This document shows positions 1 to 64,000 of a DNA stretch of 64,000 bases, piece by piece. The notes beneath the pieces are model-generated. The model was not told the origin of the DNA. It ran no database searches and saw nothing but the letters and a program-made list of their open reading frames with translations. The stretch is from contig NZ_CP039381.1 of assembly GCF_005601135.1 (NCBI RefSeq), forward strand, positions 1,051,941 through 1,115,940, written 5' to 3'. A program made the translations under genes and the position numbers. The first letter of the stretch is position 1. The number at the start of each line of letters is the position of its first letter. The DNA is from Ruminococcus bovis. GTDB taxonomy: Bacteria > Bacillota > Clostridia > Oscillospirales > Acutalibacteraceae.

Positions 1-582
1 CATACTTTTCTTAGCTGAACTGAAGAACTTAGCTTTAGCAATACTATAGATTAATGAAATAACAGAATTGATTAATAGTATAATAGAAACAACAATTAAT
101 AAAGCTGAAATAAAGGACATCATTTCCTGTTCAGAACTAGTCATATCATCATAAGGTAATGCCATACCGATACCAAGTAAGAAAAATAGTCCGGAACAAA
201 TAATTGAAAGAGCTGAACCGACAATACCTAAAACTGCGAATACAAAGTTAACTGTAAAAACTGTGTCAGGCTTTCTATTAATATTGTTACTTTTTGCTGA
301 AAGGTAAATCCATAACCAAAGTGCAGCAGGTATAAGTGCAATAACTGAATTAATAATTACACTGGGAATGGATGATGCAACTGATAAAGATGAGAACTCA
401 TATAAATCAGCATCATGGGATACGGTGGCCAAAGTTCTCAAAAGGTCGTTAACTGCTCCAACGGTAAATATACCTAAAAAGCAAGAAATAAAAACGGTGA
501 CAGCCTTGCAGACAGTAAGAACTAATATAGATGGCTTTCTAAAATAGTTCTTAATGTGTTGAACATTAATTTGATTGTACAT
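1..582 (-). CDS. Multi-pass membrane protein, 3' end cut off by the window
   Basis: An open frame runs leftwards from an ATG at 582 (194 codons visible) and leaves the window without a stop. An AAAGGAG ribosome site lies at 589-595. The protein begins MYNQINVQHIKNYFRKPS and has about four hydrophobic segments: near residues 20-43, 70-95, 108-142 and 156-183. Short polar loops separate them. No catalytic motif is visible and I do not recognise the family. It is divergently transcribed from the rRNA operon, so the AT-rich stretch 583-773 should hold its promoter. An integral membrane protein is well supported; its function is unknown. Confidence 0.75.
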   Translation of the reverse strand, partial: MYNQINVQHIKNYFRKPSILVLTVCKAVTVFISCFLGIFTVGAVNDLLRTLATVSHDADLYEFSSLSVASSIPSVIINSVIALIPAALWLWIYLSAKSNNINRKPDTVFTVNFVFAVLGIVGSALSIICSGLFFLLGIGMALPYDDMTSSEQEMMSFISALLIVVSIILLINSVISLIYSIAKAKFFSSAKKSM

Positions 583-773
583 AAAAAACTCCTTTAAAAA
601 ATTTTTTCTAAATATTTTTTAGAATTTATCTTAATTATATATGATATTAGTTAATAAATCAACTATAATTAAAATCATATGTTCTGTATATTGTGGTGTT
701 ATAATATATTAACCACAAGTTATAGTAATGTTAAAATTAATTTAAAAAAATTGAAAATTTTTTCAAAAAAGTG

Positions 774-802
774 TTGACAAGAGGGGAAAAAAGGCATATA
801 AT
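774..802 (+). promoter_or_regulatory. rRNA operon promoter
   Basis: TTGACA (774-779) and TATAAT (797-802) are separated by 17 bp, a perfect sigma-A promoter. The stretch just upstream (about 735-770) is a run of A and T tracts, as expected of an UP element. Transcription should start near 809. Confidence 0.9.
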
Positions 803-808
803 AAAACA

Positions 809-1044
809 CGTTCCGCTGAGGGAACGGAAAAACTTAAGAGAAATCGAGAGTAAGAAGTTCAGTCAGAAGGAACAACGGACCTTGAAAATTAAACAACGAA
901 CAAGAAACCCGAAAATGACTTTGAGTTAAATGACTCAAGTTGAGGATAGTGAATGTGAACACTAAAAAAACACAAACACGCAAGTATTCAGAAATGAGCT
1001 TGACGATTTAATAAGATGTTAAACCGAAAGGTCTAATATACAAA
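809..1044 (+). other. rRNA operon 5' leader with 16S processing arm
   Basis: The leader opens with a small hairpin (GTTCC...GGAAC near 810-825). It then carries the 5' arm of the 16S processing stem at 883-897. This arm is the exact reverse complement of 2626-2640 downstream of 16S (15 bp), the usual RNase III substrate. No protein-coding frame is credible here. Confidence 0.75.
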
Positions 1045-2567
<1,523 letters not shown>

Positions 2568-2625
2568 TGGAGAAATGAGTGAAAGTAAGTAACTCATATC
2601 CAAGGTCAGAATGGATTTCAAGTTT

Positions 2626-2640
2626 GTTGTTTAATTTTCA
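2626..2640 (+). other. 3' arm of the 16S processing stem
   Basis: This 15-nt segment is the perfect reverse complement of 883-897. It would close the long-range stem that brackets pre-16S RNA, typically cut by RNase III. Confidence 0.75.
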
Positions 2641-2662
2641 GGGTCCGACCCTAAAGAGATAT

Positions 2663-2738
2663 GGGGGTATAGCTCAGCTGGGAGAGCACCTGCTTTGCAA
2701 GCAGGGGGTCAGCGGTTCGATCCCGCTTATCTCCACCA
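2663..2738 (+). tRNA. tRNA-Ala (TGC)
   Basis: A 76-nt cloverleaf. The acceptor arm GGGGGTA pairs with TATCTCC, the anticodon stem CCTGC/GCAGG frames loop TTTGCAA with anticodon TGC, the T loop is GGTTCGATCC, and CCA is encoded. It lies in the 16S-23S spacer, a standard location. Confidence 0.97.
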
Positions 2739-2775
2739 AAGGCTTGAGTAATAGAAGCACCAAGCCAGAGAATAT

Positions 2776-2852
2776 GGGCTTATAGCTCAGCTGGTTAGAG
2801 CGTCCGCCTGATAAGCGGGAGGTCGGTGGTTCGAGTCCACTTAAGCCCACCA
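2776..2852 (+). tRNA. tRNA-Ile (GAT)
   Basis: A 77-nt cloverleaf. Acceptor arm GGGCTTA pairs with TAAGCCC, the anticodon loop CTGATAA carries GAT, and CCA is encoded. It is the second tRNA of the Ala-Ile spacer pair. Confidence 0.97.
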
Positions 2853-2898
2853 AAGAGGAAAAGCCGACTAAAAGTCAGTGATCCTCTAAAATGCACCT

Positions 2899-3092
2899 TG
2901 AAAACTGAATAAAGAAAAGATAGCGAGATAGTTTATTACAAACAGGAAAATAAAACTCAAGTATTTATTTAAACTAACAGGTAATAAAACTACAATTAAG
3001 CTGAAAAAGGGTAAATAGGAAATAAAGCCTATTTATCTGCGAGTAGAGTAAATTAATTTACTTAAACGAAAGAACCAAAAAGATATCTCAAT
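2899..3092 (+). other. Pre-23S leader with processing arm and hairpins
   Basis: The 18 nt at 2899-2916 are the exact reverse complement of 5950-5967 beyond 23S, giving the long-range 23S processing stem. Between them and the 23S start lie a hairpin with arms 3012-3019 and 3028-3035, and a 16-nt palindrome at 3047-3062 (AGTAAATTAATTTACT). Confidence 0.75.
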
Positions 3093-5913
<2,821 letters not shown>

Positions 5914-5949
5914 CAAGAGTCTTTTTTGGTCAGCTAAGTTAGCTAGAAA

Positions 5950-6047
5950 TTCTTTATTCAGTTTTCAGGGTGTAACCCCTTTTAAATAGGTTGCCAAGCA
6001 ACCACTACTGAATAAATTATGGCACACTACTTAGTGTGCCTTTTTTG
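5950..6047 (+). terminator. 23S processing arm and rRNA operon terminator
   Basis: The 3' processing arm (5950-5967) is followed by a small hairpin GGTTGC/GCAACC (5989-6003). A strong intrinsic terminator comes next: GGCACACTA/TTAGTGTGCC at 6021-6040 followed by T6. No 5S rRNA lies between 23S and this terminator. Confidence 0.85.
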
Positions 6048-6436
6048 TTATATATGTTTGTAACGGTATTTTGTATAAGGTTAGTTGTGTTATGTATACT
6101 CAATTGTTTTAAGCGTGGTTAAAGTGAATATAGAAAAAGATTCTAATATTCATTTTAGTACATCACTAATATAATGGAAGATATTCTTGATTATTTAAAT
6201 TCTCTTATAACTATGTGGGTTACATCTGCAAGAATAATCGATTAAGTTATTGGTGAAGCGATTATGGTATATATAAATGGAGTGGTGCTGATATACACCA
6301 TTTTCAAAATACAATATACTTATATCTGAATAATTTATTGATTATTTTAATAATTTATACTAATTATTTCTGTTCTTTTGTTTTTATTACTTATAATTCT
6401 ATGGTATAATAATTAAAAAAATAAAGGATGTTATTT
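6048..6436. other. Gene-free AT-rich region
   Basis: No convincing gene is seen. A -10 hexamer TATAAT at 6405-6410 without a clear -35 probably serves the downstream lipoprotein. A 23-codon open frame at 6173-6244 continues open past its stop with hydrophobic residues. It might be a gene remnant, but it has no ribosome site. Confidence 0.4.
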
Positions 6437-7006
6437 ATGAAAAGACTAATTATAATTTCACTTGTTATTGTTACAATCTTTACTTTTGTTGGTTGTGGAA
6501 CTGAAAGTAATTCAAGTTCAAATACTTCAACTACTGTATCCACTACTGTTGACTCAGTAAAAAGTAATAAGTATTACAACGATATTGACAGTGCAATTCA
6601 AACAATGGTAAAGGCATACAAGACAAGGTCATTTAATGAGAGAGCTGCTATGTATCCTGATTACTTTATTAAGGGCGAATATGGTGGCAATGCAGGACTA
6701 AAAGAAGCTATCAAGGACTTTTATACTTGTGATACTGAGTATAAGATTAATTCAATTAAAGATATGACAGACAAGTATGCTGAGAAGTGTATTAAGGAAA
6801 TTAAGGAATATTACGATATTGATGTTAATATTGAGAAAGTAGTTCTGGCTAATGTATCCTACAAATATACTAACTATTCTGATAAGAGACTTGATGATTC
6901 TGAGTTAGTTCCAACTGATGAATACTATACCTGTATTGATGGCAAATGGTACTATGGTTGGGGACTTGAGATTAATTCTGAGGTTTCTGAACAGGTTGTT
7001 GAGTGA
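6437..7006 (+). CDS. Secreted lipoprotein of unknown function
   Basis: The protein has a classic lipoprotein signal: MKRLIIISLVIVTIFTF followed by lipobox VGC, with the lipidated Cys near residue 20. A Ser/Thr-rich tether follows (about residues 24-45). The ATG at 6437 is preferred over one at 6428, because the AAAGGA ribosome site (6423-6427) sits right before the latter. The mature part of about 140 residues is acidic, with alternating strands and a Trp/Tyr-rich end (GKWYYGWG). It is loosely reminiscent of NTF2-like lipoproteins, but I cannot name a family. It is probably monocistronic and anchored on the outer face of the membrane. Confidence 0.8.
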   Translation: MKRLIIISLVIVTIFTFVGCGTESNSSSNTSTTVSTTVDSVKSNKYYNDIDSAIQTMVKAYKTRSFNERAAMYPDYFIKGEYGGNAGLKEAIKDFYTCDTEYKINSIKDMTDKYAEKCIKEIKEYYDIDVNIEKVVLANVSYKYTNYSDKRLDDSELVPTDEYYTCIDGKWYYGWGLEINSEVSEQVVE

Positions 7007-7112
7007 TTTAATTGTAAAATATTATAAATAAACTACATTTATTTATTTCCACTAATAAATTTTTCACATTATTTTTTTATTATGTAAATGTCTCTAAAAT
7101 ACAATTTTTTAG

Positions 7113-7141
7113 TTGACATTTCCAAAATACACGAATATAAT
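7113..7141 (+). promoter_or_regulatory. Strong sigma-A promoter upstream of the nitrilase leader
   Basis: TTGACA (7113-7118), a 17-bp spacer and TATAAT (7136-7141) form a perfect consensus promoter. Transcription should start near 7148, about 165 nt before the nitrilase start, and run into two terminator-like hairpins. Confidence 0.85.
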
Positions 7142-7168
7142 AGGGACAAATCAAGAAACTGAAATGAC

Positions 7169-7204
7169 AAAGGCGTCACACATTGAAGTGTGATGCCTTT
7201 TCTG
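7169..7204 (+). terminator. Leader hairpin 1, terminator-like
   Basis: A 13-bp stem (AAAGGCGTCACAC against GTGTGATGCCTTT, one G-U pair) with loop ATTGAA, followed by a T-rich run. It lies only about 20 nt after the predicted start of the strong promoter, so it could end a very short RNA or act as an attenuator. Confidence 0.65.
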
Positions 7205-7232
7205 CTTTCTTGTATATTGTTGCTGACAATGG

Positions 7233-7262
7233 GGTTATGCTATGTGCATAACCTCTTTTTTA
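7233..7262 (+). terminator. Leader hairpin 2, terminator-like
   Basis: GGTTATGC (7233-7240) pairs with GCATAACC (7246-7253), followed by TCTTTTTTTA. This is a second intrinsic-terminator-like element between the promoter at 7113 and the gene at 7314. Confidence 0.65.
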
Positions 7263-7313
7263 CTTATCTGAATGTGTCAGAAATATTGTTCAGATAGAAA
7301 GAGGGAGTAAAAA

Positions 7314-10037
7314 GTGGAAAGTAAATTTCTCAAGAGATGTGTTTCAATACTGCTAACTGTTTTAATGGTATGCAGTGTGGCTGTTATTAATGTTTCAGCT
7401 GATGAAACCGGTGGTGATGGAAAGTTAAAAATTTCTGTAGTTAACTTTGACTCAAAATGGGGCGATGTTGATGCTAATGTAGCAAAAATGGTTGACTACA
7501 TTGAAAAGGCAAAGGAAGATAATGTTGAATTTTTAGTTTTCCCTGAAATGTGTGTCAGTGGTTATTGTTATTCATATGACCTTGATGATGCACAAAGTAA
7601 AATGGCAGTTAAAACTGCCGAAACTGTAGATGGCCCAACAGCTACAAAGATTGCAAAGTTAGCTGATGAATACGATATGTGGATTGCTTATGGTGCAACA
7701 GAGGTTGTTCCTAATGATAGCAAACATGCTTATAACTCAGTATTTGCTTGTTCTCCTGATGGCACAGTAACAACTTATCAGAAGATGCATCCTGTTGAGG
7801 GTATATGGTGCAAAGCAGGTTCAACTCCAACAATTCTAAATACTGCTGAGGGTAAAGTAGGTATTAGTATTTGTTACGATACATATGCAGTTCCTGAACT
7901 TGAAAGATATTATGATGCTCAGGGTTGTAGAGTTCTTTTAAACCCAACTGCTACATCAAGAGGTAGCTATGATGAAGAAGATGGTTCATTAAATACAACT
8001 AATTGGCAATGGTATTATGAAAACAGACTTGAGTCTATTGTTGATAGAGATGGAATGTACATTGCAAGTGCTGATTTAGCCGGTAAAGAATATGATGAAA
8101 ATGGCGAGTTGCTTTACAACTTCCCGGGTGGTAGTGTTGTAATTGGCCCAGGTGGTACAAGTGACTCAGGTAAATATTCAAAGGACTATGCCGGTGGTGC
8201 ATCAGTTCAAGAACCGGGAATGTACACAGGAGAAATTACTTTATCATCAGCTCGTGGTGGTGATGTAAACAGTTCAATCTTCCAACCTAACCTATATACA
8301 GAATGGTATAAAGATTTAGCTGATGACACTAAGGAAGACAAAGTTTCTTCCGGTACAGTAAGTGACCCTACAATTGCTACAGTTAATTTCCAAGCAGTAT
8401 GGGGTGACTTAGACAAGAACCTAGAACAGATGGAAAACTATATTGTAACTGCAAGTAAGAGTGATACAGACATTATAGTATTCCCTGAAATGGCTCTACA
8501 AGGTTATTGTTCATCAAGCAATCCTGAAAGTGCTACATATAGACTTGCAGTTGACAAGGCTATTACAAAGAAAGGCTACTATGCTAAGACACTTTCTGAA
8601 TATGCAAAGAAATATGATATGTATGTAATCTTCGGTGCTTCTGAAAAAATTCCGGCATCTGAAAATCCTGATGAACTTGACAAGGCATATAACTCAGCAT
8701 TCTGTTGTAGTCCTGACGGTACAGTAACTACATACAGAAAGATTCAACCGGTTGAAGGTGCATGGTGTAAGAGTGGTACAAATCCGGTAATTATCGAAAC
8801 TCCTTACGGTGGAATTGGTTTAAGTATTTGTAAAGATACTTATTCTTATCCTGAACTGGAAAGATACTATGGTGCTAAGGGCTGTAAGTTTATTGTAAAC
8901 CCAACAGCTACTTCTCGTGGTGGTGCATCAAGATGGAGCTGGTACTATAGCAGAAGACTTGAAAGTATTGTTGATAGAGATAAACTTGTTGTTGTTTCTG
9001 CTGACCTATGTGGTACTCAGTATGATAATGAAGGTACTGCACATTCAACATTCCCAGGTGGTAGTTGTGTAATTGCTCCACTAAGAAGTGCAAAGAACAG
9101 TAGTTATGTTGACTATGTAGCAGGTTCATCAAAGTATGATCCTGAAAATGTTGGAATGAGCATTGGTAGAATCAATACTGCATCTAAAAAATATAGCATT
9201 GGCTTTAGCATTGCAGGATTTAACCCAAGCATTTATTCAACAATGTACGGTGTATTAGCCGGTACTAAGGATGTTAGTGAAATTACTGCTACTGACTCAG
9301 CAATTGTCAGTGAGTCAACTGAAACAGTAGATACTTCTTCACTTGAAAAGTCAGGTTACTCACTTGAAAGTAAAGTATATAATGTTGAAACAGGTTTAAC
9401 AACACCATTCTATGGTGACTCAATTTACAAGAAACTATCAAATGTTACTGCATCTGTAGTAGGCGATAGCACATCAGAAGTATATTCTGTAGTTGACGGT
9501 AAGTTAACTAAGGTTGATACAACATATAGTGACGGTAAACTATCATTTACAACATCAGGTGGTACATATTGTGTAGTAAGTTACAAGGAACTACCTACAA
9601 CCGTTACTGTTAATAAATCTGCAAAAGTATATGTAAAGGGTACTTATCAGATTAAAGCTAATGTAAGTAACGGTAAAGGTGCAACAACTTATAAGTCAAG
9701 TAACAGTAAGGTTGTAAAGGTATCTTCAACAGGTAAGGTAACTGCACTAAAGAAAGGTACTGCAACTGTTACAGTAACTAATAATGGTGTTTCCGGTACT
9801 GTTAAATTCACTGTAAGCAACCCAACACTTAATAAGAATATTGTAACTCTAAAAGCTAAAAAGTCCTTTACACTTAAAATTACAGGAAAAATCGGTACTG
9901 CTAAATTTAAGTCAAGCAATACTAAGGTAGCTACTGTAAGTGCTACAGGTAAAGTAACTGCAAAGAAAAAGGGTGTTGCTTATATTACAGTCTATACTAA
10001 TGGCATTGTACTAAAGTGCAAAGTTGTTGTTAAATAA
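7314..10037 (+). CDS. Secreted tandem nitrilase-superfamily protein with Ig-like repeats
   Basis: A 907-residue exported protein starting at a GTG with a GAGGGAG ribosome site. The signal peptide spans residues 1-29 (cleavage after VSA). Two complete carbon-nitrogen hydrolase domains follow. Domain 1 (about 37-330) has the Glu-Lys-Cys triad E78 (FPEM), K157 and C187 (SICYDTY). Domain 2 (about 352-660) has E392, K476 and C506 (SICKDTY). The C terminus (about 763-907) holds two bacterial Ig-like group 2 domains with the typical SSN..V..VS.TGKVTA..KGTA pattern. The family hydrolyses nitriles, amides or carbamoyl groups and is usually cytoplasmic. Secretion, domain duplication and wall-type Ig repeats are unusual. 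The substrate cannot be told; extracellular amides or ureido compounds are possible. No LPXTG motif or dockerin is visible. Confidence 0.9.
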   Translation: MESKFLKRCVSILLTVLMVCSVAVINVSADETGGDGKLKISVVNFDSKWGDVDANVAKMVDYIEKAKEDNVEFLVFPEMCVSGYCYSYDLDDAQSKMAVKTAETVDGPTATKIAKLADEYDMWIAYGATEVVPNDSKHAYNSVFACSPDGTVTTYQKMHPVEGIWCKAGSTPTILNTAEGKVGISICYDTYAVPELERYYDAQGCRVLLNPTATSRGSYDEEDGSLNTTNWQWYYENRLESIVDRDGMYIASADLAGKEYDENGELLYNFPGGSVVIGPGGTSDSGKYSKDYAGGASVQEPGMYTGEITLSSARGGDVNSSIFQPNLYTEWYKDLADDTKEDKVSSGTVSDPTIATVNFQAVWGDLDKNLEQMENYIVTASKSDTDIIVFPEMALQGYCSSSNPESATYRLAVDKAITKKGYYAKTLSEYAKKYDMYVIFGASEKIPASENPDELDKAYNSAFCCSPDGTVTTYRKIQPVEGAWCKSGTNPVIIETPYGGIGLSICKDTYSYPELERYYGAKGCKFIVNPTATSRGGASRWSWYYSRRLESIVDRDKLVVVSADLCGTQYDNEGTAHSTFPGGSCVIAPLRSAKNSSYVDYVAGSSKYDPENVGMSIGRINTASKKYSIGFSIAGFNPSIYSTMYGVLAGTKDVSEITATDSAIVSESTETVDTSSLEKSGYSLESKVYNVETGLTTPFYGDSIYKKLSNVTASVVGDSTSEVYSVVDGKLTKVDTTYSDGKLSFTTSGGTYCVVSYKELPTTVTVNKSAKVYVKGTYQIKANVSNGKGATTYKSSNSKVVKVSSTGKVTALKKGTATVTVTNNGVSGTVKFTVSNPTLNKNIVTLKAKKSFTLKITGKIGTAKFKSSNTKVATVSATGKVTAKKKGVAYITVYTNGIVLKCKVVVK

Positions 10038-10083
10038 TATTGATAAAAACTGCTTTCTCCTAATATTAAAATACTCATACAGA

Positions 10084-10116
10084 TTGACCTTGCTTATGCA
10101 GGGTCAATTTTGTTTT
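10084..10116 (+). terminator. Terminator after the nitrilase gene
   Basis: ATTGACCTTGC (10083-10093) pairs with GCAGGGTCAAT (10098-10108) around a TTAT loop and is followed by a T-rich tail. Confidence 0.8.
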
Positions 10117-10122
10117 ACAAAA

Positions 10123-10260
10123 GGAAAAAGCTAACCATAAAGGTTAGCTTATGAGGAAGTTTATGAAAAAATTTTTAAGTTAAAAGGTGTTTTCAGAAAT
10201 ATATATTTATGCCCATTGCTTGAGTTGAGTGTAGAGTGTATTGTTAAGTGAGCAATGGGC
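10123..10260 (-). terminator. Terminator region of the single-repeat secreted protein gene
   Basis: Read on the minus strand, the gene is followed by a perfect 10-bp inverted repeat with a 30-nt loop (arms 10211-10220 and 10251-10260). A terminator hairpin comes next (arms 10128-10136 and 10142-10150) with a U tract. The hairpin and flanks recur almost unchanged at 11540-11580 behind the paralogue. Confidence 0.7.
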
Positions 10261-10275
10261 TAAATGACTTATTAA

Positions 10276-10722
10276 TTAGCCTCTCATTGATGGAGAATGA
10301 ACATCATCCATATTAGTAACATTACCATTCTTGTCAACATTTAAAGTAAATGTTGCTGAATCGGTCTTCTTATCATTTACATTCCAGATAAGTGTTAGCT
10401 TAACAGTACCGGCTTTTTTGCCGATAACATTAAATTCATACTTGTTAGTCTTAAAGTTGTAATTAACTTTAACAACTAGGTTGTTGTTAGTTGCTTTGTA
10501 TGTGTAATCATAACCGTATGATGTCTTGCCATATGCATAATATTTAAAAGCCTTAGCAGTCTTAACCTGTCCTGTCTTTACTTGCTGAACTACACCGTAC
10601 TGAACAGGTGTTTTGTTTGTATCAACGCTCTTTGCACTTGCAGTTGCTACTGCACCTAATGTTGAAACTGCGATTAATGCTGTTGCTGCTAATGTTGTAA
10701 ATCTCTTTGTTGTGTTTTTCAT
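10276..10722 (-). CDS. Small secreted protein with one beta-rich repeat
   Basis: A 148-residue precursor. The signal peptide is residues 1-25 (KRFTTLAATALIAVSTLG, ending ASA before KSV). One repeat of about 85 residues follows, rich in Tyr, Asn and Lys (AKAFKYYAYGKTSYGYDYTY ... LTLIWNVNDKKTDSATFTLNVDKNGNV). The pattern suggests a small Ig-like or beta-sandwich module. It has no Cys, no anchor and no enzyme motif. An AGGAGA ribosome site precedes the ATG at 10722. It is a paralogue of the two-repeat protein at 11653-12405, sharing an almost identical signal peptide and about 200 bp of upstream DNA. Function unknown; an extracellular or surface-layer role is inferred. Confidence 0.8.
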   Translation of the reverse strand: MKNTTKRFTTLAATALIAVSTLGAVATASAKSVDTNKTPVQYGVVQQVKTGQVKTAKAFKYYAYGKTSYGYDYTYKATNNNLVVKVNYNFKTNKYEFNVIGKKAGTVKLTLIWNVNDKKTDSATFTLNVDKNGNVTNMDDVHSPSMRG

Positions 10723-10920
10723 AGTAAATTCTCCTAATAATCAATTCTGTTTTTTTAATATCTATCAAGTCTTCCTTGACTGTGACTATAGTATAGCAGT
10801 AAAGGGCAAAAACCTAAACGGTATTTTAATGCAAGTTAAATTTATTATAGATTTTTATATTTTTAATTTAAGTTAAAATAAACTTTACCACTTACTAAAA
10901 TTAAATTATTTTAAACTTTT
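10721..10920 (-). repeat. Duplicated long leader, copy 1
   Basis: About 200 bp upstream of this gene are nearly identical to 12403-12612 upstream of the paralogue. The copies differ by a few substitutions and a short T-rich insertion. The shared part holds a TATACT-like -10, a TCAAG/CTTGA hairpin and an A/T-rich upstream half. Conservation exceeds that of the coding repeats. Confidence 0.75.
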
Positions 10921-10972
10921 TAAGGGAAAGGGGAAATAATTTGTGTTTTGTCACTTAAAATTCATAAATTTG

Positions 10973-10981
10973 TGTTATAAT
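10973..10981 (+). promoter_or_regulatory. Extended -10 promoter of the Thr-rich lipoprotein gene
   Basis: TGTTATAAT at 10973-10981 is an extended -10 (TGn-TATAAT), with no clear -35 hexamer. It lies 30 bp before the lipoprotein start. Confidence 0.55.
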
Positions 10982-11010
10982 AAAGAAAAAATTAAAAAGG
11001 AATGTATAAT

Positions 11011-11496
11011 ATGAAGAGATTAATTGTTATTGCACTACTTGCAACAATGATGATTGGTATTACAGGTTGTGGCAGTAGTACGGATACAAGTTCAAGTACA
11101 ACAACAGTAACAACCACAACAACAACTACTAAATCTGCTAACACAAGTGTTGCTGCCAATGTTTATGATGGTACAGGCGAGAAACAAGGCAAAAAACTAT
11201 GTGCTATTAAGTGGAGTGATAAGTCCAAAATCACTACAATCAATAGTATGTTACATACAAACAATGTTATTACTAAGTCAGGTGAGGGTAAAGAAAAGAC
11301 CTTTAAGGCGTCTGATGCTGACAAGATTTATGAAGTTGAATTGGTTAACAAAAACTATGATAATAACTACTTCTTTGTTTATATTATTGACAACAAGGTT
11401 TATATGCTTGGCAAAGAATTTGCAAAGGATGAGAATACAGAAGTCAGTGGTTATGCTGATGTAACTGTTAAAGAATTTAACAGTCTTTTAAAATAA
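11011..11496 (+). CDS. Thr-rich secreted lipoprotein, unknown function
   Basis: A 161-residue lipoprotein: MKRLIVIALLATMMIG then lipobox ITGC, and a Ser/Thr tether with a run of threonines (about residues 24-43). A mature domain of about 110 residues follows, rich in Lys, Asp and Tyr. The start at 11011 is chosen over an ATG at 11002, which abuts the AAAAAGG ribosome site. The gene lies on the plus strand between two minus-strand paralogues, so it separates the halves of that duplication. The N terminus resembles that of the 6437-7006 lipoprotein but the mature domains differ. I do not recognise the family. Confidence 0.78.
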   Translation: MKRLIVIALLATMMIGITGCGSSTDTSSSTTTVTTTTTTTKSANTSVAANVYDGTGEKQGKKLCAIKWSDKSKITTINSMLHTNNVITKSGEGKEKTFKASDADKIYEVELVNKNYDNNYFFVYIIDNKVYMLGKEFAKDENTEVSGYADVTVKEFNSLLK

Positions 11497-11501
11497 ACTT
11501 T

Positions 11502-11531
11502 AGGCACTTACAGTTTTGTAAGTGCCTTTTT
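11502..11531 (+). terminator. Terminator after the Thr-rich lipoprotein gene
   Basis: AGGCACTTAC and GTAAGTGCCT form a 10-bp stem around AGTTTT, followed by a T tract. Confidence 0.85.
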
Positions 11532-11551
11532 ATGTGGAAAACAAAAGGAAA

Positions 11552-11574
11552 AAGCTAACCATAAAGGTTAGCTT
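11552..11574 (-). terminator. Terminator of the two-repeat secreted protein gene
   Basis: AAGCTAACC/GGTTAGCTT hairpin with an adjoining A run (U tract on the minus strand). It is the duplicate of the hairpin at 10128-10150. Confidence 0.7.
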
Positions 11575-11652
11575 ATGAGGGAGTTTTATGAAAAAATTTT
11601 TAATTTAAAAGGATTTTTCAGAAATTTAAATTTTCTTTGTTGTGTTAGGTAA

Positions 11653-12405
11653 TTATCGTACTACATTACCTAGAGCAGTAACATTACCCTTATTATCAAC
11701 TCTTAGGTTGAATGTAGCTGAGTTAGTTTTCTTGTTGTTAACATTCCAGATTAATGTTAGCTGAGTGTTACCGGATTTCTTACCCAAAACATTGAATTCA
11801 TACTTGTTAGCTTTGAAATCATAGTTAACTTTAACATCAACGATATTGTTAGTTACTTTGTAGTCATAGTTATAACCGTAAGTTGTTTTGCCCTTTGCAT
11901 AATACTTAAATGCTTTAGCATTGTTGAATTGCTTGTTGTTAACATTTGTGTTAGTGTTGTTGATTACAGATGTATTGTTTGTGTTTGAAGGTGTTACTTT
12001 ACCTAGAGCATTAACATTACCCTTATTATCAACCTTTAGGTTAAATGTAGCTGAGTTAGTTCTCTTATCGTTAACATTCCAGATTAGTGTTACCTGAACA
12101 TTACCGGCTTTCTTACCCAAAACATTGAATTCATACTTGTTAGTTTTGAAATCGTAGTTAACTTTAACATCAATGTTGTTGTTAGTTGCCTTGTATGTGT
12201 AATCATAACCGTATGATGTTATACCATATGCGTTATACTTAAAAGCTCTTGCATTCTTAACCTGTTGAACTACACCGTACTGAGTTGTGCTTGGTTGTAC
12301 ATCAACACTCTTTGCACTTGCTGTTACTGCTGCTGCACCTAATGTTGAAACTGCGATTAATGCTGTTGCTGCTAATGTTGTAAATCTCTTTGTTGTGTTT
12401 TTCAT
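11653..12405 (-). CDS. Secreted protein with two beta-rich repeats
   Basis: A 250-residue precursor paralogous to the 10276-10722 product. The signal peptide is essentially the same (MKNTTKRFTTLAATALIAVS...). Two copies of the roughly 85-residue repeat follow, at about residues 50-133 and 163-250, joined by an Asn/Thr-rich linker (NNTSVINNTNTNVNN). Both repeats keep the core YGYxYxYK, NKYEFNVxGKK and LTLIWNVN elements. No catalytic or anchoring motif is visible. The internal duplication plus the neighbouring single-repeat copy suggests growth by tandem duplication. Its leader and terminator match those of the paralogue, so the two are probably co-regulated. Confidence 0.8.
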   Translation of the reverse strand: MKNTTKRFTTLAATALIAVSTLGAAAVTASAKSVDVQPSTTQYGVVQQVKNARAFKYNAYGITSYGYDYTYKATNNNIDVKVNYDFKTNKYEFNVLGKKAGNVQVTLIWNVNDKRTNSATFNLKVDNKGNVNALGKVTPSNTNNTSVINNTNTNVNNKQFNNAKAFKYYAKGKTTYGYNYDYKVTNNIVDVKVNYDFKANKYEFNVLGKKSGNTQLTLIWNVNNKKTNSATFNLRVDNKGNVTALGNVVR

Positions 12406-12612
12406 GATAATTTCTCCTTAATAATCAATTCTGTTTTTTTGTTTTTTTAATATCTGTCAAGCTTTCCTTGACTGTGACTATAGTATAGCAGTAAAGGGCA
12501 AAAACCTAAACGGTATTTTAATGTAAGTTAAATTTATTATAGATTTTTATTTTTTTATTTAAGTTAAAATAAACTTTATTTCTTACTAAAATTAAATTAT
12601 TTTAAACTTTTA
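12403..12612 (-). repeat. Duplicated long leader, copy 2
   Basis: Near-identical counterpart of 10721-10920, including the central block around 12475-12530 that is almost invariant between copies. It contains the promoter and 5' untranslated region of the two-repeat gene. Confidence 0.75.
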
Positions 12613-12648
12613 GTGGATAAATAGAATTGATAATAGAAAAAATAGGTA

Positions 12649-12684
12649 CAAAAAATCCCTACTCAAAAGAGTAGGGATAATTTT
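12649..12684 (-). terminator. Terminator of the malQ-glgP operon
   Basis: ATCCCTACTC (12655-12664) and GAGTAGGGAT (12669-12678) form a 10-bp stem around AAAA, with A6 on the left giving the U tract for the minus strand. A T run on the right makes it potentially bidirectional. Confidence 0.85.
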
Positions 12685-12708
12685 TTATAGTAGAAAAGTA
12701 ATTTTAAA

Positions 12709-15066
12709 TTACTTTACGTGCCATAGATCCTTAGCATATTCTAGGATTGTTCTGTCAGATGAGAACATACCTGCATTAGCAATGTTGATTAAGCACTTCT
12801 TGCCGAATGCTGTTCTATCCTGATAATCCTTGTTGCCCTTAATCTTAGTATCAACATAATCCTGAAGATCAAGTAGTAGGAAGTAATGGTCTGGGTCATG
12901 CCAAGCAGTACCATTTAGGATAGCTGTGTATAGTTCAGCAAATGAACCTTCACCAACTGCACCACCGTCAGAGAATGTACCGTCAACTAGAGTATCAAGA
13001 ACTGCCTTGATTTCTGGGTTGTTATCATATACTTCTCTTGGGTTGTAAGACTTGTTAGCCTTTAGTTCGTCAATTTCTTCAACTCTAGCACCGAAGATGT
13101 ATTCATTTTCGATACCTGCCTGCTGAGCGATTTCAACATTAGCACCGTCATAAGTACCAAGTGTAACTGCACCGTTTAGCATAAACTTCATGTTGCCTGT
13201 ACCTGATGCTTCTGTACCTGCAGTAGAAATCTGTTCTGAGAAGTCAGCTGCAACAACAATCTTTTCTGCATAAGAAACATTGTAGTTCTGTACAAAGTGA
13301 ACCTTTAGCTTATCCTTAGTATCAGGGTCGTTGTTAACTAGCTTAGCAACTTCGTTGATGTACTTAATGATAGCCTTAGCTCTAGCATAACCAGGAGCTG
13401 CTTTAGCACCAAAGATAAATGCTGTTGGCTGCCAATCCTTTAGTTCGCCCTTCTTTAGCTTGTTATAAATCATAACAATTGAGAATGCGTTTAGTAGCTG
13501 TCTCTTATATTCGTGAAGTCTCTTAACCTGAATGTCAAAGATGAATGATGGGTCAATTTCAACACCTTCAGTATCCTTGATGTAGTTAGCTAGCTGAGTC
13601 TTCTTCTTCTTCTTAATTGTGTTAAATGCACGAACAGTCTTAGCGTCAATGTTCTTTTCAAGACCCTTAAGAACTGATAGATCCTTTAACCAACCATCGC
13701 CAACTCTTTCTGTGATGAAGTCAGATAGTTCTGGGTTACATAGACCTAACCATCTTCTCTGTGTGATACCGTTAGTCTTGTTCTGGAATCTTTCAGGATA
13801 TAGTTCATACCATTCCTTTAGAACATCGTCCTTTAGGATTTCTGTATGAATCCAAGCAACACCGTTTACATAAGAACCAACATAACAAGCTAGTCTAGCC
13901 ATATGAACTAGGTCGCCGTCAATGATAGCCATTTTCTTAGCAAACTGTTCATCGCTAACACCCTTAGCGTGCATATCGTTGTATTCGTGAATAGCAATTC
14001 TTTCGATAATTGTAAGAATTTCAGGTAGAATTTCTCTAATTAGGTTCTTGTCCCACTTTTCAAGTGCTTCACCAAGAACTGTGTGGTTTGTATAAGCAAA
14101 TGTCTTCTGTGCAATATCAAGAGCTTCTTCAAAACCAATACCTTCTAGACCTAGAAGTCTGATTAGTTCAGGAATAGAAATAACTGGGTGAGTATCGTTT
14201 AGCTGAATAGCTGCATGACTTGAGAACTTGCTGAAGTCATTGCCGTACTTAGCCTTATATCTCTTAATAATATCCTGTAGTGAAGCTGAACAGAAGAAAT
14301 ACTGCTGTTTTAGACGAAGTAGCTTACCTTCGTGAGTACCATCGTTTGGATATAGAACAGAAGAAATGTTTTCTGCATCGTTCTTAGCCTTTACAGCTTC
14401 ATCATAGTGTGATGCGTTAAATGCTAGGAAGTCGAATTCGTCAACTGCTTCTGCCTGCCATAGACGAAGAGTGTTAATGCTCTTTGCACCATAGCCGATA
14501 ACAGCCATATCATAAGGTACAGCCTTAACTGTCTGATCCTGGAACTTAACTTCAACTGCATCTTCTTCTCTACGGATGCACCATGGATCTTCAAATCTCT
14601 GCCAGTTATCAGCAATTTCTACCTGATAACCGTCTTCGATTAACTGCTTAAATAGACCGTACTTATAACGGATACCATAACCGTCTAGTGGAACTTCCTG
14701 AGTAGCTGCTGAATCTAGGAAACAAGCTGCTAGTCTACCTAGACCACCGTTACCAAGAGCTGCATCATCAATATCTTCAAATACATTGATGTCAATACCC
14801 TTAGACTTTAGTAGCTTCTTAGTTGTGTCAAGAATACCCATGCAGTATAGATTGTTGTACATCATTCTACCCATTAGGAATTCAGCTGAGAAGTAATATG
14901 CTCTTCTCTTAGAAGCTTCCTTCTTCTGACACTTTTCCCAAGTATCAGCGATTTCACCCATCATTGCTTTACCTAGGCAAAGGTGAAGTTCTGCCGGTGT
15001 AAGTTCCTTAAGAGTCTTACAGTAGTCGTTTTTTGCTGTTAATTCAAGATTTTCAATAATGCTCAT
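12709..15066 (-). CDS. glgP: Glycogen/maltodextrin phosphorylase
   Basis: A 785-residue GT35 alpha-glucan phosphorylase, the usual length. It removes glucose 1-phosphate from the non-reducing ends of glycogen, starch fragments or maltodextrins using pyridoxal phosphate. The PLP-site signature EASGTGNMKFMLNG is present, as are the N-terminal ALGNGGLGRLAACFLDS glucan/phosphate-site segment and VKRLHEYKRQLLN. It starts 3 bp after the malQ stop, and its GGAGG ribosome site lies inside the malQ end, so the two are translated from one operon. The pair gives a cytoplasmic maltodextrin or glycogen breakdown route. MalP and GlgP cannot be separated by sequence here. Confidence 0.95.
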   Translation of the reverse strand: MSIIENLELTAKNDYCKTLKELTPAELHLCLGKAMMGEIADTWEKCQKKEASKRRAYYFSAEFLMGRMMYNNLYCMGILDTTKKLLKSKGIDINVFEDIDDAALGNGGLGRLAACFLDSAATQEVPLDGYGIRYKYGLFKQLIEDGYQVEIADNWQRFEDPWCIRREEDAVEVKFQDQTVKAVPYDMAVIGYGAKSINTLRLWQAEAVDEFDFLAFNASHYDEAVKAKNDAENISSVLYPNDGTHEGKLLRLKQQYFFCSASLQDIIKRYKAKYGNDFSKFSSHAAIQLNDTHPVISIPELIRLLGLEGIGFEEALDIAQKTFAYTNHTVLGEALEKWDKNLIREILPEILTIIERIAIHEYNDMHAKGVSDEQFAKKMAIIDGDLVHMARLACYVGSYVNGVAWIHTEILKDDVLKEWYELYPERFQNKTNGITQRRWLGLCNPELSDFITERVGDGWLKDLSVLKGLEKNIDAKTVRAFNTIKKKKKTQLANYIKDTEGVEIDPSFIFDIQVKRLHEYKRQLLNAFSIVMIYNKLKKGELKDWQPTAFIFGAKAAPGYARAKAIIKYINEVAKLVNNDPDTKDKLKVHFVQNYNVSYAEKIVVAADFSEQISTAGTEASGTGNMKFMLNGAVTLGTYDGANVEIAQQAGIENEYIFGARVEEIDELKANKSYNPREVYDNNPEIKAVLDTLVDGTFSDGGAVGEGSFAELYTAILNGTAWHDPDHYFLLLDLQDYVDTKIKGNKDYQDRTAFGKKCLINIANAGMFSSDRTILEYAKDLWHVK

Positions 15067-15069
15067 TTT

Positions 15070-16563
15070 TTAATTTTCCTCCAGTCTTGAACTGTTGATT
15101 ACCATTTCCTTTAGCTGGTCTGCTAGTTCATCTGTTAGCACACTGCCATCAATTCTCCAAACCCAGTTACCACCAAGTGTTGATGGAACATTCATTCTTG
15201 CCTCTGTACCAAGACCAAGAATATCCTGCATCTGGATAATAGCTGTGTTAGCAACACTTTCGTATGCTGTTCTGATGATACCCCAGTTAAATGCTTCCCA
15301 TTCAGGCATCTTACAGTATTGTCTAGCAAAAGCAACATCTTCAGGCTTAGCTTCTGCCATCCAACCCATAAGGGTATCGTTGTCGTGTGTACCAGAATAT
15401 ACAACACAGTTTTCTGTGTAGTTGTGTGGTAAGTAATCGTTAGCCTCACCACTATCAAAAGCAAACTCCAATACCTTCATTCCAGGGTAACCGGTTTCTT
15501 TTAGAAGTTCCTTTACACTGTCAAAAAGGTCGCCTAAATCTTCAGCAACGATTGGTAGATCCCCTAGCTTTTCCTTCATCATATTGAAGAATTCAATGCC
15601 AGGACCGTCATACCAGTCACCACCGATAGCATTTTCGGCCGGATAAGGAATGGCATAATAAGTATCAAAAGCTCTAAAGTGGTCAATTCTTAGAATATCA
15701 AAGAGCTTTGATGCAGCAGCAATACGATTGAACCACCATTCATAATCTGTTTCTTTTAGATAATCCCAGTCGTACAATGGATTGCCCCATAGCTGACCTG
15801 TTGCAGAGAAATAGTCTGGTGGACATCCAGCTACTCTTACAGGTTGATTGTTTTCGTCAAACCAGAAAATTTCAGGATTTGCCCAAGTATCTGCTGAGTC
15901 CATAGCAACATAGATTGGCATATCACCAAGAATCTTGATGCCAAGGTCATTTACATACTTTCTGAATGCTTCCCACTGTTCATAGAACTTGTACTGTAGG
16001 AAACTCCAGAAGTCAATTTCATCCTTGAACTTTCTTTCGTATTTTTTAATAGCCTCAGGCTCACGAAGTTTGATTTCTTCGTCCGGCCATTCTGTCCAGG
16101 CTTTCATATCAAAGTTTTTCTTAACAGCCATATAAAGGGCATAGTTCTTTAGCCACTTGCTGTTCTTTCTCTTAAAAGCAGTAAAAGGCTTTCTGTCGCA
16201 ATTCTTCTTGAAATTCTCAAATGCAACTCTTAGTACATCAAATCTGTACCAGTAAATAGTAGCATAGTCGATTTCAAATTCTGAGTCGCCCCAGTAACCC
16301 TTGTCAATATCTTCTTGAGTAAGTAAACCTTCTTCCTTGAGAGTATCAAGGTCGATCATATATGGATTACCTGCAAAAGTTGAAAAAGACTGATAAGGTG
16401 AGTCGCCGTAGCTTGTAGGACCAACAGGAAGAATCTGCCAGATCTTCTGACCTGCTTTCTTCAAAAAGTCTGCAAACTCACGAGCTTCTTTACCTAGTGT
16501 ACCAATACCGTAAGGTGATGGTAAGCTAGTAATAGGCATTAAAATGCCGGCTTCTCTTGCCAT
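15070..16563 (-). CDS. malQ: 4-alpha-glucanotransferase (amylomaltase)
   Basis: A 497-residue GH77 enzyme that disproportionates maltodextrins, lengthening short chains for the phosphorylase encoded downstream. Family hallmarks are the N-terminal GILMPITSLPSPYGIGTLG, QSFSTFAGNPYMIDL, the nucleophile region ILRIDHFRAFDTYYAIP, the acid/base segment VAEDLGDL and the C-terminal SGTHDNDTLMGW. The start at 16563 has a CGGAG ribosome site. It is the first gene of the malQ-glgP operon, with a 7-bp inverted repeat (TTGCCTA/TAGGCAA at 16648-16668) in its leader that may be regulatory. Confidence 0.96.
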   Translation of the reverse strand: MAREAGILMPITSLPSPYGIGTLGKEAREFADFLKKAGQKIWQILPVGPTSYGDSPYQSFSTFAGNPYMIDLDTLKEEGLLTQEDIDKGYWGDSEFEIDYATIYWYRFDVLRVAFENFKKNCDRKPFTAFKRKNSKWLKNYALYMAVKKNFDMKAWTEWPDEEIKLREPEAIKKYERKFKDEIDFWSFLQYKFYEQWEAFRKYVNDLGIKILGDMPIYVAMDSADTWANPEIFWFDENNQPVRVAGCPPDYFSATGQLWGNPLYDWDYLKETDYEWWFNRIAAASKLFDILRIDHFRAFDTYYAIPYPAENAIGGDWYDGPGIEFFNMMKEKLGDLPIVAEDLGDLFDSVKELLKETGYPGMKVLEFAFDSGEANDYLPHNYTENCVVYSGTHDNDTLMGWMAEAKPEDVAFARQYCKMPEWEAFNWGIIRTAYESVANTAIIQMQDILGLGTEARMNVPSTLGGNWVWRIDGSVLTDELADQLKEMVINSSRLEEN

Positions 16564-16683
16564 AATGTCAACTCCGTTCGTTAATATTTAGTTGTCTATT
16601 TTCCGTTTAATGGAATACCAATATTAAAAATGTTGTGTTTGTTTCGGTTGCCTACACAACTTAGGCAAAAACCAACTTCTAAA

Positions 16684-16712
16684 ATTTTACCATAAATCTT
16701 GACAAAAATCAA
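16684..16712 (-). promoter_or_regulatory. Promoter of malQ-glgP
   Basis: On the minus strand TTGATT (16707-16712), a 17-bp spacer and TAAAAT (16684-16689). A TTGCCTA/TAGGCAA inverted repeat at 16648-16668 falls just after the expected start and could be an operator or an RNA hairpin. Confidence 0.65.
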
Positions 16713-16744
16713 GTATTTTCTATTCTACTGAGTTCCTAGTAGTC

Positions 16745-17880
16745 TGTGTTGTAAATAGATATGACCCGTTTTAGGGTAAAAATAAAATACGATTTAATAT
16801 TTCGCTTGTTTTACTGACTTTTGATTATGAATATTAATTAATGAATGGATTTCAATTCTAACTTTTCACTCAATAACTGCATTGGACTTTTGTAATCAAG
16901 TGTTCTCATTGTTTTGTTATTACTCCATTCCAAATGTCCTTTTAATTTTGTGTTTAATTCTTCAATATTTCTGAATGTTTCCCATTCATAGAAATATCTT
17001 TGGTCGTTTCTATGACTTCTTTCTACCTTTCCGTTGTGCCAAGGTGTTCGTTGTGGTATTAATTTATGATTTATACCTAGTTTGTTTAATTCTATTTCAA
17101 AAGGACTTTTCACTTCACTGCTTTGATATTTATATGTGAATTCTCTTCCGTTATCTGTTTGAATAGTCTGTATTTTAAACGGAAATTCTTTCAATAACAT
17201 GTTCAAAATTTGGTTGAGTTTTCGTGTATGTTCTTCAAACCCATATACAAATCTCATCCTTGTACATTCATCTATTGCAGTCCATTGATAAAAATGCTTT
17301 CCGTCCCTTAAAGCCTTACCTCTTAAGCAATTATATGGCACTTCTTTTACATCTATCTGCACCTTTTCTCCAGGTATTAACAGTTCCGGATATCTTCTAT
17401 GCTTACGGCTCTTTTTCTTGGTCTTTTTATATTTTACTAAGCCCATTCTTTTAGCTGCATATATCATTCCTGAGTAGCTTCTTGTATATCCTTTTCTCTT
17501 TAAATCACTGTATACTCCATCCCATCCATATCTTTCATAGCACTTTTTGAAAGAATTTCTAATTTGTCTTTCTTCTCTTTTTGTGTGCCTGTTAGGATGA
17601 CTATGTGGTCTGTGTGATTTAGGCAATAGCGATTGCCAGGTACCGTCATATTGGTTACACCATCTCTTTACGCTTGAAAGACTTACACCGTACACTCTAC
17701 TTGCTTTGCTTTTTCCTTTTCTTAGTGCGTATTTTACTATGGCTTGCTTTTCTTTGCTTCTTGTGTTATCATATTCATGAGGAGTACTTCTTTCTTAGGT
17801 TAATGTTTTTTAGCGATTCCATTATACCATATTTTGAAGTTACTCCTCTTTTTTATTGGGTCATATCATTTTAGCACATA
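16745..17880 (-). mobile_element. Insertion sequence with DDE transposase (about 1.14 kb)
   Basis: Imperfect terminal inverted repeats flank a transposase gene. The left end 16745-16767 and the right end 17858-17880 (reverse complement) match at 18 of 23 positions, with the inner ten (GATATGACCC) identical. No clear target duplication is visible. The right end lies 5 bp from the stop of the cinA-type gene. The transposase frame has no proper start (see CDS), so this copy may be inactive. Confidence 0.75.
16838..17695 (-). CDS. DDE-type transposase (rve integrase core), 5' end uncertain
   Basis: The predicted 285 residues start at a GTG. They hold a helix-turn-helix (SLSSVKRWCNQYDGTWQSL), then an IS481/IS3-like rve catalytic domain. 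Candidate DDE residues are D in VQIDVKEV, D in IQTDNGREF and E in GKVERSHRND. Coding similarity to a helix-turn-helix lead (HEYDNTRSKEKQAIVKY) continues 33 codons upstream of the GTG to 17794 without any start codon, then meets a TAA. The natural N terminus therefore appears broken or frameshifted. Around 17200-17225 the +1 frame reads ENSTKF while the main frame reads RKLNQILNM, suggesting two compensating indels. Probably a decaying element. Confidence 0.75.
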   Translation of the reverse strand: MYGVSLSSVKRWCNQYDGTWQSLLPKSHRPHSHPNRHTKREERQIRNSFKKCYERYGWDGVYSDLKRKGYTRSYSGMIYAAKRMGLVKYKKTKKKSRKHRRYPELLIPGEKVQIDVKEVPYNCLRGKALRDGKHFYQWTAIDECTRMRFVYGFEEHTRKLNQILNMLLKEFPFKIQTIQTDNGREFTYKYQSSEVKSPFEIELNKLGINHKLIPQRTPWHNGKVERSHRNDQRYFYEWETFRNIEELNTKLKGHLEWSNNKTMRTLDYKSPMQLLSEKLELKSIH

Positions 17881-17885
17881 CATTT

Positions 17886-18434
17886 CTATTCTTCTGAATT
17901 CTTAGTAGCCTTGATTGCAAGTAGCATACATAGGTTTGTAGTCATTGTTCGTACCTCATTCCTAGAATGTGGTGTATAGTGGCAAAGTTCAGCCCTATAT
18001 ATTGTGGTACTTTCTTTTGTTGCAATTCCTATAAAAACAAGTCCAACAGGCTTTTTATCTGTTCCACCGGTAGGTCCTGCAATGCCTGTTGTTGATACCC
18101 CTATATCAGAAGAGGCAAGTTCCTTGATTCCTTCACACATCTGTGTGGCAGTTTCTTCACTAACTGCACCTACTGTGTTTAATGTTTCATTCTTAACACC
18201 AAGGACTTTGTTCTTAATTCTGTTTGCATAGGAACAAACCCCCAGTTCAAAAACATTACTTGCACCACTGACATTTGTAATTCTCTGAGAAATCATACCA
18301 CCGGTACAACTTTCGGCAGAACTGATTTTCATATTTCTTTCTGTCAGTTCCTTTACAAGGGTGTTTTCTAAAGTAGAAGTATCTATATCTTTCATTAAGT
18401 TATAATAATTTTTATCTGTGATTAAAGTAGCCAT
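17886..18434 (-). CDS. pncC: CinA C-terminal domain / nicotinamide-nucleotide amidase
   Basis: A 182-residue stand-alone CinA-C (PncC) domain, which deamidates nicotinamide mononucleotide to nicotinate mononucleotide in NAD salvage. Diagnostic blocks are SAESCTGGMISQRITNVSGAS, VGAVSEETATQM, TTGIAGPTGGTDKKPVGLVFIG and a conserved C-terminal RxxVRTM-like helix (RNEVRTMTTNLCML). The ATG at 18434 follows GAGGTGATAAA, a strong ribosome site. The competence/damage N-terminal MoCF domain of full CinA is absent. The IS ends 5 bp beyond the stop and leaves the frame intact but has replaced any native terminator. Confidence 0.92.
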   Translation of the reverse strand: MATLITDKNYYNLMKDIDTSTLENTLVKELTERNMKISSAESCTGGMISQRITNVSGASNVFELGVCSYANRIKNKVLGVKNETLNTVGAVSEETATQMCEGIKELASSDIGVSTTGIAGPTGGTDKKPVGLVFIGIATKESTTIYRAELCHYTPHSRNEVRTMTTNLCMLLAIKATKNSEE

Positions 18435-18541
18435 TTTATCACCTCGTTATTATTTTATCAAAAAACCTTATCTATTGCAATTACAGTTGTGTTTTGTTAT
18501 ATTAGTTATAGACTAAAATAACTTTACGGTAATTTTATTTG

Positions 18542-18573
18542 GGCAAACATTGTTTGCCTCTACCTCTTATAAT
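18542..18573 (+). promoter_or_regulatory. Promoter region of rsmE-mtnN with inverted repeat
   Basis: TATAAT at 18568-18573 is the -10. A perfect 7-bp inverted repeat GGCAAAC-ATT-GTTTGCC (18542-18558) overlaps the expected -35 position, so it may be an operator. Confidence 0.5.
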
Positions 18574-18595
18574 ATAGGATACAAGGAGCAAAGCT

Positions 18596-19318
18596 ATGCC
18601 ACATTTTTTTGTTGATGAAGAAATTGAGTCAAAGGAATATTCGCTTTTTGGTGAAGATGGTCGCCATATATCAAAAAGTCTTAGAATGAATAAGGGTGAG
18701 TCCCTAACTTTGTGTTCACCAAGTGGTACTGTTCATAATTGTGTAGTTGAAGAAATCAGCGGTGATATGGTAAAGGTGAATGTTCTTTCCAGCAAAATTT
18801 CCGAAGCTGAACCTGATGTAAAGGTAACACTTTATCAAGCACTACCTAAAGGTGACAAAATGGAACTTATTATTCAAAAGGCAGTTGAAATCGGTGTAAG
18901 TGAGATTGTACCTGTTATTTCTTCAAGATGTGTCAGCAGACCTGACAAAAAATCATTAAGCAAAAAAACAGTCAGATGGCAGAAAATTGCAAAACAAGCT
19001 GCTATGCAAAGTGGCAGAGGAATTGTACCAAAAGTAAAGGAATGCATTTCCTTTAATGATGCAGTTAAAAGTGCTAAGGGTGATAAAGTTATTTTTTATG
19101 AACTTGGTGGAGAAAGTGTAAAAACTATTCTAAAAGATAAGCCAAGTGAAATCAGTATGTTTATTGGCAGTGAAGGTGGATTCAGTTCTGAGGAAGTTAA
19201 CCTAGTTACAGAAAACGGTGGCAGAAAAGCTACCCTAGGTAAAAGAATTTTAAGGGCAGAAACTGCACCTTTGGTTGCATTAACTTTAATTATGTATGAA
19301 ACAGACAATATGGAATGA
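18596..19318 (+). CDS. rsmE: 16S rRNA m3U1498 methyltransferase RsmE
   Basis: A 240-residue SPOUT-class methyltransferase that uses S-adenosylmethionine to methylate N3 of U1498 in 16S rRNA. The N-terminal PUA-like region has HFFVDEE and GEDGRHISKSLRMNKGE. The trefoil-knot C terminus shows FIGSEGGFSSEEV and LGKRILRAETAPLVAL, the family signatures. The mid-region KGDKMELIIQKAVEIGVSEI is equally typical. A GGAG ribosome site precedes the ATG. The next gene, mtnN, starts 10 bp downstream and recycles S-adenosylhomocysteine, the product of this kind of reaction. Confidence 0.96.
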   Translation: MPHFFVDEEIESKEYSLFGEDGRHISKSLRMNKGESLTLCSPSGTVHNCVVEEISGDMVKVNVLSSKISEAEPDVKVTLYQALPKGDKMELIIQKAVEIGVSEIVPVISSRCVSRPDKKSLSKKTVRWQKIAKQAAMQSGRGIVPKVKECISFNDAVKSAKGDKVIFYELGGESVKTILKDKPSEISMFIGSEGGFSSEEVNLVTENGGRKATLGKRILRAETAPLVALTLIMYETDNME

Positions 19319-19328
19319 GGTAATAAAA

Positions 19329-20018
19329 ATGACAGGAATTATTTGTGCATTAAAAATTGAAGTTGACGGTTTAAAGTCAGCAATGGATAGTAGCGAAAAG
19401 AAAACAATTGCAGGTCTTGATTTTATCAGTGGTAAAATCAACGGTAAGGATGTTGTACTTCTTGAATGTGGTATCGGTAAAGTAAATGCTGCTATCGGTA
19501 CTCAGATTATGATTGACTACTACAAGCCTGATGTAATTATCAATTCAGGTATTGCAGGTAGCTTAAGTAAAGACTTAAAGATTGGTGACATTGTTATTTC
19601 TAAGGATTGTGTTGAACATGATATGAACGGTACTGCAACCGGTGATCCTAGAGGTGAAATCTGGTACACAGATGAAAGAAGAATTGACATTCCGGCAGAT
19701 AAGGCTACATATGAAAAGTTATATGAATGTTGCAAAACTATTGATGACATTAATGTTGTTGTGGGTAGAGTGGCAACAGGTGATATTTTTATTGCCGATG
19801 TTGATAAGAGAAAGTTTATTGCAGATGAATTTGGTGCTTTATGTTGTGAAATGGAAGGTGGTGCAGTTGGCCATGTTTGTTACAGAAACAAAGTGCCATA
19901 TGCAGTTCTTCGTTCAATAAGTGACGATATGAACCACAATGAATTCTTAGATTTTGAGAAGTTTAAGGTTTTGGCTGCTGAACATTCAATTAAAGTTATG
20001 AAAGAATTTTTAAAATAA
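19329..20018 (+). CDS. mtnN: 5'-methylthioadenosine/S-adenosylhomocysteine nucleosidase
   Basis: A 229-residue nucleosidase (Pfs/MtnN) that cleaves adenine from methylthioadenosine and S-adenosylhomocysteine, feeding methionine salvage and autoinducer-2 chemistry. Motifs: MTGIICALKIEVDGL at the start, VINSGIAGSLSKDLKIGDIVIS, CEMEGGAVGHVCY with the substrate-binding Met-Glu, and the catalytic Asp in LRSISDDM. The start at 19329 (MTGII) is chosen because a GAGG ribosome site lies about 8 nt upstream. An upstream ATG at 19296 is inside rsmE. It is co-transcribed with rsmE. Confidence 0.95.
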   Translation: MTGIICALKIEVDGLKSAMDSSEKKTIAGLDFISGKINGKDVVLLECGIGKVNAAIGTQIMIDYYKPDVIINSGIAGSLSKDLKIGDIVISKDCVEHDMNGTATGDPRGEIWYTDERRIDIPADKATYEKLYECCKTIDDINVVVGRVATGDIFIADVDKRKFIADEFGALCCEMEGGAVGHVCYRNKVPYAVLRSISDDMNHNEFLDFEKFKVLAAEHSIKVMKEFLK

Positions 20019-20031
20019 TCATTGCATTAAG

Positions 20032-20061
20032 AAAGCCTTACAGAGTCCTGTAAGGCTTTTA
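20032..20061 (+). terminator. Bidirectional terminator between mtnN and the PH-domain gene
   Basis: AAAGCCTTACAG pairs with CTGTAAGGCTTT around AGTC with a T tail. The A run on the left lets it serve the converging minus-strand gene as well. Confidence 0.85.
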
Positions 20062-20063
20062 CT

Positions 20064-21518
20064 TTAGTATTTGTATTTCATTTTTGTTTCTATTATATCT
20101 ACAGCTTCAAGGACTTTGTTGTATTTTAGGTACTTGATTTTGTAGAATTTTCTTTTGTTTGAATAAACATAAACTCTTAGGTGAGCAGTTTTGTAAAAAA
20201 CTTGGAAAGGACTTTGTCTAATCTGTACATACTGAATTTTGTCATACGGAATGTAAGTTCTTGTAATGTTCAGCCTATCAAAGTAATCAATCTGTACTGC
20301 CTTGTCACAAATGGTTATACTGCTTTTTGTGTAGGAATAAATTCTAAAAAATAGCCAGTAAACAAATACTCCAAGGATAGCGAATAAAGGAAATCTAACA
20401 ATCTCTGCAAAATAACCTAGGTAGTGAAGTATTAGCATTGCTGCAACAGTACCTAATATACAATAGAAAGGAAACCATAGGTAGGACATAAATTCTGTCT
20501 TTTTAGGTTTAACTTTGTAGTTTTCTTCTGTTGGTAGGGTAGTGATTTTGCTGAGGATTTTGTTGATATTTTCTTCTCTGTCAGCAGGTATAAGCAAACT
20601 TCTGTCACCTTTTTGTGCACCACTGCCTATTGTTTGAATGTAGGCACTTTTTAGACGAAGAAGTAACATCAGTACACTTTGCTTTATTTGAATTGCATTT
20701 AACTTATCTGTAGTTGTAACAAATTCATATCTGTTCAGTAGTCCTCTTGAAATGTGGATTATATTATTCCTTATCTTTGTTGAGAAAAATGCATTGCTTG
20801 AAAGCTGATACACATAGGCAATACCCCAACAAATTATCAGTAATGTTGCAAGACCCGATACAGCAGGAGGTACACCAATCTTAATAATATAAGAAGAAAT
20901 ATCCAGCTTATTCACAAAGTAATTTTTGAAAAGGTCAACAACAATATCGGAAGTTTTGTATAGGACAGGTGCTATAATAAGCAAACCTGTAAGTGCGTTA
21001 CTCCATGTTGCAGCCATTAGAATTATTCTAAGGAAACCACCTTTATACTTTAGGTCAACATCTTGTTTGCCGAAAATCTCAGCCTTTAGTGCAAGGTCGT
21101 TCTTTTTACTTAGAAAAAGGTTGTAGTCACCTTTAGCAGTGTAAGAACCCGGTGTGTTTATAATAACCTTCCTTGCTCTGAAAATTCTGTAAGTAAAAGC
21201 CCTTTCAACATAAACCGACTGAATACAGTTGTAGGGAATATCAGCTCTTTTCTTAAAGAAAAATCCTTTCTTTGTATAGACACTTTTCTCTTTCTCAAGG
21301 TACATTGTACTTCTGTATTCAAGGATAATATACGCAAATAAGAAAATAACACACAAAGCAGAAATAGAGAAGTTAGTGATAAAAGCAGCAGTTGTTGTTG
21401 GCTTATACAAAAAGTTTTGTAGCACAGGAACAACAAGCAAAGGAAATAGCCTTGTTAAGTCATATAAAATTGTATAGAAGTGAGCTTTCTTGTATAGCTT
21501 TCTGTTCCTAAATTTCAC
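20064..21518 (-). CDS. Bacterial PH (bPH2/DUF304) membrane protein, YdbT-like
   Basis: A 484-residue membrane protein with three bPH2-like cytoplasmic modules alternating with transmembrane pairs. Hydrophobic segments lie near residues 17-35, 46-68, 165-190, 220-240 and 355-395. The PH-type motif is repeated: ADIPYNCIQSVYVERAFTYRIFRARKVIINTPG, then TTTDKLNAIQIKQSVLMLLL, then IPYDKIQYVQIRQSPFQVFYKTAHLRVYV. This matches the YdbT family, which in Bacillus is paired with YdbS, as here. No enzymatic role is known; these proteins have been linked to antimicrobial resistance. The downstream partner of 21534-21953, with a 15-bp gap. Confidence 0.85.
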   Translation of the reverse strand: MKFRNRKLYKKAHFYTILYDLTRLFPLLVVPVLQNFLYKPTTTAAFITNFSISALCVIFLFAYIILEYRSTMYLEKEKSVYTKKGFFFKKRADIPYNCIQSVYVERAFTYRIFRARKVIINTPGSYTAKGDYNLFLSKKNDLALKAEIFGKQDVDLKYKGGFLRIILMAATWSNALTGLLIIAPVLYKTSDIVVDLFKNYFVNKLDISSYIIKIGVPPAVSGLATLLIICWGIAYVYQLSSNAFFSTKIRNNIIHISRGLLNRYEFVTTTDKLNAIQIKQSVLMLLLRLKSAYIQTIGSGAQKGDRSLLIPADREENINKILSKITTLPTEENYKVKPKKTEFMSYLWFPFYCILGTVAAMLILHYLGYFAEIVRFPLFAILGVFVYWLFFRIYSYTKSSITICDKAVQIDYFDRLNITRTYIPYDKIQYVQIRQSPFQVFYKTAHLRVYVYSNKRKFYKIKYLKYNKVLEAVDIIETKMKYKY

Positions 21519-21533
21519 AACTATATCCTTTCT

Positions 21534-21953
21534 TTATTCTTTGTATGCTCTAAATAATCTTCCTAAGTCAGCATCTACCTGACTGACATAAGCAGTAGCA
21601 CCTGCAGTATGGAATGCTACAGTATAAACTTTGAAAAGTCTTTGTACCGGTGTTTGGATAAGTTCAACATACTGAATTTTCTTTGCCATTATGTTCATTC
21701 TTTTTCTCATCAATATACCTTTGGTTATGGTGATACCGTCTTTCCTAACAACCAGTGTTGTAACATGATAAACAAGAGGTACAGCAATAAGGTATATAAT
21801 TAAGAATGTTAACAAATCCACTCCGGCAACAATAAAGGCTATTAAAGGTGAAAAAATATATATGCCACCACTAATAAATGCAAAAAGTAAGCAAACCATA
21901 GCACATCTTGTACGCCAAACTTTCTTTGCATTTTTGGATAATTTTCGTTCCAT
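21534..21953 (-). CDS. bPH2 (DUF304) membrane protein, YdbS-like
   Basis: 139 residues with two transmembrane segments (about 14-35 and 43-63) followed by one bPH2 module (VVRKDGITITKGILMRKRMNIMAKKIQYVELIQTPVQRLFKVYTVAFHTAGATAYV). It is the first gene of a two-gene minus-strand operon with the YdbT-like protein. The size and order match the ydbS-ydbT pair of other Firmicutes. A role in the membrane is inferred from the family; the substrate or partner is unknown. Confidence 0.85.
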   Translation of the reverse strand: MERKLSKNAKKVWRTRCAMVCLLFAFISGGIYIFSPLIAFIVAGVDLLTFLIIYLIAVPLVYHVTTLVVRKDGITITKGILMRKRMNIMAKKIQYVELIQTPVQRLFKVYTVAFHTAGATAYVSQVDADLGRLFRAYKE

Positions 21954-22008
21954 TAGTTACTCCCAATAAAAAATATATGTATAATCATTATATATAAAAT
22001 GAAACGAC

Positions 22009-22037
22009 TTGACAAGTTGATATTTTTAAAGTAGAAT
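22009..22037 (+). promoter_or_regulatory. Promoter of the T-box/ilvB transcript
   Basis: TTGACA (22009-22014), 17 bp, TAGAAT (22032-22037). The start near 22044 leaves a leader of about 350 nt before ilvB. Confidence 0.8.
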
Positions 22038-22043
22038 ATTATA

Positions 22044-22343
22044 CAGAAAACCAAGGCTTTTTCTAAATAATTTAATGATACTAAAAGTAATGATCAGGAG
22101 AAGTAAGCAGCAAAATCTTTTCAGAGAGTTGTCGGATGGTGCAAGGCAATATGATTGGCTGGTGAAAGTAACCTGTGAACTTAACATTCCAAAGGGAAAC
22201 TCAGTAGAGTGTTACGGTAGTTCTCCGTTAACAGAACAGCATTCGGTTGTTGCCTGATGTGTAAGGCTTATTTTTTATAAGCGAAGTAGAGTGGTACCAC
22301 GGGGTTTATTAGCTTCGTCTCTTATGAGACGGGGTGTTTTTTT
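22044..22343 (+). promoter_or_regulatory. T-box riboswitch controlling ilvB
   Basis: The leader holds a T-box: AGTAGAGTGGTACCACGG at 22285-22302, with the tRNA-acceptor-binding bulge TGGTACC. The competing terminator follows (arms about 22312-22321 and 22326-22335, then T7). Upstream Stem I has AGTAA (22101-22105) opposite a GAACTTA segment near 22175-22181. If GAA precedes the specifier as in other T-boxes, the specifier is CTT, Leu. That would fit end-product control of branched-chain synthesis by uncharged tRNA-Leu. The T-box call is firm; the specifier is an inference. Confidence 0.92.
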
Positions 22344-22395
22344 ATTTCAGGAACTTTTAGTTATTTTGAAAAATAAAGAGATAGGGGAAAAGAAT

Positions 22396-24066
22396 ATGCA
22401 ATTAACAGGTGCAGAAATTATATGCGAATGTTTACTTGAACAGGGTGTTGACACAGTATTTGGTTATCCCGGTGGTGCAGCACTAAATACATATGATGCT
22501 CTTTACAAGTATAGCGACAAAATCACTCATATCCTAACTGCTCATGAACAGGGTGCTGCTCATGCTGCTGACGGTTATGCTCGTTCAACCGGCAAGGTTG
22601 GTGTTGTATTTTCAACATCAGGTCCTGGGGCTACTAACCTTGTAACAGGTATTGCTACTGCAAATATCGACTCAATTCCTATGGTTGCTATCTGTGGTAA
22701 TGTTTCTAGAGATTTACTTGGCAGAGATGCTTTTCAGGAAGTTAATATTTCAGAAGTTGTTAAGCCAATTACAAAGGCTTCTTTCCTAGTAATGGAAATG
22801 GAGGACTTAGCTCCTACAATCCGTAAGGCTTTTGAAATTGCTCAAAGTGGCAGAAAAGGTCCTGTTCTTATTGATGTACCTAAGGATATTACTGCTATGA
22901 AGTGTGAATACACTCCAAAGGAAAAGTTTGTTCCTAATAATGAGTTTAAGGCTCAGGATGATGCAATTAAGGAAGCTCAAGAAATTCTAAGAAATGCTAA
23001 AAGACCAATGATTTATGCCGGTGGTGGTATTATTTCTGCAAATGCTTGTGATGAATTTGTTAAGTTTGCAGAGAGAATTGACGCTCCTGTATGTTGTTCA
23101 CTAATGGCTTTAGGTTGTATGCCTGCCGACCATCCACTATTTGTTGGTAATATCGGTATGCATGGTGGTTACGAAACAGGTATGGCAACAGACAATGCTG
23201 ATGTTATCATTGCTTGTGGTGCTAGATTCTCTGACAGAGTTGCAGGGGATAGAGAAAAGTTTGGTCAACAAGCTACTATTATTCAGCTTGATATTGATGC
23301 TCACGAAATTCACAAGAATGTTAAGGTTGACAACTGGGTTATCGGCGACTTAAAGGATTCACTTGTAAAGGTTGTTGATGGATTAGAACAGAAGAGCAAT
23401 CCTACTTGGATTGAACAAATTATGGATTGGAAGAAGAAAATCACTATCAGCGATATTAACAAAGAAGGTTACTGCCATCCATATCAGATTCTTGACGAAA
23501 TGAACAAGATTAAGGCTAGAGAAGACATTGTTGCAACTGATGTTGGTCAGCACCAAATGTGGGTTGCACAGAAAACAGATTTCTTTGAACCAAGAACATT
23601 CCTAACTTCAGGTGGTTTAGGTACAATGGGCTTTGGTATGGGTGCTGCTATCGGTGCAAGTATGGGTAATATGGACAAGAGAGTTTTCTTAGTAACAGGT
23701 GACGGTTCTTTCCATATGAATATTAACGAACTTGTAACAATGAAGTCATACAACATTCCTGTTGTAGTTGTCGTTATGAACAACTCAGTTCTTGGTATGG
23801 TTCGTCAATGGCAAAAGCTATTCTACGGTTGCAGATTCTCAAACACAGACCCACACAGAGCAACTGACTTTGTAAAGGTTGCCCAGGGTTACGGTATTAA
23901 GGGCTTAAGAATTACTAAGCCTGAGGAAATTCATAATGTGCTAAAGAAGGCATATGATATGAACGAACCTGTAGTTGTTGATTGTGTAATCAGTCCTGAT
24001 GAAAATGTATTACCAATGATTCCTCCGGGAAAAACAGTAAACGAAATTGTTACTTCAATGGATTAA
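22396..24066 (+). CDS. ilvB: Acetolactate synthase large subunit
   Basis: A 556-residue thiamine-diphosphate enzyme that condenses two pyruvates (or pyruvate with 2-oxobutyrate) in valine, leucine and isoleucine synthesis. The catalytic Glu is E51 in LTAHEQGAAHAADGYAR. The C-terminal ThDP/Mg site is TGDGSFHMNINEL to VVMNN. The start at 22396 has AGGGGAAAAG upstream; more upstream in-frame codons lie in the T-box. No ilvN regulatory subunit gene is adjacent: a terminator and then citrate synthase follow. The partner subunit, if any, must be elsewhere. Anabolic rather than catabolic (AlsS) use is supported by the T-box. Confidence 0.95.
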   Translation: MQLTGAEIICECLLEQGVDTVFGYPGGAALNTYDALYKYSDKITHILTAHEQGAAHAADGYARSTGKVGVVFSTSGPGATNLVTGIATANIDSIPMVAICGNVSRDLLGRDAFQEVNISEVVKPITKASFLVMEMEDLAPTIRKAFEIAQSGRKGPVLIDVPKDITAMKCEYTPKEKFVPNNEFKAQDDAIKEAQEILRNAKRPMIYAGGGIISANACDEFVKFAERIDAPVCCSLMALGCMPADHPLFVGNIGMHGGYETGMATDNADVIIACGARFSDRVAGDREKFGQQATIIQLDIDAHEIHKNVKVDNWVIGDLKDSLVKVVDGLEQKSNPTWIEQIMDWKKKITISDINKEGYCHPYQILDEMNKIKAREDIVATDVGQHQMWVAQKTDFFEPRTFLTSGGLGTMGFGMGAAIGASMGNMDKRVFLVTGDGSFHMNINELVTMKSYNIPVVVVVMNNSVLGMVRQWQKLFYGCRFSNTDPHRATDFVKVAQGYGIKGLRITKPEEIHNVLKKAYDMNEPVVVDCVISPDENVLPMIPPGKTVNEIVTSMD

Positions 24067-24090
24067 TTAAATATAAATTTATTATTAGCA

Positions 24091-24122
24091 AAGGTGCTTG
24101 TCTTATGATAAGCACCTTTCTG
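24091..24122 (+). terminator. ilvB terminator
   Basis: AAGGTGCTT and AAGCACCTT (24091-24099, 24110-24118) flank a GTC-TTAT-GAT inner stem and are followed by a short T-rich tail. Confidence 0.8.
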
Positions 24123-24176
24123 TCATTTTGTCATAAATTAAATTTGTTATTCATATAGAATTAATAGGAGTTTATC

Positions 24177-24205
24177 TTGCTAAAGTTAAAAAGTTGTGAT
24201 AAAAT
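24177..24205 (+). promoter_or_regulatory. Promoter of the citrate synthase gene
   Basis: TTGCTA (24177-24182), 17-bp spacer, TAAAAT (24200-24205). Confidence 0.6.
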
Positions 24206-24262
24206 GAAAGATATACATATTAAAAATTAGATTACTATACCATTTTAAAGGATGTGATTTTC

Positions 24263-25627
24263 ATGGGTAAATATAGCGACCTTACTCCTGAAATTATAGA
24301 ACTAAGTAAAATTTGTTGCAAAAACAGTCTTATTGACCCTAGCAACTATGATAAGTACGATGTTAAGAGAGGACTTAGAGACTCTAACGGTAAAGGTGTT
24401 CTTACAGGTTTAACAGAAATCTCAGAGGTTAACTCTGTTATTGAAGATGAAAACGGAAACAGAACTCCTATTCCCGGTGAACTTTTCTACAGAGGTTATA
24501 GCATTGAGGACTTAGTAAATGGCTTTATCCATGATAAGCATTATGGATTTGAAGAAGTTTCTTATTTGCTACTAATGGGGGATTTGCCTAATCAAGAACA
24601 GTTTGATGAATTTAATCAGTTACTTGGTTACTACAGAACTTTACCTGATACATTTGTTCGTGATATTATTATGAAAGCTCCTTCAAGAAATATTATGAAT
24701 GCTTTGTCTAAGGAAGTACTTACACTTTACAGTTATGACGAAAAAGCAGAGGATACTTCTGTTCCTAATGTTCTTCGTCAGTGTATTCAGTTAATTGCAC
24801 TTTTACCTGTACTTGCAGTATATAGCTATCAGGCATTTAACTATTTCCACAACAAGCAAAGTTTGTTTATCCATTCACCACAGCCTCACCTATCTACAGC
24901 AGAAAATATTTTGTATATGCTACGACCTGACTGTCAATATACAAAGTTAGAGGCTAAGCTACTTGATATGGCACTTGTTCTTCATGCAGAACATGGTGGT
25001 GGTAACAACTCAACCTTTACAACTCATGTTGTAACATCATCAGGTACAGATACATATGCAGCTATTGCAGCAGCACTTTGTTCTCTAAAAGGTCCTAAGC
25101 ATGGTGGTGCAAATATTAAGGTTGTAAAAATGTTTAACCATATTAAAAGACATGTTACAGACTATAACGATAAAGACCAGATTCGTGAATACCTAATTAA
25201 AATTCTTAACAAAGAAGCATTTGATAAGACAGGTTTAATCTATGGTATGGGTCACGCAATTTATACAATTTCTGACCCAAGAGCAAGAGTATTTAAGGGC
25301 TTTGTTAAGTCTCTTTCTGAAGAAAAAGGCAGACAGGCAGAGTATCAGCTATACAGTAATGTTGAAGAAATTGCAGCAGAACTTATTATGCAGAGAAGAA
25401 AGACAAATAAGAAGATTTCTGCTAATGTTGACTTTTACAGTGGCTTTGTTTACAGTATGCTTGACTTACCAACAAAGTTGTTTACTCCACTTTTTGCTAT
25501 TGCCAGAGTTAGTGGTTGGTCTGCTCATAGACTGGAAGAACTTGTAAACCCAAGTAAGATTATTCGTCCTGCTTATCAGAATGTTCACGATAGACAGGAT
25601 TATGTTCCTATGGATGAAAGAGATTAA
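24263..25627 (+). CDS. gltA: Citrate synthase
   Basis: A 454-residue citrate synthase that condenses acetyl-CoA and oxaloacetate. Active-site blocks: HAEHGGGNNSTFTTHV, GPKHGGANIKVV and GMGHAIYTISDPRA with the catalytic His residues, the Asp in NVDFYSGFVYSMLDLP, and the Arg in IARVSGWSAHRLEE. The start at 24263 (MGKYSDLTPE) is favoured: AAAGGATG ends about 8 nt before it, and an in-frame GTG at 24254 would overlap that site. The roughly 60-residue N-terminal extension is common in clostridial type enzymes. Monocistronic; no other TCA gene is adjacent. It probably supplies 2-oxoglutarate for glutamate. Confidence 0.95.
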   Translation: MGKYSDLTPEIIELSKICCKNSLIDPSNYDKYDVKRGLRDSNGKGVLTGLTEISEVNSVIEDENGNRTPIPGELFYRGYSIEDLVNGFIHDKHYGFEEVSYLLLMGDLPNQEQFDEFNQLLGYYRTLPDTFVRDIIMKAPSRNIMNALSKEVLTLYSYDEKAEDTSVPNVLRQCIQLIALLPVLAVYSYQAFNYFHNKQSLFIHSPQPHLSTAENILYMLRPDCQYTKLEAKLLDMALVLHAEHGGGNNSTFTTHVVTSSGTDTYAAIAAALCSLKGPKHGGANIKVVKMFNHIKRHVTDYNDKDQIREYLIKILNKEAFDKTGLIYGMGHAIYTISDPRARVFKGFVKSLSEEKGRQAEYQLYSNVEEIAAELIMQRRKTNKKISANVDFYSGFVYSMLDLPTKLFTPLFAIARVSGWSAHRLEELVNPSKIIRPAYQNVHDRQDYVPMDERD

Positions 25628-25650
25628 AATACAAATTAATGCATAAAGAA

Positions 25651-25680
25651 AAGGTGTTGCTATTGCAACACCTTTTTTAT
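25651..25680 (+). terminator. Citrate synthase terminator
   Basis: AAGGTGTTGC and GCAACACCTT form the stem, followed by T6. Confidence 0.85.
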
Positions 25681-25698
25681 GTTTATTAGATTATAAAA

Positions 25699-26193
25699 TT
25701 ACTTGTTTCTTTTTTTGTAAAGTTCAAGTCCTTCTTTACCGGTAATATGTTCCGGTGTTATTTCAACCATAGCCATTGTTTTAATGTCGGAATTAATGTT
25801 AAACATTCTGTTTTCTTCTGTATCTGTTGGATGAAATTTCTTTGCAAAGTCATAAATAACTTTTCTGATTTCTTCTTTATCATCCATAATCTTTGCGTTA
25901 CCGAAAACAACAACACTTTCATAAGCAGTTGTATATTTCTCAGGAATAATCTTGTCTTGAGAAATTACACAGAAACTTACCTTTGAGTTGTTCTTGATAC
26001 TGTCAAATTTGTGACCTTCACTTGCACCGTGAAAATAAATTTTGCCATTATAAAACATATAGTTAAGTGGAACAGTATATGGATAACCGTTATCTCCGTT
26101 AACTGCTAAAATTCCTGTTTTGCCGTTTTCAAGAATAGCAATAGCCTCATTATCAGGAATTTGTTGCTTTTTTCTTCGCATTTCTCTAAACAT
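25699..26193 (-). CDS. Pyridoxamine 5'-phosphate oxidase-like flavin-binding protein
   Basis: A 164-residue split-barrel protein of the PNPOx-like/NimA type, which binds FMN or a related cofactor. Seen: MRRKKQQIPDNEAIAILENGKTGILAVNG, PYTVPLNYMFYNGKIYFHGASEGHKFDSIKNNSKVSFCVI and a C-terminal KHF-type helix (KFHPTDTEENR). Relatives include 5-nitroimidazole reductases and general flavin reductases; substrate specificity cannot be read. It starts 11 bp after the lexA stop and has an AGAGG ribosome site, so it is probably in the lexA transcript and under SOS control. Confidence 0.88.
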   Translation of the reverse strand: MFREMRRKKQQIPDNEAIAILENGKTGILAVNGDNGYPYTVPLNYMFYNGKIYFHGASEGHKFDSIKNNSKVSFCVISQDKIIPEKYTTAYESVVVFGNAKIMDDKEEIRKVIYDFAKKFHPTDTEENRMFNINSDIKTMAMVEITPEHITGKEGLELYKKRNK

Positions 26194-26204
26194 AATAACC
26201 TCTA

Positions 26205-26795
26205 TTATTCGTAATTTCTAACTAAGCTGATAACTGTACCAAGCAGTACAACTTCATCAACAATAATTGGTTCAAATAGTTCATTTTCCGGTTGAAGTCT
26301 GTAGTGACCGTTTTCCTTATAAAATCTTTTGCAAGTTGCCTCATCTTCAATAAGTGCAATTACAATGTCACCATTATTTGCTACAGGTGTTCTATGTACA
26401 ATAACAATATCACCGTCTAGAATACCGGCATTAATCATAGATTCACCGTCAATTCTTAGGGCAAAAAGCTCTCTGCCTCTTTTTAGGTTCTCTGTTACAG
26501 GTACATATCCCTCAATATCTTCAACTGCTAAGACCGGTAAACCGGCAGTAACTCTACCCATAATAGGAATTTGATTTACCTTTTCTTCACCGGCAATTCT
26601 AATACTACGGTTAAGACCCTTATCTCTTTCGATTAAACCCTTTTCCTCAAGGGATTTTAGGTGAAGATGAACTGTTGAAGTAGATTTTAGTCCTGTATGT
26701 TCACAAATCTCTCTAACAGATGGCACTCTGCCTTCTTCACTACATTCTTTTATATAGTCAAAAACTTTTTGCTGACTTTTTGTTAGTGGTTTCAT
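26205..26795 (-). CDS. lexA: LexA SOS repressor
   Basis: A 196-residue LexA. The N-terminal winged helix (MKPLTKSQQKVFDYIKECSE ... SVREICEHTGLKSTSTVHLHLKSLEEKG) recognises SOS boxes. The self-cleavage site is A84-G85 (VTAGLP), and the Ser-Lys dyad is S119 (DGESM) and K156 (EATCKRF). The ATG at 26795 follows GAGGTGATT; an in-frame GTG nine bases upstream lies inside that ribosome site. The promoter carries a matching LexA box, so the gene is autoregulated. The downstream PNPOx-like gene is in the same unit. Confidence 0.97.
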   Translation of the reverse strand: MKPLTKSQQKVFDYIKECSEEGRVPSVREICEHTGLKSTSTVHLHLKSLEEKGLIERDKGLNRSIRIAGEEKVNQIPIMGRVTAGLPVLAVEDIEGYVPVTENLKRGRELFALRIDGESMINAGILDGDIVIVHRTPVANNGDIVIALIEDEATCKRFYKENGHYRLQPENELFEPIIVDEVVLLGTVISLVRNYE

Positions 26796-26822
26796 AGTAA
26801 TCACCTCACAACTGTTTTACAT

Positions 26823-26862
26823 ATTGTAACATATAATTATAGAAAAATCAAACAAATGTTTG
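26823..26862 (-). promoter_or_regulatory. lexA promoter with overlapping LexA (SOS) box
   Basis: On the minus strand TTGATT (26846-26851), 17 bp, TACAAT (26823-26828). The palindrome CAAACAAATGTTTG at 26849-26862 fits the Gram-positive LexA box (CGAAC-N4-GTTCG type) and overlaps the -35, the expected autorepression site. Confidence 0.85.
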
Positions 26863-26899
26863 ATTAATTCTAGTCAAAGTCCCATTATTTGTACTTATC

Positions 26900-27736
26900 T
26901 CACTTTAAAACAGTTAAAAATTTATCTTTGTTGCTATTTTTAATAGCAATGTAGAAAGAAACATTAACCTCTTTGTCAAGTATAGGAATGAAAACTCTCC
27001 CATCAGGATAAGAAAATTCCCTCATTCCAAGGTCAGTAGCAAAACAAGGTAGGGTAGATGCTCTAATTAAAGTTTCAAATGCTATTCTGTCAGTTTGGGT
27101 GATAAACCTAGTGTTAGGCATTTTCTTGTCAATAATATCTTGCCAAAATCCTAAGTTAGGCATAAGTATCATATTTTGACCGTCAATATCCGAAAGGTAT
27201 AGTGTTTCTTCTTTTGCTTTTGGGTGGTCCTTTGGTAAAGAAAACATTAGGTGCTCATCAAGAAACTTTTTCACAAATATACCCTCAGTAGTTTGTGGCT
27301 CATAGGGTAGTATAATAATGTTGTAGGTGTCATCTTGTAAACCATTGATTAGATTTTCTGTTGAATTTATTTCTGATGAAATATCCATATCGGGAAAAGC
27401 GTTATGGAATTTCTCAGTAAGGATGGTTATTGGCATTGGAGCAGAAGAACCGATATTTATACAGTTATGTATTCTGTTATAATTGCGAACATTATCATAC
27501 ATACTATTCATTTCATTAATAACTTTCTTGGCATTTTCTACTGCTACAATACCGTTATCATTTAATGTAATTTTGTTTTTGTGCCTATCAAAAAGTGTAA
27601 CTTGAAATTCCTTTTCAAGCTGTTGCATAGTTCTGCTTAATGATGGCTGAGAGATATGTAACACCTGACTTGCTTTAGACAAAGTACCGTATTTATGGAA
27701 AGCAATCAGTTGTTCAAGTTGGTATATTTCAATCAT
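26900..27736 (-). CDS. LysR-family transcriptional regulator
   Basis: A 278-residue LTTR. The N-terminal helix-turn-helix is classic (EIYQLEQLIAFHKYGTLSKASQVLHISQPSLSRTMQQLEKEFQVTLFDR), followed by a two-lobed effector-binding domain. The start at 27736 (MIEIYQLEQ) is set by AGAGGTGATAAAG just upstream; a longer frame to 27817 is open but unsupported. It is divergent from the aldo-keto reductase gene at 27901 with a shared 164-bp control region containing a strong palindrome, the standard LysR activator arrangement. The co-inducer is unknown; it may be a carbonyl substrate of the reductase. Confidence 0.93.
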   Translation of the reverse strand: MIEIYQLEQLIAFHKYGTLSKASQVLHISQPSLSRTMQQLEKEFQVTLFDRHKNKITLNDNGIVAVENAKKVINEMNSMYDNVRNYNRIHNCINIGSSAPMPITILTEKFHNAFPDMDISSEINSTENLINGLQDDTYNIIILPYEPQTTEGIFVKKFLDEHLMFSLPKDHPKAKEETLYLSDIDGQNMILMPNLGFWQDIIDKKMPNTRFITQTDRIAFETLIRASTLPCFATDLGMREFSYPDGRVFIPILDKEVNVSFYIAIKNSNKDKFLTVLK

Positions 27737-27786
27737 CTTTATCACCTCTGTTATTAGTGTAACATTTTTCTGAGAAAAATCAATAT

Positions 27787-27855
27787 TACTATTCATATAG
27801 TGAATAGTAGAATTCAAAATTAATATTGTACTTTTTAAATTTAAATATATATAAT
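27787..27855 (+). promoter_or_regulatory. LysR operator and promoter of the aldo-keto reductase gene
   Basis: A perfect inverted repeat TACTATTCA-N5-TGAATAGTA spans 27787-27809 and contains the LTTR T-N11-A pattern. TTGTAC (27826-27831), an 18-bp spacer and TATAAT (27850-27855) follow. The palindrome is centred about 64 bp before the expected start, typical for a LysR recognition site. Confidence 0.75.
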
Positions 27856-27900
27856 AAAGGTGAAACTAAGGTTTTAATAAAATTTTTGGAGGTTTTATCT

Positions 27901-28752
27901 ATGGAATATATTACTTTAAATAATGGTGTAAAAATGCCTATGTTGGGTTTTGGTGTTTTCCAAGTGCCTGATCCTGAAGTTTGTGAACAAGCAGTCCTTG
28001 ATGCTATTAACAGTGGTTATCGTCTAATTGATACAGCAGCTGCTTATTTTAACGAAGAAGCAGTAGGCAAGGCTATTGCAAAGTGTGGTGTGCCTAGAGA
28101 AGAACTATTCATTACAACTAAATTATGGGTACAGGATGCAAGTTATGAATCTGCTAAAAAGGCAGTAGAAACTTCACTAAAGAAACTAGGTACAGATTAC
28201 CTTGATTTATATTTAATTCATCAGCCAATGGGTGACTACTACGGTGCTTATAGAGCTATGGAAGAAATGTACAAAGAGGGTAAGCTAAAGGCTATAGGTG
28301 TATGTAACTTCTATCCTCATATTTTAACTGATTTCTGTGAAACTGTTTCTGTTAAACCGGCAGTAAATCAGGTTGAGCTACATCCATTCTTCCAACAAGA
28401 AAATGCACTAAAGGTTATGAAAGAATATGGTGTTACTCCTGAGGCTTGGGGTCCTTTTGCCGAAGGTAATCACGGTATCTTTACTCATCCTGTTCTAAGT
28501 GCTATCGGCGAAAAGTATGGCAAAACTCCTGCACAGGTTGCTCTTCGTTGGAATATCCAAAGAGGTGTTGTAGTTATTCCTAAGTCTACTCATAAGGAAA
28601 GAATGGAACAGAACTTTGATGTATTTGACTTTGAACTTTCAAATGAAGATATGAATGAAATCGGTAAGTTGGATTTAGGTCATAGTGAAATTGTTGACCA
28701 CACTAACCCTGACTTTATTAAAATGATTCACAACCTAAAAGTACACCAATAA
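27901..28752 (+). CDS. Aldo/keto reductase (diketogluconate reductase-like)
   Basis: A 283-residue AKR5-like NADPH-dependent carbonyl reductase. TIM-barrel motifs: [34 protein letters not shown] with the catalytic Asp and Tyr, FITTKLWV with the Lys, LYLIHQP with the His, and the cofactor-binding end [24 protein letters not shown]. The ATG at 27901 has a TTGGAGG ribosome site; upstream in-frame ATG codons lie in the promoter. It is probably activated by the divergent LysR protein. Possible substrates are reactive aldehydes, methylglyoxal or keto-sugars. Confidence 0.93.
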
Positions 28753-28766
28753 TTTTATTGTGAATT

Positions 28767-28795
28767 TATGTACATTTATAATTAGAATGTACATA
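28767..28795. repeat. Perfect 10-bp inverted repeat
   Basis: TATGTACATT and AATGTACATA flank a 9-nt AT-rich spacer just after the reductase gene. There is no T tract after it, so it may be a weak terminator or a protein-binding site. Confidence 0.5.
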
Positions 28796-28827
28796 ATAGA
28801 TAACTAAAAGGTGAAAAACAAAGTGAA

Positions 28828-28894
28828 TTTTCACACAACCAACAAAAACCTTTCAGTTTTCTATAACAACAAAACTGATTTTTGGGTATATAAT
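28828..28894 (+). promoter_or_regulatory. Two-box promoter A
   Basis: TTTTCACA at 28828, CTTTCAG at 28850 and the -10 TATAAT at 28889. The box starts lie 61 and 39 bp before the -10, exactly as in promoters B, C and D. There is no recognisable -35, suggesting activator dependence. An inverted GTGAAAA (28811-28817) faces the first box. Confidence 0.8.
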
Positions 28895-28900
28895 ATAGGC

Positions 28901-29042
28901 GTACTAAAGAAATGGAGCCGCAACCATTTCAGTACATTGTTCTACCCTCCTCAATGTTAATCCACAAAAAGATTTACATTGTACCCCTCATTTTAATGAA
29001 AACAAAGCACCGAGCTATCCACAAGGCTCGGTGCTTTGCTGT
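28901..29042 (+). ncRNA. Candidate small RNA A (CU-rich, mgtE upstream)
   Basis: The predicted transcript starts GTACTAAAG. Hairpin I: GTACT and GAAATGG pair with CCATTTC and AGTAC (28901-28935). Hairpin II: ACATTG/CAATGT exposing loop TTCTACCCTCCT. A second CU-rich stretch TACCCCTCATTTT follows near 28982. It ends in a perfect 13-bp stem (29003-29015 with 29026-29038). No ORF is present. Loop CCCTCCTC is complementary to Shine-Dalgarno sequences. Copies B and C keep the plan. I do not recognise a named Rfam family. Confidence 0.7.
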
Positions 29043-29104
29043 GTAAGGAGGTTATTTGGTAGGATAAATTTAGGTAAAAATTAAGTTAAAAGTATTGTGA
29101 CTTC

Positions 29105-29133
29105 TTGACTTTATGCACTTTTGGTGCTAAATT
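29105..29133 (+). promoter_or_regulatory. Promoter of the mgtE leader
   Basis: TTGACT (29105-29110), 17 bp, TAAATT (29128-29133). Start near 29140, 23 nt before the leader ORF. Confidence 0.6.
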
Positions 29134-29162
29134 GATATAAGAAAATATTGGAGGTGAAGTTA

Positions 29163-29258
29163 ATGGACAGTTGTGATAGTTTTGGTGGGTGTATTGTTTA
29201 TGGTGATATGGAAGTTAAAGTTGTAGCACTGTCTGTTGATTTCGATAGTTTACTTTAA
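29163..29258 (+). CDS. Possible 31-aa leader peptide upstream of mgtE
   Basis: An ATG with a very strong TTGGAGGTGAAG ribosome site opens 31 codons, MDSCDSFGGCIVYGDMEVKV and eleven more residues. The peptide is acidic (six Asp/Glu) with no basic residue except one Lys, and has no signal peptide. It ends 15 bp before the first arm of an attenuator-like hairpin. A regulatory leader ORF for mgtE, where translation changes folding of the hairpin, is plausible. Acidic leader peptides are used in Mg2+ sensing by enterobacterial mgtA, but no sequence relation is claimed. Confidence 0.5.
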   Translation: MDSCDSFGGCIVYGDMEVKVVALSVDFDSLL

Positions 29259-29273
29259 TTTAATATTATTCTG

Positions 29274-29344
29274 TACCACCGTATTTATCCTAATACTACG
29301 CAACGATAATTTGTGAAACTGCTATGGATAGTGGTGGTATTTTT
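29274..29344 (+). promoter_or_regulatory. Attenuator-like hairpin in the mgtE leader
   Basis: TACCACC (29274-29280) pairs with GGTGGTA (29333-29339), with an inner ATCC/GGAT pairing (29287-29290, 29326-29329), directly followed by T5. It sits between the leader ORF and mgtE. I do not find the conserved segments of the M-box (ykoK) riboswitch. Confidence 0.55.
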
Positions 29345-29377
29345 ATGCCTATTTTTAGGTAGTAGGAGGTAATAATA

Positions 29378-30766
29378 ATGAATAAAGTAACTAAGCCAAT
29401 GTATTCTGATGAAGTACTAAAGATTTTTAGAAGTAATCTTCCTAAGGAAGAACTAATAGAAAAAATTTCCGATTACCATATGGGTGATATTGCCGATGCA
29501 TTTGAGAAAATGACATCGGAAGAAAGAAAGTCACTATACCCTGTGTTGGGTGTTGAAATGGTGGCTGAGATATTCTCTTATATTGAGGACTCAGAAGAAT
29601 ATATCAAGGAAATTAATTCCGATAAAGTAGCTAACTTGATTTCAGAAATGGACTCAGATGATGCTGTTGATATTCTGGAGAAGTTAAGTGATACTGACAG
29701 AAAGAGAATTGTTGCTTTACTTGACAATGATGCAAAACAAGATGTTAGTATGATTTTGTCATATGAAGATGATGAAATCGGTAGTGAGATGACAACTAAC
29801 TATATTGTTGTAAACAAAAATCTTACTATTAAAGAGGCTACCCATCAGCTAATTACTCAAGCAGGAGAAAATGACAACATTAATACTATTTATGTTGTTG
29901 ATGATAATGACAGTTTCTACGGTGCTATCGACTTAAAGGACTTGATTGTTGCAAGGGAATATCAGTCCCTTGATGAACTGATTATAAAGTCCTACCCATA
30001 TGTAAAGGCCAATGAAAAAATAGTTGATTGTATTGAACAACTAAAGGACTATGCAGAAGACTCAATCCCTGTACTTGATGACAACAAACATATCTTAGGT
30101 GTAATTACTGCCCATGATATTGTTGAAGTTGTTGATGAAGAACTTGGTGAAGATTATGCAAAGCTAGGTGGTTTGACTGCTGAAGAAGATTTAAACGAAA
30201 CAACTTTGCAAAGTACAAAGAAAAGATTGCCTTGGTTAATAATCTTGTTATTCTTAGGAATGGGTGTTTCTTCAGTTGTAGGTATGTTTGAAACAGTTGT
30301 TGCAGTTATTCCTATTGTAATATGTTTTCAGTCACTAATCCTTGATATGGCAGGTAATGTAGGTACACAGTCACTGGCTGTTACAATTCGTGTACTTATG
30401 GATGAAAACTTAAAAGCATCTGACAAAGTTAAGCTGATGTTTAAGGAAGTAAGAGTAGGTTTTTCTAATGGTCTTTTACTTGGAACTATGTCATTTATTT
30501 TTGTAGGATTGTATATTTTCTTGTTTAAAGGTAATACATTTGGATATTCTTTCTTAGTATCCGGTTGTGTTGGATTTTCACTTTTAGCCTCAATGGTTAT
30601 TTCAAGTTTGGTAGGTACATTAGTTCCTATGTTCTTTAGCAAGATTAAGGTTGACCCTGCAGTAGCCTCAGGTCCACTGATTACAACAATAAATGACCTT
30701 GTTGCAGTAGTAACTTACTATGGTATGGTGTGGATATTCTTAATTGATATTTTTAAGTTAGCATAG
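29378..30766 (+). CDS. mgtE: Magnesium transporter MgtE
   Basis: A 462-residue MgtE-family Mg2+ channel/transporter. In order: an N-terminal helical superhelix of acidic MgtE_N repeats (about 1-125), a CBS pair (about 130-255; SEMTTNYIVVNKNLTIKEA, YPYVKANEKIVDCIEQLKDY) that senses cytoplasmic Mg2+, a plug helix, then five transmembrane helices (about 280-460). The pore and ion-site motifs LDMAGNVGTQSLAV and DPAVASGPLITTINDL are intact. TAGGAGG precedes the ATG. It follows a leader with a small ORF and an attenuator-like hairpin, and it lies between candidate small RNAs A and B. The CCTCC loops of those RNAs could pair with its ribosome site. Confidence 0.95.
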   Translation: MNKVTKPMYSDEVLKIFRSNLPKEELIEKISDYHMGDIADAFEKMTSEERKSLYPVLGVEMVAEIFSYIEDSEEYIKEINSDKVANLISEMDSDDAVDILEKLSDTDRKRIVALLDNDAKQDVSMILSYEDDEIGSEMTTNYIVVNKNLTIKEATHQLITQAGENDNINTIYVVDDNDSFYGAIDLKDLIVAREYQSLDELIIKSYPYVKANEKIVDCIEQLKDYAEDSIPVLDDNKHILGVITAHDIVEVVDEELGEDYAKLGGLTAEEDLNETTLQSTKKRLPWLIILLFLGMGVSSVVGMFETVVAVIPIVICFQSLILDMAGNVGTQSLAVTIRVLMDENLKASDKVKLMFKEVRVGFSNGLLLGTMSFIFVGLYIFLFKGNTFGYSFLVSGCVGFSLLASMVISSLVGTLVPMFFSKIKVDPAVASGPLITTINDLVAVVTYYGMVWIFLIDIFKLA

Positions 30767-30790
30767 ATGAATAATGAAATTTTCTCATAG

Positions 30791-30857
30791 TTTTCACATA
30801 ACTGACAGATATATTTCAAATTATTATAACAGTAAAAACAAATTGTAGGGTTATACT
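30791..30857 (+). promoter_or_regulatory. Two-box promoter B
   Basis: TTTTCACA at 30791, ATTTCAA at 30813, -10 TATACT at 30852. The 61- and 39-bp spacings equal those of A, C and D. Confidence 0.8.
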
Positions 30858-30863
30858 ATAACC

Positions 30864-31008
30864 GTACTAAAGAAATGGAGCCGCAACCATTTCAGTATAT
30901 TGTTCTACCCTCCTCAATGTAATCAATAAGATTTACATTGTACCCCTCATTTTTAATGAAAGACACAAAGCACTGAGTTATCCACAAGCTCAGTGCTTTG
31001 TTATTTTT
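30864..31008 (+). ncRNA. Candidate small RNA B (CU-rich, mgtE downstream)
   Basis: Closely related to A: the first 40 nt are nearly identical (GTACTAAAGAAATGGAGCC...), with the same hairpin I, the TTCTACCCTCCTC loop and TACCCCTCATTTT. The terminal stem (30966-30977 with 30989-31000) is followed by TTATTTTTA, a good intrinsic terminator. Differences in stems are mostly pairing-compatible. The terminator loop contains TTATCCACA, an exact DnaA-box consensus. No ORF. Confidence 0.7.
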
Positions 31009-31028
31009 ACAGATAGTTTTTCTAATAC

Positions 31029-31095
31029 TTTTCACATAAATTACAAGTATATTTCAATTATTTGTAAAATGAAAAACATATTGACTTTATATACT
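31029..31095 (+). promoter_or_regulatory. Two-box promoter C
   Basis: TTTTCACA at 31029, ATTTCAA at 31051, -10 TATACT at 31090; the same 61/39-bp geometry. Confidence 0.8.
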
Positions 31096-31101
31096 ATAAG
31101 C

Positions 31102-31224
31102 GTACTAAAGAGATACAGAGCTTTAGATACATTGTTTTATCTCCTCAAATAAAACATTGAAAAACCCCTCATTTTTTTCATTAAGTCAAAAACACCGAAC
31201 ATTAGGTTCGGTGTTTTGCCTTTT
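31102..31224 (+). ncRNA. Candidate small RNA C (divergent copy)
   Basis: It starts GTACTAAAG like A and B, but the 5' hairpin is rebuilt: GTACTAAAG pairs with CTTTAG and TAC (31102-31130). Hairpin II is TGTTTTAT/ATAAAACA around loop CTCCTCAA, and ACCCCTCATTTTT follows. It ends in AAAACACCGAAC/GTTCGGTGTTTT (31189-31217). Different sequence with the same architecture is evidence for selection on RNA structure and on the CTCC loops. Confidence 0.65.
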
Positions 31225-31239
31225 GTAATGTGTTTTTTC

Positions 31240-31306
31240 TTTTCACACAAAACACATTTATAATTCAACTGTTACTAACAGTAATAACAAAGTGGTGAAC
31301 TATACT
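31240..31306 (+). promoter_or_regulatory. Two-box promoter D, upstream of a protein gene
   Basis: TTTTCACA at 31240, AATTCAA at 31262, -10 TATACT at 31301; again 61 and 39 bp. This copy drives the ImmA/IrrE-like gene at 31375 and not a small RNA. Confidence 0.75.
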
Positions 31307-31374
31307 ATAACCAAGCTAGAAAAATATAGAAATTAATTAACTTATTATATAGTAAAATTGTAAAGGAGATTATT

Positions 31375-32073
31375 ATGGCTTATTTAACAGAGAAGAATAT
31401 AGAAACAATTGCATATAGTATTGTACAGCAGTATATGAATGTTTATAACATTAGCAGTAATGAAGTCTTTAAGGTTAGTCCTGAGAATGTAGCAAATATG
31501 TTGGGTATTAAGATTCAGTATGTTGACTTTAACGATAAAGAAGTTCTGGGCAAAGTTGCTTTGTGTAATGTGAAAGACGAAATAGGTGAAAGGGAAGTAA
31601 CCCTTAACAACAAGACTGTTTATATGAATAAACAGTTGCTAAAGGGCAGTAGTGGTCACAGAAACTTTGTAACAATGTGTGGAATTTCTTTCTTAATTCT
31701 TAACCGTATTAATAGTGACTTGTATGGTGAAAAGTACCGTAAAAAGTCTATCACTTTGAGAGATGCACCAAGTGATGATATTGTTGAAGGTATCACTTCT
31801 ACTTTAGCATTAGAAATATTGATGCCAAAGGAAACTATCAACTTAGTTTTTAACAAGGTTTATGGTGTTGATAAGTTGAATGTTATCAATCCTGTTGTGG
31901 ATAAAGGAAACTTTATAAAGTTTAACGCAATGGCTGATATGTTTGGTGTAACTAAGGAGATTTTGGCTATAAGATTACAGAAGATGGGTAAGCTGACTGA
32001 ATATCAGTTCTGTGGTTATGAAAACTTGTTGCAACTGCTTATGGCATTGAAGAACTACCATTGCAAGGCTTAG
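31375..32073 (+). CDS. Degenerate ImmA/IrrE-like protein (zinc motif lost)
   Basis: 232 residues with an AAAGGAG ribosome site. The layout recalls ImmA/IrrE (DUF955) metallopeptidases. An N-terminal helical part has SPENVANMLGIKIQYVDF, then strands. A helix HRNFVTMCGISFLILNRI stands where HEXXH (typically AHELGHFLLH) is expected. VEGITSTLALEILMPKE corresponds to the ANxFAAELLMP helix. A C-terminal FGVTKEILAIRLQKMGKL matches the VS..AI..RL..LG motif. The catalytic His/Glu are absent, so a protease role is unlikely; a ligand- or repressor-binding role is inferred. It is controlled by promoter D, shared with the candidate small RNAs. The family assignment rests on pattern only. Confidence 0.55.
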   Translation: MAYLTEKNIETIAYSIVQQYMNVYNISSNEVFKVSPENVANMLGIKIQYVDFNDKEVLGKVALCNVKDEIGEREVTLNNKTVYMNKQLLKGSSGHRNFVTMCGISFLILNRINSDLYGEKYRKKSITLRDAPSDDIVEGITSTLALEILMPKETINLVFNKVYGVDKLNVINPVVDKGNFIKFNAMADMFGVTKEILAIRLQKMGKLTEYQFCGYENLLQLLMALKNYHCKA

Positions 32074-32170
32074 TTTATGAACAAAATATAGATTTACTAT
32101 GAATAAATTTACTATTATAAGCCTTTAGTGAATTTGATATAAAAATTTTTAACTTTTTTCAAAAAAACCA

Positions 32171-32268
32171 TTGACATTTTATATTTATGTGGTATTATTT
32201 AATTAAAGAAGAAAAGAAATAGTAAACAAGATATAAACATTCTAGAGTGTTATTATATAAGCGTACAG
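32171..32268 (+). promoter_or_regulatory. Promoter(s) of the small membrane protein gene
   Basis: TTGACA (32171-32176), 16 bp, TATTAT (32193-32198) is a good promoter. A second -10-like TATTATATAAGCGTACAG at 32251 resembles the -10/start segment of promoters A-C but lacks the upstream boxes. Confidence 0.55.
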
Positions 32269-32291
32269 TGTATTACAAGGAGGTATTACCG

Positions 32292-32495
32292 ATGTACCAT
32301 GGGATTATAGTTCTTGCCGTAGTTTTGGTTTTAATGACTTTACTTTTAGCTACATGTGTTGGGATTGTATTATATATGAATAGATCTAGCAAACCAACAA
32401 TTAGCAAATCAAATAACGATAATGTTAAGAAGAAACAACCAATTCCCGACATTGAAAACCTTGATATGGTGGCTTTGTTCGGTAAAAAAGCCTAA
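32292..32495 (+). CDS. Small single-pass membrane protein
   Basis: 67 residues from an ATG with a near-perfect AAGGAGG ribosome site (32278-32284). One transmembrane helix (about residues 3-29, GIIVLAVVLVLMTLLLATCVGIVLY) is followed by a basic, Ser/Asn-rich cytoplasmic-type tail. The tail ends IPDIENLDMVALFGKKA, where the charged and hydrophobic spacing suggests a short amphipathic binding segment. No known family is recognised. It follows the ImmA/IrrE-like gene but has its own promoter. Confidence 0.65.
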   Translation: MYHGIIVLAVVLVLMTLLLATCVGIVLYMNRSSKPTISKSNNDNVKKKQPIPDIENLDMVALFGKKA

Positions 32496-32636
32496 TTTTA
32501 TCAAGTAAATTACAATTGAATATTTAAAAAATTGAACTTAATTGTTCAAAGTATCTACACAAACAAATTAAATAATTTAATTAATACGAAAAATTAATTA
32601 AGAATTTTTATTTTAACTTTTATTATAATTCCATTG

Positions 32637-32750
32637 TCACATATGTGATAAATATAGGTGGCTTACTAAGATGTAATACTTACGGATAAAATTTTAATTT
32701 TAATTTGGAAGGACATAAGGAACATACCCAACAAGGTATGTTCCTTTTTG
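32637..32750 (+). ncRNA. Possible short transcript with terminator, otherwise empty gap
   Basis: A perfect palindrome TCACATATGTGA (32637-32648) and a TAAATATAGG-like -10 precede about 90 nt without an ORF. This ends at a strong terminator (AAGGAACATACC/GGTATGTTCCTT, 32717-32745, then T5). The stretch could encode a very small RNA. The terminator may merely close the preceding gene. Nothing else is seen between 32496 and 32760. Confidence 0.35.
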
Positions 32751-32778
32751 TGTTTCTAAATATTTTTACAAAAAGTAT

Positions 32779-32807
32779 TTGACAAATATTATTTTTAATG
32801 ATATTAT
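32779..32807 (+). promoter_or_regulatory. Promoter of the TPP riboswitch transcript
   Basis: TTGACA (32779-32784), 17 bp, TATTAT (32802-32807). Confidence 0.8.
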
Positions 32808-32819
32808 AGTTGCAAATCA

Positions 32820-32951
32820 AACAGGGGAGCTACAAAAGTGGCTGAGAGTAAGGTGTGTGCCTTAGACCCTTAACCTGATTCGGATAATGCCGGCGTAGGG
32901 AGCTTTAAGATAGGATTTTTATGGCACTGTGCGTCTGCATAGTGCTTTTTT
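32820..32951 (+). promoter_or_regulatory. TPP riboswitch with terminator
   Basis: THI element: GGGGAGCTACAAAAGTGGCT, the CTGAGAG core at about 32850, a variable P3 arm, then ACCCTTAACCTGATTCGGAT and TGCCGGCGTAGGGAGCT. The expression platform is a terminator (GCACTGTGC/GCATAGTGC, 32924-32945, then T6). Thiamine diphosphate should switch off the downstream thiT gene. Confidence 0.95.
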
Positions 32952-32969
32952 ATTTTGGGAGGAACAATA

Positions 32970-33554
32970 ATGGAAATGAGAAAAAAGACTATCTTAAGAT
33001 TGTGTGAAAGTGCTATTATGATTGCACTTGCTACTGTGTTAAGTATGATTAAGTTTGCGAACTTACCTTTTGGTGGCAGTGTAACACTTTGCAGTATGTT
33101 GCCACTAGTACTGATTGCTTACCGTTATAAGTGGAAGTGGGGAGTACTTACCGGTGTTGTTTATGGACTTGTACAAATGGTACTTGGAGCAAACAACCTT
33201 TCTTACGGTACATCGGCTTTAGCAGTTATATTAATTATTATGTTTGACTACCTTGTAGCTTTTGGTGTAATAGGTTTTGCCGGTATTTTTAGAGATAAAT
33301 TCCACAACCAACCACTTGAAATTGCTTTAGGTTCATTTCTTGCTTGTGCATTAAGATATATCTGTCACTTTATTTCAGGTTGGGCAGTATGGTATATTTG
33401 GGCACCTGAGGGACAACCTGCTTGGCTATATTCAGTAACATACAACGCAACATATATGATACCTGAAACTATCGTAACAATTGTTGTTGGTGTACTTGTT
33501 GCACTTTTTCTTGACTTTAGAAAAGACACAGTCAGCGTATTAAAGAGAGCATAA
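32970..33554 (+). CDS. thiT: Thiamin ECF-transporter S component ThiT
   Basis: A 194-residue membrane protein with six hydrophobic segments. It is the thiamin-binding S component that works with the shared EcfAAT module (not in this window). Family features: ESAIMIALATVLSMIKFANLPFGGSVTLCSMLPLVLIAYRYKWKWGV near the N terminus and the thiamin-site segment RYICHFISGWAVWYIWAPEGQPAWLYSVTYNATYMIPE. The ATG at 32970 follows GGGAGG by 7 nt. The TPP riboswitch directly upstream confirms the substrate. Confidence 0.96.
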   Translation: MEMRKKTILRLCESAIMIALATVLSMIKFANLPFGGSVTLCSMLPLVLIAYRYKWKWGVLTGVVYGLVQMVLGANNLSYGTSALAVILIIMFDYLVAFGVIGFAGIFRDKFHNQPLEIALGSFLACALRYICHFISGWAVWYIWAPEGQPAWLYSVTYNATYMIPETIVTIVVGVLVALFLDFRKDTVSVLKRA

Positions 33555-33583
33555 GTATTTAACATATATCTACTATTACAGCA

Positions 33584-33614
33584 AAAAGCCTAGGGAATAA
33601 AACCCTAGGCTTTT
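33584..33614. terminator. Bidirectional terminator between thiT and lepA
   Basis: AAAAGCCTAGGG and CCCTAGGCTTTT around AATAAAA, with A and T tracts on either side; it serves both converging genes. Confidence 0.85.
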
Positions 33615-33635
33615 AGCTTTATATAATGTTGTAAA

Positions 33636-35447
33636 TTAGTCTGAATCAAGTTTAAGAACTGCCATAAATGCCTCTTGTGGAACTTCAACAGAACCAAGCT
33701 GACGCATTCTCTTCTTACCTTCTTTTTGCTTTTCAAGTAGTTTCTTTTTACGAGTAATGTCACCACCGTAACACTTAGCAAGAACATCTTTACGCATAGC
33801 CTTAACAGTTTCTCTGGCAATAATCTTGCCACCGATACAAGCCTGAATTGGCACTTCAAACAACTGTCTTGGAATTTTTTCCTTTAGTTTTTCTGCCATT
33901 TTTCTTGCTCTGCCATATGCTTTATCTGCGTGAATAATAAATGATAGTGCGTCAATTACTTCACCGTTTAGCATAATGTCAAGTTTAACAAGCTGACTTT
34001 CTCTGTAATCCTTTAGTTCATAGTCAAAGGATGCATAGCCTCTTGTTCTGCTTTTTAGTGTGTCGAAGAAATCATAAATAATTTCAGCAAGTGGCATTTC
34101 ATAGTGAATATCAACTCTGTCTGAGTCAATGTAATCCATACCAACAAAGATACCTCGTCTATCCTGACAAAGCTCCATAATGTTACCTACATATTCTGAT
34201 GGTGCATAAATATGAGCATCAGTCATAGGTTCTTCAGCCTTTGCAATAAGTGCAGGGTCAGGGTAGTTGGTAGGGTTACTAATCATTTCAACAGTACCAT
34301 CGGTTTTTGTAATTCTGTAACTAACTGATGGTGCAGTTGTAATAAGGTCAAGGTTGTATTCTCTTTCAAGTCTTTCTTGGATAATTTCCATATGAAGCAG
34401 ACCTAAGAAACCACATCTAAAACCAAAGCCCAAAGCAACAGAAGTTTCTGCGTCAAATGTTAGTGATGCATCATTTAGCTTTAATTTTTCAAGTGCATCT
34501 CGTAAGTCGCCGTACTTTGCACCGTCAGCCGGATAAATACCACAGAATACCATTGACTGTGCTGCTCTGTAGCCCGGTAGTGGTTCTTCTGCCGGATTGG
34601 ATACAAGAGTAACTGTATCACCAACTTGGGCATCCTGTAGGCTTTTGATAGATGCTGCAATATAACCAACTTCACCGGCATATAGACCATCTCTCTGTTC
34701 AAGAGAAGTTGCTCTCATATAACCACATTCAACAACTTGGAATGTACTGCCTGTTGCCATTAATTTAAATTGATCACCGGGATGAATTTGACCGTCTTTA
34801 ACTCTAACATAAATAATAACGCCCTTGTAGCTATCGTAGTAACTATCGAAGATTAATGCTCTTAGTGGGTCGTTGTAGTCACCTGTTGGAGCAGGTACAT
34901 CACTGACAATTCTTTCCATAACATCGTGAATGTTAAGTCCTGTCTTTGCTGATACACAAGGACAACCTTCTGCCGGAATACCGATAACATCTTCGATTTC
35001 TTTAATTACTCTGTCCGGATCGGCACTTGGTAGGTCGATTTTGTTAACAACCGGTACAATCTCAAGACCACCGTCAACTGCAAGATATGTGTTAGCAAGG
35101 GTTTGAGCCTCAATACCTTGACTGGCATCAACAACAAGCACAGCACCTTCACAAGCTGCAAGTGAACGAGATACTTCATAGTTAAAGTCAACATGACCGG
35201 GAGTATCAATTAAGTTAAACTGATAAGTTTCACCATCATCTGCTTTGTACAGTAGTGTTACTGCGTGAGCCTTAATGGTGATACCTCTTTCTCTTTCAAG
35301 GTCCATATCGTCCAGAATTTGGTCTTCCATTTCTCTCTTTGCAACTGATTCTGTCTGTTCAAGAATACGGTCGGCAAGTGTGGATTTACCATGGTCGATA
35401 TGAGCAATTATGCTGAAATTTCTAATTTTGTCTTGTGGAAATGACAT
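33636..35447 (-). CDS. lepA: Elongation factor 4 (LepA)
   Basis: A 603-residue translational GTPase, the normal LepA length, acting on stalled or mispositioned ribosomes. G motifs: [14 protein letters not shown] (G1), RGITIKA (G2), DTPGHVDF (G3), NKIDLP (G4) and SAKTG (G5). The LepA-specific C terminus ends [52 protein letters not shown] precedes the ATG. It stands alone, bounded by terminators at 33584-33614 and 35508-35536. Confidence 0.98.
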
Positions 35448-35507
35448 ATAATCACCTTTATATTAAAACTTTCCTTTTTATTTATTATCCATATTATTAT
35501 AACATAT

Positions 35508-35536
35508 AAAAAATTGCCCGACAAGGTGTCAGGCAA
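35508..35536 (-). terminator. Terminator of the LCP-family gene
   Basis: On the minus strand a 10-bp stem with a 3-nt loop (arms 35514-35523, 35527-35536) followed by U6. Confidence 0.85.
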
Positions 35537-35548
35537 CTTCTTTAGATT

Positions 35549-37015
35549 TTATTTTAAATCTGTGTAAATGTAGTGAGAAATATCTTTTCTTGTGTCTTTC
35601 CAACTGTTCATTTGGATAATCCATGCACCTGCATCAGTTGTTCCATCTGTCCAACCTGAGGTTTCTTCCGGATAACACTTATCACTGGTTTTGTAGGTGA
35701 AGAATTTGTAGCTGTACTTAATTAGCCAGTTTAAATCATTCTTGCTTAAATCAGTTAGAATATATTTCTTTAGCTTGTTTGTAATGTCCTTAATTTCCTT
35801 AACTGAAGAATCTTTGTATGACTCAACAAGTCCCATTAACATTCTTCTTTGACGAGATGTTCTTGTAAAGTCTGAACCTGAGAATTGTTCTGAACCTCTG
35901 TCACGACAGAACCAAAGTGCCTGTTGACCGTTTAATTTCTGTGAACCGTCCTTAACCTGTACTTCGCCATAAGTACCGGCTTGACCGTTCTTGTTTAACT
36001 GCCAGTTAATGTAACCACATTCATCCTGATCAAGCTGAACATCAACACCACCAAGGGCATCTACAATATCTTTAAACTTGCTAAAGCCTACTGAAATGTA
36101 GTTATCAATTTTGATACCATAGTTCTTTTCAATAGTTTTTACTGCTAACTTTGGACCACCATAGGCAAATGCTGCGTTTAGTTTATCTTTGTTGTAGCCG
36201 TCAATATCAACATAAGTGTCACGCATAAATGAGCTGAACTTAATTTCCTTGTTGTTGCTGTCAATAGATACAAGAATCATTGAGTCTGAACGGCTGGTGC
36301 CATTGTCAGGTGCATCAGTACCTAGCAGAATAATATTTTTAACTGCAGGGTTAGTGTAGCACTTAACACCATCAACCTTTACAGTAGTAGTTTTGCCTCT
36401 CTTAATGTCAAGACCTGTTGTATCGAACTTACCGTTGTGCCAACCGGTTTTACTGTCAAATGTGTAGTTTAAGTATAATTTACCTGACATATCGGAATTG
36501 CTGATTTTAAAAGTGAATTTATCTGTTTTCTTTGGTAGGTCTGTAGTATGAGAATCTAGCTTTGCATTTTTGTAAGTTTTGTTTACAACTTCCTTTGCAT
36601 AATCCTCAGGAAAACCACCTACAGCAGTATATTCAATACTTTTTAAGTCATAGCTTATAGAGTCTAGCTTGTAAGAATCTTTAGAATCCTTTTCTTTAGT
36701 GTATTTTAAGTCAACAGGAAAGCCCTTTACTTCATAAGTTTCATTTGTCAAATCAGCCTTTGCAGTTAGAGAAAGTTCCTCATCACCTGAATTTGCTTTG
36801 TCTTTGTCATAGTCAATACTATCAACTTTAAAGTCAAAGTTAAAACCACTAATCTTCTGACTTGATAGACCTTTATCATTCTGTAAATCCTTTATCATTC
36901 TTGACTCGCTAAGTGACATAGGATTTCTCAATACAAAATAAAGTGTTATTGCAATAGCTGCAACAACCACTACCCCTATTACAGAGAAAAGTATTATTTT
37001 AGATTTTTTACCCAT
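35549..37015 (-). CDS. LytR-CpsA-Psr (LCP) family protein
   Basis: A 488-residue membrane-anchored protein: short cytoplasmic start MGKKSK, one transmembrane helix (about 7-30), an atypical acidic spacer of about 190 residues rich in Asp/Lys, then the LCP domain (about 225-425). Key LCP residues appear in NIILLGTDAP, SRSDSMILVSID, FSSFMRDTYVDIDGY, KLNAAFAYGG and WFCRDRGSEQFSGSDFTRTSRQRRML. LCP enzymes transfer undecaprenyl-linked glycopolymers to peptidoglycan. The long spacer is unusual for the family and may form an extra domain. The promoter at 37062-37091 (TTGATA, 18 bp, TATAAT) lies upstream. Neighbours murF and ddl also act in wall synthesis. Confidence 0.92.
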   Translation of the reverse strand: MGKKSKIILFSVIGVVVVAAIAITLYFVLRNPMSLSESRMIKDLQNDKGLSSQKISGFNFDFKVDSIDYDKDKANSGDEELSLTAKADLTNETYEVKGFPVDLKYTKEKDSKDSYKLDSISYDLKSIEYTAVGGFPEDYAKEVVNKTYKNAKLDSHTTDLPKKTDKFTFKISNSDMSGKLYLNYTFDSKTGWHNGKFDTTGLDIKRGKTTTVKVDGVKCYTNPAVKNIILLGTDAPDNGTSRSDSMILVSIDSNNKEIKFSSFMRDTYVDIDGYNKDKLNAAFAYGGPKLAVKTIEKNYGIKIDNYISVGFSKFKDIVDALGGVDVQLDQDECGYINWQLNKNGQAGTYGEVQVKDGSQKLNGQQALWFCRDRGSEQFSGSDFTRTSRQRRMLMGLVESYKDSSVKEIKDITNKLKKYILTDLSKNDLNWLIKYSYKFFTYKTSDKCYPEETSGWTDGTTDAGAWIIQMNSWKDTRKDISHYIYTDLK

Positions 37016-37061
37016 ATTATCAAATTACCCTCCTTGAATTTTAGCAAAATTCCATAATAGA

Positions 37062-37091
37062 ATTATACCACTATACAATATATAATATCAA
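37062..37091 (-). promoter_or_regulatory. Promoter of the LCP-family gene
   Basis: Minus strand: TTGATA (37086-37091), 18 bp, TATAAT (37062-37067). Confidence 0.65.
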
Positions 37092-37150
37092 TACTTGTTA
37101 CAACATTGATATATAAATGTGCTTATTATTATATGTATGTAAAAAGTAAT

Positions 37151-37177
37151 AAAAAAATCAGCCCCTAAGGGCTGATA
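37151..37177 (-). terminator. Terminator of the ddl-murF operon
   Basis: ATCAGCCC and GGGCTGAT around a 4-nt loop, with an A7 run on the left giving the U tract. Confidence 0.85.
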
Positions 37178-37183
37178 GTTAAT

Positions 37184-38539
37184 TTATTCTGTAATTGCTT
37201 CTACAATTTCTTCAAAGTGCATAGAATGACTTGCTTTTATAAGGATTGCATCATTGTCTTTCAGAATACTTGGTAATTCTTTAATCAAACTTTCGTTATT
37301 ATCAAAGTGATAACCCTTAGTATTCTTTAACTGACTTTGCATTTCTTTTGCTAAGTCACCAACTGTAATCAGCACATCAATCTTACATTCTTCAGCTTTA
37401 GCACCAACTTCCTTGTGCAAGAGGATTTCATCTTTGCCAAGTTCCTTCATATCACCAAGGATACATACCTTTCTTGGATTGCTAAAGTTAGCAATTGTGT
37501 CAATAGATGCTTTAGTTGAAGTAGGGTTAGCGTTGTAACAGTCATCAATTACTGTGTATTTGTCAGTTTTGATAACATTGTTTCTGCCACCGATTGTACT
37601 GTAGCTTTCGATACCTCTGACAATTTCTTCATCAGTCATTCCAAGGTATTTACCGATAGCAACTGAAGCCATTGCATTTGCTACCATATGGTTACCGATA
37701 GCAGGTACAGTAACAGGAATACTTTTGCCATCAAAATGCAGATTACACTTGATGCCATTTTCACTATTGTTTTCTATAATTTCACCGTAATATTTGTTGG
37801 TGTCATTTAGACCGTAGAAAGTAGGGACAATGCCTTTGTACTCTTTAACGGTATTTAACTTGTCGTCATCGCCACACAAGAAGATTTTGCCGTCTTTCTG
37901 TATATTTTTAAACATTTCTGTTTTAGCCTTTAGTACACCATCTCTGTCACCTAAATTTTCTAGGTGGCAACAGCCAATGTTAGTGATAACACAAATATTA
38001 GGTTTAACTATTTTAGAAAGTCTGGTCATTTCACCAAAATCGGAAATACCCATCTCAATAATAGCTACTTCTGTATCTTCTTCCATAGCAAATAGTGTAA
38101 GTGGTACACCAAGCTCATTGTTAAAGTTGCCTTGTGTTTTGTGTACCTTAAATTTTTCCTTTAATACTGATGCCAACATTTCTTTAGTGGAGGTTTTACC
38201 TACACTGCCTGTTACACCGATGAAAGGAATTGTGAAAAGGCTTCTGTAGTATTCTGCAATATCCTTAACTGCTTGTAATGTACTTTCTACAACAATTTGA
38301 GGAATATCACAATCAATTTTTTCTTCAACTAATGCACAAACTGCACCTTGATTGTATGTCATAGGTACAAACTTGTGACCGTCAACCTTTTCACCTTTAA
38401 TAGCAACAAACATAGAATTTTCTTTTGCTTGTCTTGAGTCAGTAACAATAGAAGTTACCTTAGTATTTAGTTTTTCTTCTGCACCGATAAAGTTACCGTT
38501 ACAGCTATCTAGTATTTCTTTTATAGTTATAGCTTTCAT
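37184..38539 (-). CDS. murF: UDP-N-acetylmuramoyl-tripeptide--D-alanyl-D-alanine ligase
   Basis: A 451-residue Mur ligase that adds the D-Ala-D-Ala dipeptide to the UDP-MurNAc tripeptide in the cytoplasm. Motifs: substrate domain DSRQAKENSMFVAIKGEKVDGHKF, the ATP loop FIGVTGSVGKTSTKEML, NFNNELGVPLTL, EMGISDFGEM, and VIDDCYNANPTSTKASI near the central/C-terminal domain junction. It begins 1 bp after the ddl stop, so the dipeptide maker and dipeptide user are co-translated. Confidence 0.97.
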   Translation of the reverse strand: MKAITIKEILDSCNGNFIGAEEKLNTKVTSIVTDSRQAKENSMFVAIKGEKVDGHKFVPMTYNQGAVCALVEEKIDCDIPQIVVESTLQAVKDIAEYYRSLFTIPFIGVTGSVGKTSTKEMLASVLKEKFKVHKTQGNFNNELGVPLTLFAMEEDTEVAIIEMGISDFGEMTRLSKIVKPNICVITNIGCCHLENLGDRDGVLKAKTEMFKNIQKDGKIFLCGDDDKLNTVKEYKGIVPTFYGLNDTNKYYGEIIENNSENGIKCNLHFDGKSIPVTVPAIGNHMVANAMASVAIGKYLGMTDEEIVRGIESYSTIGGRNNVIKTDKYTVIDDCYNANPTSTKASIDTIANFSNPRKVCILGDMKELGKDEILLHKEVGAKAEECKIDVLITVGDLAKEMQSQLKNTKGYHFDNNESLIKELPSILKDNDAILIKASHSMHFEEIVEAITE

Positions 38540-38540
38540 A

Positions 38541-39590
38541 TTACTTGTACTTCTTTAATGATACTTCAATAATCTGTTCGCATAGGTCTTCGTAATTTGT
38601 ACCGAGAACTAATGCTTCCTGTGGTAGTAGACTTGTAGGTGTCATACCCGGTAGTGAATTAGCCTCCAGACAGTATGTATTGTTATCTTTATCTAGTAGG
38701 AAGTCAATTCTTGCATAAGAGTCAAGGTTAAGTGCCTTGAATGCCTTTTCAGCTTCACTTTGCATTTTCTTTGTAACTTCTTCTGATAATTCGGCAGGAC
38801 ATACATCCTTAGTTTTACCTGCCTGATACTTGTTTACATAATCATAGAAACCACTTTCAGGGATAATTTCAATAATAGGAAGAGCTTTGCCTTCGATTAA
38901 ACCGATAGAAAATTCTCTACCTTTAATATATTCTTCAACAACAACTTCATCTTCCCAAGCAAAAGCATCAGCCATAGCTTTGTCAAAGTCTTTCTTGTCT
39001 TCAACAATAGAAACACCAACAGAAGAACCACCATTACAAGGCTTTACAACACAAGGGAAGTTGTTCCACTTATCAATTGCACCGTTTTCCTTATCTGCAG
39101 GAGTAAAGATTTCACCTTCAGGAACAGAAACTCTGTTTTGCTTTAGAACGCTTTTTGTAACACCCTTGTTCATTGCAATTGCACAACCAAGGTAGTTAGG
39201 ACCTGTATATTTAATTCCAAGCATATCAAGTGTAGCTTGAATTTGACCATTCTCACCAACACCACCGTGTAAAGCTAAGAAAGTAATATCTGCTTTTCTA
39301 CAAATATCAGCAACATTGTCACCAAGAAAACAGTCACTCTGATTCTTTCTTGATGACTTAACAGCTTTTAAATCAGGTACAAGTTCATCAACGGTTATAT
39401 CACCGGCAAATGAATAGTTGTTTTCAAATAGTTCGTCAATATTACAAGGTGATTCCTCATAACCCATAAATACATCAAGAAGAACAACATTGTGACCTTT
39501 CTTTCTTAATGCGTTATATACTTGCTTACCGGAAACTATGGATACATTTCTTTCACTACATAGTCCACCGGCTAATACTACAATTTTCAT
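38541..39590 (-). CDS. ddl: D-alanine--D-alanine ligase
   Basis: A 349-residue ATP-grasp ligase joining two D-Ala residues for peptidoglycan. Motifs: VLAGGLCSERNVSIVSG, LALHGGVGENGQIQATLDMLGIKYTGP, PCVVKPCNGGSSVGVSIV, EEYIKGREFSIGLIEG and YCLEANSLPGMTPTSLLPQEA. An insertion of about 35 residues (around 55-90, FENNYSFAGDITVDELVPDL...) makes it longer than the usual 305 or so. The AGGAGAG ribosome site supports the ATG at 39590. First gene of the ddl-murF operon; promoter at 39636-39664. Confidence 0.96.
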   Translation of the reverse strand: MKIVVLAGGLCSERNVSIVSGKQVYNALRKKGHNVVLLDVFMGYEESPCNIDELFENNYSFAGDITVDELVPDLKAVKSSRKNQSDCFLGDNVADICRKADITFLALHGGVGENGQIQATLDMLGIKYTGPNYLGCAIAMNKGVTKSVLKQNRVSVPEGEIFTPADKENGAIDKWNNFPCVVKPCNGGSSVGVSIVEDKKDFDKAMADAFAWEDEVVVEEYIKGREFSIGLIEGKALPIIEIIPESGFYDYVNKYQAGKTKDVCPAELSEEVTKKMQSEAEKAFKALNLDSYARIDFLLDKDNNTYCLEANSLPGMTPTSLLPQEALVLGTNYEDLCEQIIEVSLKKYK

Positions 39591-39635
39591 TTCTTACTCT
39601 CCTATATATCTTAGGCTAAATTTTAATACCGTTTT

Positions 39636-39664
39636 ATTATAATACATTTAATATGAAAATTCAA
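39636..39664 (-). promoter_or_regulatory. Promoter of ddl-murF
   Basis: Minus strand: TTGAAT (39659-39664), 17 bp, TATAAT (39636-39641). Confidence 0.75.
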
Positions 39665-39711
39665 TTGACATATATACAAAGTAAAGTTTGATTTAAAGTT
39701 CTTATTTATAC

Positions 39712-39892
39712 AATGTGGGAAATCCACAACTTGCATTTATATTGTATATAAGAATTAAAAAGTCAGTATTTATGGGGTTTATAATTAAACTGTTCAATTA
39801 TACAAATGAATGTTAAATAATTGTTAGCTTTTTGTTTTCCAACATTTAATCTGTGTAAAACAAATAAGCAAAGGTAAAATGTGGGAAATCCA
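39712..39892. repeat. Two 15-bp direct repeats, candidate operator pair
   Basis: AATGTGGGAAATCCA occurs at 39712-39726 and again at 39878-39892. The first copy is part of the inverted repeat TGTGG-N5-CCACA. A weaker relative, ATGTGGAAA, lies at 39988. All are upstream of the sugar operon promoter and may bind its regulator. The rest of 39591-40083 is AT-rich and gene-free. Confidence 0.5.
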
Positions 39893-40083
39893 AATTGCTA
39901 AATACAGGTAATATAGGGGTAACTTTATTAACAGTTAGTTCATTAACAGAAAAATACATAGTCATAATAGTATAAAAATAGTCAGATATGTGGAAACTAT
40001 TATATTTATATTGGCACAATGCACAAACGAAAGAACCTTTTGTTGTACAAGCCTACAAAAGTCCGAAAAAAAGAAAATAATGT

Positions 40084-40112
40084 TTGAAATCAACAAATAG
40101 TGGGTGTATTAT
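40084..40112 (+). promoter_or_regulatory. Promoter of the sugar/polyol operon
   Basis: TTGAAA (40084-40089), 17 bp, TATTAT (40107-40112). A small hairpin GCCCTT/AAGGGC (40133-40149) lies in the 5' leader. Confidence 0.7.
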
Positions 40113-40179
40113 ATAGGTGTCAAATAAATAAAGCCCTTCGGTAAAGGGCAAAAAATTAATTCATAAAGGAGATTTATTT

Positions 40180-41277
40180 ATGCATGCTTTAAAAAGATTC
40201 GGAACAGCATTTGGTGGCTACAAGATGATGGAAAACTATCCAGAACCAGAATGTGGTCCAGACGACATTATCCTTGAGATCAAGGCAGCAGCAATTTGTG
40301 GTGCTGACATGAAACACTGGGGTGTTGACAACGGTTATGATGATACAAACTGTGAAGGTCAACAGCAGTCAGTTCGTGGTCATGAATTTGCCGGTGAAAT
40401 CGTAAAGGTTGGCGAAAATGTAAAAGACTGGCACGTAGGTCAGAGAGTTGTATCAGACAACAGTGCTCATGTTTGTGGTGTTTGCCCAGCTTGTGAACAG
40501 GGTGACTTCCTATGTTGTGAACACAAGGTTAACCTTGGTCTAGACAACAACACATGGGGTGGTGGTTTCTCAAAGTACTGTAAAGTACCTGGTGAAATCC
40601 TAGCAATTCACAAACACGCAATTTGGGAAATCCCAGAAGGTGTTAAGTATGAAGAAGCAGCAGTTCTTGATCCTATCTGTAATGCTTACAAGGCAGTTGC
40701 TCAGCAGTCTCACCTAATTCCTGGTCAGGATGTTGTAGTATTCGGTACAGGTCCTCTTGGTCTATTCTCAGTACAGATTGCAAAGCTAATGGGTGCTGTA
40801 AACATTGTTATGGTTGGTCTTGACGATGATGTAGAAGTTAGATTCCCTGTTGCTATGGAACTTGGTGCTACACATTGTGTTAACGGTTCTAAGGAAGATG
40901 TTGTTGCTAGATGTACAGAAATCTGTGGCAGAGATAACCTAGGTTTAGTTATTGAATGTTCAGGTGCTAATGTAGCTCTTAAGCAGGCTCTTGAAATGAC
41001 AAGACCAAACGCAGAAATCGTTAGAGTTGGTATGGGCTTTAAGCCACTTGAATTCTCAATCAACGATGTAACATCTTGGAACAAGAGCATTATCGGTCAT
41101 ATGGCTTATGACTCAACTTCTTGGAGAAACTGTATCAGACTTCTTCAGTCAGGTCAGATTAAGGTTCAGCCAATGATCACTCACAGAATTGGTCTTTCAC
41201 AGTGGAAGGAAGGCTTCGATGCAATGGCAAAGAAGAAAGCTATTAAGGTTATCTTCCATTACGATTACAACGACTAA
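40180..41277 (+). CDS. Zinc-dependent polyol/alcohol dehydrogenase (MDR family)
   Basis: A 365-residue medium-chain dehydrogenase. The N-terminal catalytic-zinc segment is AAAICGADMKHWGVD with GHEFAGEIVKVG. The structural-zinc cysteines are in CGVCPACEQGDFLCC. The Rossmann motif is VVVFGTGPLGLFSVQIAK. Such enzymes oxidise sugar alcohols or secondary alcohols with NAD(P). It opens a seven-gene operon (40180-47570) and has AAAGGAG before the ATG. Substrate specificity is not readable; the cluster suggests a hexitol or a rare ketose precursor. Confidence 0.88.
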   Translation: MHALKRFGTAFGGYKMMENYPEPECGPDDIILEIKAAAICGADMKHWGVDNGYDDTNCEGQQQSVRGHEFAGEIVKVGENVKDWHVGQRVVSDNSAHVCGVCPACEQGDFLCCEHKVNLGLDNNTWGGGFSKYCKVPGEILAIHKHAIWEIPEGVKYEEAAVLDPICNAYKAVAQQSHLIPGQDVVVFGTGPLGLFSVQIAKLMGAVNIVMVGLDDDVEVRFPVAMELGATHCVNGSKEDVVARCTEICGRDNLGLVIECSGANVALKQALEMTRPNAEIVRVGMGFKPLEFSINDVTSWNKSIIGHMAYDSTSWRNCIRLLQSGQIKVQPMITHRIGLSQWKEGFDAMAKKKAIKVIFHYDYND

Positions 41278-41326
41278 TAGTTAATTAAAAAGGTATTTAT
41301 ATAAGGTTTATATAGAGGGTATAAAA

Positions 41327-42031
41327 ATGAGAAAACTTTTGATTGCTCCTTCAGTTGGATGCTGTGATTTATTTCATGTTGAAGAACAAATGAAGATAAT
41401 CAATGAAAAATCAGATTTTCTTCATATGGATATTAAAGATGGCGTATATGTTCCAAGTTATGGTATTGGACCTGATTACTTAGATTATCTTAATAAACAT
41501 ATTGATAACCTAAAGCCAATGGATGCTCACCTAATGATTAAACATCCTCAACAGTATCTTGAAACATTCGCTAAAGCAGGTGCTACTTACATTACACCTC
41601 ACACAGATTGTATCGAAGGTGATGCTTTCGTAACAATCAACAAGATTAAAGAGTTAGGATGTAAAGCCGGTGTTGCTTTAAGTCCATCAGTTCCACTGGA
41701 AGCAATCGAGTTTTATCTTCCATTACTTGATAAGGTAACGATAATGATTGTTGATCCCGGCATTTCAGGACAGAAAGTTGATCCTCAGATGTTTGTTAAG
41801 ATTAAGAAGTTGGCAAAGATTAGAAAAGAAAGAAATCTAAACTTCTTAATTGAAGCAGACGGTTCAATGAACAAGGAACTATATGCTCCACTTTATAAAG
41901 CAGGTGCTGATATGGTTATTCTTGGACCTCCTGCTCTTTGGAACAAGGATGAAGATTTCTCAAAGGCTTGGGAAATTATGGAAAATGAAGTTGAAACAGA
42001 ACTTCAGGGTGTCGAAAGGGACGCAATCTAA
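41327..42031 (+). CDS. AlsE-like D-allulose-6-phosphate 3-epimerase
   Basis: A 234-residue TIM-barrel epimerase of the ribulose-phosphate 3-epimerase superfamily. Family blocks: APSVGCCDLFHVEEQ, FLHMDIKDGVYVPSYGIGP with the metal/catalytic Asp, PMDAHLMIKHPQQYLE, ALSPSVPLEAIEFYLPLLDKVTIMIVDPGISGQ with the second catalytic Asp, and EADGSMNKELYAPLYKAGADMVILGPPALW. The DKVTIM and GxxGLW-like ends are closer, from memory, to AlsE than to Rpe. It would convert allulose 6-phosphate to fructose 6-phosphate. It is located between a dehydrogenase and a sugar transporter, which supports a peripheral catabolic role. Confidence 0.85.
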   Translation: MRKLLIAPSVGCCDLFHVEEQMKIINEKSDFLHMDIKDGVYVPSYGIGPDYLDYLNKHIDNLKPMDAHLMIKHPQQYLETFAKAGATYITPHTDCIEGDAFVTINKIKELGCKAGVALSPSVPLEAIEFYLPLLDKVTIMIVDPGISGQKVDPQMFVKIKKLAKIRKERNLNFLIEADGSMNKELYAPLYKAGADMVILGPPALWNKDEDFSKAWEIMENEVETELQGVERDAI

Positions 42032-42082
42032 ATGAGGAATTAAAAGTTACGGAAACTTTTAAAAAATAAAAAGGAGAAAATA

Positions 42083-43495
42083 ATGGGTAAAAAAACAAAT
42101 GCAAACATTGGTGCGAGGTTAGACCGTTTACCTCAATCTAAATGGCATATCAAAATGTGGCTAGTTACAGCATTCGCACTTCTAGTATGCTGGTCAAACG
42201 GTATCGGTGGCGCAGTTCAAAATATTTTGAACGAATTAGGCTGGTTTGAAGGTAGTGCAGGACTACTTGCTATGTGGGGTACTTCTTACACTATTGGTCA
42301 GTTATTCGGTGCACTTATTGGTGGTCCAATCGGTGACAAGATCGGTAGAAAGAAAAGTATTCTTCTTTACGAAGCAATTCACATCATAGCTATGATCGGT
42401 GGTGCATGTTCACCTAACATCTACGTTCTATTCGTATTCAGAGTAATTCAGGGTCTGGCTCTTGGTGCTCTTCTAGTTGTTCTATTTGCCGGCTTTACAG
42501 AATATGTTCCTGGTAAGAACCGTGGTACATGGTCAAGCCGTACATCATTCATCGGCAACTGGGCTCACCCAATCTGCAATGGTATTGCACTTCTAATCGT
42601 TTCAGCCGGTGTTAGCCAGGCTATGAACTGGAGAATCCAGTTTATGATTCCATCAATCCTATCAATTATCGCATCAATCATCATCTACGTTAAATTCCCA
42701 GAATCTCCAAGATGGCTAGAATCTCAGGGTAGAGTAGAAGAAGCAGATGCTATTATGACAAAGATCGAAAAGGAAATCGAAAAGTCAACAGGCAAGGCTC
42801 TTCCTCCAGTACAGGAAGTATCAGAAAAGCCAGTTAAGAAGCTTCCTTATACAGCTCTATTCAAGGGCAAACTACTTAAGAGAACAATCGTTGGTTCACT
42901 TGTACTTATCGGTATGAACACAATCCAGTACACACTAATGAACTGGATGCCTACTCTACTATCAAGCTGGGGCTATGATACAAAAGACTCACAGTTTATG
43001 ACAATGTTTGGTCTATTCGGTGCTCCATTCGGTATCTTCATCGCTTCTCTAATTATGGATAAGCTACCTCGTAAGGTTACCGGTGTTGCTTTACTAGTAT
43101 TAATGGCCGGTTTAGGTATTGCTACAGGTACTTTAGCTCCATCTCTAGGTGTTACAGGTATCATCGTTATGACATTCATCCTAAACACAGTTATTTATAT
43201 GTATGTTTGCTACGCATCAGCAGTTTATGTTCCAGAAATGTGGCCAACATCAGCTAAGCTATCAGGTTCAGGTTTCTGTAATGCAATGGGTCGTGTAAGT
43301 AATGTTATCTTCCTATCACTTATCCCAACAATCGCAGGTACAGTAAGTAATGCTGACGGTACAGCATCATTCAACACACCTGGTAATGTATTTATCGTTA
43401 TCGCAGTTATCGCAGCAGTAATCGCAGTTTCTATCATCTTCCTAGGTGTTGAAACAAGAGGCGAATCTGTTGAAGAAATCGGTAATGTTGACTAA
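42083..43495 (+). CDS. MFS sugar-porter transporter
   Basis: A 470-residue twelve-helix major facilitator. Sugar-porter signatures are visible: GGPIGDKIGRKKSILL after helix 2, RVIQGLALGALLVVL in helix 4, PESPRWLESQGRVEEA before the central loop, and VPEMWPTSAKLSGSG late in the protein. It imports a monosaccharide or polyol without phosphorylating it, which explains the kinase gene in the same operon. AAAAGGAG precedes the ATG. Confidence 0.92.
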   Translation: MGKKTNANIGARLDRLPQSKWHIKMWLVTAFALLVCWSNGIGGAVQNILNELGWFEGSAGLLAMWGTSYTIGQLFGALIGGPIGDKIGRKKSILLYEAIHIIAMIGGACSPNIYVLFVFRVIQGLALGALLVVLFAGFTEYVPGKNRGTWSSRTSFIGNWAHPICNGIALLIVSAGVSQAMNWRIQFMIPSILSIIASIIIYVKFPESPRWLESQGRVEEADAIMTKIEKEIEKSTGKALPPVQEVSEKPVKKLPYTALFKGKLLKRTIVGSLVLIGMNTIQYTLMNWMPTLLSSWGYDTKDSQFMTMFGLFGAPFGIFIASLIMDKLPRKVTGVALLVLMAGLGIATGTLAPSLGVTGIIVMTFILNTVIYMYVCYASAVYVPEMWPTSAKLSGSGFCNAMGRVSNVIFLSLIPTIAGTVSNADGTASFNTPGNVFIVIAVIAAVIAVSIIFLGVETRGESVEEIGNVD

Positions 43496-43572
43496 TTAAA
43501 ATTTATTAAGAGAGAAAATATTAAAAAGCAGGTCTTGAGCAAAAGCTCAAGTTGAGTAAATCTTTATGAGTT

Positions 43573-43596
43573 CGGAGCCTAGGCAACTAGGCTCCG
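43573..43596 (+). other. Intercistronic hairpin with GCAA loop
   Basis: CGGAGCCTAG and CTAGGCTCCG form a 10-bp stem closed by GCAA. No T run follows. It sits in the 123-bp gap before the second dehydrogenase gene and probably marks an mRNA processing or stability point. A smaller hairpin CTTGAGC/GCTCAAG lies just before (about 43533-43550). Confidence 0.7.
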
Positions 43597-43618
43597 GTAA
43601 AGAAAAGGAGTAATAATT

Positions 43619-44674
43619 ATGAAAAATTCTGAAGCAATTTTGGTAACTCCTAAGAAGTTTGAAATCCAGGAATGTCCTGTTCCGGAGCCAAAAGATAATG
43701 AAATATTAATGAAAGTTGAATATGTCGGAATGTGTGGTTCTGACATCCATGGTTTTGAGTTTGGTCCATTTATCCCACCTAAAGATCCTAACACAAAGAT
43801 TGGTCTAGGTCATGAGGTTGCCGGTGAAGTTGTAAAGATCGGCTCAAAGGTTACAAAGTTTAAAGTTGGTGACAAGGTTCTTATTGAACCGGGTGTTCCT
43901 GACAACACATGTGAATACTGCCGTGAAGGTAGATATAACATTTGCCCGGGTGTAGATTTTATGGCAACACAGCCTAACTACAAGGGTGCATTAACACAGT
44001 ATATGACTCAGCCAGAAGAATGGACATATCATATTCCTGAAGGTATGTCAACACTAGAAGGTGCTTTAGTAGAACCTGCAGCAGTTGGTATGCATGCAGC
44101 AATTCTTGGTGGTGCAATGCTTGGTAAGAGTATTGTTATTCTTGGTGGTGGTACAATCGGTTTGATGGTACTACAGGCATGTAAGAGTCTAGGTGCAACA
44201 GATATTACAGTTGTTGATGTTCTTAATAAGCGTCTTGAACTTGCTAAGAAGTTAGGTGCTTCAAGAGTTATCAACGGTAAAGAAGAAGATACTGTTGCTC
44301 TATTAAGATCAGAAGAATTATATGGTGACCATGGTGTTGACCTAGTATTTGAAGCAGCCGGTTCTGTATTTACAGCTCAACAGGCAGTTCAGATTGTTGC
44401 TCGTGGTGGTAAGATTATGATGGTTGGTACTCAGTCAAAGCCAGTACCAATTGACTTCCTAAAGATTAACAGAGAAGTTACAATTCAGACTTCTTTCCGT
44501 TATTGCAACAACTTCCCACAGACAATCGAAGCTATTGCAAGTGGTAAGTTCAATGTTAAGGATATGGTTACTCATATTTACGATTATAAAGATGTACAAC
44601 AGGCATTTGAAGATGCTATTGACCCTGTTAAGAAGGCAGATATGGTTAAGGGCGTAGTTAAAGTAGCTGAGTAA
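43619..44674 (+). CDS. Zinc-dependent sorbitol/polyol dehydrogenase (MDR family)
   Basis: A 351-residue sorbitol-dehydrogenase-type MDR enzyme. Seen: YVGMCGSDIHGFEFGPF with the zinc Cys, IGLGHEVAGEVVKIG with the His-Glu pair, structural cysteines in DNTCEYCREGRYNIC, VEPAAVGMHA and the cofactor loop SIVILGGGTIGLMVLQ. It should oxidise a polyol to a ketose. It is the second dehydrogenase of the operon and differs from the first by more than half its residues. The two may act on opposite carbons or on successive substrates. Confidence 0.9.
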   Translation: MKNSEAILVTPKKFEIQECPVPEPKDNEILMKVEYVGMCGSDIHGFEFGPFIPPKDPNTKIGLGHEVAGEVVKIGSKVTKFKVGDKVLIEPGVPDNTCEYCREGRYNICPGVDFMATQPNYKGALTQYMTQPEEWTYHIPEGMSTLEGALVEPAAVGMHAAILGGAMLGKSIVILGGGTIGLMVLQACKSLGATDITVVDVLNKRLELAKKLGASRVINGKEEDTVALLRSEELYGDHGVDLVFEAAGSVFTAQQAVQIVARGGKIMMVGTQSKPVPIDFLKINREVTIQTSFRYCNNFPQTIEAIASGKFNVKDMVTHIYDYKDVQQAFEDAIDPVKKADMVKGVVKVAE

Positions 44675-44704
44675 AATTACAAAATAAAATAAGGAGAATT
44701 AATT

Positions 44705-45544
44705 ATGTTATCAGATATCAGATATTGGGAAAGAAAAGCAACAGAAGGACATTACGCTATTCCTCACTTTAATGTTTGGAATGCTGAAATGCTAATGGGT
44801 GTTATTGACGCAGCAGAAGAACTAAGAGCTCCAATCATTATTTCATTCGGTACAGGTTTCACAGGCAATACTTCATTTGAAGATTTCTGTTATATGATGG
44901 ATTCAATGGCTAAGAAAGCTACTGTTCCTGTTATTGAACATTGGGATCACGGTCGTAATATGACAATCCTACAGAATGCTGTTAACCACTGTATGAATTC
45001 AGTAATGCGTGACGCATCTGCTCTTCCATATGAAGAAAATGTTGCAGAAATCAAGAGATGTGTTGATTATTTCCACGCATACAACATTCCTGTTGAAGCT
45101 GAACTTGGTCATGTTGGTAACGAAACAGTTTATGAAGAAGCTCTTTCAGAATACCAGTACACAGACCCAACAAAGGCTAAGGAATTTGTTGAAAGAACTG
45201 GTTGTGACTCACTAGCTGTTGCTATTGGTAATGTTCACGGTGTATATTCATCAGAACCAAAGCTAGCTTTCGATGTACTTGAAGCAGTTGCTAAGGAAGT
45301 TGATGTTCCACTAGTTCTACACGGTGCATCTGGTATCGGTGATGAAGATATTAAGAAGGCTATCTCCCTAGGTATTGCTAAGATCAACATTCATACAGAA
45401 CTTTGTCAGGCAGCTATGGAAGCAGTTAATGCTCACAAGGATGAACCATTCCTAGCTATGCAGAGAGAAGTAAGAAAAGCTATCAAAGAAAGAGCTATGT
45501 ACAAGATTAAGTTGTTCGGTGACGACGGAAGAGCTGATGAATAA
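44705..45544 (+). CDS. Class II (zinc) ketose-bisphosphate aldolase
   Basis: A 279-residue FbaA/GatY-type aldolase that splits a ketose 1,6-bisphosphate (fructose, tagatose or a relative) into dihydroxyacetone phosphate and glyceraldehyde 3-phosphate. Catalytic/zinc motifs: VIEHWDHGRN (Asp-His), VEAELGHVGNE, AIGNVHGVY with a zinc His, and LVLHGASGIGDEDIKKAI with the third zinc His. AIPHFNVWN near the N terminus is typical. Its stop overlaps the kinase start by one base, implying coupling. Confidence 0.92.
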   Translation: MLSDIRYWERKATEGHYAIPHFNVWNAEMLMGVIDAAEELRAPIIISFGTGFTGNTSFEDFCYMMDSMAKKATVPVIEHWDHGRNMTILQNAVNHCMNSVMRDASALPYEENVAEIKRCVDYFHAYNIPVEAELGHVGNETVYEEALSEYQYTDPTKAKEFVERTGCDSLAVAIGNVHGVYSSEPKLAFDVLEAVAKEVDVPLVLHGASGIGDEDIKKAISLGIAKINIHTELCQAAMEAVNAHKDEPFLAMQREVRKAIKERAMYKIKLFGDDGRADE

Positions 45545-46509
45545 TGAGTGAAAAGAAGTTAGATGTAATATGTCTTGGTGCAGCAGTAGTTGATATTCCT
45601 CTAAGACCTGTATCAAGAGATATGTTTGATATTGAATCCTACCCTGTTGATAAAATTGCAATGACTGTTGGTGGGGATGCAATGAACGAAGCTACTATTA
45701 TTAGCAGACTTGGCTTTAAGACAGGTATCATCGCTTGTATTGGCGATGATGCTGCCGGTCAGTTCATTCTTCGTTCTTGTAAAAAAGACAACATTGATGT
45801 TGAAGGTATCAAGATTGACCCTAACATTGATACATCAATGAACATTGGACTTGTTACTGAAGATGGCGAAAGAACTTTCGTTACTAACAGAAACGGTAGT
45901 CTATGGAAAGAAAATATTGAGCATGTTGATTTTGAAAAAATGAAACAAGCCAAGATTCTTTCTCTTGCAAGTATTTTTAACTGTCCTTTACTAGATGGTA
46001 AAGCACTTGTTGAAATCTTCAAGGTTGCTAAAGCAGAGGGTATGACTATCACTGCTGATATGATTAAGCCAAGACTGGGCGAAACCCTTGATGATATTAA
46101 AGAAGCACTTAGTTATGTAGATTATTTCTTCCCTAACTTTGATGAAGCTTGTCTGATGACAGGTGAAACAGATGAAGCTAAGGTTGCAGATGTTCTTTAT
46201 AACTGTGGTGTTAAGAATGTTGTTATGAAGATAGGCAAGAGAGGTTGTTATATTCGTAACGCTGACGGTGCTATGATTGTTCCGGCTTGTAAAGGCGTTA
46301 CAGCTATTGATACAATCGGTGCAGGTGACAACTTTGCATCAGGCTTTATTTCAGCAATTCTTCAAGGTAAAAACATTCGTGAATGTGGCGTATATGCTAA
46401 CTGTACTGCTGCTATTTCAGTTCAACACACAGGGGCAACATCCGGTGTTCAAAACAAGGAAATGGTTGAAGAAATGTTAGCAAAGTACCACAGAGATTAT
46501 ATTCTTTAA
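45544..46509 (+). CDS. PfkB-family sugar kinase
   Basis: A 321-residue ribokinase/fructokinase-type enzyme. The N terminus has VGGDAMNEATIISRLGF, the PfkB substrate-binding block. The C-terminal signature DTIGAGDNFASGFISAIL carries the catalytic Asp and anion hole. YFFPNFDEACLMTG is the middle motif. It probably phosphorylates the ketose made by the dehydrogenases, giving the substrate for the epimerase and aldolase. The ATG overlaps the aldolase stop (TAATG). Confidence 0.92.
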   Translation: MSEKKLDVICLGAAVVDIPLRPVSRDMFDIESYPVDKIAMTVGGDAMNEATIISRLGFKTGIIACIGDDAAGQFILRSCKKDNIDVEGIKIDPNIDTSMNIGLVTEDGERTFVTNRNGSLWKENIEHVDFEKMKQAKILSLASIFNCPLLDGKALVEIFKVAKAEGMTITADMIKPRLGETLDDIKEALSYVDYFFPNFDEACLMTGETDEAKVADVLYNCGVKNVVMKIGKRGCYIRNADGAMIVPACKGVTAIDTIGAGDNFASGFISAILQGKNIRECGVYANCTAAISVQHTGATSGVQNKEMVEEMLAKYHRDYIL

Positions 46510-46516
46510 AATAGCC

Positions 46517-46542
46517 GTAGCCTTTAGGCAACTAAAGGCTAC
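46517..46542 (+). other. Intercistronic hairpin with GCAA loop
   Basis: GTAGCCTTTAG and CTAAAGGCTAC form an 11-bp stem closed by GCAA, with no T run. Its design matches the hairpin at 43573-43596 in the same operon. Confidence 0.7.
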
Positions 46543-46577
46543 ATTAAAATAAATAGTTTTAGAAAAAGGTGATTAAA

Positions 46578-47570
46578 ATGAAGACTATGAAACTTGGTAA
46601 AACAGGTATGGAAGTTTCAAGAATGGGTCTTGGTACATGGTCCATTGGTGGTGGCTCAGCTTGGGGTGGCGACCACGATTTACAGACAGTTGTTGATACA
46701 ATTGTTGAAGCACCAAAGCTAGGTGTTAACCTAATTGATACAGCTCCTGGTTACAACTTTGGTAACAGTGAAAAAATTCTTGGTATGGCTCTTCAGAAAA
46801 TGAACAGAGAAGATGTTAAGATCATCACTAAGTGTGGTGTTACTTGGGATCAAGAAATGAAGGGTGACCTTTTCAATAAGGTTAACGGTATTCAACTATA
46901 TAAAAACCTAAACAGTGACTCAATCAAGAGAGAAATTGAAGAATCTCTAAAGAGAATGGGTACTGATTATGTTGATGTATATATGACTCACTGGCAGTCA
47001 ATCGAAGGTAGTGAATATTATGTTCCTATCCAGAAGACAATGGAAGTACTAAACGACCTTAAAGCTCAGGGTAAAATTAAGGCTATTGGTGCTGCTAATG
47101 TTGATATTAAGCAAATTCAGGAATATCTAAAGCATGGCGAACTAGACATTGTTCAGGCTAAGTATTCAATTCTAGACCGTGGCATTGAAGATGAAATCAT
47201 CCCTTGCTGTCGTGAAAATGGTGTTACAATTCAGGCTTACTCACCACTAGAAATGGGTCTACTTTCAGGTACAATGCCAAGAGATTACAAGCCGGTTGGT
47301 GCTCAGATTCCTAAGAAGTGGTTCCAGCCAGACAATATGCAGAAGGCTATGGATGTTATGGATCAGTGGAAGCCACTATGCGAAAAGTACAACTGTACAA
47401 TTGCAAACCTAGCACTTGCTTGGATTCTTGCTCAGGGCGAATTCATTAACCTACTAAGTGGTTCAACAACAGTTGACCAGATTAAGAAAAATGTTAAATC
47501 AACTGAACTAGAACTGGAACCAGCAGATGTAGCTATGATGCGTGATATGGTTGAAGAAATTGATAAATAA
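46578..47570 (+). CDS. Aldo/keto reductase
   Basis: A 330-residue AKR of the aldose-reductase-like aryl-alcohol/general stress group. Motifs: KLGKTGMEVSRMGLGTWSIGGG, LIDTAPGYNFGNSEKILG (Asp, Tyr), VKIITKCGV (Lys), YVDVYMTHWQ (His) and the late LLSGSTTVDQIKKNV cofactor segment. The ATG at 46578 follows AAGGTGATT; a GTG at 46569 is in frame but inside that site. Last gene of the sugar operon. It could interconvert a sugar and its alcohol or remove a toxic aldehyde. Confidence 0.9.
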   Translation: MKTMKLGKTGMEVSRMGLGTWSIGGGSAWGGDHDLQTVVDTIVEAPKLGVNLIDTAPGYNFGNSEKILGMALQKMNREDVKIITKCGVTWDQEMKGDLFNKVNGIQLYKNLNSDSIKREIEESLKRMGTDYVDVYMTHWQSIEGSEYYVPIQKTMEVLNDLKAQGKIKAIGAANVDIKQIQEYLKHGELDIVQAKYSILDRGIEDEIIPCCRENGVTIQAYSPLEMGLLSGTMPRDYKPVGAQIPKKWFQPDNMQKAMDVMDQWKPLCEKYNCTIANLALAWILAQGEFINLLSGSTTVDQIKKNVKSTELELEPADVAMMRDMVEEIDK

Positions 47571-47611
47571 TTAATTGCTCATTTTGTGATTTTCCGAATC
47601 ATCTTTTATAC

Positions 47612-47660
47612 ATTGCCACCTATTCTAAGTTCCCATTCGGAGTGGGTGGCAATAATTTTC
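47612..47660 (+). terminator. Terminator of the sugar operon
   Basis: ATTGCCACC (47612-47620) and GGTGGCAAT (47645-47653) enclose a 24-nt loop and are followed by AATTTTC. A moderate terminator. Confidence 0.65.
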
Positions 47661-47732
47661 CTATGAATATTCAATATTTATGAATTTTCTCAATTTTCTT
47701 ACAATTTATTATATAAAAAACACAAAAATCTC

Positions 47733-47761
47733 TTTACTTTATAATTTATATTTGGTATAAT
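47733..47761 (+). promoter_or_regulatory. Promoter of the DeoR regulator gene
   Basis: TTTACT (47733-47738), 17 bp, TATAAT (47756-47761). Confidence 0.6.
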
Positions 47762-47787
47762 TATAACAACGAGGGGGAGACCTAATT

Positions 47788-48540
47788 ATGGAAAAGAGAA
47801 TTGATAAAATTAGACATAAAGTTGAAACAGAAGGCGAGGTATTTGTTACAGAGTTAAGCGAACTATATGATGTAACGGAAGAAACAATTCGCCGAGATCT
47901 TGAAAAGTTAAAAAATGAAGGTGTGGTTACAAGAACCTTTGGTGGTGCAGTTCTTAACACAGTTAACCACAAGGACCACATTCACTTTTTCAAGAGAAAA
48001 TCTATTAATATAGAAGAAAAAAGAAAGATTGCTTCAATGGCTGTAAGGGCTATGCCTAAAATGCGTACACTAATGGCTGATAACAGTACAACAGTTATGG
48101 AAGCTATGAAGCTTTTGAAGAATAAGAATAATATTACTACAATTACTTTTTCAGCACAGATATTCCAAGAACTTGATGGTTCTGAAATGAGAGTTATTTC
48201 TACCGGTGGTAGATATGACGAAGATACTCTTTCATTCCAGGGTAACTTGGCTATTGACAGTATCTCAAAATATAATGTTGATGTTGCCTTTTTGAGTTGT
48301 AAGGGACTTAGCTTTGAGGGTGGTTTAATGGACTCTACAGAGGGTGAAGCTTTCCTAAAATCTGAAATGGCAAAAAGAGCTAACACAGTGGTGTTACTTG
48401 CAGATCATACAAAATTTGACCAAACAGCTTTCGTGAACTTTTTAAGTATTGATAAGCTTGATTATCTGATTACGGATGAAAAACCTGATGATAAATGGGT
48501 TGATTATTGTAATGAAAATGATATAAAGTTGATTTACTAA
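47788..48540 (+). CDS. DeoR-family transcriptional regulator
   Basis: A 250-residue repressor. The DeoR helix-turn-helix is clear (VTELSELYDVTEETIRRDLEKLKNEGVVTRTFGGAVL), followed by the DeoRC sugar-phosphate sensor domain (LMADNSTTVMEAMKLLKN, STGGRYDEDTLSFQG, VLLADHTKFD). Such proteins release DNA when a phosphorylated sugar accumulates. Position after the sugar operon suggests it controls it, possibly through the AATGTGGGAAATCCA repeats. It has its own promoter. Confidence 0.93.
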   Translation: MEKRIDKIRHKVETEGEVFVTELSELYDVTEETIRRDLEKLKNEGVVTRTFGGAVLNTVNHKDHIHFFKRKSINIEEKRKIASMAVRAMPKMRTLMADNSTTVMEAMKLLKNKNNITTITFSAQIFQELDGSEMRVISTGGRYDEDTLSFQGNLAIDSISKYNVDVAFLSCKGLSFEGGLMDSTEGEAFLKSEMAKRANTVVLLADHTKFDQTAFVNFLSIDKLDYLITDEKPDDKWVDYCNENDIKLIY

Positions 48541-48556
48541 GAACTTTGTATTGCAA

Positions 48557-48590
48557 GCCACTTGTTTAACAGGTGGCCGTTTTTATTTTT
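48557..48590 (+). terminator. Terminator after the DeoR gene
   Basis: GCCACTTGTT and AACAGGTGGC form the stem, followed by a T-rich tail. A second AAAAGCAC/GTGCTTTT hairpin occurs near 48602-48640. Confidence 0.75.
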
Positions 48591-48690
48591 GGATATTATT
48601 GAAAAGCACTGATTAAGGGGGCAAAGGTTTTTGTGCTTTTTAATTAATATAACGGATTAAAAATTTTAAGATGATAAACGAGAGATGGGT

Positions 48691-50028
48691 ATGAAAGCTC
48701 AGAAGCAAAAGATGTCTATCATTAAGAAGATGTTGATTGCTGTTGTTGCCGGTTTTGCAGTTGGTATTCTTTGTCTATTTATTAAAGGACAAATTAACGC
48801 TGATGTGTGGGATGTTGTAGATGCAATATTCTTCCAAGATATTACAGCAACAAAAAGTATTGAAGGTATTGGTATTTTCTATATTATAGGACAGTTGTTT
48901 ATGCACGGTTTGCAGATGATGATTGTTCCTCTGGTTTTATGTTCACTTAGCTTGGCACTATGTAGCTTAGCTGATCCAAAGAAACTTGGTAAAATCGCAG
49001 GTAAAACATTTATCTGCTACATATGTTTCTATGTTGTAGCAGCAGCTCTTGCAGGTGCAGCAGCTTACTTTGTTAAGTCAATGGGTTGGTTCGATGTTAA
49101 CCTACCGGCTAAGGAAGCTCAGGAACTTGTAACAATGGATGGTTATAACCCACTTGTTACAGTTGTTAATGCAGTTCCTTCTAACATTGTTAGTTCACTT
49201 TCAAGCAATAGTACAATTCTTTCAGTAGTTGTTGTTGCTATTGTGCTTGGTCTATGTATGACAGCACTTGGCGAAAAGGCTCAGCCACTTAAGAGAGTTA
49301 TTGAAGTTCTAAATGACATTGTACAGATGGCACTTAACTTCATTATTAACAAGGTTGCTCCAATTGCTATTTTCTGTATGATCGCTAGAGCATTTGCAGT
49401 TTACGGTACAGAATATATCTCACCAACACTTGTTTGGATTGCAACAACTATCATTGTTAGCTTACTACTTGTTGTTACAATTTATCCTATCGGTGTATTT
49501 ATCACAACAGGCCTAAACCCAATTACATTCCTAAAGAAAACTGCTAAGATTGGTATGTTTGCAGCAGCAACAAACTCATCAGCAGCTACACTTCCACTTA
49601 ACACAAAGACATGTACAGAAGAACTTGGTTGTTCAAAAGAAATCAGCAGTTTTGTTCTACCAACAGGTATGACAATCAATATGAATGGTACAACTGCTAT
49701 GCATATGATTGCTATTACATTTATCGGTACTGCAGCAGGTATTAATATTACTCCTGCTACTTTAGCACTAACTGCATTCCTATCAATTTGTACTGCTATC
49801 GGTACACCGGCTGTTCCTGTTGCAGGTACAACAATGGTTTATGTTGTTATGATGGGCTTAGGTTTCAACACAGAACTTTGCTTGATTGGTTATTCTCTGG
49901 TTTTGGCAATGAACTACCTACCTGGTATGGCTGTTATTACACTAAATGTTGTTGGTGACGCAGCTACAAATGTTATTGTTAATGCTAAAGAAAAACGCTT
50001 AAATAAAGAAGTATATGACAAAAAATAG
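48691..50028 (+). CDS. Dicarboxylate/amino acid:cation symporter (DAACS family)
   Basis: A membrane carrier of about 445 residues, like GltP/DctA/SstT, driven by Na+ or H+. The hallmark re-entrant loop AAATNSSAATLPLNTKTCTEELG and the ion-site helix VLPTGMTINMNGTTAMHM are intact, as is the late TAIGTPAVPVAGTTM loop. Eight helices are expected. Either ATG (48685 or 48691) is possible; the second is better spaced from GAGAG. Substrates could be glutamate, aspartate, serine/threonine or C4-dicarboxylates. It is separated from the DeoR gene by a terminator. Confidence 0.9.
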   Translation: MKAQKQKMSIIKKMLIAVVAGFAVGILCLFIKGQINADVWDVVDAIFFQDITATKSIEGIGIFYIIGQLFMHGLQMMIVPLVLCSLSLALCSLADPKKLGKIAGKTFICYICFYVVAAALAGAAAYFVKSMGWFDVNLPAKEAQELVTMDGYNPLVTVVNAVPSNIVSSLSSNSTILSVVVVAIVLGLCMTALGEKAQPLKRVIEVLNDIVQMALNFIINKVAPIAIFCMIARAFAVYGTEYISPTLVWIATTIIVSLLLVVTIYPIGVFITTGLNPITFLKKTAKIGMFAAATNSSAATLPLNTKTCTEELGCSKEISSFVLPTGMTINMNGTTAMHMIAITFIGTAAGINITPATLALTAFLSICTAIGTPAVPVAGTTMVYVVMMGLGFNTELCLIGYSLVLAMNYLPGMAVITLNVVGDAATNVIVNAKEKRLNKEVYDKK

Positions 50029-50059
50029 TCTTTCTATAACCCCCTTTAGAAAGGAAACT

Positions 50060-50095
50060 CACCTATCGGGAAACCGGTAGGTGTTTTTCTTTTGT
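50060..50095 (+). terminator. Terminator after the symporter
   Basis: CACCTATCGG and CCGGTAGGTG with a GAAA loop, then TTTTTCTTTT. A textbook terminator. Confidence 0.9.
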
Positions 50096-50243
50096 CTTAA
50101 TTTGTTCGTTATAATGCACAAATACTAACCTTGTTATATGTATATATTATACAAAAGGAGATTTTGTGGAAAATCAAAATAAAAAGCAAGAAAATGTAAT
50201 AAAAATCCTAAAAATTTAACTTTAAATTTGATTGATTTAAACA

Positions 50244-50272
50244 TTGACAATTTTTCTCAATAGGAATATTAT
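50244..50272 (+). promoter_or_regulatory. Promoter of the MATE exporter gene
   Basis: TTGACA (50244-50249), 17 bp, TATTAT (50267-50272). The leader of about 120 nt after it shows no known riboswitch. The rest of 50096-50243 appears empty. Confidence 0.7.
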
Positions 50273-50396
50273 ATTTACGAAATAAATTTGAGGTGGTATT
50301 TTAAAGAAATTTTGTGGCAGAAATTTTCTTCTTCTTTTCTATTTATAATGTAGAAAAGTTGATGTATTTATTAGTAATTTTGAAGAAGGGTAGTTA

Positions 50397-51722
50397 ATGT
50401 TTAGTAACAAGTTCATTTGCAGATTGATAGTCCCACTAATTTTTGAACAACTTTTGGCAGTTAGTGTTGGTATGGTTGATACATTTATGGTATCAATAGT
50501 TGGTCAGGTAGCAGTATCCGGCGTAGCTTTGGTTGATAATATAAATAGATTAATCATTCAGATAATGGCTGCTTTTGCTACCGGTGGTGTTGTTATTGCC
50601 AGTCAGTATTTTGGTTGTGATGATAGAGTTAGAGCAAGACACACCTGTGCTCAGCTTGAAACTATTATGATGATTTTCTCAGTTGCAGCTGCACTTATTT
50701 TCTGTGTGTTTACAAGTCCGATTTTGTCATTGATTTTTGGTTCTATCGAAAAAGATGTTATGGACTGTGCTACAACATATCTTTTCATCACTGCTCTTTC
50801 ATATCCATTCCTTGGTATGTATAATGCCGGTGCTGCTATTTTCAGAAGTGTGGGTAACAGCAAAATCAGTATGAACATCAGCTTACTGATGAATGCAATT
50901 AACATTGTGCTAAATGCAGTATTTGTTTTTGGTGCCGGTATTGGTGTTGCCGGTGTTGCACTTGCTACTTTGATTAGCAGAGTTGTTGCCGGTGTTGTAA
51001 TGACAATTTTTGCACTATCTAAGAAAAACCCTATGGCAGTACATAATCTTAAGAAATATATTCCTAAGAAAGCATTTGTTGTTAGAATTCTTAAAATCGG
51101 TATTCCTAGTGGTATCGAAAACGGTATGTTCCAAATCGGTAAAATTGTTGTTGTAAGTATGGTTGCTACCCTTGGTACAGATGCAATCGCTGCCAATTCA
51201 ATTGCCTTTCAGGTTATTGACTTCCCTAACATTCCGGGTACAGCAATAGGCCTCTCAATGGTAACTATCATTGGTCAATGCTTAGGTGCAGGTAGTGCTG
51301 AGGATGCTAAGGTTTACACCAAAAAGTTAATGAAACTAACTTACCTTAGTGACTGGGTATGTAAGTTGTTGTTACTTGTAACTGCTCCGTATATAGTAAG
51401 TCTATTCTCACTTTCACCATCAGCAACAGAAACTGCAGTATTCGTTTTGAGATGCTTCAGTATTGCTTCATTACCTGTATGGCCACTAAGCTTTGCACTT
51501 CCAAACTCATTACGAGCAGCCGGTGATGTAAACTACTCACTTGGTGTTAGTATGATTTCAATGTGGGTATTCAGAATTATTTGTAGCTATGTAATGGTTA
51601 TGGTACTTGGTTGGGGTGTCCTAGGTGTATGGCTAGGAATGTTCATTGACTGGTACGCAAGAGGTGTTGCTTACTTAGCAAGATACTTGTCAGGTAAGTG
51701 GAAAAAGCACAGAGTAATCTAA
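50397..51722 (+). CDS. MATE-family multidrug/metabolite exporter
   Basis: A 441-residue protein with about twelve transmembrane helices in two MatE halves. N-terminal: LIVPLIFEQLLAVSVGMVDTFMVSIVGQVAVSGVALVDNI. The second half starts near KIGIPSGIENGMFQIGKIVVVSMVATLGTDAIAANSIA, the duplicated equivalent. MATE carriers use Na+ or H+ gradients to export drugs or metabolites; the substrate is unknown. It is transcribed alone between two terminators. Confidence 0.93.
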   Translation: MFSNKFICRLIVPLIFEQLLAVSVGMVDTFMVSIVGQVAVSGVALVDNINRLIIQIMAAFATGGVVIASQYFGCDDRVRARHTCAQLETIMMIFSVAAALIFCVFTSPILSLIFGSIEKDVMDCATTYLFITALSYPFLGMYNAGAAIFRSVGNSKISMNISLLMNAINIVLNAVFVFGAGIGVAGVALATLISRVVAGVVMTIFALSKKNPMAVHNLKKYIPKKAFVVRILKIGIPSGIENGMFQIGKIVVVSMVATLGTDAIAANSIAFQVIDFPNIPGTAIGLSMVTIIGQCLGAGSAEDAKVYTKKLMKLTYLSDWVCKLLLLVTAPYIVSLFSLSPSATETAVFVLRCFSIASLPVWPLSFALPNSLRAAGDVNYSLGVSMISMWVFRIICSYVMVMVLGWGVLGVWLGMFIDWYARGVAYLARYLSGKWKKHRVI

Positions 51723-51737
51723 AACTACACATAAAAT

Positions 51738-51775
51738 AAACTGCTATGGAATTAAATCTCCATAGCAGTTTTTGC
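51738..51775 (+). terminator. MATE gene terminator
   Basis: AAACTGCTATGGA and TCCATAGCAGTTT form a 13-bp stem with a short T tail. Confidence 0.85.
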
Positions 51776-51794
51776 ATATACATATATAAATAGA

Positions 51795-51821
51795 AAGGAC
51801 TCAACTTTTTGTTGAGTCCTT
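51795..51821 (-). terminator. Terminator of the NSS symporter gene
   Basis: AAGGACTCAAC and GTTGAGTCCTT around T5; the U tract beyond it on the minus strand is weak. Confidence 0.65.
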
Positions 51822-51833
51822 AATTTGTTTATG

Positions 51834-53189
51834 TTAGATTGTGATAATTCCAAGCTGACTTAGAATACCTGTAACAAAGATAAATAGTAAGCAGATTGGA
51901 GCAATGTACTTAATCATAACATTGAAAAGTTTCTTTCTGCCGAACTTTTCACCATTCTTAGTGATTTCATCTGTAAGAGCCTTTGGCTTAATAACCCAAC
52001 CAACAAGAATACAAGTACAGAATGCAACGATAGGCATTAGAATACTGTTACTAATGTAGTCGAAGAATGTTAAGAAGTCCATTCCAAGAATCTTAATATT
52101 AGCCCATAAACCGTTACCAAGTGATGATGGAATACCAAGTAGTAGGCAAATACCGATAACGATTAAGCAACAAGGAATTCTCTTTAGATGGAACTTGTCC
52201 ATTAGTGAAGAAACAATAGCTTCCATAACAGAGATGGAACTTGTAATTGCTGCGAAGAATACAAGTACAAAGAATAGTAAAGCTATAATGTCACCACCGG
52301 GCATTTGCTGGAATACCTTAGGCAATGTCATAAACATTAGACCTGCACCCTGAGAAGAAAGACCTTCTTCACCACTAAAGATGTAAACTGCAGGAATAAT
52401 CATTAAACCTGCTAATAAAGCAACAAGTGTATCGAAAAATTCAATACGGTTTACTGACTTAGTTAGGTTAACATCATCTCTTGTATATGAACCGTAAGTA
52501 ACCATAATACCCATTGCAATACTCATTGAGTAGAATAGCTGACTCATAGCACCGGCTACCGTCAAAATAGAGAATTTGCTAAAGTCAGGGATTAAGTAGT
52601 ACTTAACACCCACCATTGCATTTGGAAGTGTCAGTGCGTAAATTGCAATACCAATAGTAAGTACAACAAGTAGTGGCATCAAGAATTTACTTAACTTTTC
52701 AATACCTTTCTTTACACCAAGCATAATAACAACAATGCTGATTAGCATAAAGATTAAGAAGAATACTAGTGGAGCTACAGGGTGACCGATAAAGTCACTA
52801 AAGTAACCATCTTTTGCTGCCGGAGCAACAAGACCCTGAGCATAAACTGTTACATATTTTGTAACCCAACCACCAATAACACAATAGTAAGGAATAATGA
52901 TGATTGGTACAAGGGTTGCAATGTACCCTAAGAAAGAAAACTTTTTGTTTAGTTTTTTGTAGGCAAGTACAGGACTTAGCTTTGTCTTTCTACCAATAGC
53001 AATTTCAGCAGTTAATAGAGCAAAACCAAATGTTACTGCTAAGATTAAATAAACCAGTAGAAAGATACCACCACCGTATTGAGCAGCAAGGTATGGGAAA
53101 CGCCATAGGTTACCTAAACCAACTGCACTACCGGCTGCCGCAAAGACAAATCCTAGACCACCGGAAAAACTTCCTCTTTTTTTGTCCAT
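51834..53189 (-). CDS. Neurotransmitter:sodium symporter (NSS family)
   Basis: A 451-residue LeuT-fold sodium-coupled carrier, usually for amino acids or tryptophan-like substrates. The first helix FVFAAAGSAVGLGNLWRFPYLAAQYGGGIFLLVYL contains the unwound sodium/substrate site typical of bacterial NSS. The Na2-site segment FFAAITSSISVMEAIVSS is also present. Eleven helices are expected. The start at 53189 (MDKKRGSF) follows GAGGTG by 7 nt; an upstream ATG at 53204 overlaps that site. It has its own terminator and is not part of the RiPP-like operon. Confidence 0.93.
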   Translation of the reverse strand: MDKKRGSFSGGLGFVFAAAGSAVGLGNLWRFPYLAAQYGGGIFLLVYLILAVTFGFALLTAEIAIGRKTKLSPVLAYKKLNKKFSFLGYIATLVPIIIIPYYCVIGGWVTKYVTVYAQGLVAPAAKDGYFSDFIGHPVAPLVFFLIFMLISIVVIMLGVKKGIEKLSKFLMPLLVVLTIGIAIYALTLPNAMVGVKYYLIPDFSKFSILTVAGAMSQLFYSMSIAMGIMVTYGSYTRDDVNLTKSVNRIEFFDTLVALLAGLMIIPAVYIFSGEEGLSSQGAGLMFMTLPKVFQQMPGGDIIALLFFVLVFFAAITSSISVMEAIVSSLMDKFHLKRIPCCLIVIGICLLLGIPSSLGNGLWANIKILGMDFLTFFDYISNSILMPIVAFCTCILVGWVIKPKALTDEITKNGEKFGRKKLFNVMIKYIAPICLLFIFVTGILSQLGIITI

Positions 53190-53312
53190 AATGTGGCACC
53201 TCATTTCAAATTATCCACTATATGATACCACAATTCCTAGTGCTTTACAATGAATATTTCATATTATGTGGAGTTTGTAAATAATTAACAGTGTAAAACT
53301 GTTTCTATTGTG

Positions 53313-53352
53313 AAAAAGCAACTGTAAGTATTTTACTTTTACTTGCAGTTGC
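53313..53352 (-). terminator. Terminator of the RiPP-like operon
   Basis: Minus strand stem with arms 53318-53330 and 53340-53352 and a U5 tail. It lies immediately after the peptidase gene. Confidence 0.8.
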
Positions 53353-53353
53353 C

Positions 53354-53785
53354 TTATTTTGGGTTAAATTTTCTTTTAAACCGGTTGTGTATTCTTATTA
53401 TAGAGAATAGGAATTTTTTTGTGGGAAATGATAAGCAGAAAAATCTGCTATACAGGTTAAACTTTAGGGAAGTTACTTTTGTGATTTTGTTATTGTGAGA
53501 GAATTCACTCATTTTGCCGATAATTTGGCTTTTGTCAATAACCTCTTTTTGAAATTCATTGTCACCACACATAGTAACTTTACTGCCTTTAATTTTGAGA
53601 ATTCTGTGAAGTACAAGCTGGTTTGTGTTTCTCCTAAAGAGAACAACATCATATTTCTTTAGCTTAGTTGGAAAGGTAATATATACTGAGTCTTTGTGGT
53701 CAATTAGTAGTGGGTACATACTTGTGCCATGTACCGGTGCTGAATAAAACCCATATTTTGCAATAATATCTTCAGGTTTATTCAT
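53354..53785 (-). CDS. S24/S26-type signal peptidase-like protein
   Basis: 143 residues. The catalytic Ser lies in PVHGTSMYPLL (S22), followed by KKYDVVLFRR and LVLHRILKI, where the His (H60) occupies the place of the general base in SipW/ER-type enzymes. TMCGDNEFQKE matches the conserved GDN box. There is no N-terminal membrane helix, but a basic hydrophobic C terminus may bind membrane. The ATG at 53785 overlaps the pqqD-like gene by 8 nt. In this cassette it may cleave the leader from the modified peptide. The role is inferred from context. Confidence 0.75.
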   Translation of the reverse strand: MNKPEDIIAKYGFYSAPVHGTSMYPLLIDHKDSVYITFPTKLKKYDVVLFRRNTNQLVLHRILKIKGSKVTMCGDNEFQKEVIDKSQIIGKMSEFSHNNKITKVTSLKFNLYSRFFCLSFPTKKFLFSIIRIHNRFKRKFNPK

Positions 53786-54044
53786 CAAGCAGTCCAGCCT
53801 TTTTTATAGTTGCTAAAAATTCATCAAGGTCATTTTTTGCAGTTTCTTCGTCAATATCGTACTTATCAAGTAGGCTTTTAATGATGAAATCATAGGTAAC
53901 ATCATTTTGCATAACATTCCACACAAATTCACCGGTAGAGTTCATTTTTATAAATGTATTGTCGTAATCAGCCATTTCATCTGTGGCAACTGCAACAATT
54001 TTGTCTGCAAATTTTCTTAAAATAAAACCGTTCTTAATTTTCAT
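53778..54044 (-). CDS. PqqD-like peptide-recognition protein
   Basis: 88 residues with the PqqD/RRE fold signature: ILRKFADKIVAVATDEMADY, then the FIKMNSTGEFVWNVMQNDVT turn and helix, and a C-terminal winged helix (LLDKYDIDEETAKNDLDEFLATIKKAGLL). PqqD-like proteins bind leader peptides of ribosomally made, modified peptides. The start overlaps the HprK-like gene by 11 nt and the end overlaps the peptidase gene, so the three are translationally coupled. Confidence 0.85.
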   Translation of the reverse strand: MKIKNGFILRKFADKIVAVATDEMADYDNTFIKMNSTGEFVWNVMQNDVTYDFIIKSLLDKYDIDEETAKNDLDEFLATIKKAGLLDE

Positions 54045-54747
54045 TTTCTTCTCCTATAGCACTAAGTGCAGTATAACAAGCATCATCATTCATATTGCAT
54101 TTTAACAAAAATATAGGTGTGTTCTTGGTTAGTTTTTCTATAAAGTCCATTGCTTTGATTTTACCCATAGAATTTTTTGGAAAATCACAGGCATTAAGTA
54201 GTGGGAAAAGGGACTTTTCTTTCGGTAAAGGTTCAACTGAATTTTCCTTTGCTCTTTGCAAAAAGAAAATTCCACCAAGTTCACAAGAAGTGTTTTCACC
54301 TAAATTTTCTTTACCTTGCCATGGACATCCAAACACAATAGGCTTATCCTCTATAAATCTTATAAAAGGCTTATCACCGTTAATTATTTTTACGTTATCA
54401 CCTAAACATTTTTTCCATAGCATAATGTGAGTAGTTTTTCCTGTACCGGACTTTGCAGTAAAAATATAGGCTTTACCACTATATTCTATTGCTACACTGT
54501 GAAACAATACTCCATTATAATTGTTGAAAATTTCTTTACTGATATTTCTTAAAGTAGCTGAGGACTCATACAGAAAATCAGGAAAGTTAGGAGCAATTTT
54601 CTTTTCATTTATAATGTCATTTTCGGTAACAGTAACTGTAAAGTCAAAGTTATTTTCATTAGTTTCGTAATCCCTTAGTAAGGCAGATAAATACTGGCTT
54701 TTAGGGTTAATTTTTATATTAATATTTGCAATTTTATATATAGGCAT
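54034..54747 (-). CDS. HPr kinase-like P-loop protein of a RiPP-type cassette
   Basis: 237 residues. The centre has a Walker A loop, TAKSGTGKTTHI (P-loop about 98-106), and GDKPFIRF as a likely metal/Walker B-like site. GCPWQGKENLG and the LQRAKENSVEPL end resemble HprK/PEPCK-type ATPases found next to PqqD-like genes. The N-terminal 80 residues have no known motif. It probably phosphorylates or otherwise activates the peptide or a partner; true HPr kinase is unlikely. It is preceded by a terminator and its own GGTGG ribosome site. Confidence 0.75.
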   Translation of the reverse strand: MPIYKIANINIKINPKSQYLSALLRDYETNENNFDFTVTVTENDIINEKKIAPNFPDFLYESSATLRNISKEIFNNYNGVLFHSVAIEYSGKAYIFTAKSGTGKTTHIMLWKKCLGDNVKIINGDKPFIRFIEDKPIVFGCPWQGKENLGENTSCELGGIFFLQRAKENSVEPLPKEKSLFPLLNACDFPKNSMGKIKAMDFIEKLTKNTPIFLLKCNMNDDACYTALSAIGEENEN

Positions 54748-54762
54748 TTTTCCACCAAAAAA

Positions 54763-54786
54763 GGGGACTTAACAGTCCCCAAGAAA
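54763..54786 (-). terminator. Terminator between peptide and maturation genes
   Basis: Minus strand GGGGACT and AGTCCCC around GTTA, followed by U6. It lies between the 50-aa peptide gene and the HprK-like gene. Partial read-through would give more peptide than enzyme mRNA. Confidence 0.85.
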
Positions 54787-54789
54787 TTA

Positions 54790-54942
54790 TTATATTAAAT
54801 CATCAAACCAGCTTACATAAGCATTATCTCTTGCAGAGTCTTCTGCAATTGGGTCATCCGGTGATGGTGTTGATGTTGTGATTACATCATCGTTATTAAT
54901 TTCTTCAATCTCAATTTCAATCTTGCTATAAACTTCTTTCAT
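54790..54942 (-). CDS. Candidate RiPP precursor peptide (50 aa)
   Basis: A small gene with an AAAGGA ribosome site. It encodes MKEVYSKIEIEIEEINNDDV, then ITTSTPSPDDP, and an acidic tail ending AYVSWFDDLI. The YxxIEIEIxEx...DVITTS layout resembles, from memory, small clostridial peptides that accompany PqqD/HprK-like/S26-peptidase cassettes, where DVITTS precedes the core. The tail, rich in Asp with one Trp, would be the core. It is the gene just before the terminator and the three maturation genes. The modification chemistry is unknown. Confidence 0.7.
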   Translation of the reverse strand: MKEVYSKIEIEIEEINNDDVITTSTPSPDDPIAEDSARDNAYVSWFDDLI

Positions 54943-54960
54943 TATTTAAAAAGTCCTTTC

Positions 54961-55383
54961 TTATGGTTTTACAACTATATCAAAATATCCATCAGGATCA
55001 GTAGTTAAAGTTGGTTTCGTTGTAGTAGTAGGTAGTATTATTGTTGATGGTTTTGTTGTAGTTTCATCTTGTCCTTTACTTGGGAAAGATGAAATCATCT
55101 TAACTGAATACTTCTGTATCATTGTTGCATCAGCAACTGTTACTTTACCATCTTTATTTACATCAGCTAAAGTAAGTTCTTCAGCTGAGAAATCTTCATT
55201 GTTTACAATTTTGTGTTGAATGTAAACTGCATCTTTTACATTGATTTTGCCATCTTTGTTTACATCACCAATTCGGTAGTTGCTTGTAACTTTAGCATCA
55301 TTATTACCGGAATATGCCGATACAACGCCGATTGAAGTAATAGCCATTGACAGCAAAATAACTAAACTAATTATTTTTTTCAT
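54961..55383 (-). CDS. Secreted protein with a type I dockerin domain
   Basis: 140 residues. The signal peptide is residues 1-23 (ends VSA). The dockerin spans about 36-95 with two calcium loops, GDVNKDGKINVKDAVYIQHK (D40-D51) and ADVNKDGKVTVADATMIQKY (D74-D85). The C terminus is a Thr/Pro-rich linker ending DGYFDIVVKP, with no catalytic domain. Dockerins bind cohesins in cellulosome- or amylosome-type assemblies. A dockerin without an enzyme could be a competitor, an adaptor or a fragment. It lies 18 bp before the RiPP-like peptide gene in the same operon. Confidence 0.88.
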   Translation of the reverse strand: MKKIISLVILLSMAITSIGVVSAYSGNNDAKVTSNYRIGDVNKDGKINVKDAVYIQHKIVNNEDFSAEELTLADVNKDGKVTVADATMIQKYSVKMISSFPSKGQDETTTKPSTIILPTTTTKPTLTTDPDGYFDIVVKP

Positions 55384-55396
55384 ATCTATTCTCCAA

Positions 55397-55903
55397 TTAT
55401 TCTAATGTAAAGAAGTCAACTTCTCTTTCTACTTCACTATCACTTTGTGGTGTAGTTGGTTTAGTAGGCTTTTTGTTTGTGTTGTTTTTGTTAGTTGTTG
55501 TAGTTTCTGTTTTGCTCTTTTTGTTTGATTTTTTAGAGCTTTTAGAACTTTTTGAACTACTTGACTTGCTACTGCTTGAGTTGTTCTTGTTAACAGAACT
55601 ACTGTTATTGGATTTGGAAGTAGAGTTACTCAGGGTATCTTTATTACTGTTATTTGTGTTACTACTTACACTTGAGTTTTCCTCATCAGAATTGCTACTT
55701 GTGGAAAACTTCCGGGAATTTTCTGTAGTATCTTTGTTTTTACTTTCTTTCGTATTATTTGTTGTGGTAGTAATGACGGTTGTGTCATTTTTACCTGATG
55801 AAACGATAGCATTGTCCTTTTTAGAACAACCACTAAAAATAAATATCAAAAGTGAAAAACATAATACAACAATAAAAAACCTAGTTTTTCTTGTGTTTTT
55901 CAT
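55397..55903 (-). CDS. Low-complexity Ser/Asn/Lys-rich lipoprotein
   Basis: A 168-residue lipoprotein with signal MKNTRKTRFFIVVLCFSLLIFIF and lipobox SGC (Cys near 26). Almost all of the rest is Ser, Asn, Lys and Thr (long SSSSKSS runs, then TTTTNKNNTNK), ending in a short acidic tail EREVDFFTLE. There is no globular domain. The tail may be a recognition or anchoring tag. The start at 55903 has AAGGATAG; the frame upstream is open but unsupported. First gene of the minus-strand operon with the dockerin and RiPP-like genes. A surface tether or spacer role is inferred. Confidence 0.75.
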   Translation of the reverse strand: MKNTRKTRFFIVVLCFSLLIFIFSGCSKKDNAIVSSGKNDTTVITTTTNNTKESKNKDTTENSRKFSTSSNSDEENSSVSSNTNNSNKDTLSNSTSKSNNSSSVNKNNSSSSKSSSSKSSKSSKKSNKKSKTETTTTNKNNTNKKPTKPTTPQSDSEVEREVDFFTLE

Positions 55904-56057
55904 AGAGTCTATCCTTATAATAATATATAAATCTAATAGTAAACCTACTACGGAACTATATATTAACATATAAAGAATAACAAAACAACAACAAATAACT
56001 AGGTTTTTTGATAAAAACGATAATTTTTCTTGTTTTTATTCTTTTTTATGAACATTT

Positions 56058-56861
56058 TTAAACTTGTGATTGTAAATAAGCATTTGTAAATTCTGCCCAA
56101 CTATAATTAGCCATATATTCACCTTGATAAAGGTTAAGTGCAGCAGCCTTGCCCTCATAGAATTCATACACATCACAAAGTACCTTGGTTGTATCAATAG
56201 CAGTATGATTTCTGCTTCTTATTAATATATCTTCAACACCATAGTCTTTAAGTGTATGTCTAAGTGAAGAAATAATTGTTGGTACACTTTTTACTTTATT
56301 GTCATCTTCCCACAAAGTTATTGCAATCTCAACATTAGTAACGGAAGCACCTTTCTTATCAACTAATTGTGCAAGAAGCTCCTTAGCCTTTAACCTTTTC
56401 CAATGAATAGGCTTTTTATCAACAAAAACATCAAAGTTGCCAAAGGTTTTGATTTCCACCTTTTTCTCAGTAGGAATATCCCCAATATTAGAAAACATAA
56501 GGCTAAGTTGTTCCAGGGAATTTCTGATTTTTTCCGGTGTAATAGGTTTTAACAGATACCCAACTGCATTTACACCGAAAGCATCAATAGCTCTGTCTGA
56601 ATAAGCAGTACAGAAAAGTATCTTTGTTTTAGGTTTTAATTTTTTAATTTCTTTTGCCACATCAATGCCGTTGCCACCCCTTAACCTAATGTCAAGAAAT
56701 GCATAGTCAAGGGGTTTGTTTCCTAGAGACTTTACAAATCCTATAGCATCTTCCGATTCTTCAAAACCTTTTATAATGTCGTTTTCATCAAAAACTTTTT
56801 CTAAGCTGTCTGTCAATGCCCATAGCATTAATTCTTCATCATCTAATGCCAATATATTCAT
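56058..56861 (-). CDS. Response regulator with SARP-type output domain
   Basis: 267 residues. The receiver domain (1-125) has acidic pocket D7/D8, phospho-acceptor D57 (FLDIRL), the conserved Thr-Ala of FCTAYSD and Lys in LLKPIT. The output domain (about 135-240) is a winged helix with a transcriptional-activation fold: IKTFGNFDVFVDKKPIHWKRLKAKELLAQLVDKKG and TIISSLRHTLKDYGVEDIL, as in SARP/BTAD regulators. It overlaps the kinase gene by 23 bp. It is not a LytTR protein even though its kinase is LytS-like. Targets are unknown; the operon beginning at 55903 is a candidate. Confidence 0.88.
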   Translation of the reverse strand: MNILALDDEELMLWALTDSLEKVFDENDIIKGFEESEDAIGFVKSLGNKPLDYAFLDIRLRGGNGIDVAKEIKKLKPKTKILFCTAYSDRAIDAFGVNAVGYLLKPITPEKIRNSLEQLSLMFSNIGDIPTEKKVEIKTFGNFDVFVDKKPIHWKRLKAKELLAQLVDKKGASVTNVEIAITLWEDDNKVKSVPTIISSLRHTLKDYGVEDILIRSRNHTAIDTTKVLCDVYEFYEGKAAALNLYQGEYMANYSWAEFTNAYLQSQV

Positions 56862-57768
56862 CAATTTTCGCCTCGTCTATCTTTTTAGGAATTGTGATTG
56901 TTACAGTAGTGCCAACATTAACTTCACTTTTAATGTTAACAGTACCACCAACCATTATCTCGATTCTTTCAGTAACACTGGAAATACCAATGTGGGATTT
57001 TTTGTCATCATTTTCTAATTCCGATTTGTTATATTCAAACCCAACACCATTGTCTTTTACTTCAAGCACTACATTGTCACCATCACTAAAGGTAGAAATC
57101 TTAATTGTACCTCCACCTTTCTTGTTGCCAACACCATGCTTTACTGCATTTTCTACAATTGGTTGAAGTGTCAGTACAGGTAGGTAGAAGTTCATTTCTT
57201 TTATGTCATATTCAATATTCAGTTTTTTGCCGAACCTTAATTTTTCTAGGTCAAGATAGTATTTTACATTCTTAATTTCTTCAAAAAATATAATATAGTT
57301 TTTGCTAAGACCGGTATCTATATTACTTCTTAAGTAATTAGAAAAATTATCCATAGCCTCATCAGCTTTTTCAGGATCTTTTCTGTAAAGAATTCTAATT
57401 GTAGAAAGTGTATTGTATAGGAAATGAGGCTTTAGCTGATTTAAGATAACTTGTGTTTTAGCCTCTTTCACCATTTTCTCTTGTTCTTTTTCTTCCTTAA
57501 TCAGTATGTAAATCTTTTTGTTTAACTTAGTAACACTAATATAAAAACTTGCTAAAAACATAATAGAACAGTTGAAAAGGTCACGCCAAAAAATTTCAGT
57601 AGGAGCAAGATAAGCCTCACCAACAAGTGCAACTGTAAAAGTAAGTATAAGAAACAGTAAGGTGTCTGTAGGGTAACTGTCAAAGATTGCACCGGTAATC
57701 AGTAGTGCAGCACATAACAGTACACTAATATCGTTCCTCTGAACAATAGTATCATAAAAAAATAGCAA
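56839..57768 (-). CDS. Sensor histidine kinase, C-terminal part (probable split gene)
   Basis: 309 residues. The N-terminal piece holds about two transmembrane helices, then a coiled linker (NKKIYILIKEEKEQEKMVKEAK), the LytS-type His_kinase segment QLKPHFLYNTLSTIR with H115, and the ATPase with IVENAVKHGVG (N box), VKDNGVGF (G1) and the GISSVTERI region. Its first codon lies in a T7 run shared with the end of the upstream frame. Joining the two frames there gives a continuous LytS-like sensor of about 420 residues, so this is probably the 3' part of one gene. Confidence 0.88.
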   Translation of the reverse strand: MLFFYDTIVQRNDISVLLCAALLITGAIFDSYPTDTLLFLILTFTVALVGEAYLAPTEIFWRDLFNCSIMFLASFYISVTKLNKKIYILIKEEKEQEKMVKEAKTQVILNQLKPHFLYNTLSTIRILYRKDPEKADEAMDNFSNYLRSNIDTGLSKNYIIFFEEIKNVKYYLDLEKLRFGKKLNIEYDIKEMNFYLPVLTLQPIVENAVKHGVGNKKGGGTIKISTFSDGDNVVLEVKDNGVGFEYNKSELENDDKKSHIGISSVTERIEIMVGGTVNIKSEVNVGTTVTITIPKKIDEAKIDEYIGIR

Positions 57769-58096
57769 GTCCTACAAATGTAACTGAAAATGTGGTAGTT
57801 AGTATTTTGGAGTATGTAAGAAGATTTTTGCCGTTTTTTAATGCTCTTTTGGTACAGAAATCAACAGCTAAAAGTATACATATGCCAATAAGGAAAGGTA
57901 CTATATTTATTAAGGTATAGTTTAGTAACATACTTCTCACTATCATTATATAAATAAGAAGCAATGCACCACCTTTGGTATAGTACTTTAAGGATTGTAA
58001 ATTACCGGATGCTAAAATATTATCAAAACGATTTATATTTTCATCTTTATATTTTCTTAAAAAAATGGAATTTATTTTATTTGCAATATTGTTCAT
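57752..58096 (-). CDS. Membrane segment, probable N-terminal part of the split kinase
   Basis: 114 residues with about three transmembrane helices (near 43-62, 64-82 and 94-114). The frame ends GLAIFL-stop in the T7 run at 57756-57762. Removing one T would read GLAIF then YDTIVQRNDISVLL, passing straight into the kinase frame without a stop. This is a homopolymer frameshift: a true mutation, a phase-variable switch, slippage or a sequencing error. The promoter at 58144-58172 serves the whole unit. Confidence 0.75.
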   Translation of the reverse strand: MNNIANKINSIFLRKYKDENINRFDNILASGNLQSLKYYTKGGALLLIYIMIVRSMLLNYTLINIVPFLIGICILLAVDFCTKRALKNGKNLLTYSKILTTTFSVTFVGLAIFL

Positions 58097-58143
58097 AAAT
58101 TATATTCTTTCTATAATAAAATTTTATTAAATCTAACTATAGT

Positions 58144-58172
58144 ATTATACAATATTTTTTTAAAAAAAACAA
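58144..58172 (-). promoter_or_regulatory. Promoter of the two-component operon
   Basis: Minus strand: TTGTTT (58167-58172), 17 bp, TATAAT (58144-58149). Confidence 0.65.
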
Positions 58173-58271
58173 CTTCTTGATTAAAACAATAGGATTTGTT
58201 GGTGTTTTGTTGTACTAAGTATGTTAAAATCTCTCTGTTAAAATTATTCTGTAAATTGGAGTGGAATATTT

Positions 58272-61208
58272 ATGAAGTTGAAAAAAGTTTTATCTTTAGC
58301 ACTTTGTGGTGTAATGCTAAGCACAACTGCAGTAAGTATTATACCAACAATTTCAGCTGAGGAAAGTAGTCTAGAGAGCTATGCTACTTCAAATGATACA
58401 TATGGCTCAAAAATTGAAAATGGTGGTTTTGAAAAACCTGTAATAACGGTAGGATGGGGTGCACAGAAACCTCAAAGTGAAGTTCCTTATTGGTCAACAA
58501 CGGCTACAGATAATAAAATTGAGATGTTTAAGGAAAATACTGCTATGATAAAAGGTGTCAAGGTTACACCTCCTGAAGGTAGTCAAGCAGCTGAACTAAA
58601 TGCTGAACAAACAGGTACTCTTTATCAGTATGTTAAAACCAGTGGTGGCAGTCAATATAAATGGAATCTTTATCATCGTGGTCGTACCGGCGATGATACA
58701 ATGGCACTTGTTATCGGTCCAAAGCAAAAGTATAATCCTAAGAAAACTTCTGCTAATAGCAAAGACCAATTTATGAAAATTGTTGATTGGGCTAAGAATA
58801 ACATTGCTGAACCAAGAAACAGTAATGCCGAAATAAAAACAAACGATATTCCAACTAAGCTTACTGTGTATTCAAAACCTTTTGATAATAACGGTGACTT
58901 TGAAAATTCAACAGACAATAATTTCAGCTTTGAACAAAGTTATATATATTCCGAACGATGGGATGTTTGGATTATGAAAAGTGATAACAAAGAATGGCAT
59001 CACTATGGTGATGAAACTGATTTACCTGAAGGAGAAAGTCAGTATAACATATATAATGTACCGGAAGAATCAAATGAGTCTATTTTTGGCTTTGTAGCAT
59101 ATGCCACATCAAACGGTAACCTAACTTGTGGTAACTTCCTAGACGGTATTGAGTTTGAACTTTACCACCCTGCAAAGACTCAGTCAAATACCGGTGGTAG
59201 TGGTAGTGTAGAATATACTTTTGACGGAACTACAACAAAGACCGATTTTAGGGCAGAACAGTCTGTTGATACAATGGTAGATGATGAGTCCACAGTTAAG
59301 GTAACTGCTATTCCTGACTTTGCAAAGGACTCTAGTGGTACTTATAAGAAAGACAAAGACGGTAATTATATCCAAAATAATTTCCTTGGTGCATATGTTA
59401 CTTATAACGGTGAAAGCCATTATATAGATAAAGATGATAGCCGTTGGACAAAGGTAACAAAGCATAATGATGAACTAAACCAAGATTATGATACCTATGA
59501 ATACACAGTTAGTGGTGTTTCCGGTAGAGTAATTGTTGACCTATATTATTCTGAAATCTATACAGTAACTTTCCTTGAAAATGGTGGTAAAAAGTATGAT
59601 GCTACCACAAGAGGTACAAGAGAAGGTGTAGAAGTATCAGAAGACAGTAATAATGTTGTAAGATTTAATAGTGTTACATCAGGTAAATATGTTTCAGAAA
59701 CTTGTCAGTGGTGGAATCCTGAAGATACAAACGGTAGATTTTATGGTTGGGAACTTCTTGATTATAAGGACGCTAACGGTAATCCTGTAATCTTTGACAG
59801 AGATACAACTATTACATATACATATTCAGGTGGTAGTACAGATGGCCTATGCTTTACTATTAAAGATACTAAGGGTCATGAAGTAACTACTATGAAAGCA
59901 GTTGACGGTATAACATTCCTAGCAAGATGGCAACCTCATGTTAAGATTGTTCCTCAAATTGAAAATAGTGACGGTACATATACTGACTCAAATGTAGGTG
60001 GTACAGTTTCTATTGAAAAAACCGATGAAGTGTATGATTATTCTGAAAACACAGACGGTAGCTTTGAATATTATTCTTATATGAACAGAGACTTCAATGT
60101 TACTGCTACTGCTAAATCCGGTTATGTGTTCTTAGGTTGGTATGACGAAAATGATAAGTTGATTACACTTAGCGAAAATCATAAAACTCAAGTTACTAAC
60201 ATTGGTAAAACAGAATTTGCAAGATTTAAGTACAATAGCTATAATGTTCGTTTCCACATAAATGATGAAGATACAGTTTCTACTGCATCAGATACTTCAG
60301 CTGATGTAATAAGTGACCGTATCTATAGCCCATCATATGTTGAGGGTGACAGAAACCTAAACAGTGATAACACTATCAGTTATTTTTATGATATTCCAAA
60401 AACAACAAAGAATGGACAACAGACATATAAAGTGTTTAAGGGTTGGTACTTAAACAAAGATAATGATGATGACTCTAAGCCAATAGTATGGGATAAAACA
60501 AAGTTTGATATTGATACAGACGTTTATGCCCATTGGATTGACAGAGGTACAGTTGCAAAGGATAGTTCAGATACAAAGCAAACAGGTTCATCTTCATATA
60601 TTGGTTTTGACTTGTTTGGTGTTCAGCTAAGAAGTGCCGAAAAAGACCCTAACTATCCGGATGGTACAGGCTCTACACCTGCTTATGCAACACAAGGCTT
60701 AAGATTTGTAACTTCATTAAGTGAAGATTTGTTAAATCAAATAAATTCACTGGATAGCAAAACAAAGCCAAGTTACGGTTATGTACTTGCTAAAACATCT
60801 ACTGCAAATACATATGCTAAGGGTAGCAGTGATTACGAATTACAGTATAACGGTAAGAATGTAAACGGTGTTGATACTACAACTACTTATAAGTACATTA
60901 AGAATGTTGACTGTACAAGTAAAAAGACTAACTCAGCAAGTGCAATCACTTTAGATCATTTCAATGCAAGTAAGTATAGAATTTACTCACTTGTAGTAAC
61001 ATATGACAACTTAAGTCCTGAACTAATTGCTAATGCAATTAAGCAACCGGTTGTTGCTCGTTCATACATTCGTTATACTGATGCAAATGGTCTCCTTAGA
61101 ACTTATTACAATGACTATAGTGGTACTTCAACATACAAAGGTTGTAGCACAAGCTATAGCAAAGTAAAAGACTTTATCCAAGATAACTACCAAAATATAG
61201 ATAAATAA
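58272..61208 (+). CDS. Large secreted protein with InlB-B/Listeria-Bacteroides-type repeats
   Basis: 978 residues with signal peptide 1-29 (ends ISA) and no visible anchor (no LPXTG, no dockerin). The N-terminal part (about 45-300) reads like a beta-sandwich carbohydrate-binding-type domain (IENGGFEKP...PYWSTTATDNKIEMF, SQAAELNAEQTGTLYQYV). The middle holds degenerate repeats with YxVTFxxNGG and FxGWYxxxxK patterns (for example FLGWYDENDKLITLS and KVFKGWYLNKDND). The C terminus (about 780-978) is a further beta domain, GLRFVTSLSEDL...SYGYVLAKTST. Similar proteins act as adhesins or polymer binders. A GGAGTGG site precedes the ATG. Function not assigned. Confidence 0.82.
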   Translation: MKLKKVLSLALCGVMLSTTAVSIIPTISAEESSLESYATSNDTYGSKIENGGFEKPVITVGWGAQKPQSEVPYWSTTATDNKIEMFKENTAMIKGVKVTPPEGSQAAELNAEQTGTLYQYVKTSGGSQYKWNLYHRGRTGDDTMALVIGPKQKYNPKKTSANSKDQFMKIVDWAKNNIAEPRNSNAEIKTNDIPTKLTVYSKPFDNNGDFENSTDNNFSFEQSYIYSERWDVWIMKSDNKEWHHYGDETDLPEGESQYNIYNVPEESNESIFGFVAYATSNGNLTCGNFLDGIEFELYHPAKTQSNTGGSGSVEYTFDGTTTKTDFRAEQSVDTMVDDESTVKVTAIPDFAKDSSGTYKKDKDGNYIQNNFLGAYVTYNGESHYIDKDDSRWTKVTKHNDELNQDYDTYEYTVSGVSGRVIVDLYYSEIYTVTFLENGGKKYDATTRGTREGVEVSEDSNNVVRFNSVTSGKYVSETCQWWNPEDTNGRFYGWELLDYKDANGNPVIFDRDTTITYTYSGGSTDGLCFTIKDTKGHEVTTMKAVDGITFLARWQPHVKIVPQIENSDGTYTDSNVGGTVSIEKTDEVYDYSENTDGSFEYYSYMNRDFNVTATAKSGYVFLGWYDENDKLITLSENHKTQVTNIGKTEFARFKYNSYNVRFHINDEDTVSTASDTSADVISDRIYSPSYVEGDRNLNSDNTISYFYDIPKTTKNGQQTYKVFKGWYLNKDNDDDSKPIVWDKTKFDIDTDVYAHWIDRGTVAKDSSDTKQTGSSSYIGFDLFGVQLRSAEKDPNYPDGTGSTPAYATQGLRFVTSLSEDLLNQINSLDSKTKPSYGYVLAKTSTANTYAKGSSDYELQYNGKNVNGVDTTTTYKYIKNVDCTSKKTNSASAITLDHFNASKYRIYSLVVTYDNLSPELIANAIKQPVVARSYIRYTDANGLLRTYYNDYSGTSTYKGCSTSYSKVKDFIQDNYQNIDK

Positions 61209-61222
61209 AAACCACTCAAATG

Positions 61223-61262
61223 AAAGAAAGCTAACCCTCCCCGGTTAGTTTTCTTTCTTTTG
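61223..61262 (+). terminator. Terminator after the large secreted protein
   Basis: GAAAGCTAACC and GGTTAGTTTTC pair (one G-U) around CTCCCC, then a T-rich tail. The core GCTAACC/GGTTAG recurs in terminators at 10128, 11552 and 63912. Confidence 0.8.
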
Positions 61263-61329
61263 TAAAGGTTATTGAATAACAAATGTGGGTATGATAAAAT
61301 ATTAAAAGATGTATTAAGGAAGTGAGAAA

Positions 61330-63906
61330 ATGAAGAAAATTGTTGTGGGAATTTTAGCTCATGTTGACTCAGGAAAAACAACACTTTCTGAGACTTTGTT
61401 ATATCAATCCGGCAACATAAGCAAAATCGGTAGAGTTGACAACAGAGATTCTTTTTTGGATACATTTTCTCTTGAAAGAGCAAGAGGTATTACAATCTTT
61501 TCTAAACAAGCAGTACTGAATTATAAGGATACACAGTTCACCTTAATTGATACTCCCGGTCATGTGGATTTTTCTGCTGAAACGGAAAGAACTTTACAAG
61601 TTCTTGACTATGCAATTCTTGTAGTAAGTGGTACTGAGGGTGTGCAAAGTCATACCAAAACATTGTGGAAACTTCTTGCAAAATATAATGTGCCTTGCTT
61701 TATTTTTGTTAACAAAATGGACCTTGATGGTGCTAATAAAGGTATAGCAATGGCTAAGTTAAAGTCAAAGCTAAGTGATAATTGTGTTGACTTTGATACT
61801 GTAGATACTGATGAATTTTATGAAAATATTGCCCTATGTGATGAAGATTTATTGGTTAAATATGAAGAGGGTGTTTTACAGAAACCCGATATAGTAAAAG
61901 CAATTAAGGATAGAAAGATTTTCCCTTGTATGTTTGGAGCAGCACTTAAATTAAAGGGTACTGAAGAATTCCTTGATTGTATTTATAATTATTCTGAGAT
62001 GAATAGTTATGGTGATGAATTTGCCGGTAAAGTGTATAAAATTGCTGAGGATAAAGGTCAAAGGCTAACTTATCTAAAGGTAACAGGTGGCACATTAAAG
62101 GTAAAAGAAATCTTGCAAAGTCCTAAGAATAAAGAGCAAGAAAAGGTACAGCAGATTAGGATTTATTCCGGTGAAAAGTTTACTGCTATTCAAGAGGCTA
62201 CTGCCGGTACAATTTGTGCAATAACCGGTATTACCTTTACTTCTTCCGGTGACGGTTTAGGTGTTGAAAATAATTCAAGTCTGCCGGTATTAGAGCCGGT
62301 ACTTACATACAAAATCAATTTGCCGAGTGAAGTTGATGCCCATACTGCATTGCAAAAAATGAAAATACTTGAAAATGAAGACCCTCAGCTAAAAGTAGAA
62401 TGGAATAGTAGACTGGGAGAAATTCAAGTAAAGTTAATGGGTGATATTCAGCTTGAAGTGTTACAGTCTATTATTTCAGATAGATTTGGCTTTGATGTAA
62501 CATTTGGTCAAGGAAATATTATCTATAAAGAAACAATAGAAAATACAGTTGAGGGTGTAGGTCACTTTGAACCATTACGCCATTATGCAGAAGTACATTT
62601 ACTTTTAGAGCCAACTAAAAGGGACAGTGGCTTAACCTTTGCAACAGATTGTAAAGAAGATTTGCTTGATAAAAACTGGCAAAGGCTTATCCTTACCCAT
62701 TTGTATGAGAAAACTCATATAGGTGTGCTTACAGGTTCACCTATAACAGATATGAAAATCACTTTAGTTTCCGGTAAAGCTCACCCAAAACATACTGAGG
62801 GTGGTGACTTTAGACAAGCCACATATAGAGCAGTTAGACAAGGTCTTAGGGAAGCAAAAAGTATTTTGCTAGAACCGGTTTATGAATTTACATTAGAAGT
62901 GCCAACAGAAAATGTAGGCAAGGCTATGGCTGATATTCAGTATATGAGTGGTTCATTTAACCCACCTGAACTTGACGGTGATTTTTCAATAATTACAGGT
63001 ACTGCACCTGTATCTACAATGCACGATTATACTAAGGATGTTATCCAATATACCCATGGTAAAGGCAAGTTGGTGTGTAACTTAAAGGGTTATGAACCTT
63101 GCCACAACAGTGAAGAAGTTATTGAAAGTATCGGTTATGATTGTGACAGTGATGTTGACAACACTTGTGACTCAGTATTTTGTTCTAAGGGTGCCGGTTA
63201 TAATGTTAAGTGGGATAAGGTTAAGTCCCAAATGCACCTAACAAGTGTATTATCTCAGCCTAAAGTGACAGAAACTATTGCTGAAAAGAAAAGGTCATTT
63301 ACTAACTATAAAGGTAAAGAAGATTTGTTTGCACTTGATAATGAGTTAATGCAAATTTTTGAGCAAACTTACGGACCTATTAAAAAGAAGAAAACAAATG
63401 TAGAGAAAAGACATTTTGACTTTACAAAGAAAGACCCTAAGTATAAACCATCAAAAGCTCCTAACTATGACGGTAAAGAATACTTGTTAGTTGATGGATA
63501 TAATGTAATCTTTGCATGGAATGATTTAAAGGAACTTGCAAAAACCACCATTGATGGTGCAAGAGAAAAATTGCTGAATATTCTCTGTAACTATCAAGGG
63601 TACAAAAAATGTGAAGTAATAGTAGTTTTTGATGCCTACAAGGTTAAGGGTGGTGTAGGTGAAGTTGATAAGCTGAATAATATTAACATTGTCTATACCA
63701 AAGAGGCAGAAACTGCCGACTCCTATATTGAAAAAGTAACTAAAAAATTAGCCAAGAATAATAGGGTAAAAGTTGTTACTTCTGATGGATTAGAGCAACT
63801 TATTATTATGGGTAACGGTTGCCTTAGAGTGTCATCACAAGAATTTTATCAAGAAGTAAAAGAGGCTGAAAACAATATAAGAGAAATAATTTCAAAAACT
63901 TTTTAA
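61330..63906 (+). CDS. TetM-like ribosomal GTPase fused to a YacP/Rae1-type NYN nuclease domain
   Basis: 858 residues. The EF-G/TetM-like part (1-650) has G1 AHVDSGKTT (10-18), RARGITI (G2), DTPGHVDF (G3) and NKMD (G4), plus domains II-V with the late segment MADIQYMSGSFNPPELDGDFSIITGTAPVS. A basic linker follows. The C terminus (about 713-858) is a NYN/YacP domain: KEYLLVDGYNVIFAW (D722), VIVVFDAYKV (about D768), ETADSYIEK (about D797) and VTSDGLEQL (about D819) form the acidic nuclease site. Rae1/YacP cuts mRNA at the ribosomal A site. The fusion could clear the A site and cut the mRNA there. Tetracycline resistance should not be assumed. Confidence 0.9.
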   Translation: MKKIVVGILAHVDSGKTTLSETLLYQSGNISKIGRVDNRDSFLDTFSLERARGITIFSKQAVLNYKDTQFTLIDTPGHVDFSAETERTLQVLDYAILVVSGTEGVQSHTKTLWKLLAKYNVPCFIFVNKMDLDGANKGIAMAKLKSKLSDNCVDFDTVDTDEFYENIALCDEDLLVKYEEGVLQKPDIVKAIKDRKIFPCMFGAALKLKGTEEFLDCIYNYSEMNSYGDEFAGKVYKIAEDKGQRLTYLKVTGGTLKVKEILQSPKNKEQEKVQQIRIYSGEKFTAIQEATAGTICAITGITFTSSGDGLGVENNSSLPVLEPVLTYKINLPSEVDAHTALQKMKILENEDPQLKVEWNSRLGEIQVKLMGDIQLEVLQSIISDRFGFDVTFGQGNIIYKETIENTVEGVGHFEPLRHYAEVHLLLEPTKRDSGLTFATDCKEDLLDKNWQRLILTHLYEKTHIGVLTGSPITDMKITLVSGKAHPKHTEGGDFRQATYRAVRQGLREAKSILLEPVYEFTLEVPTENVGKAMADIQYMSGSFNPPELDGDFSIITGTAPVSTMHDYTKDVIQYTHGKGKLVCNLKGYEPCHNSEEVIESIGYDCDSDVDNTCDSVFCSKGAGYNVKWDKVKSQMHLTSVLSQPKVTETIAEKKRSFTNYKGKEDLFALDNELMQIFEQTYGPIKKKKTNVEKRHFDFTKKDPKYKPSKAPNYDGKEYLLVDGYNVIFAWNDLKELAKTTIDGAREKLLNILCNYQGYKKCEVIVVFDAYKVKGGVGEVDKLNNINIVYTKEAETADSYIEKVTKKLAKNNRVKVVTSDGLEQLIIMGNGCLRVSSQEFYQEVKEAENNIREIISKTF

Positions 63907-63911
63907 TACTG

Positions 63912-63944
63912 AAAAAAGCTAACCGTTATGGTTAGCTTTTTTTA
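63912..63944 (+). terminator. Terminator after the GTPase-nuclease gene
   Basis: AAAAAAGCTAACC and GGTTAGCTTTTTT around GTTAT, followed by T. The rest of the window (63945-64000) shows nothing further. Confidence 0.9.
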
Positions 63945-64000
63945 CTTAATTTTCTATAAAACCGACTAGCCTAATTCTAAACAGAATTCCCTATAAAATC

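Follow-up and report, generated by a model that had tools for sequence, protein, structure and literature searches.

Within the window (the whole stretch of 64,000 nucleotides from Ruminococcus bovis that was analysed), positions 28828-31224 hold three small RNA genes, A, B and C, whose transcripts were predicted from the positions of their promoters and terminators. The sequence-only reading had described three RNAs here, each with a hairpin at the 5' end, exposed C-rich strands and a terminator, and all three were found as described. The features of the locus are:

26205-26804, minus strand: lexA, which in relatives is conserved next to the small RNA in divergent orientation
28828-28897, plus strand: promoter of small RNA A (70 bp; genome pattern search and promoter alignment)
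28901-29040, plus strand: small RNA A, predicted transcript (covariance model E = 2.3e-28; folding)
29378-30766, plus strand: mgtE, Mg2+ transporter (PF01769, PF03448, CBS)
30791-30860, plus strand: promoter of small RNA B (genome pattern search)
30864-31003, plus strand: small RNA B, predicted transcript (covariance model E = 6.8e-26; folding)
31029-31098, plus strand: promoter of small RNA C (genome pattern search)
31102-31221, plus strand: small RNA C, a diverged copy with re-formed stems (covariance model E = 1.2e-11; folding)
31240-31309, plus strand: promoter D, of the same design, with no small RNA behind it (pattern search and alignment)
31375-32073, plus strand: open reading frame of 232 amino acids behind promoter D, with a very weak IrrE/M78-like match

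All three RNAs share one layout: the start GTACTAAAG is followed by the 5' hairpin (P1), a first C-rich strand UUCUACCCUCCUC (UUAUCUCCUC in C), the middle hairpin (P2), ACCCCUCAUUUU and the terminator. In A, the two C-rich strands lie at 28942-28952 and 28981-28991, either side of P2, and the two motifs have unpaired probabilities of 0.89 and 0.67, whilst the strands of C read TTATCTCCTC and AACCCCTCATTTT. A and B share 83% identity over 216 bp, C being diverged; compared with dinucleotide shuffles, the folds reach z-scores of -7.5 (A), -6.3 (B) and -4.5 (C), with none of 200 shuffles as good in each case. The structure was analysed on a sequence-only alignment of 24 homologues, using shuffles and slid pairing partners as controls: double-sided change was present in 23 of 29 pairs (16.3 in shuffles), the number of cells changed on both sides was 143 (43.7 in shuffles), and 96% of the paired cells could pair, compared to 33-45% when the partner was slid. 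Covariation was seen in P1, P2 and the terminator alike. As the earlier reading held, the 5' stem of C is re-formed with other bases. The C-rich motifs UUCUACCCUCCUC and ACCCCUCA are almost invariant while the stems vary, and this combination of constant single strands with changing stems indicates that function resides in the single strands. A further conserved part is the P1 loop, which contains CCGCA in 103 of 110 RNAs and occurs as GGAGCCGCACC or GGAACCGCAACC, conserved jointly with both C-rich strands; across genera (L226-L250) the form GGAGCCGCACC was seen to be near-invariant.

We next consider how far the RNA extends among relatives. A DNA search recovered it in 22 of 59 relatives, every one within the genus, and a pattern scan of named genomes matched 100 stretches that, where a taxon was given, came mostly from Ruminococcus, R. 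bromii and uncultured Clostridia/Clostridiales; the named carriers are R. bromii YE282, R. bromii 5AMG and Ruminococcus sp. FMBCY1, together with one Lachnoclostridium sp. MSJ-17. When 120 genomes of the genus were searched with the covariance model made from 24 sequences, 109 contained the RNA (57 of the 63 good ones), usually as one copy per genome as opposed to the three present here. Across the order the model was positive in 29 of 394 genomes, including 20 of the 39 genomes sampled outside the genus but within the same family; two further families contributed a few. The covariance search thus bore out the expectation that the stems are kept in relatives, with the RNA occurring across the genus and in part of the family. 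Outside the genus the RNA is mostly shorter and P2 is missing: the spacer between the C-rich motifs is 21-44 nt with P2 (genus) and 5-9 nt without it (wider family), and both motifs persist. The match in genome G446 (L232) agrees with the others in RNA, in promoter and in having lexA next to it, and is therefore a real homologue. Three matches from other families (L239, L248 and L249) are not members, as they contain a different C-rich element, and one more (L247) is probably a chance match and was not counted. The element in L239, L248 and L249 (~1501-1634, family f19) consists of AATCCCCCTCCTATTTTTAATGC and a terminator near tadA-like genes, and is perhaps a second, unrelated anti-Shine-Dalgarno small RNA. 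No phage-borne copies were found in viral contigs.

The gene neighbourhood bears on whether the RNA stands alone. lexA, the gene of a DNA-repair regulator, lies divergently upstream of the small RNA in 84 of 121 loci, at ~200 bp in most relatives and ~2 kb here, and also occupies the upstream position in 15 loci of the wider family, one of them from another family. The gene downstream differs from locus to locus, and in 68 of 106 cases it is encoded on the opposite strand; the small RNA is hence a gene in its own right, not a leader. The gene that follows in several wider-family loci (L233-L246) is one that we take, from reading its sequence, to resemble spoIIQ, giving the order lexA, small RNA, spoIIQ-like gene. 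As for the initial description of the three RNAs as lying "around mgtE", mgtE does lie between copies A and B, but this is the case in this genome only; it is lexA and not mgtE that is the conserved neighbour. Upstream of mgtE, 29164-29352 contains a possible 31-codon leader reading frame with a strong Shine-Dalgarno sequence, after which a terminator-like hairpin (-19.1 kcal/mol) and TTTTTA precede mgtE; judged from these sequence features, the region is possibly an attenuation leader. That A itself might act in cis as an attenuator leader, for mgtE or for other genes downstream, could be supposed from its position upstream of mgtE on the same strand in the window. Given that the downstream gene varies and is so often on the opposite strand, that the element closes with its own terminator and that mgtE possesses its own promoter-like sequence and leader, we regard this as very improbable. 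Even less credit can be given to A as a gene for a small protein: a 44-codon reading frame that starts from an ATG at the 5' hairpin is visible in A, but in B it ends after 15 codons, among 110 homologues it reaches at least 30 codons in 11 and stays below 15 in 76, and the covariation of the stems is accompanied by changes in length. Since the frame is short or broken in most homologues, this reading was rejected. The claim that these are small RNA genes is secure, and A, B and C are best explained as paralogues descended from a single ancestral small RNA, trans-acting and ~95-140 nt long, that belongs to the R. bromii-like clade and to the family around it.

The promoters are as distinctive as the RNAs. 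The pattern TTTTCACAYAA-N40-60-TATAMTATA has four matches in the 2.44 Mb genome, all at this locus, while its backwards control has none in the complete genome. Counted from TTTTCACAYAA to the -10 element, every copy is exactly 70 bp long, so that the shared, precisely spaced promoter recognised at the outset holds, with a fourth copy (D) that had gone unnoticed; the four are similar across their full length upon alignment. Promoter A runs from TTTTCACACAA to TATAATATA with phased TTCA/AACA repeats and no clear -35 element. The presence of promoter D suggests that the gene behind it shares the regulon of the small RNAs; the 232-residue protein matches PF06114 at E 0.016, short of the cut-off. 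Across the genus the promoters read TTTCA-N6-TTTCA-N6-TTTCACACAGTTTTCA followed by TTTAATA (the box can also be written TTCA-N7-TTCA-N7-TTCACA, with three TTCA at 11-bp spacing), and those of the family read TTTAAAG-N4-TTCATAGC-N4-TTAACAAC followed by TATAAT. A genus-wide search with the triple repeat matched almost only the small RNA, with one clear exception (L168) and no control matches. Genus and family promoters are both 11-bp direct repeats lacking a -35 element, an arrangement used by OmpR/PhoB-family regulators, and it is likely that a response regulator drives them.

Six clear OmpR-type regulators are encoded in the genome, and among candidates for the regulator of the small RNA we place P0001 first, an identification that we hold at slightly less than an even chance. 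P0001 (G000:C1:799818-800489) is a response regulator of OmpR type encoded with its kinase and adjoining fumarate hydratase, and reaches none of the NCBIfam equivalog cut-offs among the matches listed. In the family, 20 genomes have both P0001 and the small RNA, 4 the small RNA only, 1 the regulator only and 18 neither, corresponding to Fisher p = 2e-7 by genome and 0.02 by genus, with shared ancestry inflating the co-occurrence. The P0001 operon adjoins the small RNA in one sublineage, and a box resembling those of the small RNA, TTTCACGCAGTTTTCA, precedes one P0001 orthologue (0 of 300 shuffles); this box is missing before several other orthologues, and scores nearly as high were in some cases reached by control regulators, two in number. 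Two genomes (G390 and G397) contain the small RNA and a similar promoter without a P0001 orthologue at the cut-off. The main competitor is PhoB, in which case the small RNA would be a member of the Pho regulon, with PhoB/PhoP acting on the 11-bp repeats and induction in phosphate starvation. The pstS promoters of these genomes do contain TTTACA/TTAACA repeats in similar phase, and TTAACA occurs among the family-level boxes of the small RNA; yet the boxes of the small RNA have TTCA where those of pstS have TTTACA, and pstS was found in just 16 of 40 genomes of the genus. PhoB is also not present wherever the promoter is, as two genomes rated 100% complete (G033 and G062) carry the small RNA and no PhoB-like regulator at E 1e-50, and its co-occurrence with the small RNA (20/4/10/9) gives p = 0.05 by genome and 1.0 by genus. 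Membership of the Pho regulon therefore appears rather improbable, and P0001 fits better owing to its co-occurrence in the family, the adjacent operon in one sublineage and the TTTCACGCAGTTTTCA box.

Taken together, we favour an account in which A, B and C are trans-acting anti-Shine-Dalgarno small RNAs activated by a response regulator, and consider this proposal as a whole to be somewhat better than evenly supported. An OmpR/PhoB-family response regulator, which we infer may be P0001, would bind the 11-bp-phased TTCA/TTAACA direct repeats and switch on transcription from a -10 element without a -35 element; the RNA would terminate at its own terminator, keeping the invariant strands UUCUACCCUCCUC and UACCCCUCA open between hairpins, and these C-rich strands (CCCUCCUC / CCCCUC) would pair with the Shine-Dalgarno regions of several mRNAs and so lower their translation, whilst having three copies may increase the amount of RNA or allow the targets to be shared out among them. 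Translational repression by such pairing is probable by analogy: anti-Shine-Dalgarno action is the best reading of the accessible, invariant CCUCC and CCCCUC strands, seen alongside the csRNAs and RoxS. Of the anti-Shine-Dalgarno mimicry proposed initially, the exposed and conserved C-rich strands were confirmed, but neither target test gave an excess of pairing over controls: near-complete complements of loop 1 were no more frequent than in the backwards control in six genomes, and loop 1 against the start regions of the 46 window genes had a median of -9.2 kcal/mol, compared to -9.4 kcal/mol for its own reverse. Recurring matches to TTGACGAGGGTA were discarded as targets, being located in or beside unrelated genes. 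A special link to mgtE, whose ribosome site was the example put forward originally, was not supported: when the 46 window genes are ordered by the energy of their duplexes with A, mgtE comes only fifth for loop 1 (16th for loop 2), A has its own terminator and the copies flank mgtE only here. Pairing with Shine-Dalgarno sequences also does not account for the conserved CCGCA of the P1 loop. This loop is conserved together with both C-rich strands and the target tests gave no clear mRNA, both of which would suit an RNA that serves as a protein sponge through these parts and does not pair with mRNA; set against this, there is no known protein partner and C-rich strands of small RNAs in this phylum usually pair with mRNA (PMC3091779, PMC4409812), making a sponge unlikely, if less so than Pho control. 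Anti-Shine-Dalgarno pairing remains our preferred reading.

Comparison with known small RNAs shows an apparently undescribed but widespread family of a known kind. Rfam 15 gave no match to A, B or C at gathering scores and no credible match at E up to 10, and a literature search turned up no account of an RNA of this type from R. bromii or from other members of its family, in agreement with the sequence-only reading, which saw an undescribed candidate without homology to the RsaE/RoxS type. The closest parallel lies in the csRNAs of the CiaRH regulon of Streptococcus, which exist in several similar copies under an OmpR-type regulator, with the CiaR box TTTAAG-N5-TTTAAG as 11-bp direct repeat before the -10 element (NTTAAG-N5-TTTAAG, 10 bp ahead), and which display an anti-Shine-Dalgarno strand between hairpins and a terminator, most also having an anti-start CAU (PMC3091779); they control the translation of their targets at the start region. 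Our RNAs likewise occur in several similar copies with an 11-bp direct repeat before the -10 element, and have two stem-loops with an unpaired anti-Shine-Dalgarno-like strand between them and then a terminator. They differ in sequence and in branch of the phylum, CAU is placed differently, no homology was found and, instead of the CiaR box, TTCA-N7-TTCA-N7-TTCACA (genus) or TTTAAAG/TTCATAGC/TTAACAAC (family) is present. RoxS/RsaE is a C-rich small RNA activated by the OmpR-type response regulators ResD/SrrA (PMC4409812). C-rich regions and a conserved promoter are common to both, and OmpR-type activation, published for RoxS/RsaE, is presumed here; structure and gene context differ, and no credible Rfam match to that family appeared even at E up to 10. 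The LhrC-type small RNAs of Listeria are also multicopy, CU-rich and linked to a two-component regulator, as is presumably the case here, and no sequence match to them appeared in the Rfam search.

Bacteria of the R. bromii type play a keystone role in breaking down resistant starch, both in the gut and in the rumen, and no regulatory small RNA of theirs was found in Rfam or in the literature search. We tentatively suggest that the R. bromii clade, together with much of its family, may possess in this RNA a core global riboregulator, single-copy and controlled by one two-component system, whose invariant anti-Shine-Dalgarno strands and second conserved loop (CCGCA) would set the translation of many mRNAs simultaneously, and which would have expanded to three divergent copies in this lineage. 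Some nine in ten genomes of the genus contain the small RNA, its covariance model is ready for use, and both its promoter box and a candidate regulator have been specified, so that the family can be tested directly in cultured carriers.

Follow-up and report, generated by a model that had tools for sequence, protein, structure and literature searches.

A probable clostridial variant of the linear polyphosphorylated peptide pathway beside a lone dockerin gene in Ruminococcus bovis

A four-gene cassette of Ruminococcus bovis, a gut bacterium and relative of Ruminococcus bromii, most probably represents a divergent clostridial variant of the pathway for linear polyphosphorylated peptides (LPPs), with its genes in the order lppA-K-B-S. 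It occupies 53354-54942 on the minus strand of the window, i.e. the whole 64,000-nucleotide stretch of DNA analyzed here. Gene set, gene order, folds, conserved residues and gene pairing are all evident at the level of sequence. LPPs have been described for the lppAKBSDN genes of P. alginolyticus (Popov et al. 2026, Nat Commun, PMC13381572), where the HprK-like LppK was shown to phosphorylate Ser+3 of the precursor LppA, and where the SipW-like peptidase LppS, which uses Ser and His, removes the leader with the aid of the RRE protein LppB. An earlier sequence-only reading of the window had regarded the chemistry of this RiPP-like cassette as open and a kinase-like modification as possible. The first statement can no longer be upheld, since the gene set is that of the published LPPs, and for the same reason the idea of an unprecedented cassette was rejected; the second gains backing by analogy, through homology to the HprK-like Ser kinase of the LPP pathway (PMC13381572).

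Genes, folds and conserved residues of the cassette

Inspection of ORFs and sequence places on the minus strand, in this order, the peptide gene, a terminator-like hairpin and the genes for an HprK-like protein, a PqqD protein and an S26 peptidase. The LppA-like precursor peptide of 50 aa (54790..54942) has the leader YSKIEIEIEEI..DDVITTS and an acidic core. A hairpin with a T run (54763..54780) separates it from the LppK-like HprK-related kinase (237 aa, 54034..54747, P-loop SGTGKT), which is followed by the LppB-like discrete RRE (PqqD, 88 aa, 53778..54044) and the LppS-like S26 peptidase (53354..53788; 144 aa if read from TTG, the ATG one codon downstream being the likelier start). The HprK-like and PqqD genes overlap by 11 nt, as do the PqqD and S26 genes. 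Upstream on the same strand lie a secreted lone dockerin of 140 aa (54961..55383), whose stop is 18 nt from the peptide start, a Ser/Thr/Lys-rich lipoprotein (55397..55903, lipobox FSGC), a response regulator (56058..56864) and a histidine kinase in split frame (56839..58096, break near 57755). Divergent from this operon, the plus strand encodes a secreted protein of 978 aa (58272..61208), which shows a weak match to the InlB B-repeat. The sequence-only reading had described four genes, three of them overlapping, a terminator between the peptide and its maturation genes, and the upstream dockerin and lipoprotein, and all of these ORFs and the hairpin were recovered; to this we add that dockerin and lipoprotein both bear conserved C-terminal tails (DGYFDIVVKP and EREVDFFTLE, respectively).

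In Pfam, the RRE gene matches PqqD (5.2e-14) and the gene upstream of the peptide matches dockerin (3.7e-12). Response regulator and histidine kinase are likewise recognized, the S26 match of the peptidase stays under the cut-off (0.04), and neither the peptide nor the HprK-like protein has a match. Weak NCBIfam matches were considered for the identity of the HprK-like protein and rejected, all being far under cut-off. Its AlphaFold model (pLDDT 95.6) has the HprK and PEPCK fold, with 1kkm as top Foldseek match (7.5e-6) and a best Z of 12.8 with 1xkv (213 residues, 4.2 A), and Gly101, Gly103 and Lys104 of the P-loop do not vary among 22 relatives. The protein is HprK-like by its modeled fold and its P-loop, and its kinase activity is predicted.

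The RRE profile matches LppB (9x8z_B) at 1e-6, and also the lasso B1 proteins TbiB1 and PDB entry 9x90. Leader-binding residues are visible in the LppB-LppA crystal structure (PMC13381572); LppB N33, D70 and F74 correspond to N35, D72 and F76 of the window protein; among 82 RREs these residues are conserved in 77, 75 and 72, respectively. The S26 protein is modeled with a LexA/signal-peptidase fold (AlphaFold, pLDDT 93.7). Its Ser23 and His61 do not vary across 16 relatives, the His standing at the position of the Lys of type I signal peptidases; D76 and E82, both also invariant, are candidate counterparts of LppS D93.

A second species of the genus (locus L033) has the same gene order from the two-component pair through the peptidase. 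Peptide, kinase and peptidase are there 53%, 51% and 60% identical to those of the window, and a different, stronger hairpin lies at the same place between peptide and kinase genes. Because peptide and neighbours stand there in conserved order, the cassette is more than a chance arrangement. Conservation of the peptide beside these genes, on which the sequence-only reading had staked its interpretation, is indeed what we find: the peptide is kept in L033, and related peptides occur in or near many such loci. L033 also encodes a 997-aa secreted protein at the position matching the window's 978-aa protein, and an NTP transferase (PF14907) after the peptidase. Its histidine kinase is a single 383-aa ORF. 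The window's histidine kinase frame breaks at a run of seven T (57740-57800, minus strand), and the split may reflect sequencing error, phase variation or decay.

The two-component genes, whose order is shared by the window and L033, would fit a peptide pheromone: the matured peptide would be sensed by the upstream histidine kinase and response regulator and would control its own operon as well as the 978-aa surface protein encoded divergently from it. We consider this scenario unlikely, since profiles built from the L033 pair gave two matches each in loci L031-L082, the window histidine kinase is frame-split, and most peptides lie behind structural genes, not sensors.

The precursor peptide family and its distribution across genomes

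A profile search yielded 59 distinct peptides from 153 loci, including the window, which had been selected for holding a kinase, RRE or peptide match (20 of the loci regions were hand-picked, mostly for their peptide matches). Their common leader reads YxxPE[IL]E[IV]..F...D[VI][IL].[TA]S, in a register whose pattern required Tyr/Phe at 0 and a hydrophobic residue at +5. Counting from the Tyr as 0, Y is present in 55 of the 59, P at +3 in 51, E at +4 in 37, E at +6 in 45, F or L at +10 in 48, D at +14 in 35, [VI] at +15 in 39, [IL] at +16 in 41, [TA] at +18 in 41 and S at +19 in 31; a Ser falls within +18 to +20 in 45 peptides. The DVITTS stretch pointed out by the sequence-only reading is the window version of D[VI][IL].[TA]S. 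In YxxP the window peptide has Ile for Pro (YSKIEIEI), and the same Ile is found in L033. For comparison, the Tyr of LppA lies at -16 and the Ser that receives the phosphate at +3, a distance of 18 residues, and both leader Tyr and Pro matter for RRE binding, which P-13A weakened (PMC13381572). The LPP motif Px9Fx[TA] is present in 3/59 peptides, and FET is absent from the window peptide. In all 59, acidic residues outnumber basic ones in the second half, a property for which the leader-based search did not directly select. Used as a single query, the window peptide matched only itself in its genome; a profile of 30 peptides gave three matches there.

Across 59 genomes (R. bovis itself, 35 of the same genus and 23 of the same order) the kinase family is present in 44, the RRE in 43 and the peptide in 40. 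Eight of the 23 order-level genomes have the kinase, and these same eight have the RRE; the peptide is present in seven of them vs one of the 15 others (Fisher p = 2.5e-4), a co-occurrence test that is not fully independent because profiles A1 and A3 include sequences from some of the 23 genomes. Together with the LppB leader-binding residues kept in the RRE and the matching leader, the co-occurrence of peptide, kinase and RRE bears out the RiPP-like character proposed earlier. The 36 genus genomes hold, by hand count, 110 peptide vs 70 RRE matches, with up to 13 peptides per genome, and a single enzyme set may serve several peptides.

Gene neighbourhoods were counted for 63 of 80 named loci, namely those in which an RRE was called (the 17 others were excluded). 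Within 4.5 kb of the RRE and on the same strand, a kinase was found in 47 of the 63, a peptidase in 40, a transporter in 33, an NTP transferase in 30 and all four in eight, as called by a simple gene caller that miscalled some genes. No peptide gene immediately precedes the kinase-RRE-peptidase operons of L048, L060, L063 and L065, whose genomes hold three to six candidate peptides elsewhere (G008 four, G033 five, G018 six, G005 three). In R. bromii ATCC 27255 (L109; L223), genes for RRE, peptidase and NTP transferase stand behind groEL-like genes, and L076, probably also from this strain, holds the peptide, a 299-aa protein with a dockerin match, the kinase and an 1811-aa secreted protein; with its genes at two separate places, the pathway can thus be split. 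RRE, S26 peptidase and NTP transferase lie directly behind groES-groEL-like genes in L223, L109, L123 and L127 (R. bromii strains and relatives), with neither kinase nor peptide beside these RRE genes.

An NTP transferase is present in L033 and in L031. The R. bovis genome has two PF14907 matches, both outside the window operon; L031, from this same genome, holds both a transporter and an NTP transferase. The genome's second NTP_transf_5 gene (L220, 9879-11057) is far from any RRE and adjoins a secreted-type protein. The notion that all HprK-like relatives act in the same pathway was dropped, since some stand alone beside housekeeping genes (L032, L035). Neither RRE nor peptidase is found near the HprK-like relatives of L032, L035 and L073; the neighbours in L032 and L035 are RsgA-like and thiamine pyrophosphokinase-like genes, which we take to be housekeeping genes. 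Viral contigs scanned with the RRE alignment contained no relative.

Secreted neighbours and the proposed mechanism

In 28 of the 59 peptides a secreted gene of at least 400 aa lies no more than 60 nt ahead of the peptide start, vs 3 of 125 control small ORFs, "secreted" being assigned by a rough signal-peptide rule. Some upstream gene lies within 60 nt of 40 peptides; 31 of these genes are secreted, 28 of them with a length of 400 aa or above. For another eight peptides the distance to the preceding gene, which codes for about 900 aa or more, is 62-78 nt, and the remainder are found at contig ends or next to other genes. The window peptide is preceded by the 140-aa dockerin, not by a giant gene. 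That peptide genes often follow giant secreted proteins had not been noted in the sequence-only reading, and it provides a first lead on a possible peptide function.

Six of the giants were tested in Pfam. InlB B-repeats (PF18998) score above cut-off in L085, L120 and L041 and below it in L204 and the window's 978-aa protein; they are absent from the L031 giant, which has Ig-like matches only (tested at E 0.01). Cohesin had no Pfam match in these giants (five proteins searched at E up to 0.5, one at 0.01). An LRR/BspA protein with a terminal dockerin is often encoded next. Such LRR-dockerin proteins (L085, L089, L099 and similar) carry their own conserved tail, VG.EV.., at the place of the DGYYxEIIKP tail of the window group. 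Pfam finds a single cohesin match in the R. bovis genome (L198, 556-1476; G000 contig position about 615000). The genome's third peptide, some 6.6 kb away, stands behind a 616-aa ORF for a secreted-type protein. Of 61 RRE-linked loci, 20 have a dockerin gene immediately ahead of the kinase, as have five of the 37 loci that lack an RRE (background 57 of 1659 genes). Peptides co-vary with the C-terminus of their partner (r = 0.538 in 40 non-redundant pairs) vs a mean r of 0.309 (sd 0.049) when peptides are shuffled within genomes (p = 2e-4), which shows a stable pairing of peptide and partner, not contact.

Together with L033, L048, L060, L062, L063 and L065, the window forms a subtype of seven loci. 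Their enzyme genes are preceded by a Ser-rich lipoprotein whose tail resembles VEIDFSDL and by a secreted protein whose tail resembles DGYYxEIIKP. Tails related to DGYFDIVVKP of the window dockerin are found in L033, L048, L060 and L062. In the second protein of L063 and L065 no dockerin was noticed, and a related tail, GWDPHIYQP, is kept, so that the dockerin may be less important than the tail. In L040 a lipoprotein with a looser tail, VELPFVPFD, stands ahead of a similar set. One could imagine that in this subtype the enzymes act on the C-terminal tails of lipoprotein and dockerin instead of the small peptide, the more so as the tails precede the enzymes in all seven loci and four of these have no peptide gene in front. 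We doubt this scenario, however, since the tails have no YxxP-type leader, the proteins carry signal peptides and would leave by Sec, and the genomes of the four peptide-less loci do hold candidate peptides elsewhere.

Even less probable is a decayed phosphorylated lasso-peptide cluster, of which kinase, RRE and sometimes NTP transferase and transporter would remain after loss of B2 and cyclase C. Paeninodin-type lasso clusters do share kinase, RRE and NTP transferase with such loci (PMC9266682, PMC13381572), and the lasso B1 matches of the RRE profile point the same way. Yet the lasso B2 leader peptidase (PF13471) has no match in the R. bovis genome and scores above cut-off in only two of the 59 genomes, the S26 peptidase, a hallmark of LPPs, replaces it, and the state is widespread and conserved, not decaying. 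That the sequence-only reading saw neither lasso cyclase nor radical SAM in the window agrees with two checks: the genome's two Asn-synthase matches both lie outside, and a motif check found no C...C..C in the called window ORFs of at least 100 aa. A bacteriocin, finally, for which a small matured peptide and patchy occurrence could be cited, is hardly credible given the acidic second half in 59 of 59 peptides, peptide genes coupled to secreted structural genes and no candidate immunity gene noticed beside the peptide.

For the favored LPP-type pathway we propose the following course. The RRE would bind the Tyr-containing leader, as shown for LPPs, and by analogy the HprK-like kinase would phosphorylate a Ser in or just past the DVITTS stretch. 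We infer that the SipW-like peptidase cuts near DVIT(T), which would free a linear, acidic phosphopeptide some 27-28 aa in length. Its export may fall to a transporter such as the one in L031 and its further decoration to an NTP transferase, both encoded elsewhere in the genome, and the terminator between lppA and lppK would yield precursor in excess of enzyme. Outside the cell the product probably acts with surface proteins: here presumably the co-operonic dockerin and lipoprotein, and in many relatives perhaps the giant secreted protein encoded just ahead of the peptide.

A further, tentative step, which we think possible without holding it the likelier outcome, is that clostridial LPP-type phosphopeptides are structural partners of giant surface or dockerin proteins, not signals or toxins. 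Each peptide gene would be coupled to one secreted-protein gene, a shared kinase-RRE-peptidase set, perhaps encoded elsewhere, would mature the peptide, and the matured peptide would join or anchor its partner at the cell surface. If true, this would be a RiPP class whose products form parts of surface architecture. The LPP-type reading itself would extend the pathway, with a distinct leader motif, to R. bromii and other Clostridia, and it attaches candidate partners to the peptides (giant secreted proteins, LRR-dockerin proteins, lone dockerins with a conserved tail). The peptide role becomes testable in an organism whose amylosome is under study, and the leader motif lets many more precursors be found. 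New here are the shared leader, the coupling to secreted genes, the excess of peptides over RREs, the adjacency of dockerin and kinase, and the co-diversification of peptide and partner.

Comparison with known systems

With the R. bromii amylosome, a starch complex of dockerins and cohesins, the cassette shares a similar organism and a dockerin next to it; it differs in that Pfam recognizes no enzyme or binding domain in the window dockerin, which has only its tail. HPr-rel-A (TIGR04352/TIGR04353) and SynChlorMet (TIGR04249/TIGR04248) likewise combine an HprK-related protein with a PqqD-type chaperone, but all four models match weakly, far under cut-off. Within the literature collection searched, no paper combines dockerin with PqqD, dockerin with RiPP recognition element, or InlB B-repeat with RiPP, and the LPP paper is the sole match for polyphosphorylated peptide with RiPP (PMC13381572). 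Its main text contains none of the terms clostridi-, dockerin, adhesin, surface protein or InlB; its supplementary lists may hold clostridial members.

Phosphorylated lasso peptides of the paeninodin/pseudomycoidin type resemble the cassette in HprK-like kinase, RRE and NTP transferase (PMC9266682). In contrast to them, the cassette has an S26 peptidase instead of B2 peptidase and cyclase, and a leader built on Tyr, whereas Bacillota lasso leaders mostly have Trp (PMC13381572).

The closest likeness is to the LPPs as described in that paper: a precursor, an HprK-like kinase, a discrete RRE and a SipW-like peptidase in the order A-K-B-S, a Tyr-based leader motif with a conserved Ser about 18-20 residues past the Tyr, and a gene set without lasso cyclase. 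The LPP leader, in contrast, reads YxxPxVLxHQxIxFETxxS, compared with YxxPE[IL]E[IV]..F...D[VI][IL].[TA]S here and YxxI in the window; the window operon lacks the MsbA-like transporter and the NTP transferase; the R. bovis genome has no lasso B2 match; and the paper ties LPPs to capsule loci of Bacilli, calling their biological role unknown, whereas the surroundings here are surface-protein and dockerin genes (PMC13381572). Against the LPP reading we count the missing Pro, the rarity of Px9Fx[TA], the missing transporter and NTP transferase, the operons with no adjacent peptide, the Ser at +19 in only 31/59 peptides and a window peptide that is not behind a giant gene. Since the leader motif departs from that of the LPPs, Ile replaces Pro, and NTP transferase and transporter are encoded elsewhere, the window cassette is best described as a variant that would work like an LPP pathway, not as a strict member of it.

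Follow-up and report, generated by a model that had tools for sequence, protein, structure and literature searches.

Two groups of described proteins are closest to the gene analysed here. Recent reports describe a characterised member of the Rae1/YacP nuclease family that cuts mRNA in a translation-dependent manner (PMC10100781, PMC12320835), and in the Rae1 protein of B. subtilis the class II mutation R166P was judged by the authors to be a loss of function (PMC6613710). Among the tetracycline resistance proteins, TetM meets the drug with Pro509 at the tip of its domain IV (PMC7456112, PMC8161019), and a TetM-like protein of Bacillus toyonensis, Btoyo_0322, makes B. subtilis resistant to tetracycline (PMC5209696). 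A protein architecture that unites the two types was noted in 2015 in ten Clostridiales species, and a new resistance mechanism was floated for it (Atkinson et al., 2015; PMC4342817). An initial sequence-only reading of this DNA, whose author knew of no assigned role for such a fusion, was overstated on this point. Within the portions of the open-licence PMC literature that were searched we found no later description of the fusion, and the main text of PMC8547433 has no passage on it.

In the window, a 64,000-nucleotide stretch of the Ruminococcus bovis chromosome, the forward-strand gene at 61330-63906 encodes an 858-residue protein in which a translational GTPase, a linker and a NYN_YacP (Rae1-type) nuclease succeed one another, as established from the list of open reading frames, Pfam and sequence matches in the PDB. 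The reading frame starts with ATG, and direct reading places a ribosome-binding-like stretch, AAGGAAGTGA, at 61316-61325. Every domain scored above its own Pfam cut-off. The G domain (residues 4-221, 61339-61992; GTP_EFTU, E 6e-51) contains the NKMD motif and His78 and is followed by EF-G domains II and III (residues 231-311 and 322-393, 62020-62508; EF-G_D2 and EFG_III), IV (residues 396-510, 62515-62859; EFG_IV) and V (residues 513-594, 62866-63111; EFG_C), all on the forward strand like the features that follow. A family-specific C-terminal extension recognised by alignment conservation (residues 587-639, 63088-63246) leads into the linker (residues 640-716, 63247-63477), which is disorder-like and of low model confidence save for one conserved helix, FALDNELMQIFEQTYG (residues 667-682, 63328-63375). 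The nuclease domain occupies residues 719-856 (63484-63897) and carries D722, N725, D768, D797 and D819, as identified by Pfam, PDB matches and alignment. Its NYN_YacP match (E 8e-51, 172.7 bits versus a cut-off of 24.6) is the sole one in a profile search of the host genome. The PDB sequence searches matched residues 1-591, in parts, to EF-G, TetO and TetM chains, and residues 718-855 to the YacP entries 5mq8 and 5mq9 (E 1.4e-24), which we take to be the B. subtilis YacP structures. The obtained architecture confirms the proposal, made from the letters alone, of a five-domain EF-G/Tet-like GTPase joined to a NYN_YacP domain with intact acidic residues (D722, D768, D797 and D819).

Hairpins with T runs lie on both sides of the gene, an intrinsic terminator-like one 3' of it at 63910-63944 and a second 5' of it at 61222-61257, suggesting that the fusion gene is a one-gene unit. 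A weak promoter-like match (TTGAAT, 17 nt, TAAAAT) was located at 61272-61300 by a motif search against shuffles, and such matches upstream of the gene were not enriched (7 versus a shuffle mean of 10.6). No conserved operon partner emerged: across 154 fused loci, no immediate-neighbour cluster recurred in more than 6, and no cluster at any position in the flanks recurred in more than 17 loci of those compared. The GC content of the gene is 34.6%, versus 35.7% for the window, and its closest named records belong to Ruminococcus, Eubacterium and uncultured Clostridia, with Ruminococcus bromii at 71% identity. An assembly or frameshift artefact was ruled out by the collection of 155 different fused reading frames longer than 780 aa. 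The PADLOC library gave no match for the fusion, leaving a defence-system reading without support. The AlphaFold model of the protein is weak (pLDDT 69, pTM 0.44) and too weak to tell anything about domain placement; in a structure comparison it matched EF-G and TetM chains alike and barely covered the NYN part. Elsewhere in the window, another GTPase reading frame of 603 aa at 33636-35447 (reverse strand) shares ~40% identity with the fusion G domain over 134 residues and, by its length, is probably TypA/BipA-like, as we presume. A small secreted-looking protein at 54961-55383 (reverse strand) has DVNKDGKI-type repeats and appears dockerin-like by eye, which is our assumption.

Residues K16, T17, D74 and H78 of the GTPase half are kept in all 155 fused proteins. 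The tip loop of domain IV, AHPKHTEGGDFR (residues 484-495, 62779-62814), places Lys487 in the column of TetM Pro509 and reads HxKHTEGGDFR in the fused proteins; Lys occupies this column in 151/155 fused and 17/19 GTPase-only proteins, versus Pro in 8/10 rows from the Tet clade. Three residues of the extension after domain V, Cys591 (155/155 fused proteins), Cys618 (151/155) and His636 (151/155), are common to fused and GTPase-only members but show no conservation among the Tet and EF-G sequences; the extension is possibly metal-binding. The linker varies between 59 and 113 residues (median 76, n = 155), and in the AlphaFold model pLDDT falls below 50 over residues 600-712. In the alignment of the 155 fused proteins the linker helix follows the pattern D.EL..IFE.TYG, which is strictly kept in 121 of them and has a variant form in some class-level lineages; E672 (151/155), I676 (146/155) and T680 (147/155) mark it as a candidate docking motif.

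A quick-method GTPase tree of 74 rows, without an AU test and with an outgroup that was not quite one-sided, united the fused proteins and their GTPase-only relatives in one clade (SH-aLRT 99), separate from the clade of TetM, TetO, TetW and TetB(P) (96). The reading of the GTPase as TetM-like thus holds for its domain layout, whereas the tree and the profile scores given below put it in a clade of its own. All 37 fused rows fell into one group (99) that also contains two GTPase-only proteins, L285 of Ligilactobacillus salivarius and L212 of genome G271; the exact positions of these two within the group are loose, and the arrangement reads as two putative nuclease losses.

GTPase-only relatives were found in the order of genome G673, in family f65, in Paenibacillus and on megaplasmids of L. 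salivarius, at 37-50% identity to the fusion GTPase. The order of G673 has them in 25 of 348 genomes at 44-50% identity, a count in which two are broken and G673 itself is included. In the order of the window, 14 genomes, none of them NYN-positive, carry a GTPase of the clade that lacks NYN, indicating that the GTPase serves a function independent of the nuclease. Thirteen of them share 37-49% identity with the fusion GTPase (one has several stops), and the GTPase of genome G239 (L350:1982-3940) is of fusion type at 58% identity, with no NYN domain within a 7-kb stretch; in this genome the nuclease has likely been lost recently. Of 60 genomes chosen as carriers of standalone rae1 (two of which proved to be broken fusions), 5 have such a GTPase, all in family f65, as does 1 of 80 standalone genomes sampled from 94 in the phylum scan. 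Single GTPase-only genes of separate interest are L285:2986-4920 on the L. salivarius plasmid pMP118, which adjoins rpsN and whose place inside the fused group suggests transfer and nuclease loss; L076:451-2625 of genome G457, whose 724-aa product extends ~70-90 residues beyond the length of its relatives; and L213, L214, L216 and L217 of the window's order, which adjoin a galactokinase-like gene (recognised by Pfam for two and by cluster for the others).

The NYN acidic residues are conserved alike in fused and standalone rows. D722, N725 and D768 are kept in all 155 fused and all 36 standalone rows of the alignment, and D797 and D819 in 154 of the 155 fused proteins, the sole exception being a protein cut at a contig end. 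Loss of the acidic residues in most homologues, named in the sequence-only reading as evidence that would refute it, was thus not observed, since at least 154 of 155 fused proteins keep each residue. With the catalytic residues of both GTPase and NYN domain conserved, both halves of the protein look active.

The two forms differ at the C-terminus, where standalone Rae1 proteins have a median of 51 residues (47-54) after Arg833 with a net charge of +3, and fused proteins a median of 26 (0-62) with a net charge of -3, some fused lineages having a long tail. The window protein, with 25 residues after Arg833, falls short of the ~50-residue basic tail of Rae1. Residue 166 of B. subtilis Rae1 presumably falls in this tail, given a length of ~170 residues. 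Reduction of the basic tail in the fused forms suggests that docking on the ribosome has passed to the GTPase, although it could also mean a changed target. In a tree of 91 NYN rows built with a careful method, the 55 fused rows formed one side of a single branch (97/83, 96% of bootstraps) and the 36 standalone rows the other. The sampled fused domains are therefore one clade, for which a single fusion event would suffice.

Three taxon scans yielded 329 genomes with NYN_YacP, all distinct although five genomes of the phylum scan overlap the earlier scans: 175 carry the fusion, 152 a standalone gene, 2 a contig-edge fragment and none both. Together with the 155 different fused frames, this bears out the suggestion that the fusion is widespread. 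Addition of two family scans raised the numbers to 180 fused and 155 standalone, again with no genome carrying both. In the window's order, NYN_YacP was detected in 101 of 295 genomes (99 fused, some of them truncated by contig ends or frameshifted, the 2 contig-edge fragments, and no complete standalone gene), and the remaining 194 have it in no form, indicating that the function is dispensable. The class scan detected it in 128 of 196 genomes, with 70 fused (5 of them broken) and 58 standalone by frame length. In the phylum scan, 109 of 199 genomes passed E 0.001, with genome G518 below the cut-off, the fusion in 12 and a standalone gene in 96; five standalone matches, all from family f111, were weak (61-73 bits). 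Broken copies were counted as fused (G469 on two contigs, G344 with a frameshift, and G363, G430 and G374 at contig ends), as were G150, G193, G205, G203 and G275 of the window's order. The reading frame of G107, cut by a contig end, and the contig-end fragment of G215 were excluded from both classes, G526, listed with a 308-aa frame, has a standalone rae1 of ordinary length, and G051, in which a fusion-clade GTPase is cut by a contig end, was left out of all counts. Second NYN matches were a split copy in G203, a frameshifted copy in G275, a second fused copy in G424, and matches below the cut-off in G249 and G427. As separate observations, a full-length fusion was also found at L287:5397-8024 in MT835563.1, an unverified 'Bacteriophage sp.' record that may be bacterial DNA, since 1 of its four other reading frames matches PHROGs (endolysin-like), and another fusion occurs in MT835514.1.

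Because this one-or-other pattern could reflect lineage alone, families with both states were examined. In genus g173, the single genus of the family of G352 in the collection, all 11 genomes have one form only (7 fused, 4 standalone), and three of the fused genomes have a second match below the cut-off. The same holds for all six genomes of family f47, to which G402 belongs (2 fused, 4 standalone), one fused genome, 61% complete, carrying two fused copies. Both states are also present among the genomes of family f46. The independent evidence thus comes from few families (f46, f47 and f51); elsewhere the form tracks the lineage, and the large totals are non-independent.

The former position of the nuclease gene was compared in both kinds of genome. 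Among 19 standalone loci drawn from the 58 of the class set, with clusters named by Pfam, rae1 lies between rlmB and sigH in 13, before sigH without an adjoining rlmB in 3 (one near a contig end) and after rlmB only in 1; the other 2, with a divergent rae1 outside the cluster, were left unscored. The rlmB region, including ~1.5 kb per side, was retrieved from 30 fused genomes, and in the 25 readable by cluster sigH directly follows rlmB in 10, other genes do so in 15, and rae1 in none. Within one genus, G352 has the order mrnC-rlmB-rae1-sigH, versus mrnC-rlmB-sigH in G319 and G427, where the fusion lies elsewhere. The rlmB locus of the host genome (L243) has no adjoining rae1.

The architecture, the conserved active sites, the grouping of the fused nucleases in one clade, the one-or-other occurrence and the rae1-free old locus in the fused genomes examined were all directly observed. 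They are best explained if the fusion is the Rae1 of its lineage, a translation-dependent mRNA endonuclease that left the rlmB-rae1-sigH locus and now forms one protein with a ribosome-binding GTPase from a separate clade, and we regard this explanation as probable. The one-or-other pattern against standalone rae1 lends support to the mRNA-quality reading proposed from the sequence alone.

As for mechanism, we infer docking on the ribosome, A-site cleavage, the order of events and GTP gating as follows. The GTP-bound EF-G-like body would bind the factor site when the A site of a ribosome is open or slowly filled, and its domain IV would probe the A site. Hydrolysis of GTP and departure of domain IV would then leave the tethered NYN domain near the A-site mRNA, which it would cut. 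The mRNA would thereby be marked for decay, and the ribosome could be rescued by trans-translation. Since a Rae1-like nuclease would need the A site that domain IV enters, the halves would have to act in turn and never at once, which a linker of the length and low model confidence described above would permit. More tentatively, the protein could be a GTP-gated A-site ribonuclease, whose EF-G-like body tests a paused ribosome, and may clear or re-set its A site, before hydrolysis releases the Rae1 cut. The GTPase would thereby time a choice between resuming and destroying, and in many lineages of the class to which the window belongs this gated form would have superseded the ungated Rae1; we consider this a possibility worth stating, short of an expectation.

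A role in drug response, in which the GTPase would dislodge A-site drugs such as tetracycline and the nuclease would clear the mRNA of ribosomes that are still blocked, would extend the 2015 suggestion, and we consider it unlikely. It draws on the Tet-protein domain layout, on the resistance conferred by Btoyo_0322, a TetM-like protein that may or may not belong to the fusion's GTPase clade (its printed primers found no match in 32 loci within 6 mismatches), and on database names. Of the two fusions on plasmid records, H2 is named 'TetM/TetW/TetO/TetS family' and H1 'translation factor GTPase family protein', so that the tetracycline-resistance annotation foreseen for the family applies to the one and not to the other; GTPase-only members also carry Tet-family annotation in NCBI records. 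Against such a role, the fusion scores 432.9 bits versus the 775 cut-off of the NCBIfam model NF012153 (tet_protect) and 286.7 versus 1100 for NF033148, models that the controls TetB(P) (959.4 versus 775) and Tet(W) (1310.7 versus 1100) pass; it is likewise below the cut-off of the EF-G equivalog TIGR00484 (315.4 versus 659.4). Its GTPase clade is separate from that of the Tet proteins, and Lys replaces Pro509 in nearly all members. Moreover, the host already has a Tet(W)-class gene outside the window (L228:2095-4014, in G000:C1:1684500-1690500; 1284.7 versus 1100), and full-length fusions occur in only 2 of 1038 plasmid records with any related match (E 1e-20). From scores, tree and tip loop, a TetM orthologue was ruled out, and the 'tetracycline resistance' label on the fusion is probably a misannotation.

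The NYN domain could instead trim or degrade rRNA, tRNA or mRNA while ribosomes are being assembled or recycled, with the GTPase as a mere carrier and no A-site event. A role of the domain in rRNA and tRNA maturation has been proposed (Anantharaman and Aravind, as cited in PMC4342817), two genes for rRNA enzymes, rlmB and mrnC, accompany rae1 at its locus, and the C-terminal tail is altered in the fused forms; the translation-dependent mRNA cleavage of the characterised family member speaks against this explanation, to which we give little credence. A neutral union, in which two ribosome-related genes were joined once by chance and co-inherited without functional coupling, would account for the single clade of fused NYN domains, for the five f65 genomes that carry both genes apart and for G239, which has the fusion-type GTPase without NYN. 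It is hard to reconcile with the retention of both active sites, the linker helix and the extension across 155 different proteins, and with the lack of any scanned genome that has a standalone rae1 beside the fusion, and appears highly improbable. The fusion as the lineage's Rae1 remains our preferred explanation. If it holds, many gut Clostridia share a protein family that often bears a wrong tetracycline-resistance label, and counts of resistance genes may be too high as a result. The fusion would also offer a single-chain tool for studying how Rae1 reaches the A site, and the genus with both states a natural experiment on which paused ribosomes have their mRNA destroyed.

Compared with Rae1/YacP of B. 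subtilis (PF05991), the fusion shares the nuclease domain with all its conserved acidic residues, is likewise present in one copy per genome as a rule, and replaces the gene of the rlmB-rae1-sigH locus. Rae1, however, is encoded by a separate gene of ~170 aa and has a basic tail of ~50 residues, whereas the nuclease of the fusion sits behind a 640-residue translational GTPase, elsewhere in the genome, and in most fused forms ends in a shorter, acidic tail. With TetM, TetO, TetW and TetB(P), its sister clade in the present tree, the fusion GTPase shares the EF-G-like five-domain layout and intact GTPase motifs at 28-34% identity, but it lacks Pro509 and adds the Cys/His extension and the nuclease. 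The GTPase-only relatives belong to the same GTPase clade where placed, and most have the tip loop HxKHTxGGDFR and the Cys/His extension, but they stop at residue ~637, without the linker and nuclease. The relevant passage of Atkinson et al. (2015; PMC4342817) describes the same architecture and contains no mention of a replacement of Rae1, of the rlmB-sigH locus or of a separate GTPase clade. To that description the present analysis adds the replacement of standalone Rae1, the vacated rae1 position, the common clade of the fused nucleases, the placement of the GTPase outside the Tet clade, and the changes in tail and linker.
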